From an uncultured Pseudomonadota bacterium (GTDB taxonomy: Bacteria; Pseudomonadota; Gammaproteobacteria; Steroidobacterales; Steroidobacteraceae), in contig CAIOHZ010000210.1 of the NCBI GenBank assembly GCA_903858165.1, positions 1-58,320 of the forward strand: 58,320 nt of DNA. The letters run 5' to 3'. The position numbers were made by a program, and so were the translations under genes. The notes beneath the pieces are model-generated. The model ran no database searches. It was not told where the DNA came from and saw nothing but the letters and a program-made list of their open reading frames with translations. Within the stretch, counting starts at the first letter, position 1. Each line of letters begins with the position of its first letter. Below are positions 1-58,320 of the stretch, piece after piece.

Positions 1-55
1 CCTCGCGGTCACGGATGACATCGACATTGAAGTCGTCGAATTCCCTCAAGTCCAT
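1..55 (-). CDS. 5' end of an unidentified gene running off the left edge
   Basis: An ATG at 55-53 on the minus strand opens a frame of 18 codons (MDLREFDDFNVDV...) that stays open to the window edge. A purine-rich AGGGG lies about 8 bases upstream. It follows the esterase stop by 65 bases in the same direction, so it would be the last visible member of the leftward operon. The fragment is too short to identify. A catabolic enzyme completing the D-amino-acid pathway would fit the setting, but nothing in these residues shows that. Confidence 0.4.
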   Translation of the reverse strand, partial: MDLREFDDFNVDVIRDRE

Positions 56-120
56 GAACGCACCCCTGCAAGCAATTGCAGCATTATAGCTCGCGCAAAA
101 CTGCCCGACTCCGAGCTCTT

Positions 121-1131
121 CTAAGGGCGCAACGGCACCGCAAAGTCCAGCATCTCGTTCAACGCGGCCCAAGCGACGCTGACGTGCGTTTCCTCCGGGA
201 CCACCCGCCCCTTCACTTCGTAGCCGGCCGGCCCGTCCTTCAGTTGGAGAACTTTCAGCATTTCCAGCGTGTTGTCCACCATCGCGGCGCGCGCCATGAG
301 TTGCGAAAATTGCGCCTCTGTCATGCCGGGCGGAGCCTTCCAGGGCAGCGGTAGCGCGGGGTCGGGTTGCTCGAGCGAGCCCACCGCAAAATACACACGC
401 GGTGCCACCTCGCCCTTTTCTACCCGCTTCAGGAAGGCCGCTCTCCCACCCAAAACCGCACGCCCATCCCACCAGATGGAAGGGCTGAGCACCAAATAGG
501 TCTGGAAGTACTCTGGGTGGGTGAACAGCGCGTGCAGCGCGAACAAGCCGCCCAAGGAATGCCCGAACAGCGTGCTGCGCGTGCGGTTGATCGGCACCAC
601 GGCCTCCACCTTCGCTGCAACCTCGTTGTAGATGATCTGCAGCAAGTCGTCAGCGCCGGCGTACAGCGCCGCGGCACTCGCGGGCAAAGCCGCAACCTCT
701 TTTCGCCGTTCTGGGTCGATGGTCGGCACCAACTCGTTCACGCGCCGCTGCATGGCGACGTCGAGATCTTGCTCCGCCTCGGGGTAACCGATGCCGACCA
801 CCACGGCCGGTTCAAGCTCCTGCGACATCGCGCGCAGCCGCGCAGCAAAGGCCCAGGTACCGAAGTAGCCATCGCCGTCCGTGACATAGATGACGGGGAA
901 TCCACCCGCTGGAGGCTTCGCCAGCGGCAGCGCAATCTGTATCCGGTAGTCTCGGCCGTTGACTGTCGAGCGGAAATCGATTTGCCGACTACTCGGTACG
1001 GTTGCCGATTGCAGAGCTGGGACGGAAACAGCCGGCCCGCCTTCGACGACCGCTGGCGATGGAGCGGCCATTGCCAGCGCGTTCGTAACGATGCACGCCA
1101 CTAGTACCAACCGTGCGCTTAGCGTTTTCAT
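121..1131 (-). CDS. Exported esterase-family alpha/beta hydrolase (enterochelin esterase / esterase D fold)
   Basis: A 336-residue protein with a hydrophobic N-terminal signal sequence (about residues 1-22). It has a PF00756-like esterase domain, a nucleophile elbow GHSLGG at 190-195 (Ser192), and a probable catalytic His316 in EETHVS. These features predict a periplasmic or secreted serine hydrolase of the IroE/Fes-like group; the substrate cannot be read from sequence. The start at 1131 is chosen because its ATG overlaps the stop of the upstream serine hydrolase in an ATGA, implying translational coupling, and because it gives a proper signal peptide. The frame could be extended to 1311, but that adds arginine-rich out-of-family sequence. 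In the operon context it may cleave ester or peptide-like bonds in imported oligomers. Confidence 0.85.
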   Translation of the reverse strand: MKTLSARLVLVACIVTNALAMAAPSPAVVEGGPAVSVPALQSATVPSSRQIDFRSTVNGRDYRIQIALPLAKPPAGGFPVIYVTDGDGYFGTWAFAARLRAMSQELEPAVVVGIGYPEAEQDLDVAMQRRVNELVPTIDPERRKEVAALPASAAALYAGADDLLQIIYNEVAAKVEAVVPINRTRSTLFGHSLGGLFALHALFTHPEYFQTYLVLSPSIWWDGRAVLGGRAAFLKRVEKGEVAPRVYFAVGSLEQPDPALPLPWKAPPGMTEAQFSQLMARAAMVDNTLEMLKVLQLKDGPAGYEVKGRVVPEETHVSVAWAALNEMLDFAVPLRP

Positions 1132-3014
1132 GTCCAGCTCCGAACCCCAATGATTCCCCAATACCCGAGGTAGGCCACGCCGAGGAGCAGGCCAACGGCA
1201 CAAAAGCGTCCGTGCCAGCGAACCACGGACCGTGCCGCGTTGGAGCTTCCAAAGAATGCCAAATAGACGAATGCCAACGTGGAGGCCGCCAACAACCATG
1301 TAGCGACGCAAAGACCGACTGAGAACACGGACGCCGACCCGAAGTTCGTCAGCACATCACCGGTCCCCGAAGCAACGAGCGCAACCGTGCCAACCAACGA
1401 CAACACCGGCAGCAACCCGGCAACACGTAGCGTCCGGTCAACCGGACGAGGACCACGAACCCAGCGCCCCACCAACCAGAAGGGGGCGTAGAGCACGATG
1501 GCTGCAATGGACAGCACGAACCATGCCACACCGAGCAGTTCCGCCATCACTGCCCAAGTAGGCACGCGCCGCATCGTGCCGGCAGAACCGCCCGAACCGA
1601 TGAAAAGACCGTCTGGCTGCGGCTTCAGTAGCGCCAGGGTAGCCACTGGTTCCTCATGACCCGTATCGGTACGACGCAGTGTCCGTCCGCCGGCCGAGAC
1701 GTAATGCTGTTGCTCGCCTCCGAGCAGCGGCGACATCACCAGCACATCGCCCTGCACTTCGACGTGGGTGAGGCCCACCAGCCGCTCCAGAAAGCGGAAC
1801 ATCTCGCTGCGGGGTGAATCGGGTTGGTACCAGCCCACATAGTTATTCGCGAAGGCCGGCAGCGATTGCGCGGGTGGCAGCGCAGGTGGGGTGAGCCCAC
1901 GTAGTGCGTAACGGCGAATGACATTTTCGAGGCGCTGGAAAGCAGCACCATTGTCCGCGTTGATGCTCATGAAAAAGCCTACTCCGGCGCTTGGTACATA
2001 AGCCATGGCGGTCAAGCCGCCACTCACCCCGCCGTTGTGGCCATGAACCACGAAGCCGTCGGCCACCGTCGAATAGTTGTGAAGACCATAGCCAATGCTT
2101 ACGCCCTCCTTCGCTGCCCAAGAGCGCGTAGGAACCTCCATGCGGTCGACAGAGGCAGACGAAACCACGGCCTGCTCGCCCACTTTTCCGCGATTCAGAT
2201 AGAAGGCGAGATACGCCGCCATATCCTTGGCCGAAGCGTTGATGGAGCCGGACGGTCGCACAATGATGTGCCAGTACGGGTAAGGCGTTTTTCCGTCGGC
2301 ATGGTAAAGCGTCGTCGCGGGCAGTCCCACCGGCTCCAGATAGTTGGCCGTGCGCATGCCGAGAGGCGCAAACAAATGCTCAGCGACATAGTTCTCAAGT
2401 GTTTGGCCCGTCACCTGCTCAACCACCGCGGCAGCCATGGTGGTGCCAGCGTTCGCGTAGGACATCCGCGTTCCCGGCCGCCAACGCGAACGATGGGAGC
2501 CGGCATCGAAAGTCATACCTTGATGAAGCGTCCAGCCCTTAGCCTGTTGCGCGAACTCCCGGAGTTTTAGGTCGTCCCAACCGGCCGTATGTTCCAGCAG
2601 GTCGGCAATCAGTACGGGGTCCGTGGCTTCCCAAGGATTGTCGTAGGGAATGTCCTTCACGTACCGGCCAACCGGATCCTGAAGCGAAACTCTCCCCTGC
2701 TCGACCAATTGCAGTAACGAGAGCGCCGTGAAGGCCTTGGAGGTGGAACCGATGCGGAACATCGTGTCGGCAGTGGCGGGTTCATTCCGCTCTACGTTTG
2801 CCAGCCCAACGGCACCCACCCATTCCGGGCCATCCTTACGGACGATGGCCACGGAAACACCAGGTACGTGCATTTCGGTGAGGATGGCTTGCAGTTGCGC
2901 CTGTAGGGCTGGCAAGGAACCAGCAACCGGGTCCTTGGGAGGTTCCGGCGCGCCAAACGCGGGCACGGCGAACAGCACGGCCAGTGAAAGTAACCACTGA
3001 GCGATAGATTTCAT
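1128..3014 (-). CDS. Serine hydrolase of the beta-lactamase / class C (S12) family with C-terminal membrane domain
   Basis: A 628-residue exported protein with signal peptide at about 1-22. The family triad of motifs is intact: S90-T-S-K93 (SxxK), Y186-A-N188 (YxN) and H326-N-G328 (HxG, replacing KTG). The catalytic domain spans about 35-390. After a linker, several hydrophobic segments from about residue 480 to the end suggest a membrane domain, so the enzyme is probably anchored with its active site outside the cytoplasm. Family members include DD-carboxypeptidases, D-aminopeptidases, D-esterases and true class C beta-lactamases. The neighbouring D-amino-acid genes favour a peptidase acting on D-residues over antibiotic resistance. 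Its ATG overlaps the DgcN-like gene stop and its own stop overlaps the esterase start (both ATGA). Confidence 0.88.
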   Translation of the reverse strand: MKSIAQWLLSLAVLFAVPAFGAPEPPKDPVAGSLPALQAQLQAILTEMHVPGVSVAIVRKDGPEWVGAVGLANVERNEPATADTMFRIGSTSKAFTALSLLQLVEQGRVSLQDPVGRYVKDIPYDNPWEATDPVLIADLLEHTAGWDDLKLREFAQQAKGWTLHQGMTFDAGSHRSRWRPGTRMSYANAGTTMAAAVVEQVTGQTLENYVAEHLFAPLGMRTANYLEPVGLPATTLYHADGKTPYPYWHIIVRPSGSINASAKDMAAYLAFYLNRGKVGEQAVVSSASVDRMEVPTRSWAAKEGVSIGYGLHNYSTVADGFVVHGHNGGVSGGLTAMAYVPSAGVGFFMSINADNGAAFQRLENVIRRYALRGLTPPALPPAQSLPAFANNYVGWYQPDSPRSEMFRFLERLVGLTHVEVQGDVLVMSPLLGGEQQHYVSAGGRTLRRTDTGHEEPVATLALLKPQPDGLFIGSGGSAGTMRRVPTWAVMAELLGVAWFVLSIAAIVLYAPFWLVGRWVRGPRPVDRTLRVAGLLPVLSLVGTVALVASGTGDVLTNFGSASVFSVGLCVATWLLAASTLAFVYLAFFGSSNAARSVVRWHGRFCAVGLLLGVAYLGYWGIIGVRSWT

Positions 3015-4036
3015 ACCGGAAACTCCTGCAGCATTCGCTGAATAATCGGGCCCGTGCCTTCCACCAGCGGATCAATACACGGCAACCCCGTCTCCGCGGC
3101 ACAGCGGGCGAGATGGCCCTGTCTTTCGCTCGCGTCCATAGCCGAGGTATTCAGGGAGATGCCCACGCAGCGGATAGCCGGGTTGGTGAGGCTACCGATA
3201 GCGACCGTACGGTCGATAACTTGCTGCAGGCTTGGCAACGGGAAATCGGGCCAGCCGCCAACATGCTGGCGTCGCGGGTCATGACACACGACGAAGGCGT
3301 CGGGCTGTGTCCCCACCAGCAACCCGACCGTCACCTGCAGATAGCCCGGATGGAAGAGGCCACCCTGCCCCTCCACCACGTCCCAATGGTCAGCGTGCGC
3401 ATCCGGGGAAAGGGTTTCAGCGGCGCCTGTCAGAAAGTCCGCGACCACGGCATCGATGGGAATGCCGCTGCCGGCAATCATGATGCCGGTCTGGCCGGTG
3501 GCACGAAAATCGGCGTCCACACCAGCGGCGCGCAAATCTTCAGCTAAACGTAGCGCCGTGTATTTTTTGCCGCAAGCACAGTCGGTGCCCACGGTAAGAA
3601 CGCGCCTCCCCGAACGCTTGCGTCCGGTGCCGACGGGCAAGTTTGTTGGCGGCACTCGCAGGTCCACCAACCGAGCTCCGCCACGCTCGGCAGCCGCCTT
3701 CAAGCCCGGCAAGCTCTCCAGACGAATGTGCAGACCGGCCACGATATCCAAGCCCCGCTCGGCGGCTTGGCAAAGGAACGGCACCCAGCTAGCTGCCACA
3801 CCACCGCCTACCGCCGCCGAACCGATGACGACGCTACCGGCACCCGCGGCGATAGCGGCAGGAAGGTCGAGTTCCGCGACGCCCACATCGACGGTGCAGC
3901 CAGGGAGCCGCACCTGTCCGAGGCAATCTTCACCCCGCCACTGCGCCAGACCGAACGCGGTCTTGGCAAACATAGCGCTTTGAATATCTCCCAGGAAAAC
4001 GACGAACGGCGCGCGGAACGAGGTGAGGGCAGTCAC
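3011..4036 (-). CDS. dgcN: DUF1611 family protein, DgcN-type D-glutamate N-acetyltransferase
   Basis: A 341-residue cytoplasmic protein. It shows the DUF1611 layout: an N-terminal Rossmann-like part (FVVFLGD near residue 11), a P-loop-like GTDCACGKK at 150-158, RATGQTGIMI at 178-187, and EGQGGLFHPGY at 222-232. DUF1611 includes DgcN, which acetylates D-glutamate ahead of the racemase DgcA, so the likely product is N-acetyl-D-glutamate. The start is a GTG at 4036; the next ATG would cut off the conserved first strand. The receptor gene stops 31 bases upstream, and the 3' end overlaps the serine hydrolase start by four bases. No DgcA-like racemase is visible in the window, although the operon continues past the left edge. 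Substrate assignment rests on family resemblance and context. Confidence 0.75.
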   Translation of the reverse strand: MTALTSFRAPFVVFLGDIQSAMFAKTAFGLAQWRGEDCLGQVRLPGCTVDVGVAELDLPAAIAAGAGSVVIGSAAVGGGVAASWVPFLCQAAERGLDIVAGLHIRLESLPGLKAAAERGGARLVDLRVPPTNLPVGTGRKRSGRRVLTVGTDCACGKKYTALRLAEDLRAAGVDADFRATGQTGIMIAGSGIPIDAVVADFLTGAAETLSPDAHADHWDVVEGQGGLFHPGYLQVTVGLLVGTQPDAFVVCHDPRRQHVGGWPDFPLPSLQQVIDRTVAIGSLTNPAIRCVGISLNTSAMDASERQGHLARCAAETGLPCIDPLVEGTGPIIQRMLQEFPV

Positions 4037-4067
4037 GCCGCCCCCACTCGTCCACGCTTCTGCATCA

Positions 4068-6329
4068 TCAGAACTTCGCTCCGAACTGCACGCCTACGGT
4101 CCTGGGCGCCGTGAACACCGCGTAACCACGCTGGAGTCGCGAACCATTGTTGCCGTAATCGAGGATACCGGTCTCGTTGCCCAGGTTCTGCGCAAACACT
4201 TCCAGCGTATAACGGCCGCCGAAATCGACACCGAGCTGCGCGTTCAGCGTGGTGTACGAGGGCAGCGCCACGTGTGGCTCGATGACAGCGACGGAAGGCG
4301 AGAAGCCCGTATAGCGCTTGCCGACGCTATTGACGGAGAAGCCACCGAACACTGCCTTGCCTGCCACCGTGCCGTTGAAGTCCACGTTCAGCGTCGAGGA
4401 CGTGCGGGGAACATAAGGCAGTTCGTCACCCTTGAAGGCGCCGAGACCCGCAGCATCGGTCTTCAGCTTGGCGTCCGTATAGGCGCCCAAATAGCCGATA
4501 CGCAGGTTCTCCGTGGGGCGCCAAGCGAGGTTCCATTCGACGCCTTGGCTCGTCGCTGACCCCGAGTTGCCGTTGACACCAATCGGGCCATTTTCGGTCG
4601 GTACTAGCCCCAGAATCTGGACGTCCTTCCAGTCAATTTTGAAAACAGCCACGTCGATAGATACCTTGCCATCGGCCAACTGCGTACGGAAACCGACTTC
4701 GTAGTTCTTGGTCGAGTCCGGCAGGAAGTTCGGGGGATCCGGCAGCGGCGGCGTGGGGAAGTTCGGGCCGCCCGGACGGAATCCGGTTGCCAAGCGGGCA
4801 TACAGCAGGGTGTCTTCGTTGATTTTCCAGCGCGGTGCCAGCGACCAAGTCGTCTTGGACTCAGCGGAATCGCGCACCGGATAGGTCGTTCCCGGCCCGT
4901 AGATAATGCAACAACCCAAAACGGTCTGCTGCTGCTGGTCTACCTTGGTATAGCGCACGCCCGCTTCCACGTCGAAGCTGTCCGTGAAGTGGTACGTAGC
5001 ATCGGCGAACGCCGACCGTTCCTTGTAGTTGGCAGGAATATTGGCGTCGCCGACCGGCGGTGCCAATACCGCGAGCGTGGTCTTGTTACGCGCCACATAG
5101 GGTTGGATGAGGGCAACGGATTCACGGGTGAAGAATCCTCCCACCTGCCAGTCGAGTTTTGAGTCTTCCCCACGCTTGTTCGAAGACAGCCGGATTTCCT
5201 GATTGAACTTGTGGACAAAGTTGGTTTCGTTGCCAGTTAGCAGCACGCCAGCCGGTTGCCCGTAGATCGCTCCGCCGAAAAAGTCTCCGTAGGAAAGACC
5301 GGCCGCCAGGTTTAAATTGGAAATATCGCTACTGAATACCAGATCATTCTTGCCGTAACTGGTGGCGGAGGTCAGCGTCATGTCGCCGAAGTCGTAATCA
5401 ATGGTGAGTGCGCCCACTTTCAAGTCAATTTCATTGCTGTTGTTCCACAAGGTACCCTGTGACATGCCGTCAATGGCGTCGAACTTGTTGTTCGGCGGAG
5501 CCGCCGGCGTCAGTGCAGCACCGACCACTTCCACGTTGTTGTTGTTATCCGCCTTGGTTTTCTGGGCAAAGACCGTGGCCCGAATGGACAGCGCATCCGA
5601 TGGCTGCAGCAGCAGCGAAGCGCGCCCACCCTGCACTTTGACGCCGTTGATGTTCTTGGCGCCAGTAAGCGGGTTGTCGACATAGCCCGGCGTCTCGTTG
5701 GAGAACGCGACGACGCGCAGCGCCGCCTTCCCGTCCCAAAACGGTACGTTGATCATGCCCTTGGCGAAGCCCTTAGAGTCGCCGCCCGACGTGGACAGCA
5801 TGCCGACGCGGAACGCGCCGTCGAACTTGGTCGGGTCGGGCCGGTTGGTCACGTACTTGATGAGGCCACCTTCAGCCGAGGCGCCGTACAGCGTGCCCTG
5901 CGGGCCGCGCAACACCTCGATACGAGCGAGATCGAACGAGTCGATGTTCGCGCTGAAGAAAGCGCCGTTCGACTGCGCGCTGGACATGAAGAACGGGATG
6001 TCGTCGATGGTGGTCGCCACGGTGGCGCCTACACTGCCCACGTTCTGGCCGCGGATGACAATGCGGGTCTTACCGGCGTCGATGGACTGGAGGGAAAGGC
6101 CCGGCACCTGCTCGGTGAGGTCCTGCAAGCCCGAATCGTGGCGCAACTCGAGGTCTGCTGCCGTGACGGCCGTAATGGACATCGCCACGTCTTTCAGCAA
6201 CTCCTCGCGCTTGGTAGCGGTTACCACGACTTCATCTACATCGTTCGCGGCAGCGAACACGGTACCAATACTAAAAGGCAAACCGGCGGCGAGCAAAGCG
6301 ACGCGCAGCGGCGTGGTGGTGATCTTCAT
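4068..6329 (-). CDS. TonB-dependent outer-membrane receptor
   Basis: A 753-residue protein with a signal peptide (about 1-26) and a TonB-box-like segment DEVVVTATK near 32-40. A plug domain follows (DVAMSITAV..., then the RVLRGPQGTLYG-type motif read here as IEVLRGPQGTLYGA). A long beta-barrel ends in an aromatic residue (GVQFGAKF). These are the hallmarks of TonB-ExbBD-energised uptake of substrates too large or scarce for porins. It is first in the leftward operon, ahead of the acetyltransferase and exported hydrolases, as in peptide or glycan utilisation loci. No FecA-type N-terminal signalling domain is visible, and control probably comes from the divergent XRE-cupin regulator. Siderophore uptake is the main alternative, but no iron-related gene is nearby. 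Confidence 0.93.
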   Translation of the reverse strand: MKITTTPLRVALLAAGLPFSIGTVFAAANDVDEVVVTATKREELLKDVAMSITAVTAADLELRHDSGLQDLTEQVPGLSLQSIDAGKTRIVIRGQNVGSVGATVATTIDDIPFFMSSAQSNGAFFSANIDSFDLARIEVLRGPQGTLYGASAEGGLIKYVTNRPDPTKFDGAFRVGMLSTSGGDSKGFAKGMINVPFWDGKAALRVVAFSNETPGYVDNPLTGAKNINGVKVQGGRASLLLQPSDALSIRATVFAQKTKADNNNNVEVVGAALTPAAPPNNKFDAIDGMSQGTLWNNSNEIDLKVGALTIDYDFGDMTLTSATSYGKNDLVFSSDISNLNLAAGLSYGDFFGGAIYGQPAGVLLTGNETNFVHKFNQEIRLSSNKRGEDSKLDWQVGGFFTRESVALIQPYVARNKTTLAVLAPPVGDANIPANYKERSAFADATYHFTDSFDVEAGVRYTKVDQQQQTVLGCCIIYGPGTTYPVRDSAESKTTWSLAPRWKINEDTLLYARLATGFRPGGPNFPTPPLPDPPNFLPDSTKNYEVGFRTQLADGKVSIDVAVFKIDWKDVQILGLVPTENGPIGVNGNSGSATSQGVEWNLAWRPTENLRIGYLGAYTDAKLKTDAAGLGAFKGDELPYVPRTSSTLNVDFNGTVAGKAVFGGFSVNSVGKRYTGFSPSVAVIEPHVALPSYTTLNAQLGVDFGGRYTLEVFAQNLGNETGILDYGNNGSRLQRGYAVFTAPRTVGVQFGAKF

Positions 6330-6446
6330 AAGCGGCGTTCTCCCTCATTACTGATTGTTTTGGAACTAGGCATTGCCAAAGCAGGCGAAGCCTTCCAGTC
6401 GATTTGTTGGCCGACTCTATCGCCTAAGTACCGTTTATTGCAACCC

Positions 6447-6468
6447 AATTTTCTGTTTCAGGAAAATT
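6447..6468. promoter_or_regulatory. Inverted repeat between receptor and regulator genes, candidate operator
   Basis: AATTTTC (6447-6453) and GAAAATT (6462-6468) form a perfect 7-bp inverted repeat with an 8-base spacer. It sits in the 216-base divergent gap between the receptor and the XRE-cupin gene. The AT-rich dyad stands out in this GC-rich DNA and is placed to control both directions. That the divergent regulator binds it is inference. Confidence 0.45.
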
Positions 6469-6545
6469 AGGAAAGCCATGTTGCCGTTCGCCGGGGGGCA
6501 GACTAAAGTGCGACGGCTACCACCTTTTAATGCCACGAGAAGCAA

Positions 6546-7262
6546 ATGAGCGAGACCAAACCGCCGACCCGTCCCGGGGCCGTTCTTAAGTCCATCCGTA
6601 TCCGCCGCGAGTGGACACTGGCCGAGGTGAGTCGCCGTACCGGCTTCCCGGTGTCCACGTTGTCCAAAATGGAGAACGACCGGGTTTCGCTAACCTACGA
6701 CAAGCTGATGCGCCTGAGTACGGGGCTGGGCATTGATATCTCGCTGTTGTTCGGCGCCAACACCGAAGAACCGGCTACCTCAACCACCCAAGGCCGACGC
6801 AGCATTACCCGTAGCGGCGAGGGCCGCCTGATCGATTCGCCGAACTACCGCCACCTCTACTCTGCCGCCGAATTATTGAACAAGCGCCTTATTCCCATCA
6901 TCGTCGAGCATCGGGCGCAGTCGCTAGCGGAGTTCGGTGAACTCGTTCGGCACGCGGGTGAAGAGTTTATCTATGTGCTCGAAGGGGAAATCGAGGTTCA
7001 TACCAGCCTCTATGCCCCTGTTCGCCTCAAGGCCGGTGACTCTATTTATCTGGATAGCACCATGGGCCATGGGTATGTGGCAGCGTCTCCAGGGGTATGC
7101 CGCGTGCTGGCGGTATGCTCGGCCAACGAGAGCCAGACGATAGCTGCCGTTGGCGGTGTGTCCCGCGAGGGCAGCGAGACCACGACGCCCCTCAAGACCC
7201 CCAAGATGCCACTTGCAACAGCGCCTGCCAAGCGCAAAGCCGCACCCCGCAAACCGCGTTAA
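6546..7262 (+). CDS. XRE-family transcriptional regulator with C-terminal cupin sensor
   Basis: A 238-residue protein. Residues about 12-68 form an XRE helix-turn-helix (RREWTLAEVSRRTGFPVSTL, KMENDRVSLTYDKLMRLS). Residues about 110-195 form a small cupin domain (HAGEEFIYVLEGEIEVH, LKAGDSIYLDSTMGHGY). The C-terminus is a basic Ala/Lys/Pro tail. XRE-cupin regulators of the PuuR/SutR type sense small molecules and usually control adjacent catabolic genes. This one lies divergent from the receptor operon and directly before the second hydrolase gene. AT-rich inverted repeats lie on both sides of it (6447-6468 and 7270-7309), consistent with control of both transcription units. The ligand is unknown; a D-amino acid or N-acyl derivative is a reasonable guess. 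Confidence 0.88.
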   Translation: MSETKPPTRPGAVLKSIRIRREWTLAEVSRRTGFPVSTLSKMENDRVSLTYDKLMRLSTGLGIDISLLFGANTEEPATSTTQGRRSITRSGEGRLIDSPNYRHLYSAAELLNKRLIPIIVEHRAQSLAEFGELVRHAGEEFIYVLEGEIEVHTSLYAPVRLKAGDSIYLDSTMGHGYVAASPGVCRVLAVCSANESQTIAAVGGVSREGSETTTPLKTPKMPLATAPAKRKAAPRKPR

Positions 7263-7269
7263 GCCCCGT

Positions 7270-7309
7270 ACCGAAAAAGTATTTTCAAAATCGGATAAAT
7301 TTTCGGTAT
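7270..7309. promoter_or_regulatory. Inverted repeat ahead of the second serine hydrolase gene, operator or weak terminator
   Basis: TACCGAAAA (7270-7278) is matched by TTTTCGGTA (7301-7309) across a 22-base AT-rich spacer, which itself contains the palindrome ATTTTCAAAAT (7282-7292). It lies between the regulator stop and the next gene. The ATTTTC/GAAAAT elements resemble those in the dyad upstream of the regulator. No U-run follows, so an operator or promoter element is more likely than a terminator. A shorter 6-bp dyad, AGGGCT/AGCCCT, follows at 7322-7335. Confidence 0.4.
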
Positions 7310-7384
7310 TGTAAACAAATGAGGGCTCTAGCCCTAGTGTCCGAATACCTTGGCTTCGCCACGGAGCCTTTGCTGGAGTCGACA

Positions 7385-9343
7385 ATGCCCAGTCTCATCC
7401 GTCATTTTCGCCACATTGCCTTTCTCTTGGCGGGCCTACTGGCCTTCAGCCTGCCGGCCAACGCCGACGAAGCGTTAGCCGCGGCGCGGCCACTCGAGCG
7501 CGCGGACTTGGAAGCCTGGCTGGACGGCATGGTGCCCGCCACCCTCGCCAAGGACGATATCGCCGGCGCGGTCATTACGGTCGTGAAGGACGGCCAAGTG
7601 CTGTTCCAGAAGGGTTACGGCTATTCGGACGTCGCCAAGCGCACGCTAGTCGACCCGGAAAAGACGTTGTTCCGTCCGGGTTCTGTGTCGAAGTTGTTCA
7701 CCTGGACTGCGGTGATGCAACTGGTAGAGGCCGGCAAGATCGACTTAGATGCGGACATCAACACTTATTTGGATTTCAAGATCCCGGCGCGAGCAGATGG
7801 CCCCATCACGATGCGCCACGTGATGACGCACACGGCCGGCTTCGAGGAACGGGTTAAGCAACTTATCGTCAGCGACCCGAAGTACATGCGCCCGCTCGGT
7901 GACTACGTATCGAAAGACATCCCAGTCCGCATTTTCAAGGCCGGCAGCACGCCTGCCTATTCGAACTACGCCACCACACTCGCGGGGCGCATCGTGGAAC
8001 GGGTTTCTGGCGAGAGTTTCGACGACTACATCGATAAGCATCTCTTCGCCCCTGCGGGCATGCACCATTCCACCTTCCGTCAGCCTTTGCCGGCCGCACT
8101 CCAGCCGCTAATGTCGCAGGGTTATGCCATCGCCACAGAGGCCCCCAAGCCCTACGAGATTGTGGTACCTGCGCCCGCCGGCAGTCTGGCCGCGAGCGGG
8201 GCTGATATGGCCCGGTTCATGATCGCTCAGCTTGCGTCCCGCGAAGGCGGTTCACCGGCGCTGCTTTCTGCTGCCACCGCAAAGCAAATGCATGAGAGCC
8301 GCTTTGCCTACGGCGTTGGCCCACTCAACCGCATGCTGCTCGGCTTTTACCAGACCGACTACAACGGGCGTCGTGTTATCGCGCATGGCGGCGACACCCA
8401 GTTCTTCCACAGTGAACTGCATCTTATACTGGACGAAAAAGTCGGTATGTTCATCTCGGTGAATAGCGCCGGAAGCAGCCGTTCACGCCTACGCACCGAT
8501 TTCTACGAAGGCTTCATGGATCGCTATTTCCCGGCACCCTCCGCAGCGCCGGTCGTGGCGGGGGTTCCTGAAGCAGTGGCCAAGCAACATGCCCAAATGG
8601 CGGCCGGCACCTACGAGAGTTCGCGCCGCCCAGACACCTCATACCTGCGCGTCCTGTCGCTCATCGGGCCTGTTAAGCTCACGGCAAACGCCGATGGCAG
8701 CCTCACCGGTGGACTCATCACCGGCGCCAATGGCAAGCCCCGCCGTTACGTCGAAGTCAGTCCGTTCGTCTGGCAAGACACTGTCACACGTTGGCGCCTA
8801 GCCGGCATCGTAGAAAACGGCCAGGTCACGCGTTTCACCATAGAAGAAGTCTCGGCCATCATGGTGTTGGACCGCTATCCTGCTAGCCGCGACCCGGCGT
8901 GGTTGTTGCCAGCGGTCGTCGTCGCGCTGGTCGCCACGTTGGGCACCGTCTTGCTGTGGCCCATCGCCGCTTGGTCGCGTCGCCGTCATGGGGTGAAGTT
9001 GCCGCTGCACGGCCCTGCGCTGCGCGCCCACCGCACCTCGCGCTTTGCCACCTTGGCGTTGGTGGCACCGAGCGTCGCTTGGATTATCTTCATCTTGCTC
9101 GCGGCTACCGGAGAAAACCTGCTCAATGGTAGCTTCGACGGCGTGGTCGTCGCCATTGAGGTAGCGTCCATCCTCGGTTACGTGGGCGGCACCATGGCGC
9201 TGCTGTGGGCCACCGCTCAGGCATGGAGTCTCGGCAGGCCATGGGCCGCACGCCTGTGGACCTTGGTACTTGCACTGTCCGGCGTGGTGCTCTTGTGGAC
9301 GGCGTATGTCCACCACTTCATGAATTTCTACCTCAAGTACTAA
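7385..9343 (+). CDS. Second serine hydrolase of the beta-lactamase / class C (S12) family with membrane domain
   Basis: A 652-residue exported protein; the start at 7385 gives a clean signal peptide ending near ADA at about 27. Active-site motifs are S100-V-S-K103, Y192-S-N194 and H334-G-G336. The hydrolase domain (about 35-390) is followed by a beta-rich linker and several hydrophobic segments between about 500 and 650, the same overall architecture as the leftward paralogue at 1128-3014. It is 17 bases upstream of the D-aminoacylase-like gene and so probably co-transcribed with it. Known S12 relatives cleave D-Ala-D-Ala, D-amino-acid amides or esters. Two such enzymes in one locus suggests peptides carrying D-residues as substrate, though specificity cannot be read from sequence. 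Confidence 0.88.
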   Translation: MPSLIRHFRHIAFLLAGLLAFSLPANADEALAAARPLERADLEAWLDGMVPATLAKDDIAGAVITVVKDGQVLFQKGYGYSDVAKRTLVDPEKTLFRPGSVSKLFTWTAVMQLVEAGKIDLDADINTYLDFKIPARADGPITMRHVMTHTAGFEERVKQLIVSDPKYMRPLGDYVSKDIPVRIFKAGSTPAYSNYATTLAGRIVERVSGESFDDYIDKHLFAPAGMHHSTFRQPLPAALQPLMSQGYAIATEAPKPYEIVVPAPAGSLAASGADMARFMIAQLASREGGSPALLSAATAKQMHESRFAYGVGPLNRMLLGFYQTDYNGRRVIAHGGDTQFFHSELHLILDEKVGMFISVNSAGSSRSRLRTDFYEGFMDRYFPAPSAAPVVAGVPEAVAKQHAQMAAGTYESSRRPDTSYLRVLSLIGPVKLTANADGSLTGGLITGANGKPRRYVEVSPFVWQDTVTRWRLAGIVENGQVTRFTIEEVSAIMVLDRYPASRDPAWLLPAVVVALVATLGTVLLWPIAAWSRRRHGVKLPLHGPALRAHRTSRFATLALVAPSVAWIIFILLAATGENLLNGSFDGVVVAIEVASILGYVGGTMALLWATAQAWSLGRPWAARLWTLVLALSGVVLLWTAYVHHFMNFYLKY

Positions 9344-9360
9344 GCCGCGCGGAGTACCCG

Positions 9361-11103
9361 ATGAACAGTCCCCTGCTTCGCAGCCTCGTCGCTGCCATAT
9401 TGGTCAGCGCTTTGCCCTCGGCCGCGGTAGCCGAGGCTGCGACCGTCACTTACTCCACCGTGCTGCGGCACGGCACGGTCTATGACGGTAGCGGCAGCAA
9501 GCCATTCGTTGGCGATGTCGCGCTGCAGGGAGACCGCATCGTTTATGTAGGCCCGAAAGCACCGGGTACTGGAGCGGTGGAGTTTGACGCCACCGGCAAG
9601 GCGGTAGCGCCTGGCTTCATCAACATGCTGGCCCACCCGGAAGAATCTCTGCTCATCGACAAGCGCGCCCTCAGCGATTTGCGCCAAGGCGTGACACTGG
9701 AAGTGATGGGCGAGATATCGATGGGGCCGTTGAACGACGCCATGAAGGCAGACTTCCTGCGCGCAGCGGACGCCTCGTTGACGTCTATCGACTGGACGAC
9801 ACTCGGCGAGTACCTGGAGAAACTGGAACGCAGCGGCATTTCTCCGAACGTTGCTTCCTTCGTCGGCGCAGGTACCGTTCGAACGTATGTCCTCGGCGAA
9901 GACAACGTTCAACCCGATACCACGCAGTTGGCCAAGATGCGCCAACTCGTCCGTGAAGCGATGGAGGACGGAGCGCTCGGTGTTACCACTGCGCTCATCT
10001 ACAACCCCAACACCTATGCCAAGACTCAGGAACTGGCGTCTTTGGCTACGGAATCCGGCGCCTGCGGCGGCATGTACATTGCGCACATGCGCAGTGAAGG
10101 CGACCGCCTGCTGGAAGCCATCGACGAGACCATCCAGATTGCCCGCGAGTCCGGTGCACCTGCCGAGATTTATCACCTGAAGGTCGCAGGCAAGCAGAAC
10201 TGGAACAAGCTCGACGCGGTCATCGCCAAGGTGGAAGCGGCCCGCGCCAGCGGCACGCGTATTACGGCGGACATGTACCTCTACCCCGCAGGGGCCACGG
10301 GGCTAGATGCCGCCATGCCCGCCTGGGTTCAGGAAGGCGGATACGCCAAATGGGCTGAGCGCCTCAAGGACCCGGCCACCCGCGCCCGCGTGGCAGCTGA
10401 AATGGATGCGCCCAAATCCGACTGGGAAAATCTTTATCGTGCGGCGGGCCCCGAAGGCATGTTGCTGCTGGCGTTCAAGAACCCGGCGCTTCGTCAGTAC
10501 ACGGGCAAGTCGCTGGCCGAAGTAGCCAAGCTGCGCGGCGTTACTCCAGCGGAGGCCGCGATGCAACTCGTCGTGGAAGATGGCACCCGCGTTGGGGTAG
10601 CTTACTTTCTGATGTCAGAGGACAACATGCGCCGGCAGGTAGCGCTGCCATGGCTCAGCTTCGGCTCCGACGCGGGCGCGCCGGCACCTGAAGGCGTGTT
10701 TCTGCAGTACGCCGAACACCCGCGGGCCTATGGAAACTTCGCGCGCTTGCTAGCGAAGTATGTACGTGACGAAAAGGTCATCCCGCTCGAAGAAGCCATT
10801 CGCAAGCTCACCTCCTTTCCGGCGAAGGTACTCTCGCTAACCGACCGTGGACGCCTAGCACCCGGACAGTATGCCGACGTGGTGGTGTTCGACCCGGCTA
10901 CCGTGCAAGACCACGCCACCTTCGACCAACCACACCAGTTGTCTACCGGCGTCACAGACGTTTGGATTAATGGGGTGCGCGCTCTGCAGAATAGCGAAGC
11001 CACCGGCTTACCCAGCGGCCGCGTAGTACGGGGCCGTGCCTGGCGCGGCGCTCCCGGTGGCGGCTGCCGCAAGGAAAGCAAAGACTGGACCTGGGAACGC
11101 TGA
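9361..11103 (+). CDS. Exported D-aminoacylase / N-acyl-D-amino-acid deacylase family amidohydrolase
   Basis: A 580-residue protein with a signal peptide (about 1-25) and the amidohydrolase barrel typical of D-aminoacylases. Visible motifs are VAPGFIN at 82-88, AHMRSEG at 241-247, YHLK at 271-274 and FGSDAGAPAPEG at 434-445 (Asp437). The C-terminal part has the family RKLTSFPAKVL and GQYADVVVFD blocks. The enzyme should hydrolyse an N-acyl bond on a D-amino acid in the periplasm. The usual HxH metal pair after PGFID is changed to Leu90-Ala-His92, and the canonical Cys ligand (in GNCG) is absent (MGEIS). It therefore belongs to a divergent subgroup. It follows the serine hydrolase by 17 bases. 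A role in releasing free D-amino acids from acylated peptides fits the locus. Confidence 0.85.
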   Translation: MNSPLLRSLVAAILVSALPSAAVAEAATVTYSTVLRHGTVYDGSGSKPFVGDVALQGDRIVYVGPKAPGTGAVEFDATGKAVAPGFINMLAHPEESLLIDKRALSDLRQGVTLEVMGEISMGPLNDAMKADFLRAADASLTSIDWTTLGEYLEKLERSGISPNVASFVGAGTVRTYVLGEDNVQPDTTQLAKMRQLVREAMEDGALGVTTALIYNPNTYAKTQELASLATESGACGGMYIAHMRSEGDRLLEAIDETIQIARESGAPAEIYHLKVAGKQNWNKLDAVIAKVEAARASGTRITADMYLYPAGATGLDAAMPAWVQEGGYAKWAERLKDPATRARVAAEMDAPKSDWENLYRAAGPEGMLLLAFKNPALRQYTGKSLAEVAKLRGVTPAEAAMQLVVEDGTRVGVAYFLMSEDNMRRQVALPWLSFGSDAGAPAPEGVFLQYAEHPRAYGNFARLLAKYVRDEKVIPLEEAIRKLTSFPAKVLSLTDRGRLAPGQYADVVVFDPATVQDHATFDQPHQLSTGVTDVWINGVRALQNSEATGLPSGRVVRGRAWRGAPGGGCRKESKDWTWER

Positions 11104-11127
11104 GGCCCACTGTTTCGCGCCTGCCGC

Positions 11128-11592
11128 CTACTGCACTATCCAGGGGCGGCCGGGAAACCGGAGCAGCACGGGCGTGCAGGTGCCCTCGCGAATGACAGAA
11201 AGCTCCACCGGGTAGCGGGCGCCTTCCATCATGCCGTTGGTGACCAACCAGCGATGGTTCGGCAGACCCGGCGGGCCCACCACGGAAATCCGCCATTCTT
11301 TTTGGTGCCACCACGCTGCCGGCTTGAATTCGGCCGGCATCGACAAACCGATATCCATTTCCACCGCACCCGCCCCCGGGTGCACCGCCAAAATTTGCGC
11401 GATGCCCGCTGAGACGTCATAACGGCAAGGCCCACCGACGACAAAAGCCTGCCGCGAAGCGGGTTTCTGTGGGGCCTGACAACCGGGCAGCACCAACGCC
11501 GCCACTCCCGCCAGCACCGCAGCCAGCAGACTGCCCATGGACCGGTAGCTTCGAACGTAGTCGGATGGACCTGCTTGCTTCGCGCGCGCCAT
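11128..11592 (-). CDS. Hypothetical lipoprotein
   Basis: A 154-residue protein with a hydrophobic stretch ending in a lipobox LPGC (cysteine at 38), so probably lipid-anchored after signal peptidase II cleavage. The mature part contains a conserved-looking core (WWHQKEWRISVVGP) but matches no family I recognise. The start at 11592 has AGGAGG eight bases upstream. An internal ATG 18 codons later would give a shorter, more typical signal peptide. It is convergent with the D-aminoacylase gene (24-base gap) and lies just beyond tRNA-Cys. Confidence 0.65.
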   Translation of the reverse strand: MARAKQAGPSDYVRSYRSMGSLLAAVLAGVAALVLPGCQAPQKPASRQAFVVGGPCRYDVSAGIAQILAVHPGAGAVEMDIGLSMPAEFKPAAWWHQKEWRISVVGPPGLPNHRWLVTNGMMEGARYPVELSVIREGTCTPVLLRFPGRPWIVQ

Positions 11593-11642
11593 GACGGCCT
11601 CCTGACTGAAGGCTACGGCATGCCGACCGGCAAAGAAAGGAA

Positions 11643-11716
11643 TGGAGGCGCGGGCGGGAGTCGAACCCGCCTGGAAGGATTTGCAGTCCTCTGCATAACC
11701 GCTTTGCTACCGCGCC
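11643..11716 (-). tRNA. tRNA-Cys (GCA)
   Basis: A full cloverleaf on the minus strand. The acceptor GGCGCGG pairs with CCGCGCC, the anticodon loop reads CTGCAAA with anticodon GCA, and the T-arm contains GGTTCGACTCC. The 3' CCA is encoded (TGG at 11643-11645 on the plus strand); length is 74 nt. It follows tRNA-Gly and pgsA in the same direction, as glyW-cysT follow pgsA in E. coli. The expected tRNA-Leu of that cluster is not seen. Confidence 0.95.
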
Positions 11717-11761
11717 TGCGGTGCGCACCGTTGTAGGAGTGCGCTATCCCCTCAGACAAGA

Positions 11762-11781
11762 AACCCCGGTGACCCGGGGTT
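11762..11781 (-). terminator. Hairpin between tRNA-Gly and tRNA-Cys
   Basis: A perfect 8-bp stem AACCCCGG/CCGGGGTT with a 4-base loop. It is followed on the minus strand by TTTCTT, so it could act as a Rho-independent terminator or processing hairpin between the two tRNAs. Confidence 0.5.
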
Positions 11782-11795
11782 GCCTGATGAAGAAA

Positions 11796-11871
11796 TGGAG
11801 CGGGAAACGAGGCTCGAACTCGCGACCTCAACCTTGGCAAGGTTGCGCTCTACCAACTGAGCTATTCCCGC
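11796..11871 (-). tRNA. tRNA-Gly (GCC)
   Basis: A 76-nt cloverleaf on the minus strand with acceptor GCGGGAA/TTCCCGC, D-arm AGCTCAGTTGGTAGAGC, anticodon loop TTGCCAA (anticodon GCC), T-loop GTTCGAGCC, and encoded CCA. It lies 38 bases after the pgsA stop, matching the gammaproteobacterial pgsA-glyW order. Confidence 0.96.
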
Positions 11872-11909
11872 TCGCGAGACCGAGAATATTAAGGCATTTC
11901 TCGGCAGTG

Positions 11910-12473
11910 TCAAGCGCTCTCGCCCTGCGAAGTGAGATCGGGCCATGCCGCTCGCAAGTAGGCCACCATCGACCACAAAGTGAGGACAGCAGCGAGCACT
12001 GTCAGGGCGATCCCCAAACGGTAAATGGGGATAAACCAGATATCTTCACGGTACAGCAGCATGGACAGCCCAACGATCTGCAAGATGGTCTTGAACTTGC
12101 CGATGGACGACACGGCCACCTTGCGGCGAGCGCCAATCTCGGCCATCCATTCGCGCAACGCCGAAATGGCGATTTCCCGGCCAATAATGACCGCCGCCGT
12201 AACCGTCATCCACCACGTGTGGTTGTCGTGAACAATGAGGACCAATGCCACCGCGACAATCAACTTGTCAGCCACCGGGTCCAGGAACGCACCCAGCGGT
12301 GTGATCAAGCCGTACTTGCGAGCGTAGTACCCGTCGAGGCTATCGGTGATGCCTGCTGCCGCAAACATGAGCCCGGCCGCCATGTGCGACCAGGAATACG
12401 GCAAGAAGAACAACAGCACCACTAGCGGGATAGCCAGAATACGCAGCCCCGTAAGAATATTGGCGATGTTCAT
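11910..12473 (-). CDS. pgsA: CDP-diacylglycerol--glycerol-3-phosphate 3-phosphatidyltransferase
   Basis: A 187-residue integral membrane enzyme for the committed step of phosphatidylglycerol synthesis. The CDP-alcohol phosphotransferase signature is complete: D44-x2-D47-G48-x2-A51-R52-x8-G61-x3-D65-x3-D69. Several hydrophobic segments match the family's multi-pass topology, and length is normal. The start at 12473 (MNIANILTGLRI) matches the family N-terminus; the frame extends 30 codons further upstream, but that sequence is not family-like. It sits 105 bases downstream of uvrC and upstream of the two tRNAs, a conserved arrangement. Confidence 0.95.
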   Translation of the reverse strand: MNIANILTGLRILAIPLVVLLFFLPYSWSHMAAGLMFAAAGITDSLDGYYARKYGLITPLGAFLDPVADKLIVAVALVLIVHDNHTWWMTVTAAVIIGREIAISALREWMAEIGARRKVAVSSIGKFKTILQIVGLSMLLYREDIWFIPIYRLGIALTVLAAVLTLWSMVAYLRAAWPDLTSQGESA

Positions 12474-12578
12474 CAATGAGCGCGATGGCACGATAGTTAC
12501 CGGCTTCCAGAGGACTTGCAAAAGGCCGACTGCACCGGCCGAGGCGACAACATTGTGCCGCATCTCCGACGAACCGGC

Positions 12579-14054
12579 TTAGTTGCCGGTATGCAGATGA
12601 TCATAAATGACCTGCGCCAGATGCGGACCAATACCCTGCACTGCCGCCAAGTCTTCCAGACCTGCCAACTGTACCCCTTTCAGGCCTCCAAATTGCTTCA
12701 GCAGGGCGCGTCGGCGGGCTGGCCCCAAACCCGCCACATCGTCCAAGACGCTCCCCTGGCGGGCTTTCGCGCGGCTGCGCCGGTGGCCAGTGATGGCAAA
12801 ACGATGCGCTTCGTCGCGCACACGCTGGACCACATGCAGCGCTGGCGAGTCCGGCGGCAACAGGTCCGCAAACTCCTCGCCCAGCCGGAACAAGCGCTCC
12901 TGCCCAACCCTGCGGTCTGCTCCCTTGGCCACCCCGACCACCGCCGGAACCTCCACCCCGAGGGCGGCAAGCACCTCTTCAGCCTGCGCCAATTGCCCCT
13001 TGCCACCGTCGATGAGCAAGACGTCCGGAATGGGGCTCTCGCCCGCCTTGATTCGCCGAAAGCGACGCTCCAGCGCTTGCCGCATCGCGCCATAGTCATC
13101 CCCGGGCTGGATTCCCTCGATGTTGAAACGCCGGTATTCCGTTTTGCTCGGCCCCTCGGGCCCGAACACCACGCACGACGCCACGGTAGCCTCGCCGCCT
13201 GTATGGCTGATGTCGAAGCATTCGATGCGGCGCGGGGGCGCGGGTAAGCCAAGGGCTACCCCCAAGGCCGCCAACTGCCCCGCCACACCAGTCCGGTGGG
13301 TCAGTTTCATCTTCAGGGCCTGCTCCGCATTCTCGCGGGTCACCTCCAGCCACTTGGCTTTCAGGCCCCGCTGCGCGCGGTGCAATTTGACCTTACGACC
13401 TGCGCGCTGCGACAGCGTCTCCTCAAGGGCCGCTGCTTCCTCCAATGCCATGGGCACCAAGATTTCCGGCGGCGCCTCGCGCTCGAGGTAGTACTGCGCC
13501 AGAAAGGCTGAGAGCACTTCTTCCGGCTCCGCCACCCCGGTGCGTGGAAAGAAGGTCGTAGTGCCAAGACTTCGTCCACCACGAATGAACAGCAACCCGA
13601 CGCAGTACTCGCCGTTGGCTTCGGCGAGCGCCACGGCATCACAGTCGGTATCGGTGGTCGAAGTAATAATCTGCTGTTCCTGCAGCTTGCGTAGTGCTGC
13701 CAGCTGGTCCCGCAGTTGGGCGGCACGCTCGAACTCCAGCGCTTCAGCGGCTGCTTCCATACGCGTTCCCAAGTCACGGGCCACGTCGTCGTTTCGCCCC
13801 TCCAGCACACTCACCGCCGATGCTACGTCCCCTGCATAGTCCGTCTGGGAAATAAGCCCCACACAGGGTGCCGTGCAACGCTGAATCTGATACTGCAGAC
13901 AAGGCCGCGAGCGATGCGCAAAGTAAGTGTCTTCGCACGTACGCAAACGGAACAATTTCTGCAGCTGCGTTACCGTCTCGCGAACGGCCCAAGTACTAGG
14001 GTAAGGACCGAAGAAACGGTCAGGCGCGCGGCGCACACCGCGGTAGAAAGTCAT
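12579..14054 (-). CDS. uvrC: UvrC excinuclease subunit, C-terminal part (gene broken by apparent frameshift)
   Basis: A 491-codon frame starting MTFYRGVRRAPDRFFGPYPS, which is the middle of a normal UvrC. It carries the Cys-rich region (LFRLRTCEDTYFAHRSRPCL), the UVR motif (about residues 96-130, AAEALEFERAAQLRDQL), the RNase-H-like endonuclease domain (ECFDISHTGGEATVASCVVF, DVLLIDGGKGQ), and C-terminal helix-hairpin-helices (LKQFGGLKGVQ..., VQGIGPHLAQVIYDHL). It would make the 5' incision and bind DNA but lacks the GIY-YIG 3'-incision domain, which lies in the preceding frame. The ATG at 14054 overlaps the upstream TGA in ATGA, so reinitiation is conceivable. A one-base deletion near 14072, real or a sequencing error, is the simpler explanation. 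Confidence 0.85.
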   Translation of the reverse strand: MTFYRGVRRAPDRFFGPYPSTWAVRETVTQLQKLFRLRTCEDTYFAHRSRPCLQYQIQRCTAPCVGLISQTDYAGDVASAVSVLEGRNDDVARDLGTRMEAAAEALEFERAAQLRDQLAALRKLQEQQIITSTTDTDCDAVALAEANGEYCVGLLFIRGGRSLGTTTFFPRTGVAEPEEVLSAFLAQYYLEREAPPEILVPMALEEAAALEETLSQRAGRKVKLHRAQRGLKAKWLEVTRENAEQALKMKLTHRTGVAGQLAALGVALGLPAPPRRIECFDISHTGGEATVASCVVFGPEGPSKTEYRRFNIEGIQPGDDYGAMRQALERRFRRIKAGESPIPDVLLIDGGKGQLAQAEEVLAALGVEVPAVVGVAKGADRRVGQERLFRLGEEFADLLPPDSPALHVVQRVRDEAHRFAITGHRRSRAKARQGSVLDDVAGLGPARRRALLKQFGGLKGVQLAGLEDLAAVQGIGPHLAQVIYDHLHTGN

Positions 14055-14476
14055 ACGCGGAAAGCCGTGAGCGACAAGCGCAAATAAGGAAAGGTCTTGT
14101 CATCCTTCAGCAGCACGTTGTAGTGCGGCCGATGCTGCTTGATGAGGTTGTACTCGAGCAGCAGCGCCTCGGTATCGGAACGGGTAAGCGTGACCTCGAT
14201 CCGCGCTATCTGCCGCACCATGGCCACCACCTTGGGTGCCATGAGATCCGCACGGAAATAGCTGCCTACCCGTTGCTTCAGCTGCCGCGCCTTGCCCACG
14301 TAAATAAGCTCGCCGTCGGCCGCAAACATGCGGTACACGCCAGGCCGCATCGGCAGCGTCGCCACGAAGCCCTTAGGATCGAAGGGCTCGGGCGAGGGCT
14401 CGGGCGCGGCTTCAGCGGGGGGCGGCAACGTGGTGGTCACGGGCCCATTGTCCTGCCTTGCCCACCACCGCTGCAA
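14051..14476 (-). CDS. uvrC: UvrC excinuclease subunit, N-terminal GIY-YIG part (gene broken by apparent frameshift)
   Basis: A 141-codon frame holding the UvrC GIY-YIG nuclease domain (PGVYRMF, ELIYVGKARQLKQRVGSYF, ALLLEYNLIKQHRPHYNVLL) and ending LRLSLTAFRV-stop. Reading on in the other frame from the same point gives SAHGFPRMTFYRG, the expected UvrC continuation, if one G is restored near 14072. The two pieces are thus one ancestral gene. The N-terminus is uncertain: ATG at 14476 overlaps the glycosylase gene by 65 bases, while GTG at 14440 overlaps by 29 and starts just before a Pro/Glu-rich linker. Without the C-terminal part this product should not support nucleotide excision repair. 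Confidence 0.83.
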   Translation of the reverse strand: MQRWWARQDNGPVTTTLPPPAEAAPEPSPEPFDPKGFVATLPMRPGVYRMFAADGELIYVGKARQLKQRVGSYFRADLMAPKVVAMVRQIARIEVTLTRSDTEALLLEYNLIKQHRPHYNVLLKDDKTFPYLRLSLTAFRV

Positions 14477-15068
14477 ACATCTCGGTGGTCAGGCGCCGCG
14501 TTTGGGTGTTGTAGCGGCTGCAGTGGTAGGAGTCGAACAGACGACGGTTCGCACCTAGGTCGTGTTCCGCCCCGTGGCCGAAGGCGTAGGCTGCAGGACG
14601 CATTTTCAGTGCGCGCAGTACCGCTTCATGCGCTACCCGGCCCAAGGCGAGGATGGCACCGCCAGACGGCACCGCGGCTATGTCATGCGCGAGAAAGCCA
14701 TTGCAGGTATGCATCTCTATGGGCAATGGCTTGTTGGCTGGCGGCAGACACCGCACCGCATTCGTAATGCGGCAATCGCGCAACTGCAGGCCATCATCAC
14801 GGCTCAAAGACTCGGCGCGGTCCGAAAAGCCGGCGGCGTAGAGGGCCTGGTATAGCAGCAGGCCGGCGTGGTCCCCCGTGAAGGGACGCCCAGTGCGATT
14901 GGCGCCATGCATACCAGGCGCCAACCCCACCACCAGCAGGCCGGGCTGGGCAACCCCAAAGGCTGGCACCGGCGCGGCGTGATAGTCGACGTGTTTGGCG
15001 CGCACCTCGTCCAGAAACGAGGCCAGTCGCGGACAGCGACGGCAAGCCGGGTCGAAAGCTTCAACCAT
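14412..15068 (-). CDS. Family 5 (UDGb-type) uracil-DNA glycosylase
   Basis: A 218-residue protein. It has the family 5 motifs GLAPGMHGANRTGRPFTGD (48-66), a central NAVRC block, and SYHCSRYNTQTRRLT near the C-terminus (family usually SFHPSRQNT). Cys9, Cys12, Cys107 and Cys122 are spaced as the [4Fe-4S] ligands. It removes uracil and some oxidised or deaminated bases from DNA to start base excision repair. A good minus-strand -10 box (TATACT, 15109-15114) lies about 40 bases upstream of the ATG at 15068, favouring that start over a GTG at 15128. It overlaps the 5' end of uvrC, so the two DNA-repair genes are probably co-transcribed. Confidence 0.85.
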   Translation of the reverse strand: MVEAFDPACRRCPRLASFLDEVRAKHVDYHAAPVPAFGVAQPGLLVVGLAPGMHGANRTGRPFTGDHAGLLLYQALYAAGFSDRAESLSRDDGLQLRDCRITNAVRCLPPANKPLPIEMHTCNGFLAHDIAAVPSGGAILALGRVAHEAVLRALKMRPAAYAFGHGAEHDLGANRRLFDSYHCSRYNTQTRRLTTEMFAAVVGKAGQWARDHHVAAPR

Positions 15069-15108
15069 GCTGGTGCGGCAGCAAGAGATGGGCGTAGTGC
15101 ATGCCGCC

Positions 15109-15114
15109 AGTATA
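15109..15114 (-). promoter_or_regulatory. -10 box of the uracil-DNA glycosylase / uvrC unit
   Basis: TATACT on the minus strand differs from the consensus at one base. The -35 region is weak. It predicts a transcript start near 15101 and a leader of about 33 bases before the chosen ATG at 15068. Confidence 0.4.
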
Positions 15115-15146
15115 GCGACCGACGGCACGCGCTAATTAGTGAAACC

Positions 15147-15177
15147 GCAGGGGCGCACGTAGACGGCACGCCCCTGC
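15147..15177 (-). terminator. Terminator hairpin downstream of aceA
   Basis: A 9-bp perfect stem GCAGGGGCG/CGCCCCTGC with a 13-base loop, directly after the isocitrate lyase stop. On the minus strand it is followed by GGTTTCACTAATT, with only a short T-run, so termination may be partial. Confidence 0.5.
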
Positions 15178-15184
15178 GTCACGA

Positions 15185-16462
15185 TCAGTGAAACTGACCT
15201 TCTTCCGTCGAGCCCTTCATCGCGGTGGTCGAAGACGTGCCACCGGTGCATACCTGCGTCACCGCGTCGAAGTAGCCGGCGCCCACTTCCCGCTGGTGGC
15301 GGGTGGCGGTGTAGCCGACAGCCTCGGCGGCGAACTCCGCCTCTTGCAGTTCAACGTAAGCCGACATCTGGCTGGCCTTGTAGCCCTTGGCCAACTGGAA
15401 CATGCTGAAGTTCAGCGCATGGAACCCGGCCAGCGTAATGAACTGGAACTTGTAGCCCATGGCGCCGAGTTCGCGCTGGAACTTGGCGATGGTCGCGTCG
15501 TCCAGCTTCTTGCGCCAGTTGAACGAGGGCGAGCAGTTATAGGCGAGCAGCTTGCCCGGGAACTTGGCGTGGATGGCCTCGGCGAAGCGCTTGGCTTCCT
15601 CGAGGTCCGGCTTGCCGGTCTCGCACCAGATCAGATCCGCGTAGGGCGCGTAAGCCAAACCGCGGGCGATCGCTTGGTCGAGGCTGGCGTTCACATAGAA
15701 GAAGCCTTCGGCCGTGCGCTCTGTCGAAGCGATGAACGGACGATCACGTTCATCGATGTCCGAAGTGAGCAAGTTGGCGGACTCGGCGTCCGTACGGGCC
15801 ACCAGCAATGTCGGCACGCCAGCACAGTCGGCAGCTAGGCGGGCAGCAATGAGCTTGCTCACCGCTTCCTGCGTCGGCACCAGTACCTTGCCGCCCATGT
15901 GGCCGCACTTCTTGGCGGAGGACAGTTGGTCCTCGAAATGCACGCCAGCGGCGCCAGCGGCAATCATGCCCTTCATCAGTTCGAAGGCGTTCAAGACACC
16001 ACCGAAACCGGCCTCGGCGTCGGCCACAATGGGCTGCAACCAATCTATGGTGTGGTCGCCTTCAGCGTGGTGGAGTTGGTCTGCACGCATCAGGGTGTTG
16101 TTGATCTTGCGCACCACCTCGGGCACCGAGTTCGCCGGGTACAACGACTGGTCCGGGTACATCTCACCCGAGAGGTTGGCGTCGCCGGCCACCTGCCAGC
16201 CGCTCAGATAGATAGCGTTCAAGCCCGCTTTCACCTGCTGCATGGCCTGATTGCCCGTGAGCGCGCCGAGCGCGTTAACGAACGGCATTTCGTGCATATG
16301 GCGCCACAGCTTCTCCGCACCAAGGCGGGCGAGCGAGTGCTCCACGGCGACGGAACCCCGGAGACGAACCACGTCGTCGGCGGAATAGCCACGCTGCACA
16401 CCCTGCCAGCGCGGGTTGGTGGACCAATCGTGTGCCAGTTGTTCGGCGGTCAGGAAGCTCAT
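15185..16462 (-). CDS. aceA: Isocitrate lyase
   Basis: A 425-residue glyoxylate-shunt enzyme splitting isocitrate into glyoxylate and succinate. The catalytic motif KKCGHMGGK is at 184-192 (Cys186). Other lyase blocks are present ([38 protein letters not shown]). The start is set at 16462, where GGAG lies seven bases upstream; an ATG four codons earlier (16474) has no ribosome site. It is divergent from a RamB/DUF3612-like regulator, with repeated TTCACA elements in the 121-base gap. That arrangement suggests induction by acetate or fatty acids. Malate synthase is not in the window. Confidence 0.96.
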
Positions 16463-16508
16463 GCTCGTCTCCATAGCGGTGGAAAATCCAATCAGTCAAA
16501 AAATAGTA

Positions 16509-16572
16509 TGTGAATTACTCTCGTGATGTTCACAATAGAAAATTCACAGTGTAAAATTCACAAAAGTTCACT
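16509..16572. promoter_or_regulatory. Iterated TTCACA elements between aceA and its regulator
   Basis: TTCACA occurs at 16529, 16543 and 16557 (14-base steps; two copies lie in the direct repeat AAAATTCACA). TTCACT occurs at 16567, and an inverted copy TGTGAA at 16509. The AT-rich cluster fills the divergent promoter region and reaches to within 12 bases of the regulator's ATG, so autoregulation is likely. Binding by the adjacent XRE regulator is inference. Confidence 0.5.
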
Positions 16573-16583
16573 ATGGAGCCCCT

Positions 16584-18101
16584 ATGGTCGGTTTACCGAA
16601 GCAGGCGCACTTTCTCGGCGCAAAGCTGAAAACCCTACGCAAGCGCCACGGTTTGACCCTAGACGAGTTGTCCGCACGGTGCGTACAGCTCGACGTGGAG
16701 GCCGCCCCCTCTACCTCCTACTTGAGCATGGTGGAAAACGGCAAACGCTCGCCTTCCCGAGAGGTTTTAGCGCTGTTGGCTAGGGTCTTCGGTAAGGAAT
16801 CCAAGTGGTTCCTCGACGATTCCGTGGACGCGCCGGGCACGGCTCAAAACCGTCCCGTTACCGCCGCCGTCCGAACGGGCGGCATCGCCGAAGCCATGCC
16901 GCTGGAGCCTGCCTTCCTCTTTTCCAAGAGTTTGTTGCAGGCGGCCCTTCCGGAGCTCCTCGCGCAAACGGGTACCAGCGGACGGCATTTCGCCCAGCTA
17001 CTGATTCGCGTTTGGCAGGAAACCCGCCAAAACGACTTCCCGGAAATTGAGCGGGCCGCGGAAGAAGCCGGCGGGCGCCGCATGCCTCTTTCCGTGGAAG
17101 ACCTCATGGAGATTTGCCACACCTATGGCTTGCGCCTGAAATGGTCCGAGGGCGAACGTGCAGCAGACGGCCTGACACTCCTCCGCGCCCGTTATGAAGC
17201 GCCCGGTACGTTGATCGTGAACCGGCGCATGAATCAGCAAGAAGAGCGACTGAAATACGAACTGGCCTTCTTCCTAGGGCACCAAGTGCTGCACGGTGGC
17301 GACGGCATGATTTCGCCGCATACGGCCTCCGGCATCCTCGGCGACGACATGACCGGGCAAATTCGCCCGGGAATGGCAGCACAAGACGTGCTGTACGCCT
17401 GGCGCGACTTTGAATGCAGCATGTTCGCCGGCGCCCTGCTCTGCCCACGGCAACCGTTCCGCCAATTCCTGCTACGCGAATCCCACAGCGTGGTGGCCTG
17501 CACCAAACTGGGCGTGACGCCGGCGGTGGTCATGCGCCGCATGACCGCCGTCTCACCCTATCGCCATTGGCACTTCTTCGACGGCTATCCACCGGGCTAC
17601 TTGCGGGCGGTCTATCGCGGCAATGGCATCGCCCTGCCATGGGGCAACATGGCCTTGGTGCCGGATCCCTGCCCGCGTTGGGCGGTGTTCAAGTTGCTCA
17701 ATGAAGGCTCCCCAGGCCCCAAGACCGGCACCACACCCACATCGCAGATTTCGGTCATGGATGCAGGCCATGGGCCCAGGCTCTATTGCTGCCACTCGCT
17801 GCATACCGAGGACGCAGGGCATACGTCCCATGTGCTGTCCGTCGGAGTGGACCTCGCCCCGGCACTAGAAGCGCAAGGGTTACCGACCGCAGAACTCATC
17901 GCCTCGGTAGCCTCCGCTTGCCGCCGCGGCAAGGGCCAGGCCAAGCTTTCACCGGAGGTTCGCCAGGCGCTGCAGACGGTGGCACAGGTGCAAAACATCG
18001 CGTGGATTGCCGACGCGGCGGAGCGCCCCGCCACACTGATTTGTCCGCGTAGCGGCGCCTGCCCGCTGCCCACGCCCTGCCCGGGCCATCGCCATGGCTG
18101 A
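16584..18101 (+). CDS. XRE-family regulator, RamB/DUF3612-like, probable regulator of the glyoxylate shunt
   Basis: A 505-residue protein. The N-terminal XRE helix-turn-helix is at about 10-70 ([39 protein letters not shown]). A large middle region resembles the ImmA/IrrE-associated short-chain-acyl regulator domain, with [11 protein letters not shown] at 227-237 where active metallopeptidases have LAHELGHxxLH. The catalytic HE pair is replaced by FF, so the domain is probably a sensor. The C-terminus has a Cys-rich tail ([13 protein letters not shown]). Related regulators (RamB in actinobacteria, DUF3612 proteins in gammaproteobacteria) control acetate and glyoxylate genes; here it is divergent from aceA. 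GGAG lies five bases before the ATG. The stop overlaps rluE by eight bases. Confidence 0.83.
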
Positions 18102-18649
18102 CGGTATCCGTTTGTTGCTGGTCAACAAGCCTTATGGCGTCCTGACGCAGTTCACGGACCGTCAGGGGCGTGCGACGCTCGCCGACGTGGTGCCGGTGCC
18201 CGGGGTCTATCCGGCCGGGAGGCTGGACCAAGACAGTGAGGGACTGGTGCTGCTGACCAACTACGGGCCATTGCAGGCTCGTTTGGCAGACCCGCGCTTC
18301 AAGGCGCCGAAAATCTATTGGGCCCAAGTGGAAGGCGTGTGTACAGAAGAGGCACTAGTCGCGCTGCGCACGGGCGTGGTGCTTGCCGATGGTCCGACTC
18401 TACCAGCCCCCAGCCGGGAAGTACCGGAACCCGCCCACTTGTGGCCGCGCACGCCGCCTATTCGCCATCGTGAACGCATTCCGACCACTTGGCTGGAACT
18501 GGAGCTGCGCGAAGGCCGTAACCGGCAAGTACGACGCATGACCGCTGCCGTAGGGCTGCCCACGCTGCGACTGGTTCGGTACGCGGTAGGCCCTTGGACG
18601 CTCGACGGCCTCGCACCCGGCGAATGGCGCGAGGTGCCGAAGACGGAAG

Positions 18650-20008
<1,359 letters not shown>

Positions 20009-20061
20009 GGGAATATCTCAGAAGCAAGGGGGCAAAGGCACAAAGGGGGGCAGTTCGTGCG

Positions 20062-20081
20062 GTGTGGTCGGGTGACCACAC
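20062..20081 (-). promoter_or_regulatory. Leader hairpin upstream of class II DAHP synthase
   Basis: GTGTGGTC and GACCACAC form a perfect 8-bp stem with a 4-base loop, about 55 bases ahead of the TTG start. On the minus strand a TGTTACACT extended -10-like box lies just upstream, so the hairpin would be near the 5' end of the mRNA. It may stabilise the transcript or serve as an operator. I see no tryptophan-, phenylalanine- or tyrosine-rich leader peptide. Confidence 0.35.
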
Positions 20082-20250
20082 ACCCGTCCAGTGTAACAAT
20101 ACCGGCGTAAAAACCGCGAGTTGCCGGCCTGCGGAACGGTCTCGGCAAGCCCGCCGATCACCCACCATCCGACGATTGCGGGAACTCCTGCTCGCTTTCG
20201 AGTAGCCAGAAGCCGCACACTTAGCGTCCGTAGGGGAAAAGGAAAGAACC

Positions 20251-21402
20251 ATGCAACGGATACTGGTCTTGGGTGCCGGCAAAATCGGTGCCCTCATTTC
20301 CGGACTGCTCGCCGAATCGGGCGCCTACGAAGTCGACCTCGCGGACCGACTCCCGGGGGCTGCCGCCGGTGTCACAGCGGCTCACGGCCTGCCGGGAATC
20401 ACCCCCCACTTGCTGGATGCCGGGGACGAAGCGAGCCTGCAAGCGCATCTTCGTGCCCACCCAGCGGATGCCGTCATTTCGGGGCTCCCTTTCTACTGCA
20501 ACCCCGGCGTGGCACGCGCCGCACGCGCCGCCAATGCCCACTACTTCGACCTGACCGAAGACGTTGCAGTCACGCGGGCAGTCCGTGAGATTGCCGCGGG
20601 TGCCACTACGGCATTCGTGCCGCAGTGTGGCCTCGCCCCGGGGTTCATCAGCATCGCCGCCGCGGAGTTGCTGCGGCACTTCGACGAAGTGCGCTCGGTA
20701 AAACTACGCGTGGGCGCCCTCCCCCAGCACCCCAACAATGTTTTGAAGTATTCCCTTACGTGGTCTACCGAAGGCCTCATCAACGAATACGGCAATCCCT
20801 GCGAAGCCATCGTTGACGGTCAACTTAGTGCGGTGCAACCACTGGAGGGCCTAGAGGAAATTGAAATCGACGGCACGCTCTATGAAGCTTTCAACACTTC
20901 AGGCGGCTTAGGCTCACTCGGCGAGACTTGTGGTGCCGGGGTGGAGTCCATGAATTACAAGACCATCCGCTACCCGGGGCACTGCAGCCAAATGCGTCTG
21001 CTGATGAACGACCTGAAGCTCAATCAGGATCGTGAAACCTTGAAGCGCATTCTGGAAAACGCCGTACCGCAAACCCTGCAGGATGTCGTCATCGTGTACG
21101 CGGCAGTAACCGGCCGCCAAGGCGGTGAACTGCGCGAAGAAAACTACGTCAACAAAATTTACCCGCAAATGATCGCCGGGCGCTTGTGGTCCGCTATCCA
21201 GGTCACTACCGCGGCTGGCATCACGGCCGTAGTGGACTTGGTGCTGCAGGGCGGCCAAGGCTATCGCGGTTTCTTCGCGCAAGAACATTTCCGCCTGCCG
21301 GAGATTCTGGCTAACCGGTTTGGGCGGTACTACGCCGAAGGCAGCAAAGAAGTCTCTGGCCGCGTCGTGGTGGAAGGGACCGCCGGCGCACAGCGCCGCT
21401 GA
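20251..21402 (+). CDS. Saccharopine dehydrogenase-like NAD(P)-dependent oxidoreductase
   Basis: A 383-residue protein with an N-terminal Rossmann fold ([10 protein letters not shown], residues 4-13). The saccharopine dehydrogenase C-terminal domain follows ([39 protein letters not shown]-type block). It sits 19 bases upstream of an aminoadipate-semialdehyde dehydrogenase gene. That points to lysine catabolism: either saccharopine to aminoadipate semialdehyde plus glutamate, or direct lysine 6-dehydrogenation. No lysine-ketoglutarate reductase is present, so a lysine 6-dehydrogenase-like reaction is a real alternative. AAGGAAAG precedes the ATG. Confidence 0.85.
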
Positions 21403-21421
21403 AAGAATCAAGGAAACAAGC

Positions 21422-22977
<1,556 letters not shown>

Positions 22978-22981
<4 letters not shown>

Positions 22982-25900
22982 CGTTGCGTTGGCATTTTCA
23001 ATACAGCGCGGGTGCTATCGAACAAGGCAGCTACTCGCTTGGGCGAAACGGTCAGCGTGGCCTTCAGGTCTTGAGCAAATACGGACAGCGCGTACTCCTC
23101 TAGCGTCCAGCGCAGTTCGTCCAAGACCTGGGATGGATGTCCTGCAGCACCGGCAGCTGCCTGCAGGGCAACGAAGCGACTCCAGAGATCGCGCATCTCG
23201 AACTGCGCATCAAGTACCCGCCCCTGTGCTCCGCGCAGCTTCGCTGCGCGCCTTGCGGTGGTCTTCACGTACTTCGGTAGCAGGTCCAACCAAGGGTCAG
23301 GCGTAGCAGCCACGAAGTTAAGGAAGACCTCGCGCTGCAGCGCGGCGCGAATGTCTTCCACCAGTACCGCATCCAGCCCTTCTGGCAAGGCCGCCAATTC
23401 ACGGCGTGCCGCTGCCGTCGCAGCGAGCAGGTCCCGCATCCGTGTAGTGAGTTTTTCTTTCACCTCATAGAGCACAGGGCGGGTGCGAACCATGGCGGCT
23501 TCGAACGCCTCGCGAGACTGTGGCACATCGCCTTCGGAAGCCAAGCCAGCCCCATGACCACCGTAAAAAGCGCGGGCTACGACACGGTCCGCCAAGTCCT
23601 TCGCAAACCCTTTAGCCGGGCCGAGCATCTGGTGTAGCAGCATCAGTTCACGGTCAGCGGCGAACTCCTTCTCGAGCGTTCGATGAACAGCACCCAGTGC
23701 CAACGCTGCCAAACGCGCTACGCCTTGGCGCGTAATGCGCGCTGCGGTAATGGCATCGTCTTCGAGCGTCAGGTCCACCGCATCGCCGCGGTCTGTAATG
23801 GCGGGAAAGAGTGCGATGCGTACGCCTTGGCGTTCCACCTCAAGCCGCTCGGGAATGCGCGGAAAGTCCCAACTGCGTACGCCGGTTCGCTGCCAAGCCA
23901 CATCCACCACGGGAGCGGCCGTACCGCCGGCACGTCGCGCCAGACGCCGTAGCTCTTCCAGCTCACGGCCCTCAGCCACTTGCCTACCGCTGGCGTCCAC
24001 CACGCGAAGATTGAGGTGCAAGTGTGGCGACACCTCCAAGCGCTCCAGCGTCGCAGTGGTGATGGACTCGCCCGCGCGGTCGCTCAGGAAGCGGGACGCC
24101 AATTCCACAAATGAAGCCCCTGCGGTTGCACCCGCTACGGCATGGCCTGCATGCAATGGGGTGGCCAGTTCCGTCTCGCAAGCGGTAACGCAGGCTTGGG
24201 CCACGTCGGGTGCCGGCACCAGTTGCCGCCGCAATACCTTCGGAAGCGTGCGAATCCACTCGGTGACCAATTCCAAACGCCAACCTGGGACCGCACCAAC
24301 GACCTCCCCCACTGCAATGCGGGTCACCAAGGGTTGCGGCACCGTCACCGTAGCGCCATCGTCGACACGGTCCGGGTCGAACAGGTAACGCACCGGCAAC
24401 GCATTTCCGCCTACGACGACCTTTGGAGGAAAACGCTCGTCATCCGCCCGTGGAGCACCCGCACGCCGCAAGTCCGCAGCGGAGAAAACAAAACGTGCTT
24501 GGTCCGCATCCGTGGCCTTTTTCCACCAGGTGGAGAACGCCATGGCGCTATTCGTATCGAGTGGCAGACGCTCCAAATAAAGCTCGGCTTCCTCCGCCTC
24601 GTCTTTCAACACTACTTGCCGACGGAGCTTGGCTTCTTCTTCTTGCAGCTTCAGCTTCATAGCGCGGTTGGCAGCCAGAAACGGCAAGTTCAAGCGACTA
24701 CGCCCATGGACCAAGGCCTCGCGGGCAAAGAACTCGCGCGCACCCGCCGGGTCCACAGTCGCGAAGTTCACGCGACGACCAGCGGACAACAACAGCCCGT
24801 ACAACGCCACTGTTTCCGCCACGCTGGCTTGACCGCGGTTTTCATCCCATTGGGGGTCGCCATGGCTACGCTTTACCAAGTGGTGTGCGGCTTGCTCAAT
24901 CCACGCCGGGTCCACTCCCGCCACCAATCGTGCATAAATGCGTTGGGTTTCTACAATACTGCCAGCGACGACCCAGCGCGGCCCGCGGTTGCGAACTGGG
25001 GTTCCCGGAGCAATGAGAAAGCGCATGCCGCGAGCACCGTCGTAAACTCCCTTCTCCGGCCGATCGCGCGCTTTGCCTTCGGTGCCGGGCGCACCCCGGC
25101 CCGGCTCGGCCTTCAGGCCGATATTCCCCAGCAACCCGGCCAGCAGCGAGCGATGCAGCGCTTCATAACTGGCATTCTGCGCATTAGGCGCCCAATCCAT
25201 CTCGGCGGCGATAGTGCCCAACTGGCTATGCAGTTCTTCCCATTCGCGCATACGCACCGCAGAAAGGAACTGGTCGCGGCACCAGCGGCGCAAGGCACTA
25301 CGCGAACGCGCTGTCCGTTCCTCCTGATACGCGCCCCAGACTTTCAGCAGCGTGACAAAGTCGCTGTCCGGGTCGGCGAACTGGGCGTGTTTCGCGTCTG
25401 CAGCCGCTTGGGCATCCTGGGGTCGTTCACGCGGGTCTTGCATGGACAGCACCGCCGCCAACACCAGCACCTCGCGCAGTGCGGCACGCCGCTTGGCTTC
25501 GACCAGCATGCGGCCTAGCCGCGGATCTACCGGCAGCCGAGCCAATTGACGGCCCAGGGGTGTGACCTCGCGGTCATCGTCCACTGCCTCCAACTCCTGC
25601 AGCAATCGATAGCCGTCGTTAATCTGGCGCGTGTCTGGCGGGTCGATGAACGGGAAGTCCTGCGGTGTACCAAGCCGCAGCGTCTCCATCTGCAGGATGA
25701 CGCTGGCCAAGTTCGTCCGCAGCACCTCCGGCGCCGTGTAGGCGTCCCGCAGGTTGAAGTTGTCTTCATCGTACAAGCGCACGCAAAGCCCGGGCCCTAC
25801 ACGGCCACAACGCCCCCGACGCTGGTTGGCGCTGGCCTGAGAGACTGGCTCCACGGGCAAGCGCTGAATTTTCGCACGCGCGCTGTACCGACTAATGCGC

Positions 25901-27018
25901 GCCGTGCCCACGTCGATGACGCTGCGAATACCCGGTACGGTCAGCGAGGTTTCCGCGACGTTCGTGGCTAGCACCACGCGCTGTCTTCCGCCGCGCTTGA
26001 ACACCTTCTGCTGGTCTTCCCAACTCAGGCGTGAATACAGCGGCATCACTTCCATGCGCCCGCCCACCGCGCCTTCGAGTGCTTCTGCGGTATCGCGAAT
26101 TTCTCGCTCACCGGGCAAGAACACCAAAATGTCGCCGCGACCGACCTCGCTGGGTTCGCTGCGTATTTCCTCCACGGCACGCAACACACCGGCCGTGACG
26201 CCAGGGTCTAAGTCGTCGTCATCGTCCGTAGCTAGCGCGCGGTAACGGGTTTCCACGGGCCAGGCGCGGCCAGACACTTCCAATACCGGCGCCGGCTTGC
26301 CGTTGGCGTCAGCAAAGAACTCGGCGAACCGACTCGTTTCAATGGTGGCGGAGGTAATGACCAACCGCAGATCCGGGCGGCGATGACGCAAGCGCTGCAG
26401 GACGCCTAGCAAAAAGTCGATGTTCAGGCTGCGTTCGTGCGCTTCGTCGATGATCAGCGTGTCGTAGGCCGTCAGGTCCGGGTCGTCGCGCAATTCCGCC
26501 AGCAAGATGCCATCCGTCATCAACTTGACGAGCGTTTCCTTGGAGGTGCGGTCCGTAAAGCGCACCTTGAAGCCGACCGATGCACCGAGCGGTTGCTGCA
26601 ATTCCTCAGCAATACGCGCGGCCACAGTACGCGCCGCAATTCGCCGCGGCTGCGTGTGCCCGATGAGCCCACGTCGTCCGCTTCCTGCCTCTAGGCAGAG
26701 CTTCGGCAGCTGAGTAGTTTTACCGGAACCCGTTTCGCCGCAGATGATGACGACTTGATGCGCTTGCAAAGCGGCCAGAATGTCATCGCGCCGCTGCGCT
26801 ACCGGCAACTCTTCCGGGTACGAGACCGCAGGAATCACTGCCGCACGCGCTACGACCCGTTCTGCGGACGCTACCAAATGGGCTTCGAGTTGCTCGAGAT
26901 CGCGGGTATGCGGTTGGCGGCGCGCCTGCCGTTCAGCCACGCGCTGCTGCAATTGCCGGGCCTTGCGCGCATCGCGGACCATCAGGACCGACAGCGGGTC
27001 GGCAGGAGGCTTGCTCAT
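22978..27018 (-). CDS. hrpA: ATP-dependent RNA helicase HrpA (DEAH box)
   Basis: A 1346-residue helicase, the usual length for bacterial HrpA. Motif I is GETGSGKT at 94-101 and motif II is DEAH at 191-194. TSATIE, the helicase C domain ([27 protein letters not shown]), the ratchet/OB region and the long HrpA-specific C-terminal domain follow. It unwinds RNA and in E. coli rescues stalled, collided ribosomes. The ATG forms an ATGA with the stop of the sensor kinase, so it is translationally coupled to a PhoQ-like gene, an unusual partner. The TAG stop overlaps the amaB stop. Confidence 0.96.
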
Positions 27019-28391
27019 CGTCCGGGCAACCGCACCACGAAGCGGGCACCGCCAAGGGGAGAAATTTCTACGACTACCGACCCGCCGTGCACGGACACGA
27101 TATCCGCCACCATCGCCAAGCCAATGCCTTGGCCAGCGACACGCTCATCGAGCCGCACACCGCGCTTCAGGATGCGTTCGCGTTGCGCCGGTTCGACGCC
27201 AGGGCCGTCATCGTCAACACTGAACTGCACGCCCGGGCGGCGCCAACCCGGTTCACTCCACGCGGCTAACGACACATCGACCCGGGCGCGAGCGAACTTG
27301 CAGGCGTTGTCCGCCAGATTACCTACCAATTCCAACAAATCGCCACGGTCCATCGGGCAGGCGAGTTCGCGGTCCGGCAAGCGATCACCTTCGCCTAGCA
27401 TTTGCAAAGCAAGGCCGCGGTCGGCATAGACCTTGCGCAAGGCGCCCAGCACATCTTCCAGCACCGGCAAGACAGGCGTCCAAGCCATACCAGGGGCAAG
27501 GCTGGCGGTGGCAGCACGGCGCAGCTGGTGCTGCACGATGTCCTGCATACGGTCCACCTGCTCGACCATCTCACCTTGCTTCTCGGCCGCTGGCGGGCCA
27601 CCCAACAAGGTGCGCAGCACGCTCAACGGCGTCTTCAATGAATGCGCCAAGTTACCGAGCGTGTTGCGATAGCGCTCAGCCCGCTCCCGCTCCGCCTGCA
27701 ACAGGGCATTCAGGTTCTGTGCCACCCCACGCAATTCGCGCGGCCAGTCGCCATCCAAGGCACCACGCTCACCCAATTCTACGGCGGCAATCTGCCGCTC
27801 CATAAGCCGTAGTGGCCGCAGCAGAAAACCGACTACCAGCGCGATGACGAGTGCCGCCAAGCCGAGCATCACGGCGCCGCCAGCGAGGAACTGCCCGCGC
27901 AAGCGTCGCAGTTGGGCAAAATACGTGGCCTGGTCTTCGGCAGCGATGAACACGTACTCTCGCCGCTGCCCATCCACTCCCTGCCACGCCACGCCTTGTG
28001 CTAACGCCAGCAATGAACTGCCATCCGCTTGCGACACTTCGCGCAACTTTTTTTCGCCTGGTGCTGCGTCCAGCAGCAATTGCACGTTCGCACCAGCCAG
28101 CGAAGCGCTTTGCCAACCAGGGGGCGCGCCTCGTTCACGAATAAGCAAATACAGCCCCGAGCGCGGCGTTCCCAAGCGAGGCTCAGCCAATGGCGTTGCT
28201 GGGCGTAACTCACCGTTACTGTCTTCATCGACAACGCCCAACACAGCGAGATTCAAAGCCTGCAGAAAATCACGCCGGGCTTCACGCCCCACTTCGCGAA
28301 AGCGGAAATCGAGCGCTATTAGCGCCGAGGCGACGGCCAGCACCAACAAGCTCACCAAAGCGAGCAGCAGGCGCGCCCGCAAGGACTTCAT
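27015..28391 (-). CDS. PhoQ-like sensor histidine kinase
   Basis: A 458-residue inner-membrane kinase. TM1 is at about 7-27, a periplasmic sensor domain at about 28-168, TM2 at about 169-191, a HAMP-like linker, HisKA with NLAHSLKTPL (phospho-acceptor His250), and HATPase blocks (NLADNACKFA, DDGPGV, GQGIGLAM). The NLxHSLKTPL form is typical of PhoQ relatives. It overlaps both the response regulator and hrpA by four bases. The signal is unknown; divalent cations or envelope stress are plausible given the PepSY and glycine-zipper genes in the same operon. Confidence 0.92.
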   Translation of the reverse strand: MKSLRARLLLALVSLLVLAVASALIALDFRFREVGREARRDFLQALNLAVLGVVDEDSNGELRPATPLAEPRLGTPRSGLYLLIRERGAPPGWQSASLAGANVQLLLDAAPGEKKLREVSQADGSSLLALAQGVAWQGVDGQRREYVFIAAEDQATYFAQLRRLRGQFLAGGAVMLGLAALVIALVVGFLLRPLRLMERQIAAVELGERGALDGDWPRELRGVAQNLNALLQAERERAERYRNTLGNLAHSLKTPLSVLRTLLGGPPAAEKQGEMVEQVDRMQDIVQHQLRRAATASLAPGMAWTPVLPVLEDVLGALRKVYADRGLALQMLGEGDRLPDRELACPMDRGDLLELVGNLADNACKFARARVDVSLAAWSEPGWRRPGVQFSVDDDGPGVEPAQRERILKRGVRLDERVAGQGIGLAMVADIVSVHGGSVVVEISPLGGARFVVRLPGR

Positions 28392-29062
28392 GAGCCTTCC
28401 ACCAACCGATAACCGCGACCGCGCAATGTTTCGATAGGATGCCAGCGTTCTTCCGGGTCCAGCTTACGCCGCAAGCGCCCGACGAATACCTCGACCGTGT
28501 TGCTGTCGCGCTCGGCGTCGTCCGGGTAGAGGCGCTCGGCCAATTCCGTCTTGGTGACTACCTCCCCCACATGGTGGATGAGGTATTCGAGCAAGCGGTA
28601 CTCGAAGGTGGTGAGTTCAACCGCAACGCCGTCGATAGCTACCGCTTGGGTACGCGGATCGACCGACACCACACCGGCACGCAGTACCGGGTCTGCATGG
28701 CCGCCAGCGCGGCGTAACAGGGCCTGAACGCGCGCCAATACCTCTTCCACATGAAACGGCTTGGTAACGTAGTCGTCCGCACCGGCTTGCAGACCTTCCA
28801 CCTTGTCTTGCCAGCGGTCACGTGCGGTGAGCACCAGCACGGGGAAGGTCTTGCCCGCCGCACGGACTCGACGGATGAGCTCCAAACCCGGCAGACGCGG
28901 CAGACCGAGGTCTACGATGGCCAGATCGCAGGGATATTCCGTGGCCGCAAAAAGGCCTTCCTCGCCATCGGGCGCTGCCTGGACTAGGTAACCTGCGCCT
29001 TCGAGGGCCGTAACGAGCGCAGCACGCAGCGCGGCTTCGTCTTCCACCACCAATACACGCAT
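28388..29062 (-). CDS. OmpR/PhoP-family response regulator
   Basis: A 224-residue two-domain regulator. The receiver has acidic residues near 7-9 (VEDE), phospho-acceptor Asp51 (IVDLGLP) and Lys101 (TKPFH). The C-terminal winged helix follows (TTFEYRLLEYLIHHVGEVVTK). It is the partner of the overlapping PhoQ-like kinase. An 11-bp-period direct repeat ahead of the operon (30295-30312) looks like its own binding site. Confidence 0.94.
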   Translation of the reverse strand: MRVLVVEDEAALRAALVTALEGAGYLVQAAPDGEEGLFAATEYPCDLAIVDLGLPRLPGLELIRRVRAAGKTFPVLVLTARDRWQDKVEGLQAGADDYVTKPFHVEEVLARVQALLRRAGGHADPVLRAGVVSVDPRTQAVAIDGVAVELTTFEYRLLEYLIHHVGEVVTKTELAERLYPDDAERDSNTVEVFVGRLRRKLDPEERWHPIETLRGRGYRLVEGS

Positions 29063-29064
29063 GG

Positions 29065-29358
29065 CTAATCCATGCGGCCGGTCAGCGCGTCCACGCGCAC
29101 CCGCACCAGCGTGCCTTCCGAAGTCAGCACACGAATGAGGTAGAACGTTTGGCCGTCGCGAGTTTGCGTTTCCGCCTTCACCACCTGACCGCCGTAACGG
29201 GACAGCACCATATCCACGGCGGTACGCATAGACACCGCGACCTCACCGTACCCCCGGCGACCATCGCGGTCGGCGAAGGCTGCCGGGGACAGAAGACCCC
29301 CGACCATCACGCTGATGGCCAGGAGCCCGAGAAACCGGCGATAGGGGGTCGGATGCAT
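29065..29358 (-). CDS. Exported PepSY-domain small protein
   Basis: A 97-residue protein with a signal peptide (to about AFA at 29) and one PepSY-like module: AVDMVLSRYGGQVVKAETQT, then FYLIRVLTSEG and VRVDALTGRMD. Small PepSY proteins are commonly encoded next to PhoPQ-type systems, where they may bind the sensor or inhibit envelope proteases. It begins 26 bases after the glycine-zipper gene and ends two bases before the response regulator. Confidence 0.85.
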   Translation of the reverse strand: MHPTPYRRFLGLLAISVMVGGLLSPAAFADRDGRRGYGEVAVSMRTAVDMVLSRYGGQVVKAETQTRDGQTFYLIRVLTSEGTLVRVRVDALTGRMD

Positions 29359-29384
29359 GGCAGCAGTTTAGCCGACCCGCCGGG

Positions 29385-30236
29385 TCAACGCTCCGCCGGC
29401 GACACCGCCACGCGCACCCGAATCTTCTCGCCCGGGTCATAGGGCAAGCGAGTCTGGTAGGTACGGCCCTGATACTCGTACGTCACGCGGTAGCCGTCGT
29501 TACGCTGTTCGCTCTGCGACTCGTAGCGAGTTTCGCAGCGCTCGACGGTCTCCTCCCGCCGGCCCGGAACCCGACCGTCAGCTGCACGGCGCTGCTCCGC
29601 GACGTCGTGGCCGACCGCTGCACCAATGATGGCCCCGGCCACCGTGGCTGCACGGCGTCCATCACCACGGCCAATTTGGTTACCCACCGCTCCGCCCAAC
29701 AGTCCGCCGAGGATGGCGCCACCCGCCGTGCCGTTGCGCGGGTCATAGCCGCGAATTTCACGGGTTTCATCCCAGCAGTCACGCACTGGAACCTGGCGCC
29801 GAACCTCGCGAGTGATCGGGTCGACGGACACGACGCGCGCATAGTCGAACTCTACATCGCGGTCATCGCGTTCGCTGGCGTTCACGTAGCGGACTGGGCT
29901 GGCGCTGGTGTAGCTCCCGACGGGGTAACTGCCGTACTGACCGCCGTAGTTCGTGCCATATCCCGGGCCGTAGTAATTGGGCGCGTAATAGTTACGGCCG
30001 TAGTAGTTGCCGCCGTAGTTGCCGGGGGTAAGGTCCACGCCGAGCACGAACGTGTCACGGTTTCGGCCGTACGAGCCATAGCGATTACCGTGATGGGCGC
30101 GGCCATCGTGGCGCCCACTATCCCGCCAGCCACCACGGTCGTGGTCACGGCCGTCAGCCAAGGCAGGCATAGCCACGGTCAGCCCAACCGCCATCGTGGC
30201 GGCAGCGAAGAGGGAAGTGACGGGAAGCATCTTCAT
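29385..30236 (-). CDS. Exported glycine-zipper (2TM) outer-membrane-type protein with Tyr/Gly/Asn-rich segment
   Basis: A 283-residue protein with a signal peptide (ending ALA at 27). A basic His/Arg/Gly-rich stretch (30-60) is followed by a low-complexity Tyr/Asn/Gly segment at about 73-109 with repeated NYYG/NYGG units. A glycine-zipper hairpin at about 171-210 (GGAILGGLLGGAVGNQIG, AGAIIGAAVGHDV) resembles SlyB/YMGG proteins. The C-terminal part (ETVERCETRYESQSE, DGYRVTYEYQGRTY) is the family tail. It is the first gene of the PepSY-PhoP-PhoQ-hrpA operon. Its role is presumably envelope integrity or stress sensing; the Tyr/Gly segment has no assigned function. Confidence 0.85.
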   Translation of the reverse strand: MKMLPVTSLFAAATMAVGLTVAMPALADGRDHDRGGWRDSGRHDGRAHHGNRYGSYGRNRDTFVLGVDLTPGNYGGNYYGRNYYAPNYYGPGYGTNYGGQYGSYPVGSYTSASPVRYVNASERDDRDVEFDYARVVSVDPITREVRRQVPVRDCWDETREIRGYDPRNGTAGGAILGGLLGGAVGNQIGRGDGRRAATVAGAIIGAAVGHDVAEQRRAADGRVPGRREETVERCETRYESQSEQRNDGYRVTYEYQGRTYQTRLPYDPGEKIRVRVAVSPAER

Positions 30237-30294
30237 GGCAGGTCTCCAGTAGTCGGCTCGGATGCGAGCCTTGGAGCGACTTTGCTCCCCCCTG

Positions 30295-30312
30295 CCTGAA
30301 CCGAACCTGAAC
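30295..30312 (-). promoter_or_regulatory. PhoP-box-like direct repeat upstream of the glycine-zipper operon
   Basis: On the minus strand GTTCAGG is repeated after 11 bases (GTTCAGG-TTCG-GTTCAGG), about 60 bases ahead of the first operon gene. OmpR/PhoP-family dimers bind direct repeats of 6-7 bases with 11-bp period, so this is a good candidate autoregulatory site. Confidence 0.55.
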
Positions 30313-30314
30313 GG

Positions 30315-31143
30315 TTATTTCAGCTCGCGCTTGACCTCGTCCCAAGCGGCATTGGCGCGCTCCAGGCCCGCCTCGGCGACCGTCAACCCTTGGGCCGCCA
30401 GCTTTCGCTCCACACCACGGAAGCGCTGCTCGAAGCGCTGATTGGTGCCACGCAAGGCCGCTTCAGGGTCCACACCCAAGTGCCGCGCCAAATTCACCAT
30501 GGCGAACAACACATCGCCGAGTTCCGCTTCGGTTTCGGTGGCCACCCCACTGGCCACTGCCAACTGCAATTCACCCACTTCCTCGACAATCTTGGCGAGC
30601 ACACCGGAGGTATCCGGCCAATCAAAGCCCACCCGCGAAGCACGACGCCCGAGCTTCGCGGCGCGCGCCAAAGCAGGCAGCGACAGCGGAATATCGTCCA
30701 GCACACTGATGTGGCCGCGGGCAGCTTTCTCGCGGCCCTTCTGCTCTTCCCAGAGCATGGTTTGCAGCGCGGCATCGCCGACCGCTGCGCCACCAAAGAC
30801 GTGCGGGTGGCGCCGCACCATCTTGTCGACCAAGCCACGCGCCACATCGGCGAAAGCGAACTCGTGCTGCTCTTCTGCCAAGCGGCTGTGAAACGCCACT
30901 TGAAACAGCAGGTCGCCCAGTTCTTCGCGCAAGGCGCCCAGATCGCGCCGGGCAATGGCGTCGGCCACTTCGTAGGCTTCCTCCAAGGTATATGGCGCGA
31001 TGGTGTCGAAGGTTTGCTCGAGGTCCCACGGGCAGCCGCCTTGCGGGGCGCGCAGACGCGCCATCAGGGCCGTCAGGCGCGCGAAGGCGGCGGCTGGCGT
31101 GCCGTCATCCACCGGCAAACCGATCGCGTCGAGTTCTGGTGCG

Positions 31144-31151
<8 letters not shown>
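30315..31151 (-). CDS. mazG: Nucleoside triphosphate pyrophosphohydrolase MazG
   Basis: A 278-residue protein with two MazG domains. The first has CPWDLEQTFDTIAPYTLEEA and EELGDLLFQVAFHSRL; the second has KIVEEVGELQLAV and ELGDVLFAMVNLARHLGVDPEAAL. EExxE-type metal sites are visible in both. It hydrolyses (d)NTPs to monophosphates, cleaning the nucleotide pool and lowering ppGpp in E. coli. The start at 31151 matches the family N-terminus and lies eight bases inside the end of the upstream CoA pyrophosphatase. The frame continues upstream to 31262 without family similarity. Confidence 0.95.
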
Positions 31152-33230
<2,079 letters not shown>

Positions 33231-33253
33231 ACCCTTTGCGCAAGGAAGCGCCC

Positions 33254-34138
33254 ATGTTCACGCTGGAACTTTGCCGCTGGGATGACAACGAAGCGGACCT
33301 GCGTGCCGTGCGCACCATGGTCTTCATAGAAGAACAAGCTATTCCAGAACACGAGGAATGGGACGAGATGGACGCAGTTAGCGTTCACTTGATAGCGCGC
33401 CTCGATGGTCGCGCCGTAGGCACCGGTCGCCTGCTGCCGGATGGCCGTATCGGACGTATGGCGGTGCTAAAAGAAGCGCGCCGCACCGGGCTCGGTAGTG
33501 CCATCCTCCAACGTCTCATGGCGGCCGCCAGCAGCGCCGGCCATGCAGAAAGTGTGCTGAATGCCCAAGTAGCAGTCATGCCGTTCTATGCGGCACACGG
33601 GTTTCAGCCTGAAGGCGAGGTCTTCGACGAGTGCGACATTCCGCACCAGCGCATGCGTGCGCAGTTGCAGACAGCGAAAGCCTTTGTGCCGCACCTCACG
33701 GTCGCTGCGGTTATCGAGCAAGAGGGGCGCTACCTGCTGGTGGAAGAACTGGTCCACGGGCGTCCCGTATTGAACCAGCCCGCCGGACATGTTGAAGCCC
33801 ACGAGACGCTCGTGGACGCCGTGGTCCGCGAAGTTCTCGAAGAGACCGGCTACCGGTTCGTACCGGAAGCCATTCTTGGCCTCTACGAATGGCCGCGGCC
33901 CGACGGCGAAACGTATCTGCGCGTGGCTTTCCGCGGGCGCGTAATCGGTACGCCACGCGCCGAACTCGACCCCGACATTTTGCGCACCTTATGGCTGGAT
34001 GCGGCAGCGATAGCAAGCGCCGGAGCAGCCACGCCATCGCGCCTGCGTTCGGGGCTGGTGCTGCAGTGTCTGGCCGACTATGAAGCCGGCCGCAGTCTGC
34101 CGCTCGACACCCTCCGTACTTGGCGCGGTCGTACCTGA
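33254..34138 (+). CDS. GNAT acetyltransferase-Nudix hydrolase fusion (Nudix half NudJ-like)
   Basis: A 294-residue two-domain protein. Residues about 1-140 are an ElaA/YjcF-like GNAT domain (MVFIEEQAIPEHEEWDEMD, VGTGRLLPDGRIGRMAVLKE, acetyl-CoA loop RRTGLGSA at 76-83). Residues about 147-290 are a Nudix domain with an intact box: G178, E184, R192-E193, E196-E197, G199. The second half resembles NudJ, a thiamine-PP/nucleotide phosphatase encoded beside mnmA and purB in many gammaproteobacteria, and here too it lies between them. The ATG at 33254 has AAGGAAG seven bases upstream. No stop, frameshift or restart site separates the domains, so this is one polypeptide. Confidence 0.88.
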   Translation: MFTLELCRWDDNEADLRAVRTMVFIEEQAIPEHEEWDEMDAVSVHLIARLDGRAVGTGRLLPDGRIGRMAVLKEARRTGLGSAILQRLMAAASSAGHAESVLNAQVAVMPFYAAHGFQPEGEVFDECDIPHQRMRAQLQTAKAFVPHLTVAAVIEQEGRYLLVEELVHGRPVLNQPAGHVEAHETLVDAVVREVLEETGYRFVPEAILGLYEWPRPDGETYLRVAFRGRVIGTPRAELDPDILRTLWLDAAAIASAGAATPSRLRSGLVLQCLADYEAGRSLPLDTLRTWRGRT

Positions 34139-34250
34139 GCCCCGCTACTGACGCTTTGCACGGCGGAACGAACCACGGCTCACTGTCGGTCGATGCCGGT
34201 TCCCACGTCGGGGTATCTTGAGAGCACGTCCTGCCAACCCGAGGCATCCC

Positions 34251-35255
34251 ATGCTCCTCCGCCGCCCTCGTGCATTCGTGACCGCCAGCCTGCTAATGGC
34301 GTTCAGTATCGCCACCCCTATCGTCAGCTTGGCTGCCAACGCCGAGGCGCAGTGGTTACCGCAAGCGCGTAGCAACGCCCTGCTACCACCGACCACCCGT
34401 GCGCAGCTGTATGCAACGCTGGACCGCTATCTGGTGGCGCTCAAGACCCGCGACCCGCTGAAGGTGGACTGGGCGGTGCACGTGCGCAACACCGAGAACA
34501 ACGTGGCGCTCATGGTGGGCGACGGCTTGTGGGGCACTATCACGGGCCTTGGTCCCTATGATCTTCGCTACGCCGACCCCATCACGGGACAGGTGGCCTT
34601 GTTCACGACAGTGACCGAAACTCGCGAAACCTCGGCCATGACGCTGCGGCTGCGGGTTGTCGCAGGCAAGGTCAGCGAAGTGGAAACCCTGGTGGTACGC
34701 CAGAGCGACTCGGGCATACGCTTCGAGGGACAAAAGTTCGAAGACAAGCCAGTGATGAACGAGGTACTACCACCGGCAGAGCGACTGCCACGCGCGCGCA
34801 TGGTGGCCTTGGCCGATGGCTATTTCGACACCCTGCAACTGAATGACGGCACGTTGTTCACGAAGTTTCACCCCGACTGCAACCGGGTAGAGAACGGCGT
34901 GCGAACGACGTACAACCCAGATTTTGCCGTGGTTCCCGTCGCCAAACTCGGCTGTGAAGAACAGTTCCGCATGGGCAACTACCGCTACGACGACCGTCTG
35001 CGCGACCGTCGTTTTCCTCTCATCGACGAGGAGCGCGGCGTGGTGCTGGCGGCTGCCTTCATTGATCATTCGGGGCGGCTGACCACCTACCAACTGACCG
35101 ACGGCACCACAGTGAAGTCCCCGCTCAACCGCCCGCACAGCTTCTACCTGTTCGAGGCTTTCAAGCTGAAAGACGGCGGCATCCAACAGATCGAGGCCAA
35201 TTTCATCACCGTGCCTTACAGCATGCCCTCGCCGTGGGATGACTGGGCCCCCTAG
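34251..35255 (+). CDS. Exported protein of unknown function (DUF8021-like)
   Basis: A 334-residue protein with a signal peptide (to about LAANA at 31); the ATG at 34251 has GAGG six bases upstream. Two similar alpha+beta units are suggested. The first includes a YLVALKTRDPLKVDWA-type NTF2/SnoaL-like start and FTTVTETRETSAMTLRLRVV. The second includes ALADGYFDTLQLNDGTLFTK and ends SFYLFEAFKLKDGGIQQIEA. Secreted proteins with this pattern are annotated DUF8021; no activity is known to me. It separates the NudJ-like gene from mnmA, which are usually adjacent. Confidence 0.7.
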   Translation: MLLRRPRAFVTASLLMAFSIATPIVSLAANAEAQWLPQARSNALLPPTTRAQLYATLDRYLVALKTRDPLKVDWAVHVRNTENNVALMVGDGLWGTITGLGPYDLRYADPITGQVALFTTVTETRETSAMTLRLRVVAGKVSEVETLVVRQSDSGIRFEGQKFEDKPVMNEVLPPAERLPRARMVALADGYFDTLQLNDGTLFTKFHPDCNRVENGVRTTYNPDFAVVPVAKLGCEEQFRMGNYRYDDRLRDRRFPLIDEERGVVLAAAFIDHSGRLTTYQLTDGTTVKSPLNRPHSFYLFEAFKLKDGGIQQIEANFITVPYSMPSPWDDWAP

Positions 35256-35271
35256 CCAGTACTGGAAGAAG

Positions 35272-35292
35272 GCGGCCGGAAAACCCGGCCGC
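35272..35292 (+). terminator. GC-rich perfect hairpin after the DUF8021-like gene
   Basis: GCGGCCGG-AAAAC-CCGGCCGC, an 8-bp perfect stem, 16 bases after the stop. No U-run follows, so it may be a Rho-assisted end or an mRNA-stabilising hairpin. Confidence 0.45.
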
Positions 35293-35328
35293 GGGTAATC
35301 CTGTCTGCGGTCAGGCGGCTCCTGCCGC

Positions 35329-35334
35329 TAAAAT
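35329..35334 (+). promoter_or_regulatory. -10 box of mnmA, predicting a leaderless transcript
   Basis: TAAAAT ends seven bases before the mnmA ATG, with no Shine-Dalgarno sequence in between. A start about seven bases downstream of the box would fall on the ATG itself. The -35 region is poor. Confidence 0.4.
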
Positions 35335-35340
35335 GCAGCC

Positions 35341-36438
35341 ATGCCTACCCCACTCGTCCTCGTGGGCCTCTCCGGAGGCGTCGATTCCGCCGTTTCCGCC
35401 TGGCGCTTGCTGGAGGCAGGCTATCGCGTGGAAGGCTTCCACATGACGAACTGGGACGACGACGACGGCTACTGCACCGCCGCCGCCGACCTGCAGGATG
35501 CGCAGCGCGTGGCGGACGAACTACGTCTCCCGTTGCACCGCGTGAACTTCACTGCCGAATACCGCGACCGTGTGTTCGCCCAGTTCATCGCCGACCATGC
35601 GGCTGGCTTCACGCCCAACCCCGACGTCCTTTGCAACCGTGAAGTGAAGTTCGGCGCCTGCTTCGACCACGCCTTACGGCTCGGTGCCGACCTCGTGGCT
35701 ACGGGCCATTACGCGGCCACCCGCGATGGCCTCCTCCTGCGTGCGCGCGATGCGGACAAAGATCAAACCTATTTCCTCTGCGACGTGCCGGGTGAACGGT
35801 TGCACCAGACGCTCTTTCCGCTGGGCGAACTGCACAAGCCGGAGGTACGCGCGCTGGCCCGCGCCGCAGGGTTACCGGTCCACGCGCGCAAAGACAGCAC
35901 CGGCATCTGCTTCATTGGCGAGCGGCCCTTTCGCGACTTTCTCGCCCGCTATCTGCCCGGGCGGCCTGGCCGCATCGAAGACGAAAACGGCGCGGTGCTC
36001 GGCGAACACCGAGGAGTCGCCTTTTACACGCTTGGACAGCGCCATGGCCTCGGCCTCGGCGGACGCAGGGACGCGCCTGAAGGCGCTTGGTTCGTGGCCC
36101 GCAAAGACGTCACGCGCAATACATTGGTCGTGGTGCAAGGCCACGACCACCCGGCCCTATTGGTGAACGGGTTCGTGTGTGATCTGCCTCGCTGGATAGG
36201 CCCCCCGCCAGACTTGCAGGCGCCCACTACCGTACGCATTAGGCATCGCGCTGCAGATGTACCGTGCACGCTGGTGCTCCTGGAGGCTGCGCTGCTCCCG
36301 GCCTCGAGTACGACGGCGGCCACGGCTCTGGAAGTCCGCCTCCCAGAACCCCTGCGCGCGGTCACCCCCGGGCAGTGGGCCGTGTTCTACCAAGGCGAGC
36401 GCTGTCTGGGCGGCGGCGTGGTCCGGCGTCTAGGCTAG
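35341..36438 (+). CDS. mnmA: tRNA-specific 2-thiouridylase
   Basis: A 365-residue enzyme making s2U34 in Lys, Glu and Gln tRNAs. The PP-loop SGGVDS is at 11-16. Catalytic Cys98 (PNPDVLCNREVKFG) and Cys190 (DSTGICFIGERPFRDF) are both present. The family blocks TGHYA and YFLCDVP are visible. Its length and C-terminal beta-barrel are normal. The neighbourhood purB-NudJ-like-mnmA is conserved in gammaproteobacteria, although hflD is missing here. Confidence 0.96.
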   Translation: MPTPLVLVGLSGGVDSAVSAWRLLEAGYRVEGFHMTNWDDDDGYCTAAADLQDAQRVADELRLPLHRVNFTAEYRDRVFAQFIADHAAGFTPNPDVLCNREVKFGACFDHALRLGADLVATGHYAATRDGLLLRARDADKDQTYFLCDVPGERLHQTLFPLGELHKPEVRALARAAGLPVHARKDSTGICFIGERPFRDFLARYLPGRPGRIEDENGAVLGEHRGVAFYTLGQRHGLGLGGRRDAPEGAWFVARKDVTRNTLVVVQGHDHPALLVNGFVCDLPRWIGPPPDLQAPTTVRIRHRAADVPCTLVLLEAALLPASSTTAATALEVRLPEPLRAVTPGQWAVFYQGERCLGGGVVRRLG

Positions 36439-36445
36439 GGCCTAC

Positions 36446-36470
36446 CGACAACCGATTGCACTGGTTGTCG
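36446..36470 (+). terminator. Hairpin after mnmA
   Basis: CGACAACC-GATTGCACT-GGTTGTCG, an 8-bp perfect stem with a 9-base loop, begins eight bases after the mnmA stop. CTTTGG follows. It is a likely terminator or 3' end structure. Confidence 0.45.
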
Positions 36471-36529
36471 CTTTGGTCGTCGCTGTGGCCTTCGCCGAAG
36501 GAGACCTCCACCGCACTGCAAAATGCCGC

Positions 36530-36535
36530 TATAAT
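36530..36535 (+). promoter_or_regulatory. -10 box of acnA
   Basis: A consensus TATAAT, 59 bases before the acnA ATG. The matching -35 region (around 36507) is weak, suggesting activator dependence or sequence-context compensation. Confidence 0.5.
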
Positions 36536-36594
36536 TTGGAGGCTTGGCTGGCTGGGGTTGGCCCCGGCGGCGAGCCTTTTGCCGCGGAGGTCTC

Positions 36595-39270
<2,676 letters not shown>

Positions 39271-39275
39271 CCGCC

Positions 39276-39983
39276 ATGACCGGCTCCCAGGAGTCCGTGG
39301 AACCTGCGGGCTCCCGGGCAGCCGGTGCTTCTCCTGCCGTCGCGGTGTTCGACCTCGACGGCACACTCACCTACCGCGACACCTTCGTGCCCTGGCTGCT
39401 GGGGTTCGTGGCGCACCATCCTTCGCGTTGGTGGCGCTTGCTCGCGTTCCTGCCCATTGGCATCGCTATCGTGTGCGGCGTCCGCGACCGCGGTCGCTTG
39501 AAATCTTGGGTTTTGCGCGCCTTTGCCGGCGGTGTGGACAGCGCCGTGCTGGACCATTGGTCGGCGGCTCAAGTGCAACAGGTGGTAGAAACGCAGCTAC
39601 GCGCCGGGGCAGTAGCCACGTTACGCGCACACCAAGCCGCAGGTGACCACGTCATCCTGCTGTCTGCCAGCGTAGACGCCTACGTACCGCGCATCGGTTC
39701 GCTGCTCGGTATCACGGAAGTGATCTGCACCGGGGTTCGCTGGCATGAAGATGGACGGCTCGATGGCCGCCTGACCACGGCGAACCGTCAAGGCGAAGAA
39801 AAAGCCGTGGTGTTGCGCGCCCTGCGGGAAAGGTTTCCCGGCCGCGACTTCGCCGCCTATGGCAACACCACCGGTGACTTGCCGCATTTGCGGCTGGTGG
39901 AACGGCCCTTGCTCGTGAATAGCAACGCCAGCGCCAAGCGCCAGGCCGCGGCCCTCGGCATTGCCACCGACGAATGGCCTTGA
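39276..39983 (+). CDS. HAD-IB family phosphatase
   Basis: A 235-residue haloacid-dehalogenase hydrolase. Motif I is FDLDGT at 25-30 (Asp26, Asp28), motif II is LLSAS at about 124-128, and motif IV/III is AYGNTTGDLPHL. A hydrophobic stretch at about 40-70 lies in the helical cap region (WWRLLAFLPIGIAIVCGV). Relatives include phosphoserine phosphatase and lysophosphatidate phosphatase-like HAD-IB proteins; the substrate is not predictable. It is five bases downstream of acnA. Confidence 0.85.
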   Translation: MTGSQESVEPAGSRAAGASPAVAVFDLDGTLTYRDTFVPWLLGFVAHHPSRWWRLLAFLPIGIAIVCGVRDRGRLKSWVLRAFAGGVDSAVLDHWSAAQVQQVVETQLRAGAVATLRAHQAAGDHVILLSASVDAYVPRIGSLLGITEVICTGVRWHEDGRLDGRLTTANRQGEEKAVVLRALRERFPGRDFAAYGNTTGDLPHLRLVERPLLVNSNASAKRQAAALGIATDEWP

Positions 39984-40051
39984 TAAAACCCCGTTGCTGC
40001 ACCTACGCTGAACCTAGCGACGTCTACGGTCTTTTCACTGCAACCCGGTAA

Positions 40052-40072
40052 GTCCAACTGCTCCGGTTGGAC
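40052..40072 (+). terminator. Hairpin between the HAD gene and msrP
   Basis: GTCCAAC-TGCTCCG-GTTGGAC, a perfect 7-bp stem in the 108-base gap. It lies 19 bases ahead of msrP and could terminate the upstream transcript or lie in the msrP leader. Confidence 0.35.
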
Positions 40073-40091
40073 ACCCCGTGTGGAGCTTCCC

Positions 40092-41093
40092 ATGCGCATT
40101 CACCGCCCCACCACTATTCTTCCGAGCGAAATCACCCCCCGCGCCGTCCGTGACGAGCGGCGTGCAGTACTGAAAGCGCTTGGCCTCGGCGCAGGTCAAT
40201 TGGCCATCGGCGGTAGCGCCTTCGGGCTACTGAACACGGCCAATGCCGCTACCAGTGCCGCAGCGCCTGCAGCAAGCGCGAGCCGCACCAAGCTGGTGAC
40301 TCGTCCTTCGCCGTACAGCACTCGCGAAGCCCCCAACAGTTACGCGGACATTACCGGCTACAACAACTTCTACGAGTTCGGGCTGGACAAAACGGACCCG
40401 GCGGCCAACGCCCACACGCTGAAGCCGCGGCCGTGGAAGGTGACCATCGACGGCGAATGTGACAAGCCCGGCACCTACGACCTCGACGCGCTCATCAAGC
40501 CGCATGCGCTGGAAGACCGTATCTACCGCTTCCGTTGCGTGGAGGCTTGGTCCATGGTCATTCCGTGGGTCGGCTTTCCGCTCGGCGATTTACTGAAGCG
40601 TTTCGCGCCCAACTCGCGTGCGAAATTCGTGGAGTTCACCACGCTGATGGACCCGGCGCAGATGCCCGGCCAGCGGCGCCCTGTGCTCGACTGGCCCTAT
40701 CGCGAAGGCCTGCGTATGGACGAAGCCATGCACCCGCTCGCCATCCTCGCCGTGGGCCTCTATGGCGAAGTATTGCCGAACCAGAACGGTGCGCCGTTGC
40801 GGTTGGTGGTGCCCTGGAAGTATGGGTTCAAGAACATCAAGAGCATTGTGCGCATTCGCTTTACCGAAAAAGCGCCGGCTACTGCCTGGAATGTGGCCGC
40901 TCCAGATGAATACGGGTTCTTCGCCAACGTGAACCCGGACGTCGACCATCCGCGTTGGAGCCAGGCACGCGAGCGCCGCATCGGCGCCGGCGGTGGCCTG
41001 TTCGCCGCGAAGATAGATACCCAACCGTTCAACGGCTATGCCGCGCAGGTCGCCGGCCTCTACCGCGGTCTGGACCTCAAGAAATGGTTCTGA
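40092..41093 (+). CDS. msrP: Periplasmic protein-methionine-sulfoxide reductase, molybdopterin subunit
   Basis: A 333-residue MsrP/YedY. It has a twin-arginine signal (RRAVLKALG from 23), the Mo-ligand Cys149 in [27 protein letters not shown], and the C-terminal IDTQPFNGY...[12 protein letters not shown]. It reduces methionine sulfoxide in periplasmic proteins with electrons from MsrQ. GGAG lies six bases before the ATG at 40092; the in-frame GTG at 40080 overlaps that ribosome site. The msrQ start lies inside its last codons. Confidence 0.95.
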
Positions 41094-41713
41094 CGCCCAG
41101 TCGCGAGCAAGCCCGCTACGGCATGCTGACGCGCTGGGACATGCTGCGCTACGGTCTACATGTAGGGCTGCTGGTACCGCTGCTGCTGCTGGGGTTAGGC
41201 GCCTTCGAACTGGCGGGCCAGTCGTTAGGCCCGGACCCAGTCGAAACGCTGTTGCGTGAACTGGGCTGGTGGGCAGTCACGCTGCTGGTGGCAGGGCTCG
41301 CCGTCACGCCGGTGCGCCACTGGCTGAAGCAAGCGCCCCTGCTGCGCTTGCGCCGCCCCTTAGGCTTGTGGGGCTTCACCTATGCGGTGCTGCACTTCAC
41401 CGTCTATCTGGTGCTCGACCGGCAACTGGCTTGGGCAGAGATACTGAAAGACTTGATCAAGCGCCCGTACATCATGGTGGGCTTCGCGGCGGTGGTACTG
41501 CTCTTGCCGCTGGCTGCAACATCAACCGCGTGGGCCATGCGCAAGCTCGGGCGTCGCTGGCAGAAGCTGCACAGGCTAGCTTACTTGGCAGCCGTACTCG
41601 GCGTGCTGCACTTCTTGCTGCAGGTGAAGAAGGACCTGACCGAGCCGCTGATCTACGCGGCCGTGCTAGGCGCGCTACTGGGCTGGCGGGTAATTCGCCA
41701 CCGCAGCAAATAG
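41084..41713 (+). CDS. msrQ: MsrQ heme-binding membrane subunit
   Basis: A 209-residue membrane protein of the ferric-reductase-like family with five or six hydrophobic segments. It has the family blocks [16 protein letters not shown] and [27 protein letters not shown]; the histidines there are the likely heme ligands. It passes electrons from the quinone pool to MsrP. The ATG at 41084 lies ten bases inside the msrP end. A downstream ATG (41123) would be an alternative start. Confidence 0.93.
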
Positions 41714-41749
41714 GCCGCAGCTAGCCCAGCTTGGCTGGTTTCCAAAGGG

Positions 41750-41774
41750 GCCGCGGCCAAACAGCGGCCGCGGC
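41750..41774. terminator. Bidirectional GC-rich hairpin between msrQ and the MetE-like gene
   Basis: GCCGCGGCC-AAACAGC-GGCCGCGGC, a perfect 9-bp stem between two convergent genes. It is well placed to end both transcripts, though there is no U-run on either side. Confidence 0.5.
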
Positions 41775-41790
41775 AAGGCTCAATTAGCTA

Positions 41791-42921
41791 TTAGCTGCGC
41801 GCCGCCGCAATCTCCGCGCCTTCGCGCAAGGCACGCAGCTTCATCCATGTCACCTTCGGGTCAATCTTGCCGTAGCCGGCAAACGTGCCGAAGCCGCAGT
41901 CCGTGCTCGCCATGACGCGATCGTTACCGACAATGGCCGTGAAGCGTTCGATACGCTGCGCGATGAGTTCCGGGTGCTCCACGTAGTTGGAACAAGTATC
42001 GATGAGGCCCGGGGCCAAGATGCGGTCGTCACCCACGCCCGCGTCGCGCCACACCTTCCACTCGTGTTCATGGCAAGGGTTGGCAGCTTCAAACAGCAGC
42101 GTGCTCGGACGCGCCTTCAGCAGCGTACCGATGATCTTCTCAAGCGGAATATCGTGGTTGTGGGGCCCTTCGTAGTTGCCCCAGCAAATATGCATGCGCA
42201 GACGCTTCGGGTCGATGTTGGCCGTGGCGGCGTTCAAGGCCTCCACGTTCTGTTCGATTCGGCGCAGAAACGCTGGTTCATCCAGGTCTTGATAGCCCGT
42301 GTGGCGTGACATGGCGAGGTCCGGACAATCCAGCTGCAGGTCAAAGCCCGCCGCCACGATGGCTTCGTATTCCGGGCGCATGGCATTGACGAGGTCCGCC
42401 AAGTACGTCTCATGCGAAGGATAAAAAGCGTTTGGCTGGAAAGCCGTAATAAGGCCCGGCGAGGCGGCGTTCATGAAGCCACGCACGCCACCGCCGTTAC
42501 GCTGCATGGCGAGCGTGAAGCGACGGATGTCGTCTTCGAGGGGCTGCATGTTCTTGATGCGCACCTCGCCGATACAGGAAGCGCGCGTGAACTCCTGCTC
42601 GCCCATCAGCGCAGTCATCTTCTGGCGGAACTCCGGCAGCGGCGCCAAGTCCAGCGCGGGCTTGCGGGGGCTGTGCCCACCGAAGCCCGTCAGCCGTTCG
42701 ATGATGTAGGTGGAATAGCCCACCTTGCCGAGTTCACCGTCGCTGACCACGGAAACGCCAGCAGCCACCTGCTGACGCACAGCCTCGTCTACAGCGCCCT
42801 GCACCACGCGGTCGAACTCGGCAGCGTCGTACGCTTCGCCCTTGTCGCGTGCCAGCAGCAAGGGAGTGAGAGCGGAGCCGCGCGGCAGACTGCCAACGTG
42901 GGTGGTGGAAATCTGCGTCAT
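41791..42921 (-). CDS. Cobalamin-independent methionine synthase II-like zinc thiol methyltransferase
   Basis: A 376-residue protein corresponding only to the C-terminal catalytic half of MetE. The zinc ligands of that family are visible: His244-x-Cys246 (MHICWGNYEG), Glu278 (LLFEAAN) and Cys342 (STDCGFGTF). The N-terminal THVGSLPRG block is also present. It should activate a thiol as methyl or alkyl acceptor, but lacking the MetE N-terminal half it need not make methionine. Related single-domain proteins act in alkyl-thiol (e.g. coenzyme M) and corrinoid or thioether metabolism. The start at 42921 matches the family; the frame continues to 43083 into the upstream gene. It lies 49 bases after an aldehyde dehydrogenase gene. 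Confidence 0.85.
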   Translation of the reverse strand: MTQISTTHVGSLPRGSALTPLLLARDKGEAYDAAEFDRVVQGAVDEAVRQQVAAGVSVVSDGELGKVGYSTYIIERLTGFGGHSPRKPALDLAPLPEFRQKMTALMGEQEFTRASCIGEVRIKNMQPLEDDIRRFTLAMQRNGGGVRGFMNAASPGLITAFQPNAFYPSHETYLADLVNAMRPEYEAIVAAGFDLQLDCPDLAMSRHTGYQDLDEPAFLRRIEQNVEALNAATANIDPKRLRMHICWGNYEGPHNHDIPLEKIIGTLLKARPSTLLFEAANPCHEHEWKVWRDAGVGDDRILAPGLIDTCSNYVEHPELIAQRIERFTAIVGNDRVMASTDCGFGTFAGYGKIDPKVTWMKLRALREGAEIAAARS

Positions 42922-42970
42922 CGTGCGGCTCCGGTCAGTAGAAGGAAACAGGCAACGGAATTGCTTTGCA

Positions 42971-44380
42971 TCAACCCAGTGCGGCGTTGACGACGCGCGC
43001 CTGGGTGTACTCCAGCAAGCCGGCCTCGCCGAGTTCTGCACCGAGGCCCGACTGCTTCGCGCCACGGAAGGGAATGGCGGCATCGATGGCCAGGTGCTGA
43101 TTCACCCAAATGGTGCCGCTGTCCACCTGCGCCGCAATCTCCATGGCGCGGTTCACGTCCTTGCCCCAAACGGTGCCGGCCAAACCGAACTCCGACTGGT
43201 TGACGGTAGCCACCACCTCGTTGACGTCCGTGTAGGACAGCACGGGCAGGATGGGGCCGAACTGCTCTTCCGCCACGATGCGCGAAGTCTCGGGGATGTC
43301 GCGCACGATGGTCGGGCGGATGAAATAGCCCGGGCGGTTCAGCGTGGTGCCGCCGGCAATGATGTTGCCGTTGGCCCGAGCGTCCGCCAGGAACTCCTTC
43401 AGCTTCTCGTACTGCATCTTGTTCTGCACGGGGCCAATCTGGGTGCCCGGCTTGTCGCCGTCATCCACCACGGCGGCATCGGCCAAGCGGGCGAGTTCAC
43501 CGCATACCCCGTCGTACAGCGAAGCCGGAATGTAGGCGCGCTTAACGGCGACGCAAATCTGCCCGGCGTTCAAGGTGGCGCCGAAGAACAGCTTGCCAGC
43601 CACTTCGATGGGATCCACGTCGTCCAGCACGATGGCGGCGTCGTTGCCGCCGAGTTCCAGCGTCACGCGCTTCACGGTGTCGGAGGCGCTCTTCATCACC
43701 TTGCGGCCGGTGGCGGTGGAACCGGTGAAGGCCACCTTGGCCACATCCGGGTGCGCGGTGAGCACGCCGCCTAGGTCGTTGCGGTCACACACCACGTTGA
43801 ATACGCCCGGGGGCAGGATTTCATTCGCAATGGTGGCGAACAGCAGCGTGGTGAGCGGCGTGGTCGGTGCCGGCTTCGACACCATGGTATTGCCCGCGAG
43901 CAGACAAGGACCCAGCTTGTTCATCAACAGGATGAGCGGGAAGTTCCACGGCGTGATGGACGCGACGACACCGAGCGGCGCGCGGTATTCCACAACGCGG
44001 TTTTCCGGGGTCTCACGGAGTACCTTCGGCTCGAGCTTCATGTCCACGAAGGCCTTCAGCGTGAACACCGAACCGATAACTTCGAAGGCTGCCTGGTCGA
44101 GCGGCTTGCCCTGTTCTGCCGTCAGCAGCGCGGCGAACTCGTCCTGACGCGCCATGAGCGCGTTGGCCAACTGGTCCACGAACTGGCCACGTTCGGCCAC
44201 GGTACGACGCGACCAAGCCGGAAAGGCCGCCTTGGCAGCCGCTACGGCGGCATTCACCTGCGCTACATCGGCGATGGGGCAAGCCGCCACCACTTTTTCG
44301 GTGGCCGGGTTGATGACATCCGCCGTGCCGCCGGCACCGTCCACGAGTTCACCATTGATGAGGAGTTTATAGGCAGACAT
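42971..44380 (-). CDS. NAD(P)+-dependent aldehyde dehydrogenase
   Basis: A 469-residue aldehyde dehydrogenase with ITPWNFPLILLMNKLGPCL, Glu242 (LELGGN) and Cys276 (NAGQICVAVKR). It resembles the broad-specificity group of the vanillin/benzaldehyde/succinate-semialdehyde type, and the substrate is unclear. It is preceded by a 133-base gap with a TetR-type palindrome and followed by the MetE-like gene; an SDR gene lies upstream in the same direction. SDR plus ALDH would oxidise an alcohol to an acid. Confidence 0.93.
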   Translation of the reverse strand: MSAYKLLINGELVDGAGGTADVINPATEKVVAACPIADVAQVNAAVAAAKAAFPAWSRRTVAERGQFVDQLANALMARQDEFAALLTAEQGKPLDQAAFEVIGSVFTLKAFVDMKLEPKVLRETPENRVVEYRAPLGVVASITPWNFPLILLMNKLGPCLLAGNTMVSKPAPTTPLTTLLFATIANEILPPGVFNVVCDRNDLGGVLTAHPDVAKVAFTGSTATGRKVMKSASDTVKRVTLELGGNDAAIVLDDVDPIEVAGKLFFGATLNAGQICVAVKRAYIPASLYDGVCGELARLADAAVVDDGDKPGTQIGPVQNKMQYEKLKEFLADARANGNIIAGGTTLNRPGYFIRPTIVRDIPETSRIVAEEQFGPILPVLSYTDVNEVVATVNQSEFGLAGTVWGKDVNRAMEIAAQVDSGTIWVNQHLAIDAAIPFRGAKQSGLGAELGEAGLLEYTQARVVNAALG

Positions 44381-44419
44381 GACAGGCTCCAGGCAAGAGA
44401 ATGAAACAGAACTGAATGA

Positions 44420-44431
44420 TAACGTTCGTTA
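44420..44431. promoter_or_regulatory. Palindrome in the aldehyde dehydrogenase promoter region
   Basis: TAACG-TT-CGTTA, a 5-bp dyad resembling TetR-family half-sites (AACG/CGTT), about 40 bases upstream of the ALDH ATG. No TetR-family gene is in the window. Confidence 0.35.
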
Positions 44432-44513
44432 CTGATAATACAAGCAGCTTGCCGGTTGATTGTCGGAACGGCACTTGCGCAGGACCGCCCAGCCAAGACA
44501 TTCGCCGCCAGCG

Positions 44514-45266
44514 CTAGTGCGCCGTCTGGCCGCCGTCGATAATGAACAGCGACCCGTTGATGAAGCTGGCGGCATCCGAACACAGGTGCAGTACGGTACC
44601 GGCCACCTCCTCCGGCTGCCCGGCGCGCCCACTGATGTTCTGGGCGAAGAACGCCGCTTTGAACTCCTCGCTGTCCGCCCAAGCTTGTGTCATGGGGGTG
44701 ACAATGAACCCGGGCCCGATGGCGTTCACGCGAATGCCGCGCTGGGCGTATTCGATGGCCGCAGCCTTCGTGAGCCCCACCACGCCGTGCTTGGCCGCCA
44801 CATAGGAGGCCATGTTCGGATCTGCGACGACGCCAGCCACGGAAGCTGTGTTCACGATGGCGCCGCCACCATTGACGAGGAAATGGCGAATCTGCGCTTG
44901 CATGCAGAAAAACACGCCCTTCAGGTCCACGGCCAGAATGCGCTCGACATCCTCGGCCGGCATTTCATGCATGGGCATGGGGGGCGGCAGCACGCCCGCA
45001 TTGTTGAAAGCCGCGTGCAAGCCACCGAAGTGACGGACACAGGCATCGACAAGGCGCGTGCCATCCTCAGGACGACTGACATCCGCCATCTCCCAAACGG
45101 CTTTCCCACCATCCGCCACAATGAGGGCCACCGTATCGGCAGCACGGCCATCTATGTCGCCAATGACCACGTTGGCGCCTTCCAGCGCGAACGCCCGCGC
45201 GGTAGCCCGGCCAATACCGGTGGCGCCACCGGTCACCAACACTGTCTTTCCAGAGAAGCGGTTCAT
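44514..45266 (-). CDS. Short-chain dehydrogenase/reductase (SDR)
   Basis: A 250-residue classical SDR. The cofactor loop is TGGATGIG (12-19), NNAG is at 88-91, and the catalytic residues are Ser142, Tyr155 and Lys159 (SYVAAKHG). The acidic Asp37 after the second strand (IGDID) favours NAD(H). The C-terminus (FINGSLFIIDGGQTAH) is typical. The ATG at 45266 matches the family; the frame runs further upstream without similarity. The substrate is unknown; it is probably linked to the downstream ALDH. Confidence 0.92.
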   Translation of the reverse strand: MNRFSGKTVLVTGGATGIGRATARAFALEGANVVIGDIDGRAADTVALIVADGGKAVWEMADVSRPEDGTRLVDACVRHFGGLHAAFNNAGVLPPPMPMHEMPAEDVERILAVDLKGVFFCMQAQIRHFLVNGGGAIVNTASVAGVVADPNMASYVAAKHGVVGLTKAAAIEYAQRGIRVNAIGPGFIVTPMTQAWADSEEFKAAFFAQNISGRAGQPEEVAGTVLHLCSDAASFINGSLFIIDGGQTAH

Positions 45267-45395
45267 GCGAGCCCCCAAACAATGGTCGGGGACTCCGTGC
45301 CCCGTACCCAACATGCTAGGCGGGCGGACATTGACCCGCACGGACAAATACGCAAAACGCTTGTACTAACCCGCGCCACTGCCTCGCCGTCGCCG

Positions 45396-46310
45396 TTATG
45401 CCCGTTTGACCGACTTGGCAGGCCAAGCGGCCAGCCCAACGCCGGCCAGTACCAAGGCAGCCCCGGGGTAGAAAGCCGCTGCAGGCACCTCCCCGAGCAA
45501 ACCCCAAGCCAGCAAGCCGGCAATGACCGGCTCGCCGAGAATGGTGAGGCTCACGACGGCTGGCGGCACCGACCGAACCGAATAGTTGAAACCGCCGTGG
45601 CCAATACATTGCGACACAATGGCCACGCCGACCAACGCGCCCCAAGAGTTAGAGGAAATTTGCCCGACCTGCCACGCCGCCGACGTCCCGGTGAAAAGCA
45701 CCAGCATCCAAGCCACCACAGCCGCTACGGCATACGAGTGGGCAACGAATTGGCCAAAGCGCATGACGCGCTGGGCTGCCTCGGCCACCAGCAGATAGAG
45801 CGCCATGAACACCGCGCTCGCCACGGCCAGCAGGTTCCCCAGACTGACGCCTGCTGAAACTTCGCCGCCGACCAAAACGACGATACCGGCGGCAGCCAGC
45901 AGCAAGGCCGCCCATTGCCGCGGCTGCGGCCGGCGCCTAAGAACCGCCCAGCCAACCAGCAGTACCCACACGGGAGTGGAGTCCGCCAGCAGCGTACTTT
46001 CCGCCACCGTGGTGAGCCCGAGCGAAGTAATCCACGTGGCGAAGTGCAGCGCCAACAGCAAGCCGCAAGCAGTGGCCTGCCAGCGTGCCCGCAGGACATC
46101 GCGAGTGAGGTAAGACTCGGCCACCGGCGCCGGATGAAACCGCTGCCACACGGCCCGCGCGCCCCAGACGATGAGCGTGGCAAGCGTTACCCGCCAAGCG
46201 GTGACTGCCAACGCGGGCATGGCAGCCCAACGGGCGAACAGGCCGCCGAAGGAAACCGACAGCAGCGCAACGGCGAGGACCAGTCCCGGCGGCGGCGTGC
46301 CTGGCTGCAT
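45396..46310 (-). CDS. EamA/DMT-family transporter
   Basis: A 304-residue membrane protein with about ten hydrophobic segments arranged as two EamA repeats (LSVSFGGLFARWAAMPAL..., LTILGEPVIAGLLAWGLLGE). This is the usual size for RhaT/YdcZ-like metabolite exporters. It starts seven bases after the class I DAHP synthase stop, so it is in the same transcript. A role in aromatic metabolite or amino-acid export is a context guess only. Confidence 0.88.
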   Translation of the reverse strand: MQPGTPPPGLVLAVALLSVSFGGLFARWAAMPALAVTAWRVTLATLIVWGARAVWQRFHPAPVAESYLTRDVLRARWQATACGLLLALHFATWITSLGLTTVAESTLLADSTPVWVLLVGWAVLRRRPQPRQWAALLLAAAGIVVLVGGEVSAGVSLGNLLAVASAVFMALYLLVAEAAQRVMRFGQFVAHSYAVAAVVAWMLVLFTGTSAAWQVGQISSNSWGALVGVAIVSQCIGHGGFNYSVRSVPPAVVSLTILGEPVIAGLLAWGLLGEVPAAAFYPGAALVLAGVGLAAWPAKSVKRA

Positions 46311-46317
46311 GCGAGCG

Positions 46318-47394
46318 TTAGCCGCGCGGCATGCGCACTGCCATCGCTGGGCGCAGCCGTTCGTCGAGCGAAACCAGCAAGCCTTCGGTGGTCGGCCAGT
46401 CGATGCAGGCGTCGGTCACAGACACGCCGTACTTCAGCTGCGACAAGTCTGCCGGGATAGGCTGGCTGCCCCAGTGCAAGTGGCTTTCCAGCATGAGCCC
46501 GACAATGGAGCGGTTCCCCTCCACCACTTGATTCACGCAGTTCTCTGCCACCAACGGCTGCAGACCAGGGTCCTTGTTCGAGTTGCCATGGCTGCAGTCA
46601 ACGACAATGTTGGCTGGCAGACCCGCCTTGCGCAGTTCCTGCTCTGACAGGGCAATGTTCACCGAGTCGTAGTTGGTACGCCCACCGCCGCCGCGCAGCA
46701 CGAGGTGGCCGTGGGCGTTGCCGCGAGTGCGCATCACGGCGCTCTGGCCGCCCTCGGTGATACCGAGGAAGTGGTGCGGGCTACGCGCACTTTGCAGCGC
46801 ATTGATGGCCACCGACAGCGAACCGTCCGTGCCATTCTTGAACCCCACGGGCGTGGACAGGCCACTGGCCATCTCGCGGTGCGTCTGGCTTTCGGTGGTG
46901 CGGGCGCCGATGGCAGTCCACGTCACGAGATCGCCAAGATACTGCGGCATGATCGGATCCAGCGCCTCGGTGGCTGCCGGCAGGTCGTTTTCGGCGAGCC
47001 ACAGCAGCAGTTCGCGCGCCTTGGCGATGCCCTTCTCGATGTGGAAGGAATCGTCCATGTCGGGGTCGTTGATGAGGCCCTTCCAACCCACCGTGGTGCG
47101 CGGCTTCTCGAAGTACACGCGCATGATGATGAACAGCGAATCCTTAACACGCGCGGCCAGTTCCTGCAGGCGCAGCGCATACTCCTTGGCTGCACCGATG
47201 TCATGGATGGAACACGGGCCCACCACCACGAATAGGCGTGGGTCGCGGCCTTCCAAAATGGCACGCACGGTTTCGCGTGAACGATAAACAAATTCTTCGA
47301 TGCCTGCAGGCTGCGGGAGTTGCAGCTTGATCTCGGCGGGCGTGGGCAGCACATCGGCGGCAAGAACATTCGTATCGACAAGACGGGTGGACAT
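46318..47394 (-). CDS. Class I 3-deoxy-7-phosphoheptulonate synthase (AroF/G/H type)
   Basis: A 358-residue E. coli-type DAHP synthase. Visible blocks are FVVVGPCSIHD (54-64), MRVYFEKPRTTVGWKGLIND, ARTTESQTHREMASGL, GFKNGTDG and VDCSHGNSNKD. The N-terminal extension that carries the allosteric amino-acid site is present. Which aromatic amino acid inhibits it cannot be assigned by eye. It is the second DAHP synthase in the window, unrelated in sequence to the class II enzyme at 18650-20008. A DMT transporter follows. Confidence 0.95.
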   Translation of the reverse strand: MSTRLVDTNVLAADVLPTPAEIKLQLPQPAGIEEFVYRSRETVRAILEGRDPRLFVVVGPCSIHDIGAAKEYALRLQELAARVKDSLFIIMRVYFEKPRTTVGWKGLINDPDMDDSFHIEKGIAKARELLLWLAENDLPAATEALDPIMPQYLGDLVTWTAIGARTTESQTHREMASGLSTPVGFKNGTDGSLSVAINALQSARSPHHFLGITEGGQSAVMRTRGNAHGHLVLRGGGGRTNYDSVNIALSEQELRKAGLPANIVVDCSHGNSNKDPGLQPLVAENCVNQVVEGNRSIVGLMLESHLHWGSQPIPADLSQLKYGVSVTDACIDWPTTEGLLVSLDERLRPAMAVRMPRG

Positions 47395-47457
47395 CGGCGA
47401 GCCTTCAGCAGCGTTTTATGAACCAAACGCGCGAAGTATACCCGCCCGGCAGTGCCT

Positions 47458-48222
47458 TCAGCCGAACACCCAATCCGGCACACCCTGCCAACCGCGGGTG
47501 AGTTCCTTGTCGAGCACTTTCCAGTCCGGTTCGTGCTGACCCACCGTGGCCCAGAAGCGGTCCGAATGGTCCATGTGGCGGGTATGCGAAAGCTCGTGGA
47601 TGAACAGGTAGCGCACCACCGCCGGTTGCTGAAACAGCAGGCAGACATTCAGGCTGATGGTGCCCGAACGCGAACAACTGCCCCAGCGGGTGCGTTGGCG
47701 ACGGATCTGCGCACGGGAATAGGCAAAACCTTGGTGAATGGCCACCTCGGCCAACCATGGCACCAGTCGTCGCTTACCGGCTTCCAGCAACCAGTTATGC
47801 AGCACGGGAGTGGCAGTTTTCCAATCGAGCGGGCCGCGGTAGTGCAGACCACCTTCCCCCTCGATGATGGCCGGTCTCCCGGTGGCCGCCGACCAATGCA
47901 GCTGCAGTCTTTCTGCTGTGGCGCGCAGATCGATGTGTTCGGGCAGCTTGCGTGCCGCAGGCAAGCGCGCCCGAAATTCTTCTACCTTCGCATCGATCCA
48001 GCGCCGATGGCGCGCCACAAAGGCCTCGATGGCCTTTGGACTGGTACGCGGAGGAACCACTATCTCCACGCGTCCGCCCGGGTACACGCGAACCGTCAGG
48101 CGACGAGTCCGCCCGCTCACTTTCACTTCCCAGGTGGGCTCGGTCGGCTGCACGTCGAACAGCGACAGCTGATCGCTCCGTTCAGGAACGGGGCTGGCAG
48201 GCAGACCATGGCGAGGCTTCAT
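47458..48222 (-). CDS. YgjP/DUF45-type zinc metallopeptidase
   Basis: A 254-residue protein. HELSHTRHMDHS starts at 209 (His209, Glu210, His213, probably third ligand His219), and RWGSCSRSGTISLN at 179-192 is the hallmark of the SprT-like/YgjP group. There is no signal peptide, so it is cytoplasmic. Its biological substrate is unknown. It lies eleven bases downstream of fadH in the same direction. Confidence 0.9.
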   Translation of the reverse strand: MKPRHGLPASPVPERSDQLSLFDVQPTEPTWEVKVSGRTRRLTVRVYPGGRVEIVVPPRTSPKAIEAFVARHRRWIDAKVEEFRARLPAARKLPEHIDLRATAERLQLHWSAATGRPAIIEGEGGLHYRGPLDWKTATPVLHNWLLEAGKRRLVPWLAEVAIHQGFAYSRAQIRRQRTRWGSCSRSGTISLNVCLLFQQPAVVRYLFIHELSHTRHMDHSDRFWATVGQHEPDWKVLDKELTRGWQGVPDWVFG

Positions 48223-48233
48223 GGCAGAGTAGT

Positions 48234-50315
<2,082 letters not shown>

Positions 50316-50323
50316 CTACGCAG

Positions 50324-51163
50324 ATGCAACCTTCCATGAATGTCGGACCAGCCGCGGCTGCTGCGTCTCCGCAGACCGAGAATTTCGCCTTGCCTCCCTC
50401 CGCAGCGACGCCGAGTGTGCTACTTGAGGCCACCGGCCTCGTCAAGCACTACCCGAAAGTGAAGGCCGTGGACGGCGTCAGCCTGCAGCTCTACGCCGGC
50501 ACTTGCCTTGGCCTGCTCGGCCCGAACGGGGCCGGCAAGAGCACCACCATCGAGATGCTGGAGGGCAGCCTGCCCCCCACCGCTGGCACCATTCGCTATC
50601 GCGGCGAGCCACTGGGCGACCGTTTCCGGCAAGAGTCCGGGATTCAGTTCCAGAAGACTGCGCTACAAGAATTTCTGACGGTGCGGGAAACCGTGGAACT
50701 GTTCCACGGACTGTATGACCACACGCTACCCATCGACGAAGTACTGCGCCTGTGTGCCCTCGAGGAACTTGAAGGGCGCGACAACAAAAAACTCTCGGGC
50801 GGGCAGTTACAGCGGTTGCTACTGGCGGTAGCACTGGTGAATGACCCCAACGTGCTATTCCTCGACGAGCCCACCACGGGCTTGGACCCGCAGGCACGCC
50901 GTGCCTTCTGGGAATTGGTACAGGGCATCAAGGCACGCGGCACGACGGTACTCCTGACGACCCACTACATGGACGAGGCCTACGTGCTCTGCGACCGCAT
51001 CATCATCATGGACCACGGCAAGTTCATTGCCGAAGGCACGCCGCGCGGCCTCATCGAGGAGCACTTCGGCGAAGGCGCTGCTGAACGTCCGGGCCCCGAG
51101 GGGCGTCCGCATAACCTCGAAGACTTATTCTTGAAACTCACCGGCCGGGACCTGCGCACGTGA
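50324..51163 (+). CDS. ABC-2 type transporter ATP-binding protein
   Basis: A 279-residue ATPase with Walker A GPNGAGKST (66-74), signature LSGGQ (157-161), Walker B VLFLDEP with Glu (177-183), and switch His (LTTHYMDEA). It belongs to the DrrA/CcmA-like export group. The ATG at 50324 is preferred over a GTG at 50309; a third ATG lies at 50336 and none has a strong ribosome site. It overlaps the permease start by four bases. The substrate is unknown. Confidence 0.93.
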   Translation: MQPSMNVGPAAAAASPQTENFALPPSAATPSVLLEATGLVKHYPKVKAVDGVSLQLYAGTCLGLLGPNGAGKSTTIEMLEGSLPPTAGTIRYRGEPLGDRFRQESGIQFQKTALQEFLTVRETVELFHGLYDHTLPIDEVLRLCALEELEGRDNKKLSGGQLQRLLLAVALVNDPNVLFLDEPTTGLDPQARRAFWELVQGIKARGTTVLLTTHYMDEAYVLCDRIIIMDHGKFIAEGTPRGLIEEHFGEGAAERPGPEGRPHNLEDLFLKLTGRDLRT

Positions 51164-52269
51164 ACCGTAATACCCGCCGCTTCGCTCCCCTGCGCCGCCT
51201 GCTGGCCCTGCTCCACGCCCGCAATCTGGAATTCGTCCGCGACCGCCGCACGCTCGGCTGGAACCTGCTGATGCCGTTCGGCATCGTGTTTGCTTTCGCC
51301 TTCATCTTCTCTGGTCCGGAAAAACCGCTGTTCAAGGTTGGCATATTGACGCCGCAAGGCGTCACGCTGGCCCAAGCAAAAGCCGCGAACCTGCACCCCT
51401 TGCTCGGTACACGGTTCGTGGATTTCTACACACCGGACAACGCCGACGCAGCGGTACGCAAACTCTCCAGACACCAAGTAGACCTGTTGCTGGACCTGCG
51501 TTCCATGGCGCCCGACAAGTCGGCGTCGACAGCAACGGCCACCGCTATCGCTCGCGAGCCCGCGCACTATTGGGTGAACCCGGATTCGCCCAAGGGTTAC
51601 ATCACCGAACAGCTCCTGCGCCTAAACGACCGCTCTGCTGTGCGCAACACGGTGAGCGGCAAAGCCATCAGCTACGTGGATTGGGTGCTCCCGGGAATAC
51701 TGGGCCTGAACCTCATGTTCAGTAGCGTGTTCGGCGCTGGCTACGTCATCGTTCGTTACCGCAAAAGTGGCTACCTGCGCCGCTTGCGTGCCACGCCGCT
51801 GACCGCCTTCGAGTTCCTGTCCGCTCAGGTGCTATCGCGCTTGCTGCTGGTCATGACCATCGCCACGCTGGTCTTCGTCCCACTGACGTGGATAGTCGGC
51901 CTGCATGTGGCGGGCAGCGGCTTGCTGCTGTTCTTGCTGGCTTCGCTCGGGGCGCTCAGCCTCATCTCGCTGGGGCTCGTCGTAGCCGCCTACGTCAGCA
52001 GTGAAGAACTCGCCGGGGGGCTGCTGAACCTCTGTACCTGGCCCATGATGCTGCTCTCGGGCGTTTGGTATTCGCTCGAGGGCTCCAGCGCTTGGCTGCA
52101 GCGAATAGCGCAGGCCCTGCCGCTCACCCACCTGCTCGATGGCGCCCGCGCCATCATGATTGACGGCGCCGGCATTGCCGAGGTGTGGCCGCATATGGCC
52201 ATTCTGGCGGGCATGGTGCTGGTATTCCTCGTCATCAGCGCCGCCGGGTTCAAGTGGCGGGTGGAATAG
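51160..52269 (+). CDS. ABC-2 type transporter permease
   Basis: A 369-residue membrane protein with one N-terminal TM segment (about 35-50), a large extracytoplasmic loop (about 55-185), and five C-terminal TM segments with the ABC-2 layout. It uses a GTG start overlapping the ATPase stop. With the ATPase it should form a dimeric exporter of a lipid, drug or polysaccharide-like substrate. No resistance or biosynthetic gene is adjacent. Confidence 0.92.
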   Translation: MNRNTRRFAPLRRLLALLHARNLEFVRDRRTLGWNLLMPFGIVFAFAFIFSGPEKPLFKVGILTPQGVTLAQAKAANLHPLLGTRFVDFYTPDNADAAVRKLSRHQVDLLLDLRSMAPDKSASTATATAIAREPAHYWVNPDSPKGYITEQLLRLNDRSAVRNTVSGKAISYVDWVLPGILGLNLMFSSVFGAGYVIVRYRKSGYLRRLRATPLTAFEFLSAQVLSRLLLVMTIATLVFVPLTWIVGLHVAGSGLLLFLLASLGALSLISLGLVVAAYVSSEELAGGLLNLCTWPMMLLSGVWYSLEGSSAWLQRIAQALPLTHLLDGARAIMIDGAGIAEVWPHMAILAGMVLVFLVISAAGFKWRVE

Positions 52270-52365
52270 CCTCTTGGGGCCGCTTGGACAGGCCAGGAAC
52301 GCCCGTTTTCCGGCATGAGAAGGCCGGCTTCAACCGACAGCGAACCGGAACCGACTGGGCGCGCT

Positions 52366-52393
52366 GGACAAACCACCGAGTGCCCCTACAATC
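52366..52393 (+). promoter_or_regulatory. Sigma-70-type promoter of the aldehyde dehydrogenase gene
   Basis: TGGACA (52366-52371), a 16-base spacer and TACAAT (52388-52393); each hexamer has one mismatch to consensus. It predicts a leader of about 110 bases. Confidence 0.55.
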
Positions 52394-52468
52394 GGCCCTG
52401 CAAATGGCCCAGCAAGGGGCAATGAGTCGGGTTTCCTTACTCTTGGCCCTGCCCCCTTTTCCCTACAG

Positions 52469-52487
52469 CGCGCCCTAAACGGGCGCG
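52469..52487 (+). promoter_or_regulatory. Leader hairpin of the aldehyde dehydrogenase mRNA
   Basis: CGCGCCC-TAAAC-GGGCGCG, a 7-bp GC stem ending about ten bases before the GAGGA ribosome site. It could affect mRNA stability or translation. No U-run follows, so it is unlikely to be a terminator. Confidence 0.35.
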
Positions 52488-52509
52488 TCTCCCACGCGAG
52501 GACACGCGC

Positions 52510-53937
52510 ATGAACCAGTATCTGAAGCACTACATCAATGGCCAGTGGACCGACAGCGTCGGCGGCCGTCTGCACACCGTACTGAACCCAGCCACCGAAC
52601 AGCCGGTCTCCGCAGTGATGCTGGGCACCGCCGCGGATGTAGACCTCGCCGTGAAGGCTGCCCGCGCGGCATTCGAGTCGTTCTCGCAGACCACCAAAGA
52701 AGAGCGCATGGCGCTGCTGGGTCGCGTCATTGAAGGCTACAAGGCCCGCATCGGCGACATCGCCAAGGCCATCAGCGAAGAGATGGGCGCGCCCATCTCG
52801 CTGGCGCAAACCGCGCAAGCCGGTTCGGGCATGGGCCACCTCGGCGCCACGCTGGAGGCCCTGAAGAACTTCGAGCTCGAAGAGTCCACCGGTAAGAACA
52901 AGGTCGTGTTCGAGCCCATCGGCGTCGTTGCGCTCATCACGCCTTGGAACTGGCCGATGAACCAGATCTGCGCCAAGGTGGCGCCGGCCATCGCCGCCGG
53001 CAACTGCGTCATCCTGAAGCCTTCCGAGCAGACCCCGGGTTGTGCCCACATTTTCGCCGAGGTGCTGGAAGCTGCCGGCGTGCCGGCGGGCGTCTTCAAT
53101 CTCGTCCAAGGCGACGGCCCGGGCGTGGGCGAGGCCCTCTCGCGCCACCCGGACATCGACATGATCAGCTTCACCGGCTCCACTCGCGCCGGCATTCAGG
53201 TGGCCAAGAACGCCGCCGATACCGTCAAGCGCGTGCATCAGGAGCTGGGTGGCAAGTCGCCGAACATCATCCTGCCGGGCACCCCGCTCGACAAGGCACT
53301 CCCCGGCGCGGCTGGCGGCGTGCTCCTGAACTCCGGCCAAAGCTGCGTAGCGCCAACGCGCCTGCTGGTGCACACCTCGCAGTACGCAGAAGCTCTCGAG
53401 GCCCTGAAGGGCATTTTCGGCGGCAAACCAGTCGGCAACCCGGCCGAAGCTGGTCCGCACATCGGCCCGGTCGTCAACAAGAGCCAGTACGACAAAATCC
53501 AGGGCCTCATCGCCAAAGGTGTCGCGGAAGGCGCAGAGTTGGTCGTTGGCGGTGCCGGCCGTGTGGAAGGCCACGAGGCTGGCTACTACGTGAAGCCCAC
53601 CGTGTTCGGCAACGTGAACAACCAGATGACCATCGCGCGCGAAGAAATCTTCGGGCCGGTGCTCGTGGTTATTCCGTACGAAACGCTCGACGAAGCCGTC
53701 ACTATCGCCAACGACACGCCGTACGGCCTAGGTGCTTATATCGCCGGCGACCCGGCCGTAGCGAAGACCATCGTCCGCAAGCTGCGCGCCGGTTCGGTGT
53801 TCGTGAACGCAGGTGGCCTCGATATGAACTCGCCCTTCGGCGGCTACAAGCAGTCGGGCAACGGCCGCGAGTTCGGCAAGTTCGGCCTGGAAGAGTTCAT
53901 GGAGAAGAAGTCGGTCATCGGCGAGTTGCCGGCCTGA
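52510..53937 (+). CDS. Aldehyde dehydrogenase family protein
   Basis: A 475-residue NAD(P)-dependent aldehyde dehydrogenase with ALITPWNWPMNQICAKVAPA, Glu245 (QELGGKSPN) and Cys279 (NSGQSCVAPTR). Codon choice is strongly biased, suggesting high expression, and a good promoter lies upstream. The substrate is not predictable; it is closest in style to general aliphatic aldehyde dehydrogenases. It is apparently monocistronic or followed by the YhhN gene after 25 bases. Confidence 0.94.
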   Translation: MNQYLKHYINGQWTDSVGGRLHTVLNPATEQPVSAVMLGTAADVDLAVKAARAAFESFSQTTKEERMALLGRVIEGYKARIGDIAKAISEEMGAPISLAQTAQAGSGMGHLGATLEALKNFELEESTGKNKVVFEPIGVVALITPWNWPMNQICAKVAPAIAAGNCVILKPSEQTPGCAHIFAEVLEAAGVPAGVFNLVQGDGPGVGEALSRHPDIDMISFTGSTRAGIQVAKNAADTVKRVHQELGGKSPNIILPGTPLDKALPGAAGGVLLNSGQSCVAPTRLLVHTSQYAEALEALKGIFGGKPVGNPAEAGPHIGPVVNKSQYDKIQGLIAKGVAEGAELVVGGAGRVEGHEAGYYVKPTVFGNVNNQMTIAREEIFGPVLVVIPYETLDEAVTIANDTPYGLGAYIAGDPAVAKTIVRKLRAGSVFVNAGGLDMNSPFGGYKQSGNGREFGKFGLEEFMEKKSVIGELPA

Positions 53938-53962
53938 TACTGAAGCCGACAGGCTTCGGTCG

Positions 53963-54727
53963 ATGAGTACCAACTCCATGAGCGCCCGCCCACACTGGCT
54001 AGCCCCTCACCTCTGGTGGTGGGCAGCCGTGGTGGCGGGCGTTTCTTATTGCCTGCCGGCTTGGAGCGGTTGGCATGGGCCACTGTTCATTGTTTGGAAA
54101 GGGGCTGGTGTCGGTTTGCTCGCGGTTGCCGCAGCCCTGTCGGCACTAGCTGCGCATTCCCATTCGTCGTCAACGGCAAGCACCCCCGGCTCGCTCAAAC
54201 AGCGCCAGCACGGCCTCGCGTTCAACGATGCCCGCCTACTCACCGCTGTCATGGTCTGCGGGGCCTTGGGCGACGTATTGCTTGACGCCATCTCGCTGGT
54301 AGCGGGTGCTGCCTGGTTCGCCCTCGGGCATGGGCTAGCCATGTGGCTGTACTGGCGAAACCGGCGGAACGAAGACACCACGAGCCCGCGTGGGGCGCTG
54401 ACCAGGTTGTGGCCATTTTGGTTCGGCGTGCCGGTGGCGCTGGGTGTTACGGCAGTACTCGCCAAGGGCCAGCCCCTAGCAGGCGTCGCCATCGGTTACA
54501 CCCTGCTCGTGGCCTTGATGGCCGCCTTCGCGTGGCGCAGCCGTTTTTCGCGGTGGCTGACAGGCCTAGGCGCGTTCCTGTTCGTGGTGAGCGACCTGTG
54601 CATCTTCGCGCGTACCGCCGGGCCACTGGAGCTGCAAGCCCTCTTCGGCTGGTTGGTCTGGCCGCTTTACTTCGCTGGCCAAGCGCTAATCGTTAGGGGC
54701 GTCCTGCAAGGACCGCCACCGGACTAA
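53963..54727 (+). CDS. YhhN-family membrane protein (lysoplasmalogenase-like)
   Basis: A 254-residue protein with about eight hydrophobic segments and the YhhN marks GDVLLDAI and VSDLCIFAR. Members include the human lysoplasmalogenase TMEM86. The bacterial role is probably hydrolysis of lysoplasmalogen-like or related lipids, but it is unproven. A hydrophilic Ser/Gln-rich loop at about 65-85 is longer than usual. Confidence 0.82.
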   Translation: MSTNSMSARPHWLAPHLWWWAAVVAGVSYCLPAWSGWHGPLFIVWKGAGVGLLAVAAALSALAAHSHSSSTASTPGSLKQRQHGLAFNDARLLTAVMVCGALGDVLLDAISLVAGAAWFALGHGLAMWLYWRNRRNEDTTSPRGALTRLWPFWFGVPVALGVTAVLAKGQPLAGVAIGYTLLVALMAAFAWRSRFSRWLTGLGAFLFVVSDLCIFARTAGPLELQALFGWLVWPLYFAGQALIVRGVLQGPPPD

Positions 54728-54752
54728 CGCTGCTTATCGCGCCCGCACTGGC

Positions 54753-54772
54753 GGCGGTTCTCGCGAACCGCC
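54753..54772. terminator. Bidirectional hairpin between yhhN and the ABC permease
   Basis: GGCGGTTC-TCGC-GAACCGCC, a perfect 8-bp stem between convergent genes. No U-run is present. Confidence 0.5.
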
Positions 54773-54784
54773 ACGATGGCACAC

Positions 54785-55987
54785 TTACATCGCTCGCAGG
54801 CCTTCCGTGACTGGCAAGCGCGCGGCACGCCAGCCCGGCAGCAAGCCCCCCACCAAACCCAGCAACAGCGCGTAGATGATGCCCGTGACGAGCAAGCCCG
54901 GCGTGACGCGGAACGCGAACGACACCTGTGTGAAGGTAGCGAAGTTCAGGGTTGATGCCTGGTAGCCGTTGAACACCGCATAGGCGATAACGCCACCCAG
55001 AATGCCGCCGAGCAAGCCGAGCACCAAGGACTCGACCAGTACCGACACCAGCACCGGCATGCCGCTGAAGCCGATGGCGCGCAACGTGGCAATTTCGCGC
55101 GTACGCGCGGCCACAGCCGAATACATGGTGTTCACCGCGGCAAACACCGCACCGGCGCCCATCAACAAGGCGATGGTGAAGCCGAGCGTGCTGATGATGG
55201 CAACCAGCGTCTTCGACTGCTCCGCGAGGAACTCTTTTTCGGTACGAACAGTCACGTCGATTCGTGGATCTCCGACCAACGAACGCTTCAACATCCCAAG
55301 CGAACCTGCGCTTTCCAATTTGGCCCGCACGGACTGTACCGAAGTACTCCGGCGGTAAGCCGCGGCCACCACGAGCCGGTCGCCCCACACTTCGGATTCA
55401 GAGACGCTGCCATCGTCCGTGAAGATACCGACGATATTCCAACGGTGGTTACCAGAGATAATCTGGCGCCCCACTTCAATGCCGTAGAACTGTGCTGCCG
55501 CTGCCTTGCCAACCACCACTTCGTTGTGGCCAGCAGTGAGCATGCGGCCTTCGACAATACGGAACGCCCGACGCACCTTCGCCGCATTCGGCCCTACGCC
55601 GCGGAACGGCACGTTGCTGCTCGAGCCCTTGGCGCCTTCCTTCTTGGCCGGCAAATCGAGCACGGTGTAAAGCTCCGGCGAAGCGATAGCGCCGACGTCA
55701 TCACGGGCGATTCCGGGCGCATCGGTGATGACCTGCAACTGGTCTTTGGACAAGCCGCTGGAAAGCTCGTCCCCCGAGCCACCACGGATGATGATGACCG
55801 AATCGTCGCGACCTTTTTGCGCCACTGTCGCCTTGAAGCCTTCACTGATGGACAGCAATGCGACCAAGACACCCACGACGCCGGCGATGCCGACAATGGC
55901 CACCAGCGAAGAGTCGAGACGCGCGGGAATATTGCGCACATTCAGCGCCACCACCGCACGCAACTGGCGCCAAGCGGAACTGCTCAT
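54785..55987 (-). CDS. MacB/FtsX-type ABC transporter permease (second of two)
   Basis: A 400-residue permease with an N-terminal TM segment (SSLVAIVGIAGVVGVLVALL), a periplasmic MacB-like core domain, and three C-terminal TM segments of the FtsX domain (ATLRAIGFSGMPVLVSVLVE). The start is ATG 55987. The frame extends to a TTG at 56086, but that stretch encodes the odd 12-bp repeat region. It is the last gene of the leftward adaptor-ATPase-permease-permease operon, and probably forms a heterodimer with the upstream permease. Confidence 0.9.
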   Translation of the reverse strand: MSSSAWRQLRAVVALNVRNIPARLDSSLVAIVGIAGVVGVLVALLSISEGFKATVAQKGRDDSVIIIRGGSGDELSSGLSKDQLQVITDAPGIARDDVGAIASPELYTVLDLPAKKEGAKGSSSNVPFRGVGPNAAKVRRAFRIVEGRMLTAGHNEVVVGKAAAAQFYGIEVGRQIISGNHRWNIVGIFTDDGSVSESEVWGDRLVVAAAYRRSTSVQSVRAKLESAGSLGMLKRSLVGDPRIDVTVRTEKEFLAEQSKTLVAIISTLGFTIALLMGAGAVFAAVNTMYSAVAARTREIATLRAIGFSGMPVLVSVLVESLVLGLLGGILGGVIAYAVFNGYQASTLNFATFTQVSFAFRVTPGLLVTGIIYALLLGLVGGLLPGWRAARLPVTEGLRAM

Positions 55988-56032
55988 GCAACTAACCGGA
56001 AAATCATGGAGCGACTCACCGTGTGCGGCAGC

Positions 56033-56068
56033 GTGTTCATCCGCGTATTCATTCGTGTGTTCATCCGC
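56033..56068. repeat. Three 12-bp tandem repeats at the permease-permease junction
   Basis: GTGTTCATCCGC, GTATTCATTCGT, GTGTTCATCCGC in tandem. The units cover the stop of the upstream permease (56061-56063) and the gap beyond. On the minus strand each unit contains an ATGA. Units 1 and 3 are identical; the middle one has three changes. Confidence 0.7.
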
Positions 56069-57236
56069 GCCGTAGTGCGTCGACAATCTTCAGGCGCATG
56101 GCCTGCACTGCAGGCCAAGCGCCCGCCGCAAGGCCTAGCGCAATCACCCATACCAAACCCTTCACCAGAGTGACCGGGTCGACCGCGAAGCCCGGCAGGT
56201 ACTGCTTCAACGCGGTGCCGAGTTGCACGCCAAGAAGCCAAGCGGCACCCATGCCTAGCAAGCCGCCGATCGCCGTGATGAGGACGCTTTCCGCCAGCAC
56301 CAACGACAGGATGGTGGTGTTGCCGAAACCAAGTGTTTTCAGCACGCCAATCTCGCTAGTTCGTTCCCGCACAGACTGCGCCATGGTATTGGCACTGACC
56401 AGCAGCATGGTGAAGAACACGGCACTAACCACCGCACCGAGAATGGTGCCGATACTGCCGATTTGCTTCATAAAGCCTTGCGCCATGGCGCGTTCTGTCT
56501 GGGTCTTCGTTTCTGCTGGCGAGTTGGCGAACAGCGCATCGATGCGCTGACCAATAGCATCCGACTGCGCGGGGTCTTCTACCTGCACCATAATCCAACC
56601 GAGACGATCCTTCTGTGCATCCGCCAAAGTCTCGTTGAAGTACTCGTAGTGGAACAGCAACTGTCGCGAATCGCCTTCGTCGCGCATGTCGAAGATGCCG
56701 CGGATGGTCAAGTTCCAGACGTTGCTGCCATCTTTACGCCGATAGATACTGCTCTTGAGCGGCACCACGTCGCCCACCTTCCAGCCGTAGGCATCTGCCA
56801 CCGCCCGCCCCACCAAAAATCCCGTCCGGTCATCCAGAAAATTCTGTCGCTCGCCCCGCGGCAAAAGCATTTCCGGATACATGTCCAGATACTCTTCGGC
56901 GTGAATCGGGAACGTCGGAATCTGCTCGCGGGCGTCTTTCAGGTAACCGCCTATCCAGTTGGCAGAGCTCACGCGTTCCACGCCATCGACGCCCTTCACC
57001 CGGTTCAGATAACTGGCCGGCAACGGCAGGATGAAGCTGACCTTCTGCTGCACCATCAAGCGGTCCACGCCCGCCTGCTGCACGCCTTGGTCGAAGGCAT
57101 GGTTCATGGCGCCGGCCAGTGCGTACATGAGGAACGCAATAAAGATGGAGCCGATGGTGAAGGTGGTGCGCACGCGCCGCCGCCGCAGGCTGGCCCACAG
57201 CAACGGCAGATAGCGAAGCACGCGTGCAAGTTTCAT
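56061..57236 (-). CDS. MacB/FtsX-type ABC transporter permease (first of two)
   Basis: A 391-residue permease with TM1 at about 20-45 (TFTIGSIFIAFLMYALAGAM), a periplasmic domain, and three C-terminal TM segments (VSAVFFTMLLVSANTMAQSV, EIGVLKTLGFGNTTILSLVL, then the last near 330-380). It starts three bases after the ATPase gene. With the second permease and the ATPase it fits the transenvelope mechanotransmission type of ABC system used to export proteins, lipids or drugs. Confidence 0.92.
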   Translation of the reverse strand: MKLARVLRYLPLLWASLRRRRVRTTFTIGSIFIAFLMYALAGAMNHAFDQGVQQAGVDRLMVQQKVSFILPLPASYLNRVKGVDGVERVSSANWIGGYLKDAREQIPTFPIHAEEYLDMYPEMLLPRGERQNFLDDRTGFLVGRAVADAYGWKVGDVVPLKSSIYRRKDGSNVWNLTIRGIFDMRDEGDSRQLLFHYEYFNETLADAQKDRLGWIMVQVEDPAQSDAIGQRIDALFANSPAETKTQTERAMAQGFMKQIGSIGTILGAVVSAVFFTMLLVSANTMAQSVRERTSEIGVLKTLGFGNTTILSLVLAESVLITAIGGLLGMGAAWLLGVQLGTALKQYLPGFAVDPVTLVKGLVWVIALGLAAGAWPAVQAMRLKIVDALRRG

Positions 57237-57239
57237 GGC

Positions 57240-57923
57240 TTAGCGCACTTCCGCCTGCAACTCACCCTTGTCGAGGTGCAGTTGCCGGGTGGCACGCTCG
57301 GCAGCGCGCGGGTCATGGGTCACCATCAAAATAGTCTTGCCATGCTCGCGGTTCAGTTCTTGCAAAAGATCGAGAATCTCGTCGCCGGACTTGCGGTCCA
57401 GATCGCCAGTGGGTTCGTCGCACAACAGCAAGGTTGGGTCCGTAACGATGGCGCGAGCAATACCCACGCGTTGCTGCTGGCCGCCAGACAGTTCGTTGGG
57501 ACGATGCGACAGGCGGTGCTCCAGCCCCACCAGTGTCAGTGCAGCACGCGCACGGCGACGGCGCTCGGCAGCGGACAGGTCCGTCAGCAATAGCGGCAGT
57601 TCCACGTTGCGCTCGGCGCTCAGGACTGGCAGCAGGTTGTACATCTGGAAGATGAAACCGACGTGGTCCGCGCGCCAACGGGCGAGCACAGCATCCGGCA
57701 ATTCGCCGATGGCAAGCCCGCCGATGGTGAGTTCCCCGCTGGTGGCACGGTCCAAGCCGCCAAGCAGGTTGAGGAGCGTAGATTTACCCGAACCGGACGG
57801 GCCCATGAGCGCCACGAACTCGCCTTCGGCGATATCCAGCGACAGGCCGTCGAGCACGCGCAGCGATTCTTCGCCGCGGTGATATTCCTTGACCAGGTCC
57901 CGCAGGTGAATGAGTGCCTTCAT
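57240..57923 (-). CDS. LolD/MacB-type ABC transporter ATP-binding protein
   Basis: A 227-residue ATPase with Walker A GPSGSGKST (41-49), Q-loop FQMYNLLPVLSA, signature LSGGQQQRVGIARA starting at 145, and Walker B LLLCDEPTGDLD. It powers the two adjacent FtsX-type permeases. It starts three bases after the adaptor gene. Confidence 0.95.
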   Translation of the reverse strand: MKALIHLRDLVKEYHRGEESLRVLDGLSLDIAEGEFVALMGPSGSGKSTLLNLLGGLDRATSGELTIGGLAIGELPDAVLARWRADHVGFIFQMYNLLPVLSAERNVELPLLLTDLSAAERRRRARAALTLVGLEHRLSHRPNELSGGQQQRVGIARAIVTDPTLLLCDEPTGDLDRKSGDEILDLLQELNREHGKTILMVTHDPRAAERATRQLHLDKGELQAEVR

Positions 57924-57926
57924 GCC

Positions 57927-58320
57927 TCAGCCTGCCGCCTTCGCCTTGACCGTGCGCCCATCGGCGAGGTCCTTGGAGGGGTTCACTACCACCGTGGCAC
58001 CTGGAGCAAGCCCTGCAGCCACCGGGACGAGTTTGTCGCGGACCGCACCCACCTGCACTTCCACGGCCATCGTGACGTTGTCTTTCACCGTCCAGATACG
58101 GGCCTTGCCTGCGCTCGTCGCGACCACGGCGGCTTCGGGCACCCACGACTGCGGCGGCTTAACCTTGGCTGCCGCGGCATCGAGGAACCGGACCTTCACC
58201 CCCATGTCGGGCAGGATGCGCGGGTCCAGCTGGTTGAAGCCGATACGCACTCGCACCGTCGCCTTCTGGCGGTCCGCCGTAGGCACGATGGCGATGACGC
58301 GGGCCGAAAACGTCACGTCG
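57927..58320 (-). CDS. Periplasmic adaptor (MacA/HlyD family), C-terminal part, cut by the window edge
   Basis: About 130 visible C-terminal residues: a beta-barrel piece (FSARVIAIVPTADRQKATV, RVRIGFNQLDPRILPDMGVK) and a membrane-proximal domain (GLAPGATVVVNPSKDLADG). It would bridge the ABC permeases to an outer-membrane channel. The reading frame is still open at 58320, so the gene continues to the right. The GTG at 58316 is internal, not a start. Confidence 0.88.
   Translation of the reverse strand, partial: DVTFSARVIAIVPTADRQKATVRVRIGFNQLDPRILPDMGVKVRFLDAAAAKVKPPQSWVPEAAVVATSAGKARIWTVKDNVTMAVEVQVGAVRDKLVPVAAGLAPGATVVVNPSKDLADGRTVKAKAAG

Follow-up and report, generated by a model that had tools for sequence, protein, structure and literature searches.

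What might a TonB-dependent receptor, a DgcN-like protein, an esterase, two serine hydrolases, an amidohydrolase and an XRE-cupin regulator do together when their genes lie side by side in the genome of an uncultured member of the Steroidobacteraceae? The first-pass annotation of this DNA had proposed a locus for scavenging D-residue peptides or N-acyl-D-amino acids.

Gene content and organisation of the locus

The window, that is, the whole stretch of 58 320 nucleotides analysed, is the entire contig G000:C210 of the source assembly. Pfam searches recovered all seven previously assigned gene families in place, with each best model above its curated cut-off. The features of the locus are as follows.

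121..1131, minus strand: BES/IroE-type alpha/beta esterase, exported, GHSLG nucleophile motif (PF00756, 72.3 bits)
1128..3014, minus strand: S12a, with signal peptide, S12 domain and four predicted C-terminal membrane helices (PF00144, 187.6 bits; gathering score 27)
3011..4036, minus strand: DgcN-like DUF1611 protein (PF07755, 234.4 bits; PF17396, 58.6 bits)
4068..6329, minus strand: TonB-dependent receptor, subfamily adjoining dgcN (barrel PF00593, 146.6 bits; plug PF07715, 67.4 bits; both above the Pfam cut-off)
6447..6468, no strand assigned: candidate operator between the receptor and regulator genes, AATTTTCTGTTTCAGGAAAATT
6546..7262, plus strand: XRE-cupin transcription regulator (HTH_3, 38.9 bits; Cupin_2, 48.5 bits)
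7299..7315, plus strand: candidate operator upstream of the S12b–amidohydrolase pair (motif scan; conserved against the sister species)
7385..9343, plus strand: S12b, with S12 domain and four predicted C-terminal membrane helices (PF00144, 204.9 bits); start likely at 7385 rather than 7097
9361..11103, plus strand: exported D-aminoacylase-like amidohydrolase with an altered metal site (Amidohydro_3, PF07969, 79.6 bits)

The minus-strand set runs from the receptor across a 31-base gap to DgcN, and from there through ATGA overlaps to S12a and the esterase. On the plus strand the regulator is followed by S12b and the amidohydrolase, the latter two spaced 17 bases apart, so that the ATGA coupling earlier ascribed to both divergent sets holds for the left set only. 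Hydropathy analysis indicated an N-terminal hydrophobic segment in the esterase, S12a, the amidohydrolase and the receptor, in keeping with predicted export of these three hydrolases; the start of S12b is signal-like but fell below the same threshold. Comparison with the sister species gave dN/dS values of 0.05–0.31 across the seven genes (0.07 for the regulator), all of which look to be under purifying selection. In the sister species an antisense open frame occupies the same place as the DgcN gene and is preferred by frame callers.

DgcN and its partner DgcA

The DgcN-DgcA pathway of D-glutamate catabolism, reportedly described by Yu et al. in the ISME Journal in 2023, shares with the system considered here a DUF1611 acetyltransferase and an enolase-superfamily racemase. 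It differs in that the acetyltransferase gene is found here with a receptor, periplasmic hydrolases, an amidohydrolase and an XRE-cupin regulator, and in that the window copy of dgcN has no dgcA at its side. The window DgcN matched NCBIfam NF041892 over positions 1–325 of 326 with 435.6 bits, below the cut-off of 480, as were the dgcA-linked copy of the sister species (438.9 bits) and the Sphingopyxis copy (449.6 bits); against PDB 7xrj it scored 322 bits. Based on these matches we infer that it is a D-Glu N-acetyltransferase, the DgcN-DgcA pair being given as a D-Glu route in excerpts of PMC12363236 and PMC10845958.

Open frames and Pfam searches identified no dgcA adjoining dgcN in the window. 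Copy searches and alignment showed the window DgcN to be a paralogue of a dgcA-linked DgcN on contigs C170/C171 of the same genome. DgcA matches in this genome were confined to those two contigs, each comprising the first 149 residues before being cut by the contig end (C170 fragment, 142.9 bits against a cut-off of 400). Two matches to the enolase-superfamily C-terminal domain were found in the genome. The DgcA of the sister species is complete and passes the curated cut-off of 400 with 403.6 bits; it is the sole DgcA match of that whole genome and lies on contig C5, in a second dgcN-dgcA locus, not on C2. In the source genome, the full-length one of the two enolase-superfamily matches, on the contig there numbered C2, was considered as a DgcA and rejected, its best matches being sugar-acid dehydratases (all below cut-offs), with no DgcA row. 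The contig starts at position 1, so the source assembly holds no DNA further left, where the first-pass annotation had suggested that a DgcA-type racemase might be found; the corresponding 3.7 kb left of the esterase in the sister species contained no DgcA match, and DgcA sits in the separate locus instead. A CDGSH/ferredoxin gene was identified in that region by Pfam, run on one of the three frames there.

Conservation of the gene neighbourhood

Linkage was counted in those named DgcN-like loci, 42 in all, that had 8 kb or more of flanking sequence on each side. As in the known pathway, a DgcA or dipeptide epimerase lay about 10 kb or less from DgcN in 40 of 42 loci, accompanied by S12 hydrolases (31/42), a TonB receptor (27/42), a YkvI-like transporter (23/42), a D-aminoacylase-like protein (16/42), an M19 dipeptidase (15/42) and an XRE-cupin regulator (14/42). 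DgcA was the only one of the families sought in eight loci, and one locus had none of them. Across ten genomes, 20 of 88 S12 genes were located within 10 kb of one of 20 DgcN copies, against 0.94 expected. Receptor homologues of at least 49% identity occurred in these ten genomes at six non-self loci, every one a DgcN locus. The neighbourhood elsewhere on which the first-pass annotation had staked its reading was therefore found, in the 42-locus linkage and in a receptor that tracks dgcN.

The gene set forms a compact operon in Sphingopyxis terrae and is also present in Stenotrophomonas bentonitica (L116). Three sphingomonad plasmid loci are annotated in the order XRE regulator, serine hydrolase, dipeptide epimerase, TonB receptor, DUF1611 and hypothetical protein, with a peptide transporter between epimerase and receptor in two of the three, and a terminal serine hydrolase plus amidohydrolase or dipeptidase likewise in two. 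Inner-membrane carriers encoded by the relatives are YkvI-like proteins, an amino-acid permease and an oligopeptide:H+ symporter; YkvI was not found in the source genome. Judged by linkage, the gene set is a conserved system and is apparently co-regulated. An esterase match was present in just 3 of the 42 loci, and on this distribution the esterase is accessory.

Regulator and candidate operators

The regulator has the HTH and cupin domains of PuuR-type XRE-cupin regulators but is associated with a different gene set, and its 46.5 bits against the PuuR model NF007408 are far below the cut-off of 211. The window motif was read by eye from the intergenic gaps and then scanned for, and the operator motifs are mostly built from the same sites that they later match. 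The same motif overlaps the start of dgcN in the second dgcN-dgcA locus of the sister species, which may be coincidence because it overlaps the start codon. A related candidate operator recurs in sphingomonads, where the site CAATTTTCTAATCAGGA resembles that at 6447..6468, although the sphingomonad pattern misses the window site at two mismatches. This pattern was defined from 12 gap stretches, with L126 and L132 having no match at two mismatches. In the three plasmid loci, which were not used for the motif, a site was present in the regulator/S12 gap in all three and before the receptor in two (control, 0). A scan of window positions 6200–7450 found no sigma-70 consensus; the textbook TTGACA/TATACT promoter is present in relatives and absent from this interval. 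Stray motif matches, either unassigned or probably due to chance, were seen at C80:1407 in the sister species, at L078:4758 and at window position 34963 (two mismatches to the sister-genera pattern). The window sites are candidate operators of the locus regulator.

Predicted periplasmic enzymes

Both S12 proteins contain SxxK, YxN and HxG motifs (STSK, YAN and HNG in S12a). Their four C-terminal membrane helices, missing from the first-pass annotation, were predicted from hydropathy and, for S12b, also from the structure model. A Foldseek search with the AlphaFold model of S12b (mean pLDDT 82.7) ranked the DL-peptidase Lip3 (9sn1) first; VIA-align gave a Z of 36.4 over 441 residues, spanning model residues 36–651 at 19–22% identity, with several other S12 folds tied in Z. 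Most other VIA-align rows covered model residues 35–385 only. The colibactin peptidase ClbP (full-length, 7mdc) gave a Z of 34.6 over 331 residues; it was rejected as the identity of S12b, ranking below Lip3 with an alignment mainly within the S12 domain. An S12 domain is common to both, and C-terminal membrane helices, which ClbP has, are predicted in S12b as well; S12a and S12b have four predicted helices, and a biosynthetic cluster was not seen adjoining them. According to an excerpt of PMC13188892, Lip3 and Lip7 of Paenibacillus are DL-peptidases, and Lip3 cuts DL-amide bonds of the lipopeptide syringafactin. S12b has the S12 fold in common with them and is unlike them in its low identity and in its setting in a Gram-negative D-Glu cluster.

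The amidohydrolase scored 190.1 bits, below the cut-off of 340, against NF006560 (PRK09061), a D-glutamate deacylase-like subfamily. PDB matches were D-aminoacylase (1rjp) and N-acyl-D-glutamate deacylase (3gip), with similarity in two stretches over most of the protein (247 and 209.5 bits). Taking the metal-site residues of D-aminoacylase to be HxH, Cys96, His220, His250 and Asp366, the window protein keeps the second His of HxH, His220, His250 and Asp366, but it reads GFINMLAH and MGE, so that the first His and Cys96 are replaced, as they are in close orthologues. The earlier assignment as a D-aminoacylase-family deacylase thus stands as family resemblance, with two metal ligands of that enzyme absent. 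The AlphaFold model was poor (pLDDT 57.4).

Proposed function and alternative explanations

From gene families, linkage, selection and motif positions, which were read from the sequence, we infer the reactions, substrate, direction of transport, repression and ligand that follow. The dedicated receptor would carry a peptide across the outer membrane, and membrane-anchored S12a and S12b, joined in relatives by M19 dipeptidases, would cleave it at D-residues in the periplasm, while the amidohydrolase might release a D-residue that is blocked or N-acylated. Small peptides, or D-Glu itself, would then pass the inner membrane, in relatives through the carriers named above. D-Glu would be N-acetylated by DgcN, the product racemised by DgcA to N-acetyl-L-Glu, and a deacetylase would yield L-Glu. 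The XRE-cupin protein would most likely act as a repressor at operators of both promoter regions, relieved by a D-Glu-derived ligand. The locus is thus probably one arm of a regulon for the use of D-amino-acid peptides, with D-glutamate as the key residue. The scavenging function first proposed gains from the conserved neighbourhood, the shared candidate operators and partner genes that support uptake and breakdown with D-Glu entry via DgcN; as to substrate, the M19 dipeptidases and peptide transporters of relatives favour peptides over simple N-acyl-D-amino acids. Counting against the regulon are the DgcN score below the equivalog cut-off, the lack of an adjoining DgcA, the lost amidohydrolase ligands and the failure to find YkvI, and also the breadth of the S12 family, which includes esterases and beta-lactamases, folds that tie with Lip3 for S12b.

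The same machinery could have peptidoglycan stem peptide (L-Ala-gamma-D-Glu-...) as its natural substrate and serve as an outer-membrane route for scavenging the cell-wall turnover products of neighbours, a possibility we hold only tentatively. Stem peptides contain D-Glu and D-Ala, the sister DgcA also reaches 260.1 bits, against a cut-off of 343, for L-Ala-D/L-Glu epimerase, and DD-carboxypeptidases are among the matches of the S12 proteins; according to an excerpt of PMC11747546, peptidoglycan supports growth of strain LCG007, in which the same pair of D-Glu enzymes is encoded. Against this, the compact operons looked at showed no recognisable muramidase, amidase or anhydromuropeptide permease among the genes covered by the family searches. 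It is unlikely that the substrate is instead a nonribosomal lipopeptide or cyclic D-residue peptide, its acyl or lactone end opened by the amidohydrolase or esterase and an antibiotic turned into food. D-Glu is not part of every lipopeptide; in favour are Lip3 and ClbP among the S12b fold matches, an esterase of siderophore-lactone type and the cluster in S. bentonitica. For S. maltophilia, an excerpt of PMC12516957 reports breakdown products suggesting that inducible enzymes convert lipopeptides to free amino acids, which also favours such a substrate.

A role confined to disarming D-peptide or beta-lactam antibiotics, with no catabolism of them, would fit an S12 fold common to class C beta-lactamases and D-peptidases, and is very improbable given that genes for DgcN/DgcA, transporters and dipeptidases are grouped in the same units and, in sphingomonads, follow the same candidate operators. 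Least probable of all is a siderophore locus of receptor and IroE-like esterase with the remaining genes incidental. The best NCBIfam match of the receptor is indeed the TonB siderophore receptor subfamily TIGR01783, but at 173.8 bits against a cut-off of 223.5, and the esterase, whose best PDB matches are BES (2qm0) and then ferric enterobactin esterase (6gi0), reached 30 bits against the enterochelin esterase model NF007758 (cut-off 222). The rarity of the esterase at DgcN-like loci, a receptor subfamily that tracks dgcN and the absence from the window of any site within three mismatches of a Fur consensus all argue against iron uptake.

Implications

Nowhere among the literature matches listed (titles and abstract starts) was this gene set described as a system, in line with the earlier view that the combination is undescribed. 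D-Amino acids are counted as recalcitrant organic matter in the abstracts of PMC10845958 and PMC12363236. At its most far-reaching, and with low probability, the cluster might represent a widespread, partly plasmid-borne regulon by which Gram-negatives eat D-residue nonribosomal peptides, lipopeptide antibiotics and cyanobacterial D-Glu peptides included. In that case a dedicated receptor would import such peptides, DL-peptidases anchored in the membrane would take them apart together with an amidohydrolase whose metal site has been remodelled, and the XRE-cupin protein would sense D-Glu or N-acetyl-D-Glu as the peptide signal. The known D-Glu pathway begins at free D-Glu, and the cluster proposes its missing front end, consisting of receptor, periplasmic D-peptidases and transporters together with a regulator. 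It also provides a subfamily of receptors whose class of ligands, other than siderophores, can be predicted, and it assigns a predicted DNA site to a regulator that is so far uncharacterised. Cultured strains, Sphingopyxis terrae among them, carry the cluster and make the proposal directly testable.

Gene content of the window locus

The draft genome holding the window, which is one entire contig, is 3.38 Mb in size (307 contigs, 99% complete). Positions 121-11103 are filled by seven genes arranged as two divergent sets, an esterase, the S12 hydrolase S12a, DgcN and a TonB receptor on the minus strand and an XRE-cupin regulator, a second S12 hydrolase (S12b) and an amidohydrolase on the plus strand. 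Family profile searches assigned all seven to the families named in the first-pass annotation; the ATGA coupling described there was found in the left set and not in the right, and the gene limits were amended for the esterase (121-1131) and the start of S12b (about 7385). Both S12 hydrolases carry four predicted membrane helices at the C-terminal end. Genes for tRNA-Cys (11643-11716) and tRNA-Gly (11796-11871) lie directly to the right of the locus. The dS to the sister species was 0.23 for the esterase and 0.38 for the amidohydrolase (9361-11103), lower than in the genes between (0.74-1.47), which may reflect recombination.

Conservation of the neighbourhood

DgcN matches were found in 90 of 246 genomes of the order, from which 20 stretches were fetched, 19 of them around DgcN copies other than that of the window. 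In the sister species (G173:C2, locus L035) the esterase, S12a, DgcN, receptor, regulator, S12b and amidohydrolase occur in unchanged order, with one additional inserted receptor. Elsewhere in the family, genomes from different genera (G106, G110 and G190) have similar gene kinds around dgcN in shuffled order, joined by an M19 dipeptidase, a YkvI-like carrier and DgcA; no esterase match was seen in these genomes' dgcN surroundings. The S12b of G110 (L046:10898-12903) and the receptor of genome G161 (G161:C53:54790-58357) are each broken over two frames or pieces.

A scan of named genomes with DgcN gave 79 loci from the best 80 of 585 matches. Linkage (BLAST bits >70 against chosen reference proteins) was counted at the 42 with at least 8 kb either side of DgcN, excluding 36 with short flanks and L089, where the DgcN frame was uncalled (37 in all). 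These 42 loci are not independent, because many come from related sphingomonads, and the receptor count is weak by itself since some genomes are receptor-rich.

Gene families near DgcN at 42 full-flank named loci (from the best 80 of 585 matches)
DgcA: 40/42 (sole partner at 8/42)
S12: 31/42
TonB receptor: 27/42
YkvI: 23/42
D-aminoacylase-like: 16/42
M19: 15/42
XRE-cupin regulator: 14/42
Esterase: 3/42
None of the sought families: 1/42

Large sphingomonad plasmids also bear the cluster (L158, L159, L160). One membrane protein conserved in the cluster (for example L040:4279-5397 and L118:10993-12129) is here given the label YkvI-like; neither example matched a Pfam model at E 0.001, nor the latter an NCBIfam model at E 1e-10.

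In ten genomes picked for close DgcN, 20 of 88 S12 genes lay within 10 kb of the 20 DgcN copies, where genome share predicts 0.94 (P 5e-21, binomial; window included, twin contigs C170/C171 counted twice), and 12 of the 20 copies had at least one S12 gene nearby. At E up to 1e-40, ten genomes gave 43 hits with the window receptor. Non-self matches of at least 49% identity fell at six loci, every one a DgcN locus (G173 twice, G190, G110, G106 and, in two pieces, G161); the remainder reached at most 36%, and a close receptor was absent from four of the ten genomes searched.

Predicted enzymatic steps

Two papers ascribe D-Glu to L-Glu conversion to DgcN together with DgcA (PMC10845958, PMC12363236). 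The first-pass annotation had suggested looking for a DgcA-type racemase left of position 1; no DgcA gene adjoins dgcN in the window or in the sister. The dgcN-dgcA pair sits in a separate locus, in the sister beside S12, M19, amino-acid permease and aminotransferase genes, and the window DgcN is a paralogue of this dgcA-linked copy. The sister DgcA exceeds the curated cut-off; that of the source genome ends after 149 residues at the ends of C170 and C171. These two near-identical 3.2-kb contigs (L037, L038), each starting within dgcA, are either strain variants or an assembly duplication. Three DgcN copies scored 435.6, 438.9 and 449.6 against an equivalog cut-off of 480 and, being just below it, are named DgcN-like.

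With the S12b structure model (pLDDT 82.7), Foldseek ranked the DL-peptidase Lip3 (9sn1) first, and VIA-align gave Z 36.4 and rmsd 4.0 over 441 residues, tied within one Z unit by an archaeal PBP homologue, esterase IS11, a D-amino acid amidase and others. Lip3 cuts DL-amide bonds of syringafactin, according to PMC13188892. The S12 fold by itself cannot tell peptidase from esterase; peptides are pointed to as substrate because M19 dipeptidases and oligopeptide transporters (at L112 and on two plasmids) share the unit.

The solved structures nearest to the amidohydrolase are D-aminoacylase and N-acyl-D-glutamate deacylase. All 12 aligned sequences of its clade (at least 54% identity, the window's included) carry GF[IV]NML[AS][HW] at the expected HxH position. 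Close to where D-aminoacylase has Cys96, the clade has a glutamate, and it shares with that enzyme two further histidines and an aspartate. Our guess is a single-metal site with glutamate, the structure model being too poor for judging this. More distant D-aminoacylase-like groups also occur near dgcN in other lineages.

Candidate regulatory sites

A 28-base element of sister genera, TTGACAGTTCCGNNNNCGCAACTATACT, lies upstream of the receptor and of dgcN and reads as a putative sigma-70 promoter with an inverted repeat inside the spacer. At up to three mismatches it had seven matches in ten genomes, all inside DgcN clusters (control 0), the pattern being derived from the same loci; six of the ten, including the window's genome, had none.

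The window's genus has a different site, WTTTTCNRWWTNNKRAA, with four matches in the source genome (control 0): window 6448 and 7299, and the dgcN start on C170 and on C171. The latter matches (1461-1477) may be coincidence, as they overlap the start codon at 1469. Seven matches occur in the sister genome (control 1). Two lie at its counterpart of the window locus and one at the second dgcN; a further two, which overlap, precede YkvI, another precedes a receptor adjoining a regulator paralogue, and the last is probably a chance match. The pattern was made from most of the sites it matches, and what counts for it is that hardly any matches fall elsewhere. The regulator paralogue (53%), receptor and site on G173:C79 (L148), beside a probable class III aminotransferase gene, are perhaps a sister regulon.

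Sphingomonads and Stenotrophomonas have TTGACAATTTTCTAATCAGGATCATTAT or near variants between regulator and S12b. At two mismatches, the loci scanned (1.77 Mb) held 20 matches to CAATTYTCTAATCAGGA (control 0). Regulator/S12b gaps, the stretches that defined the motif, account for ten, and seven lie before M19 or the receptor; of the other three, one separates dgcN from the amidohydrolase in L045, one precedes a second dgcN in L110 and one is unassigned. CAATTYTCTAATCAGGA had no match in the window at this setting; by eye, the window site at 6447-6468 looks like the sphingomonad type. Out of sample, three sphingomonad plasmid loci, from 81 plasmid records with a match, gave eight matches at three mismatches (control 0), each of them either in the regulator/S12 gap (3/3 loci) or in the one ahead of the receptor (2/3). 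We infer that the XRE-cupin regulator binds these candidate sites.

Interpretation

The proposal of a locus scavenging D-amino-acid peptides or N-acyl-D-amino acids is broadly right. Three points in it call for correction or are less certain: where dgcA lies, whether the amidohydrolase is a deacylase, and what the esterase does. No published description of this gene set was among the literature matches listed. The best reading is a conserved regulon for D-residue peptides, whose predicted activities would supply D-Glu catabolism.
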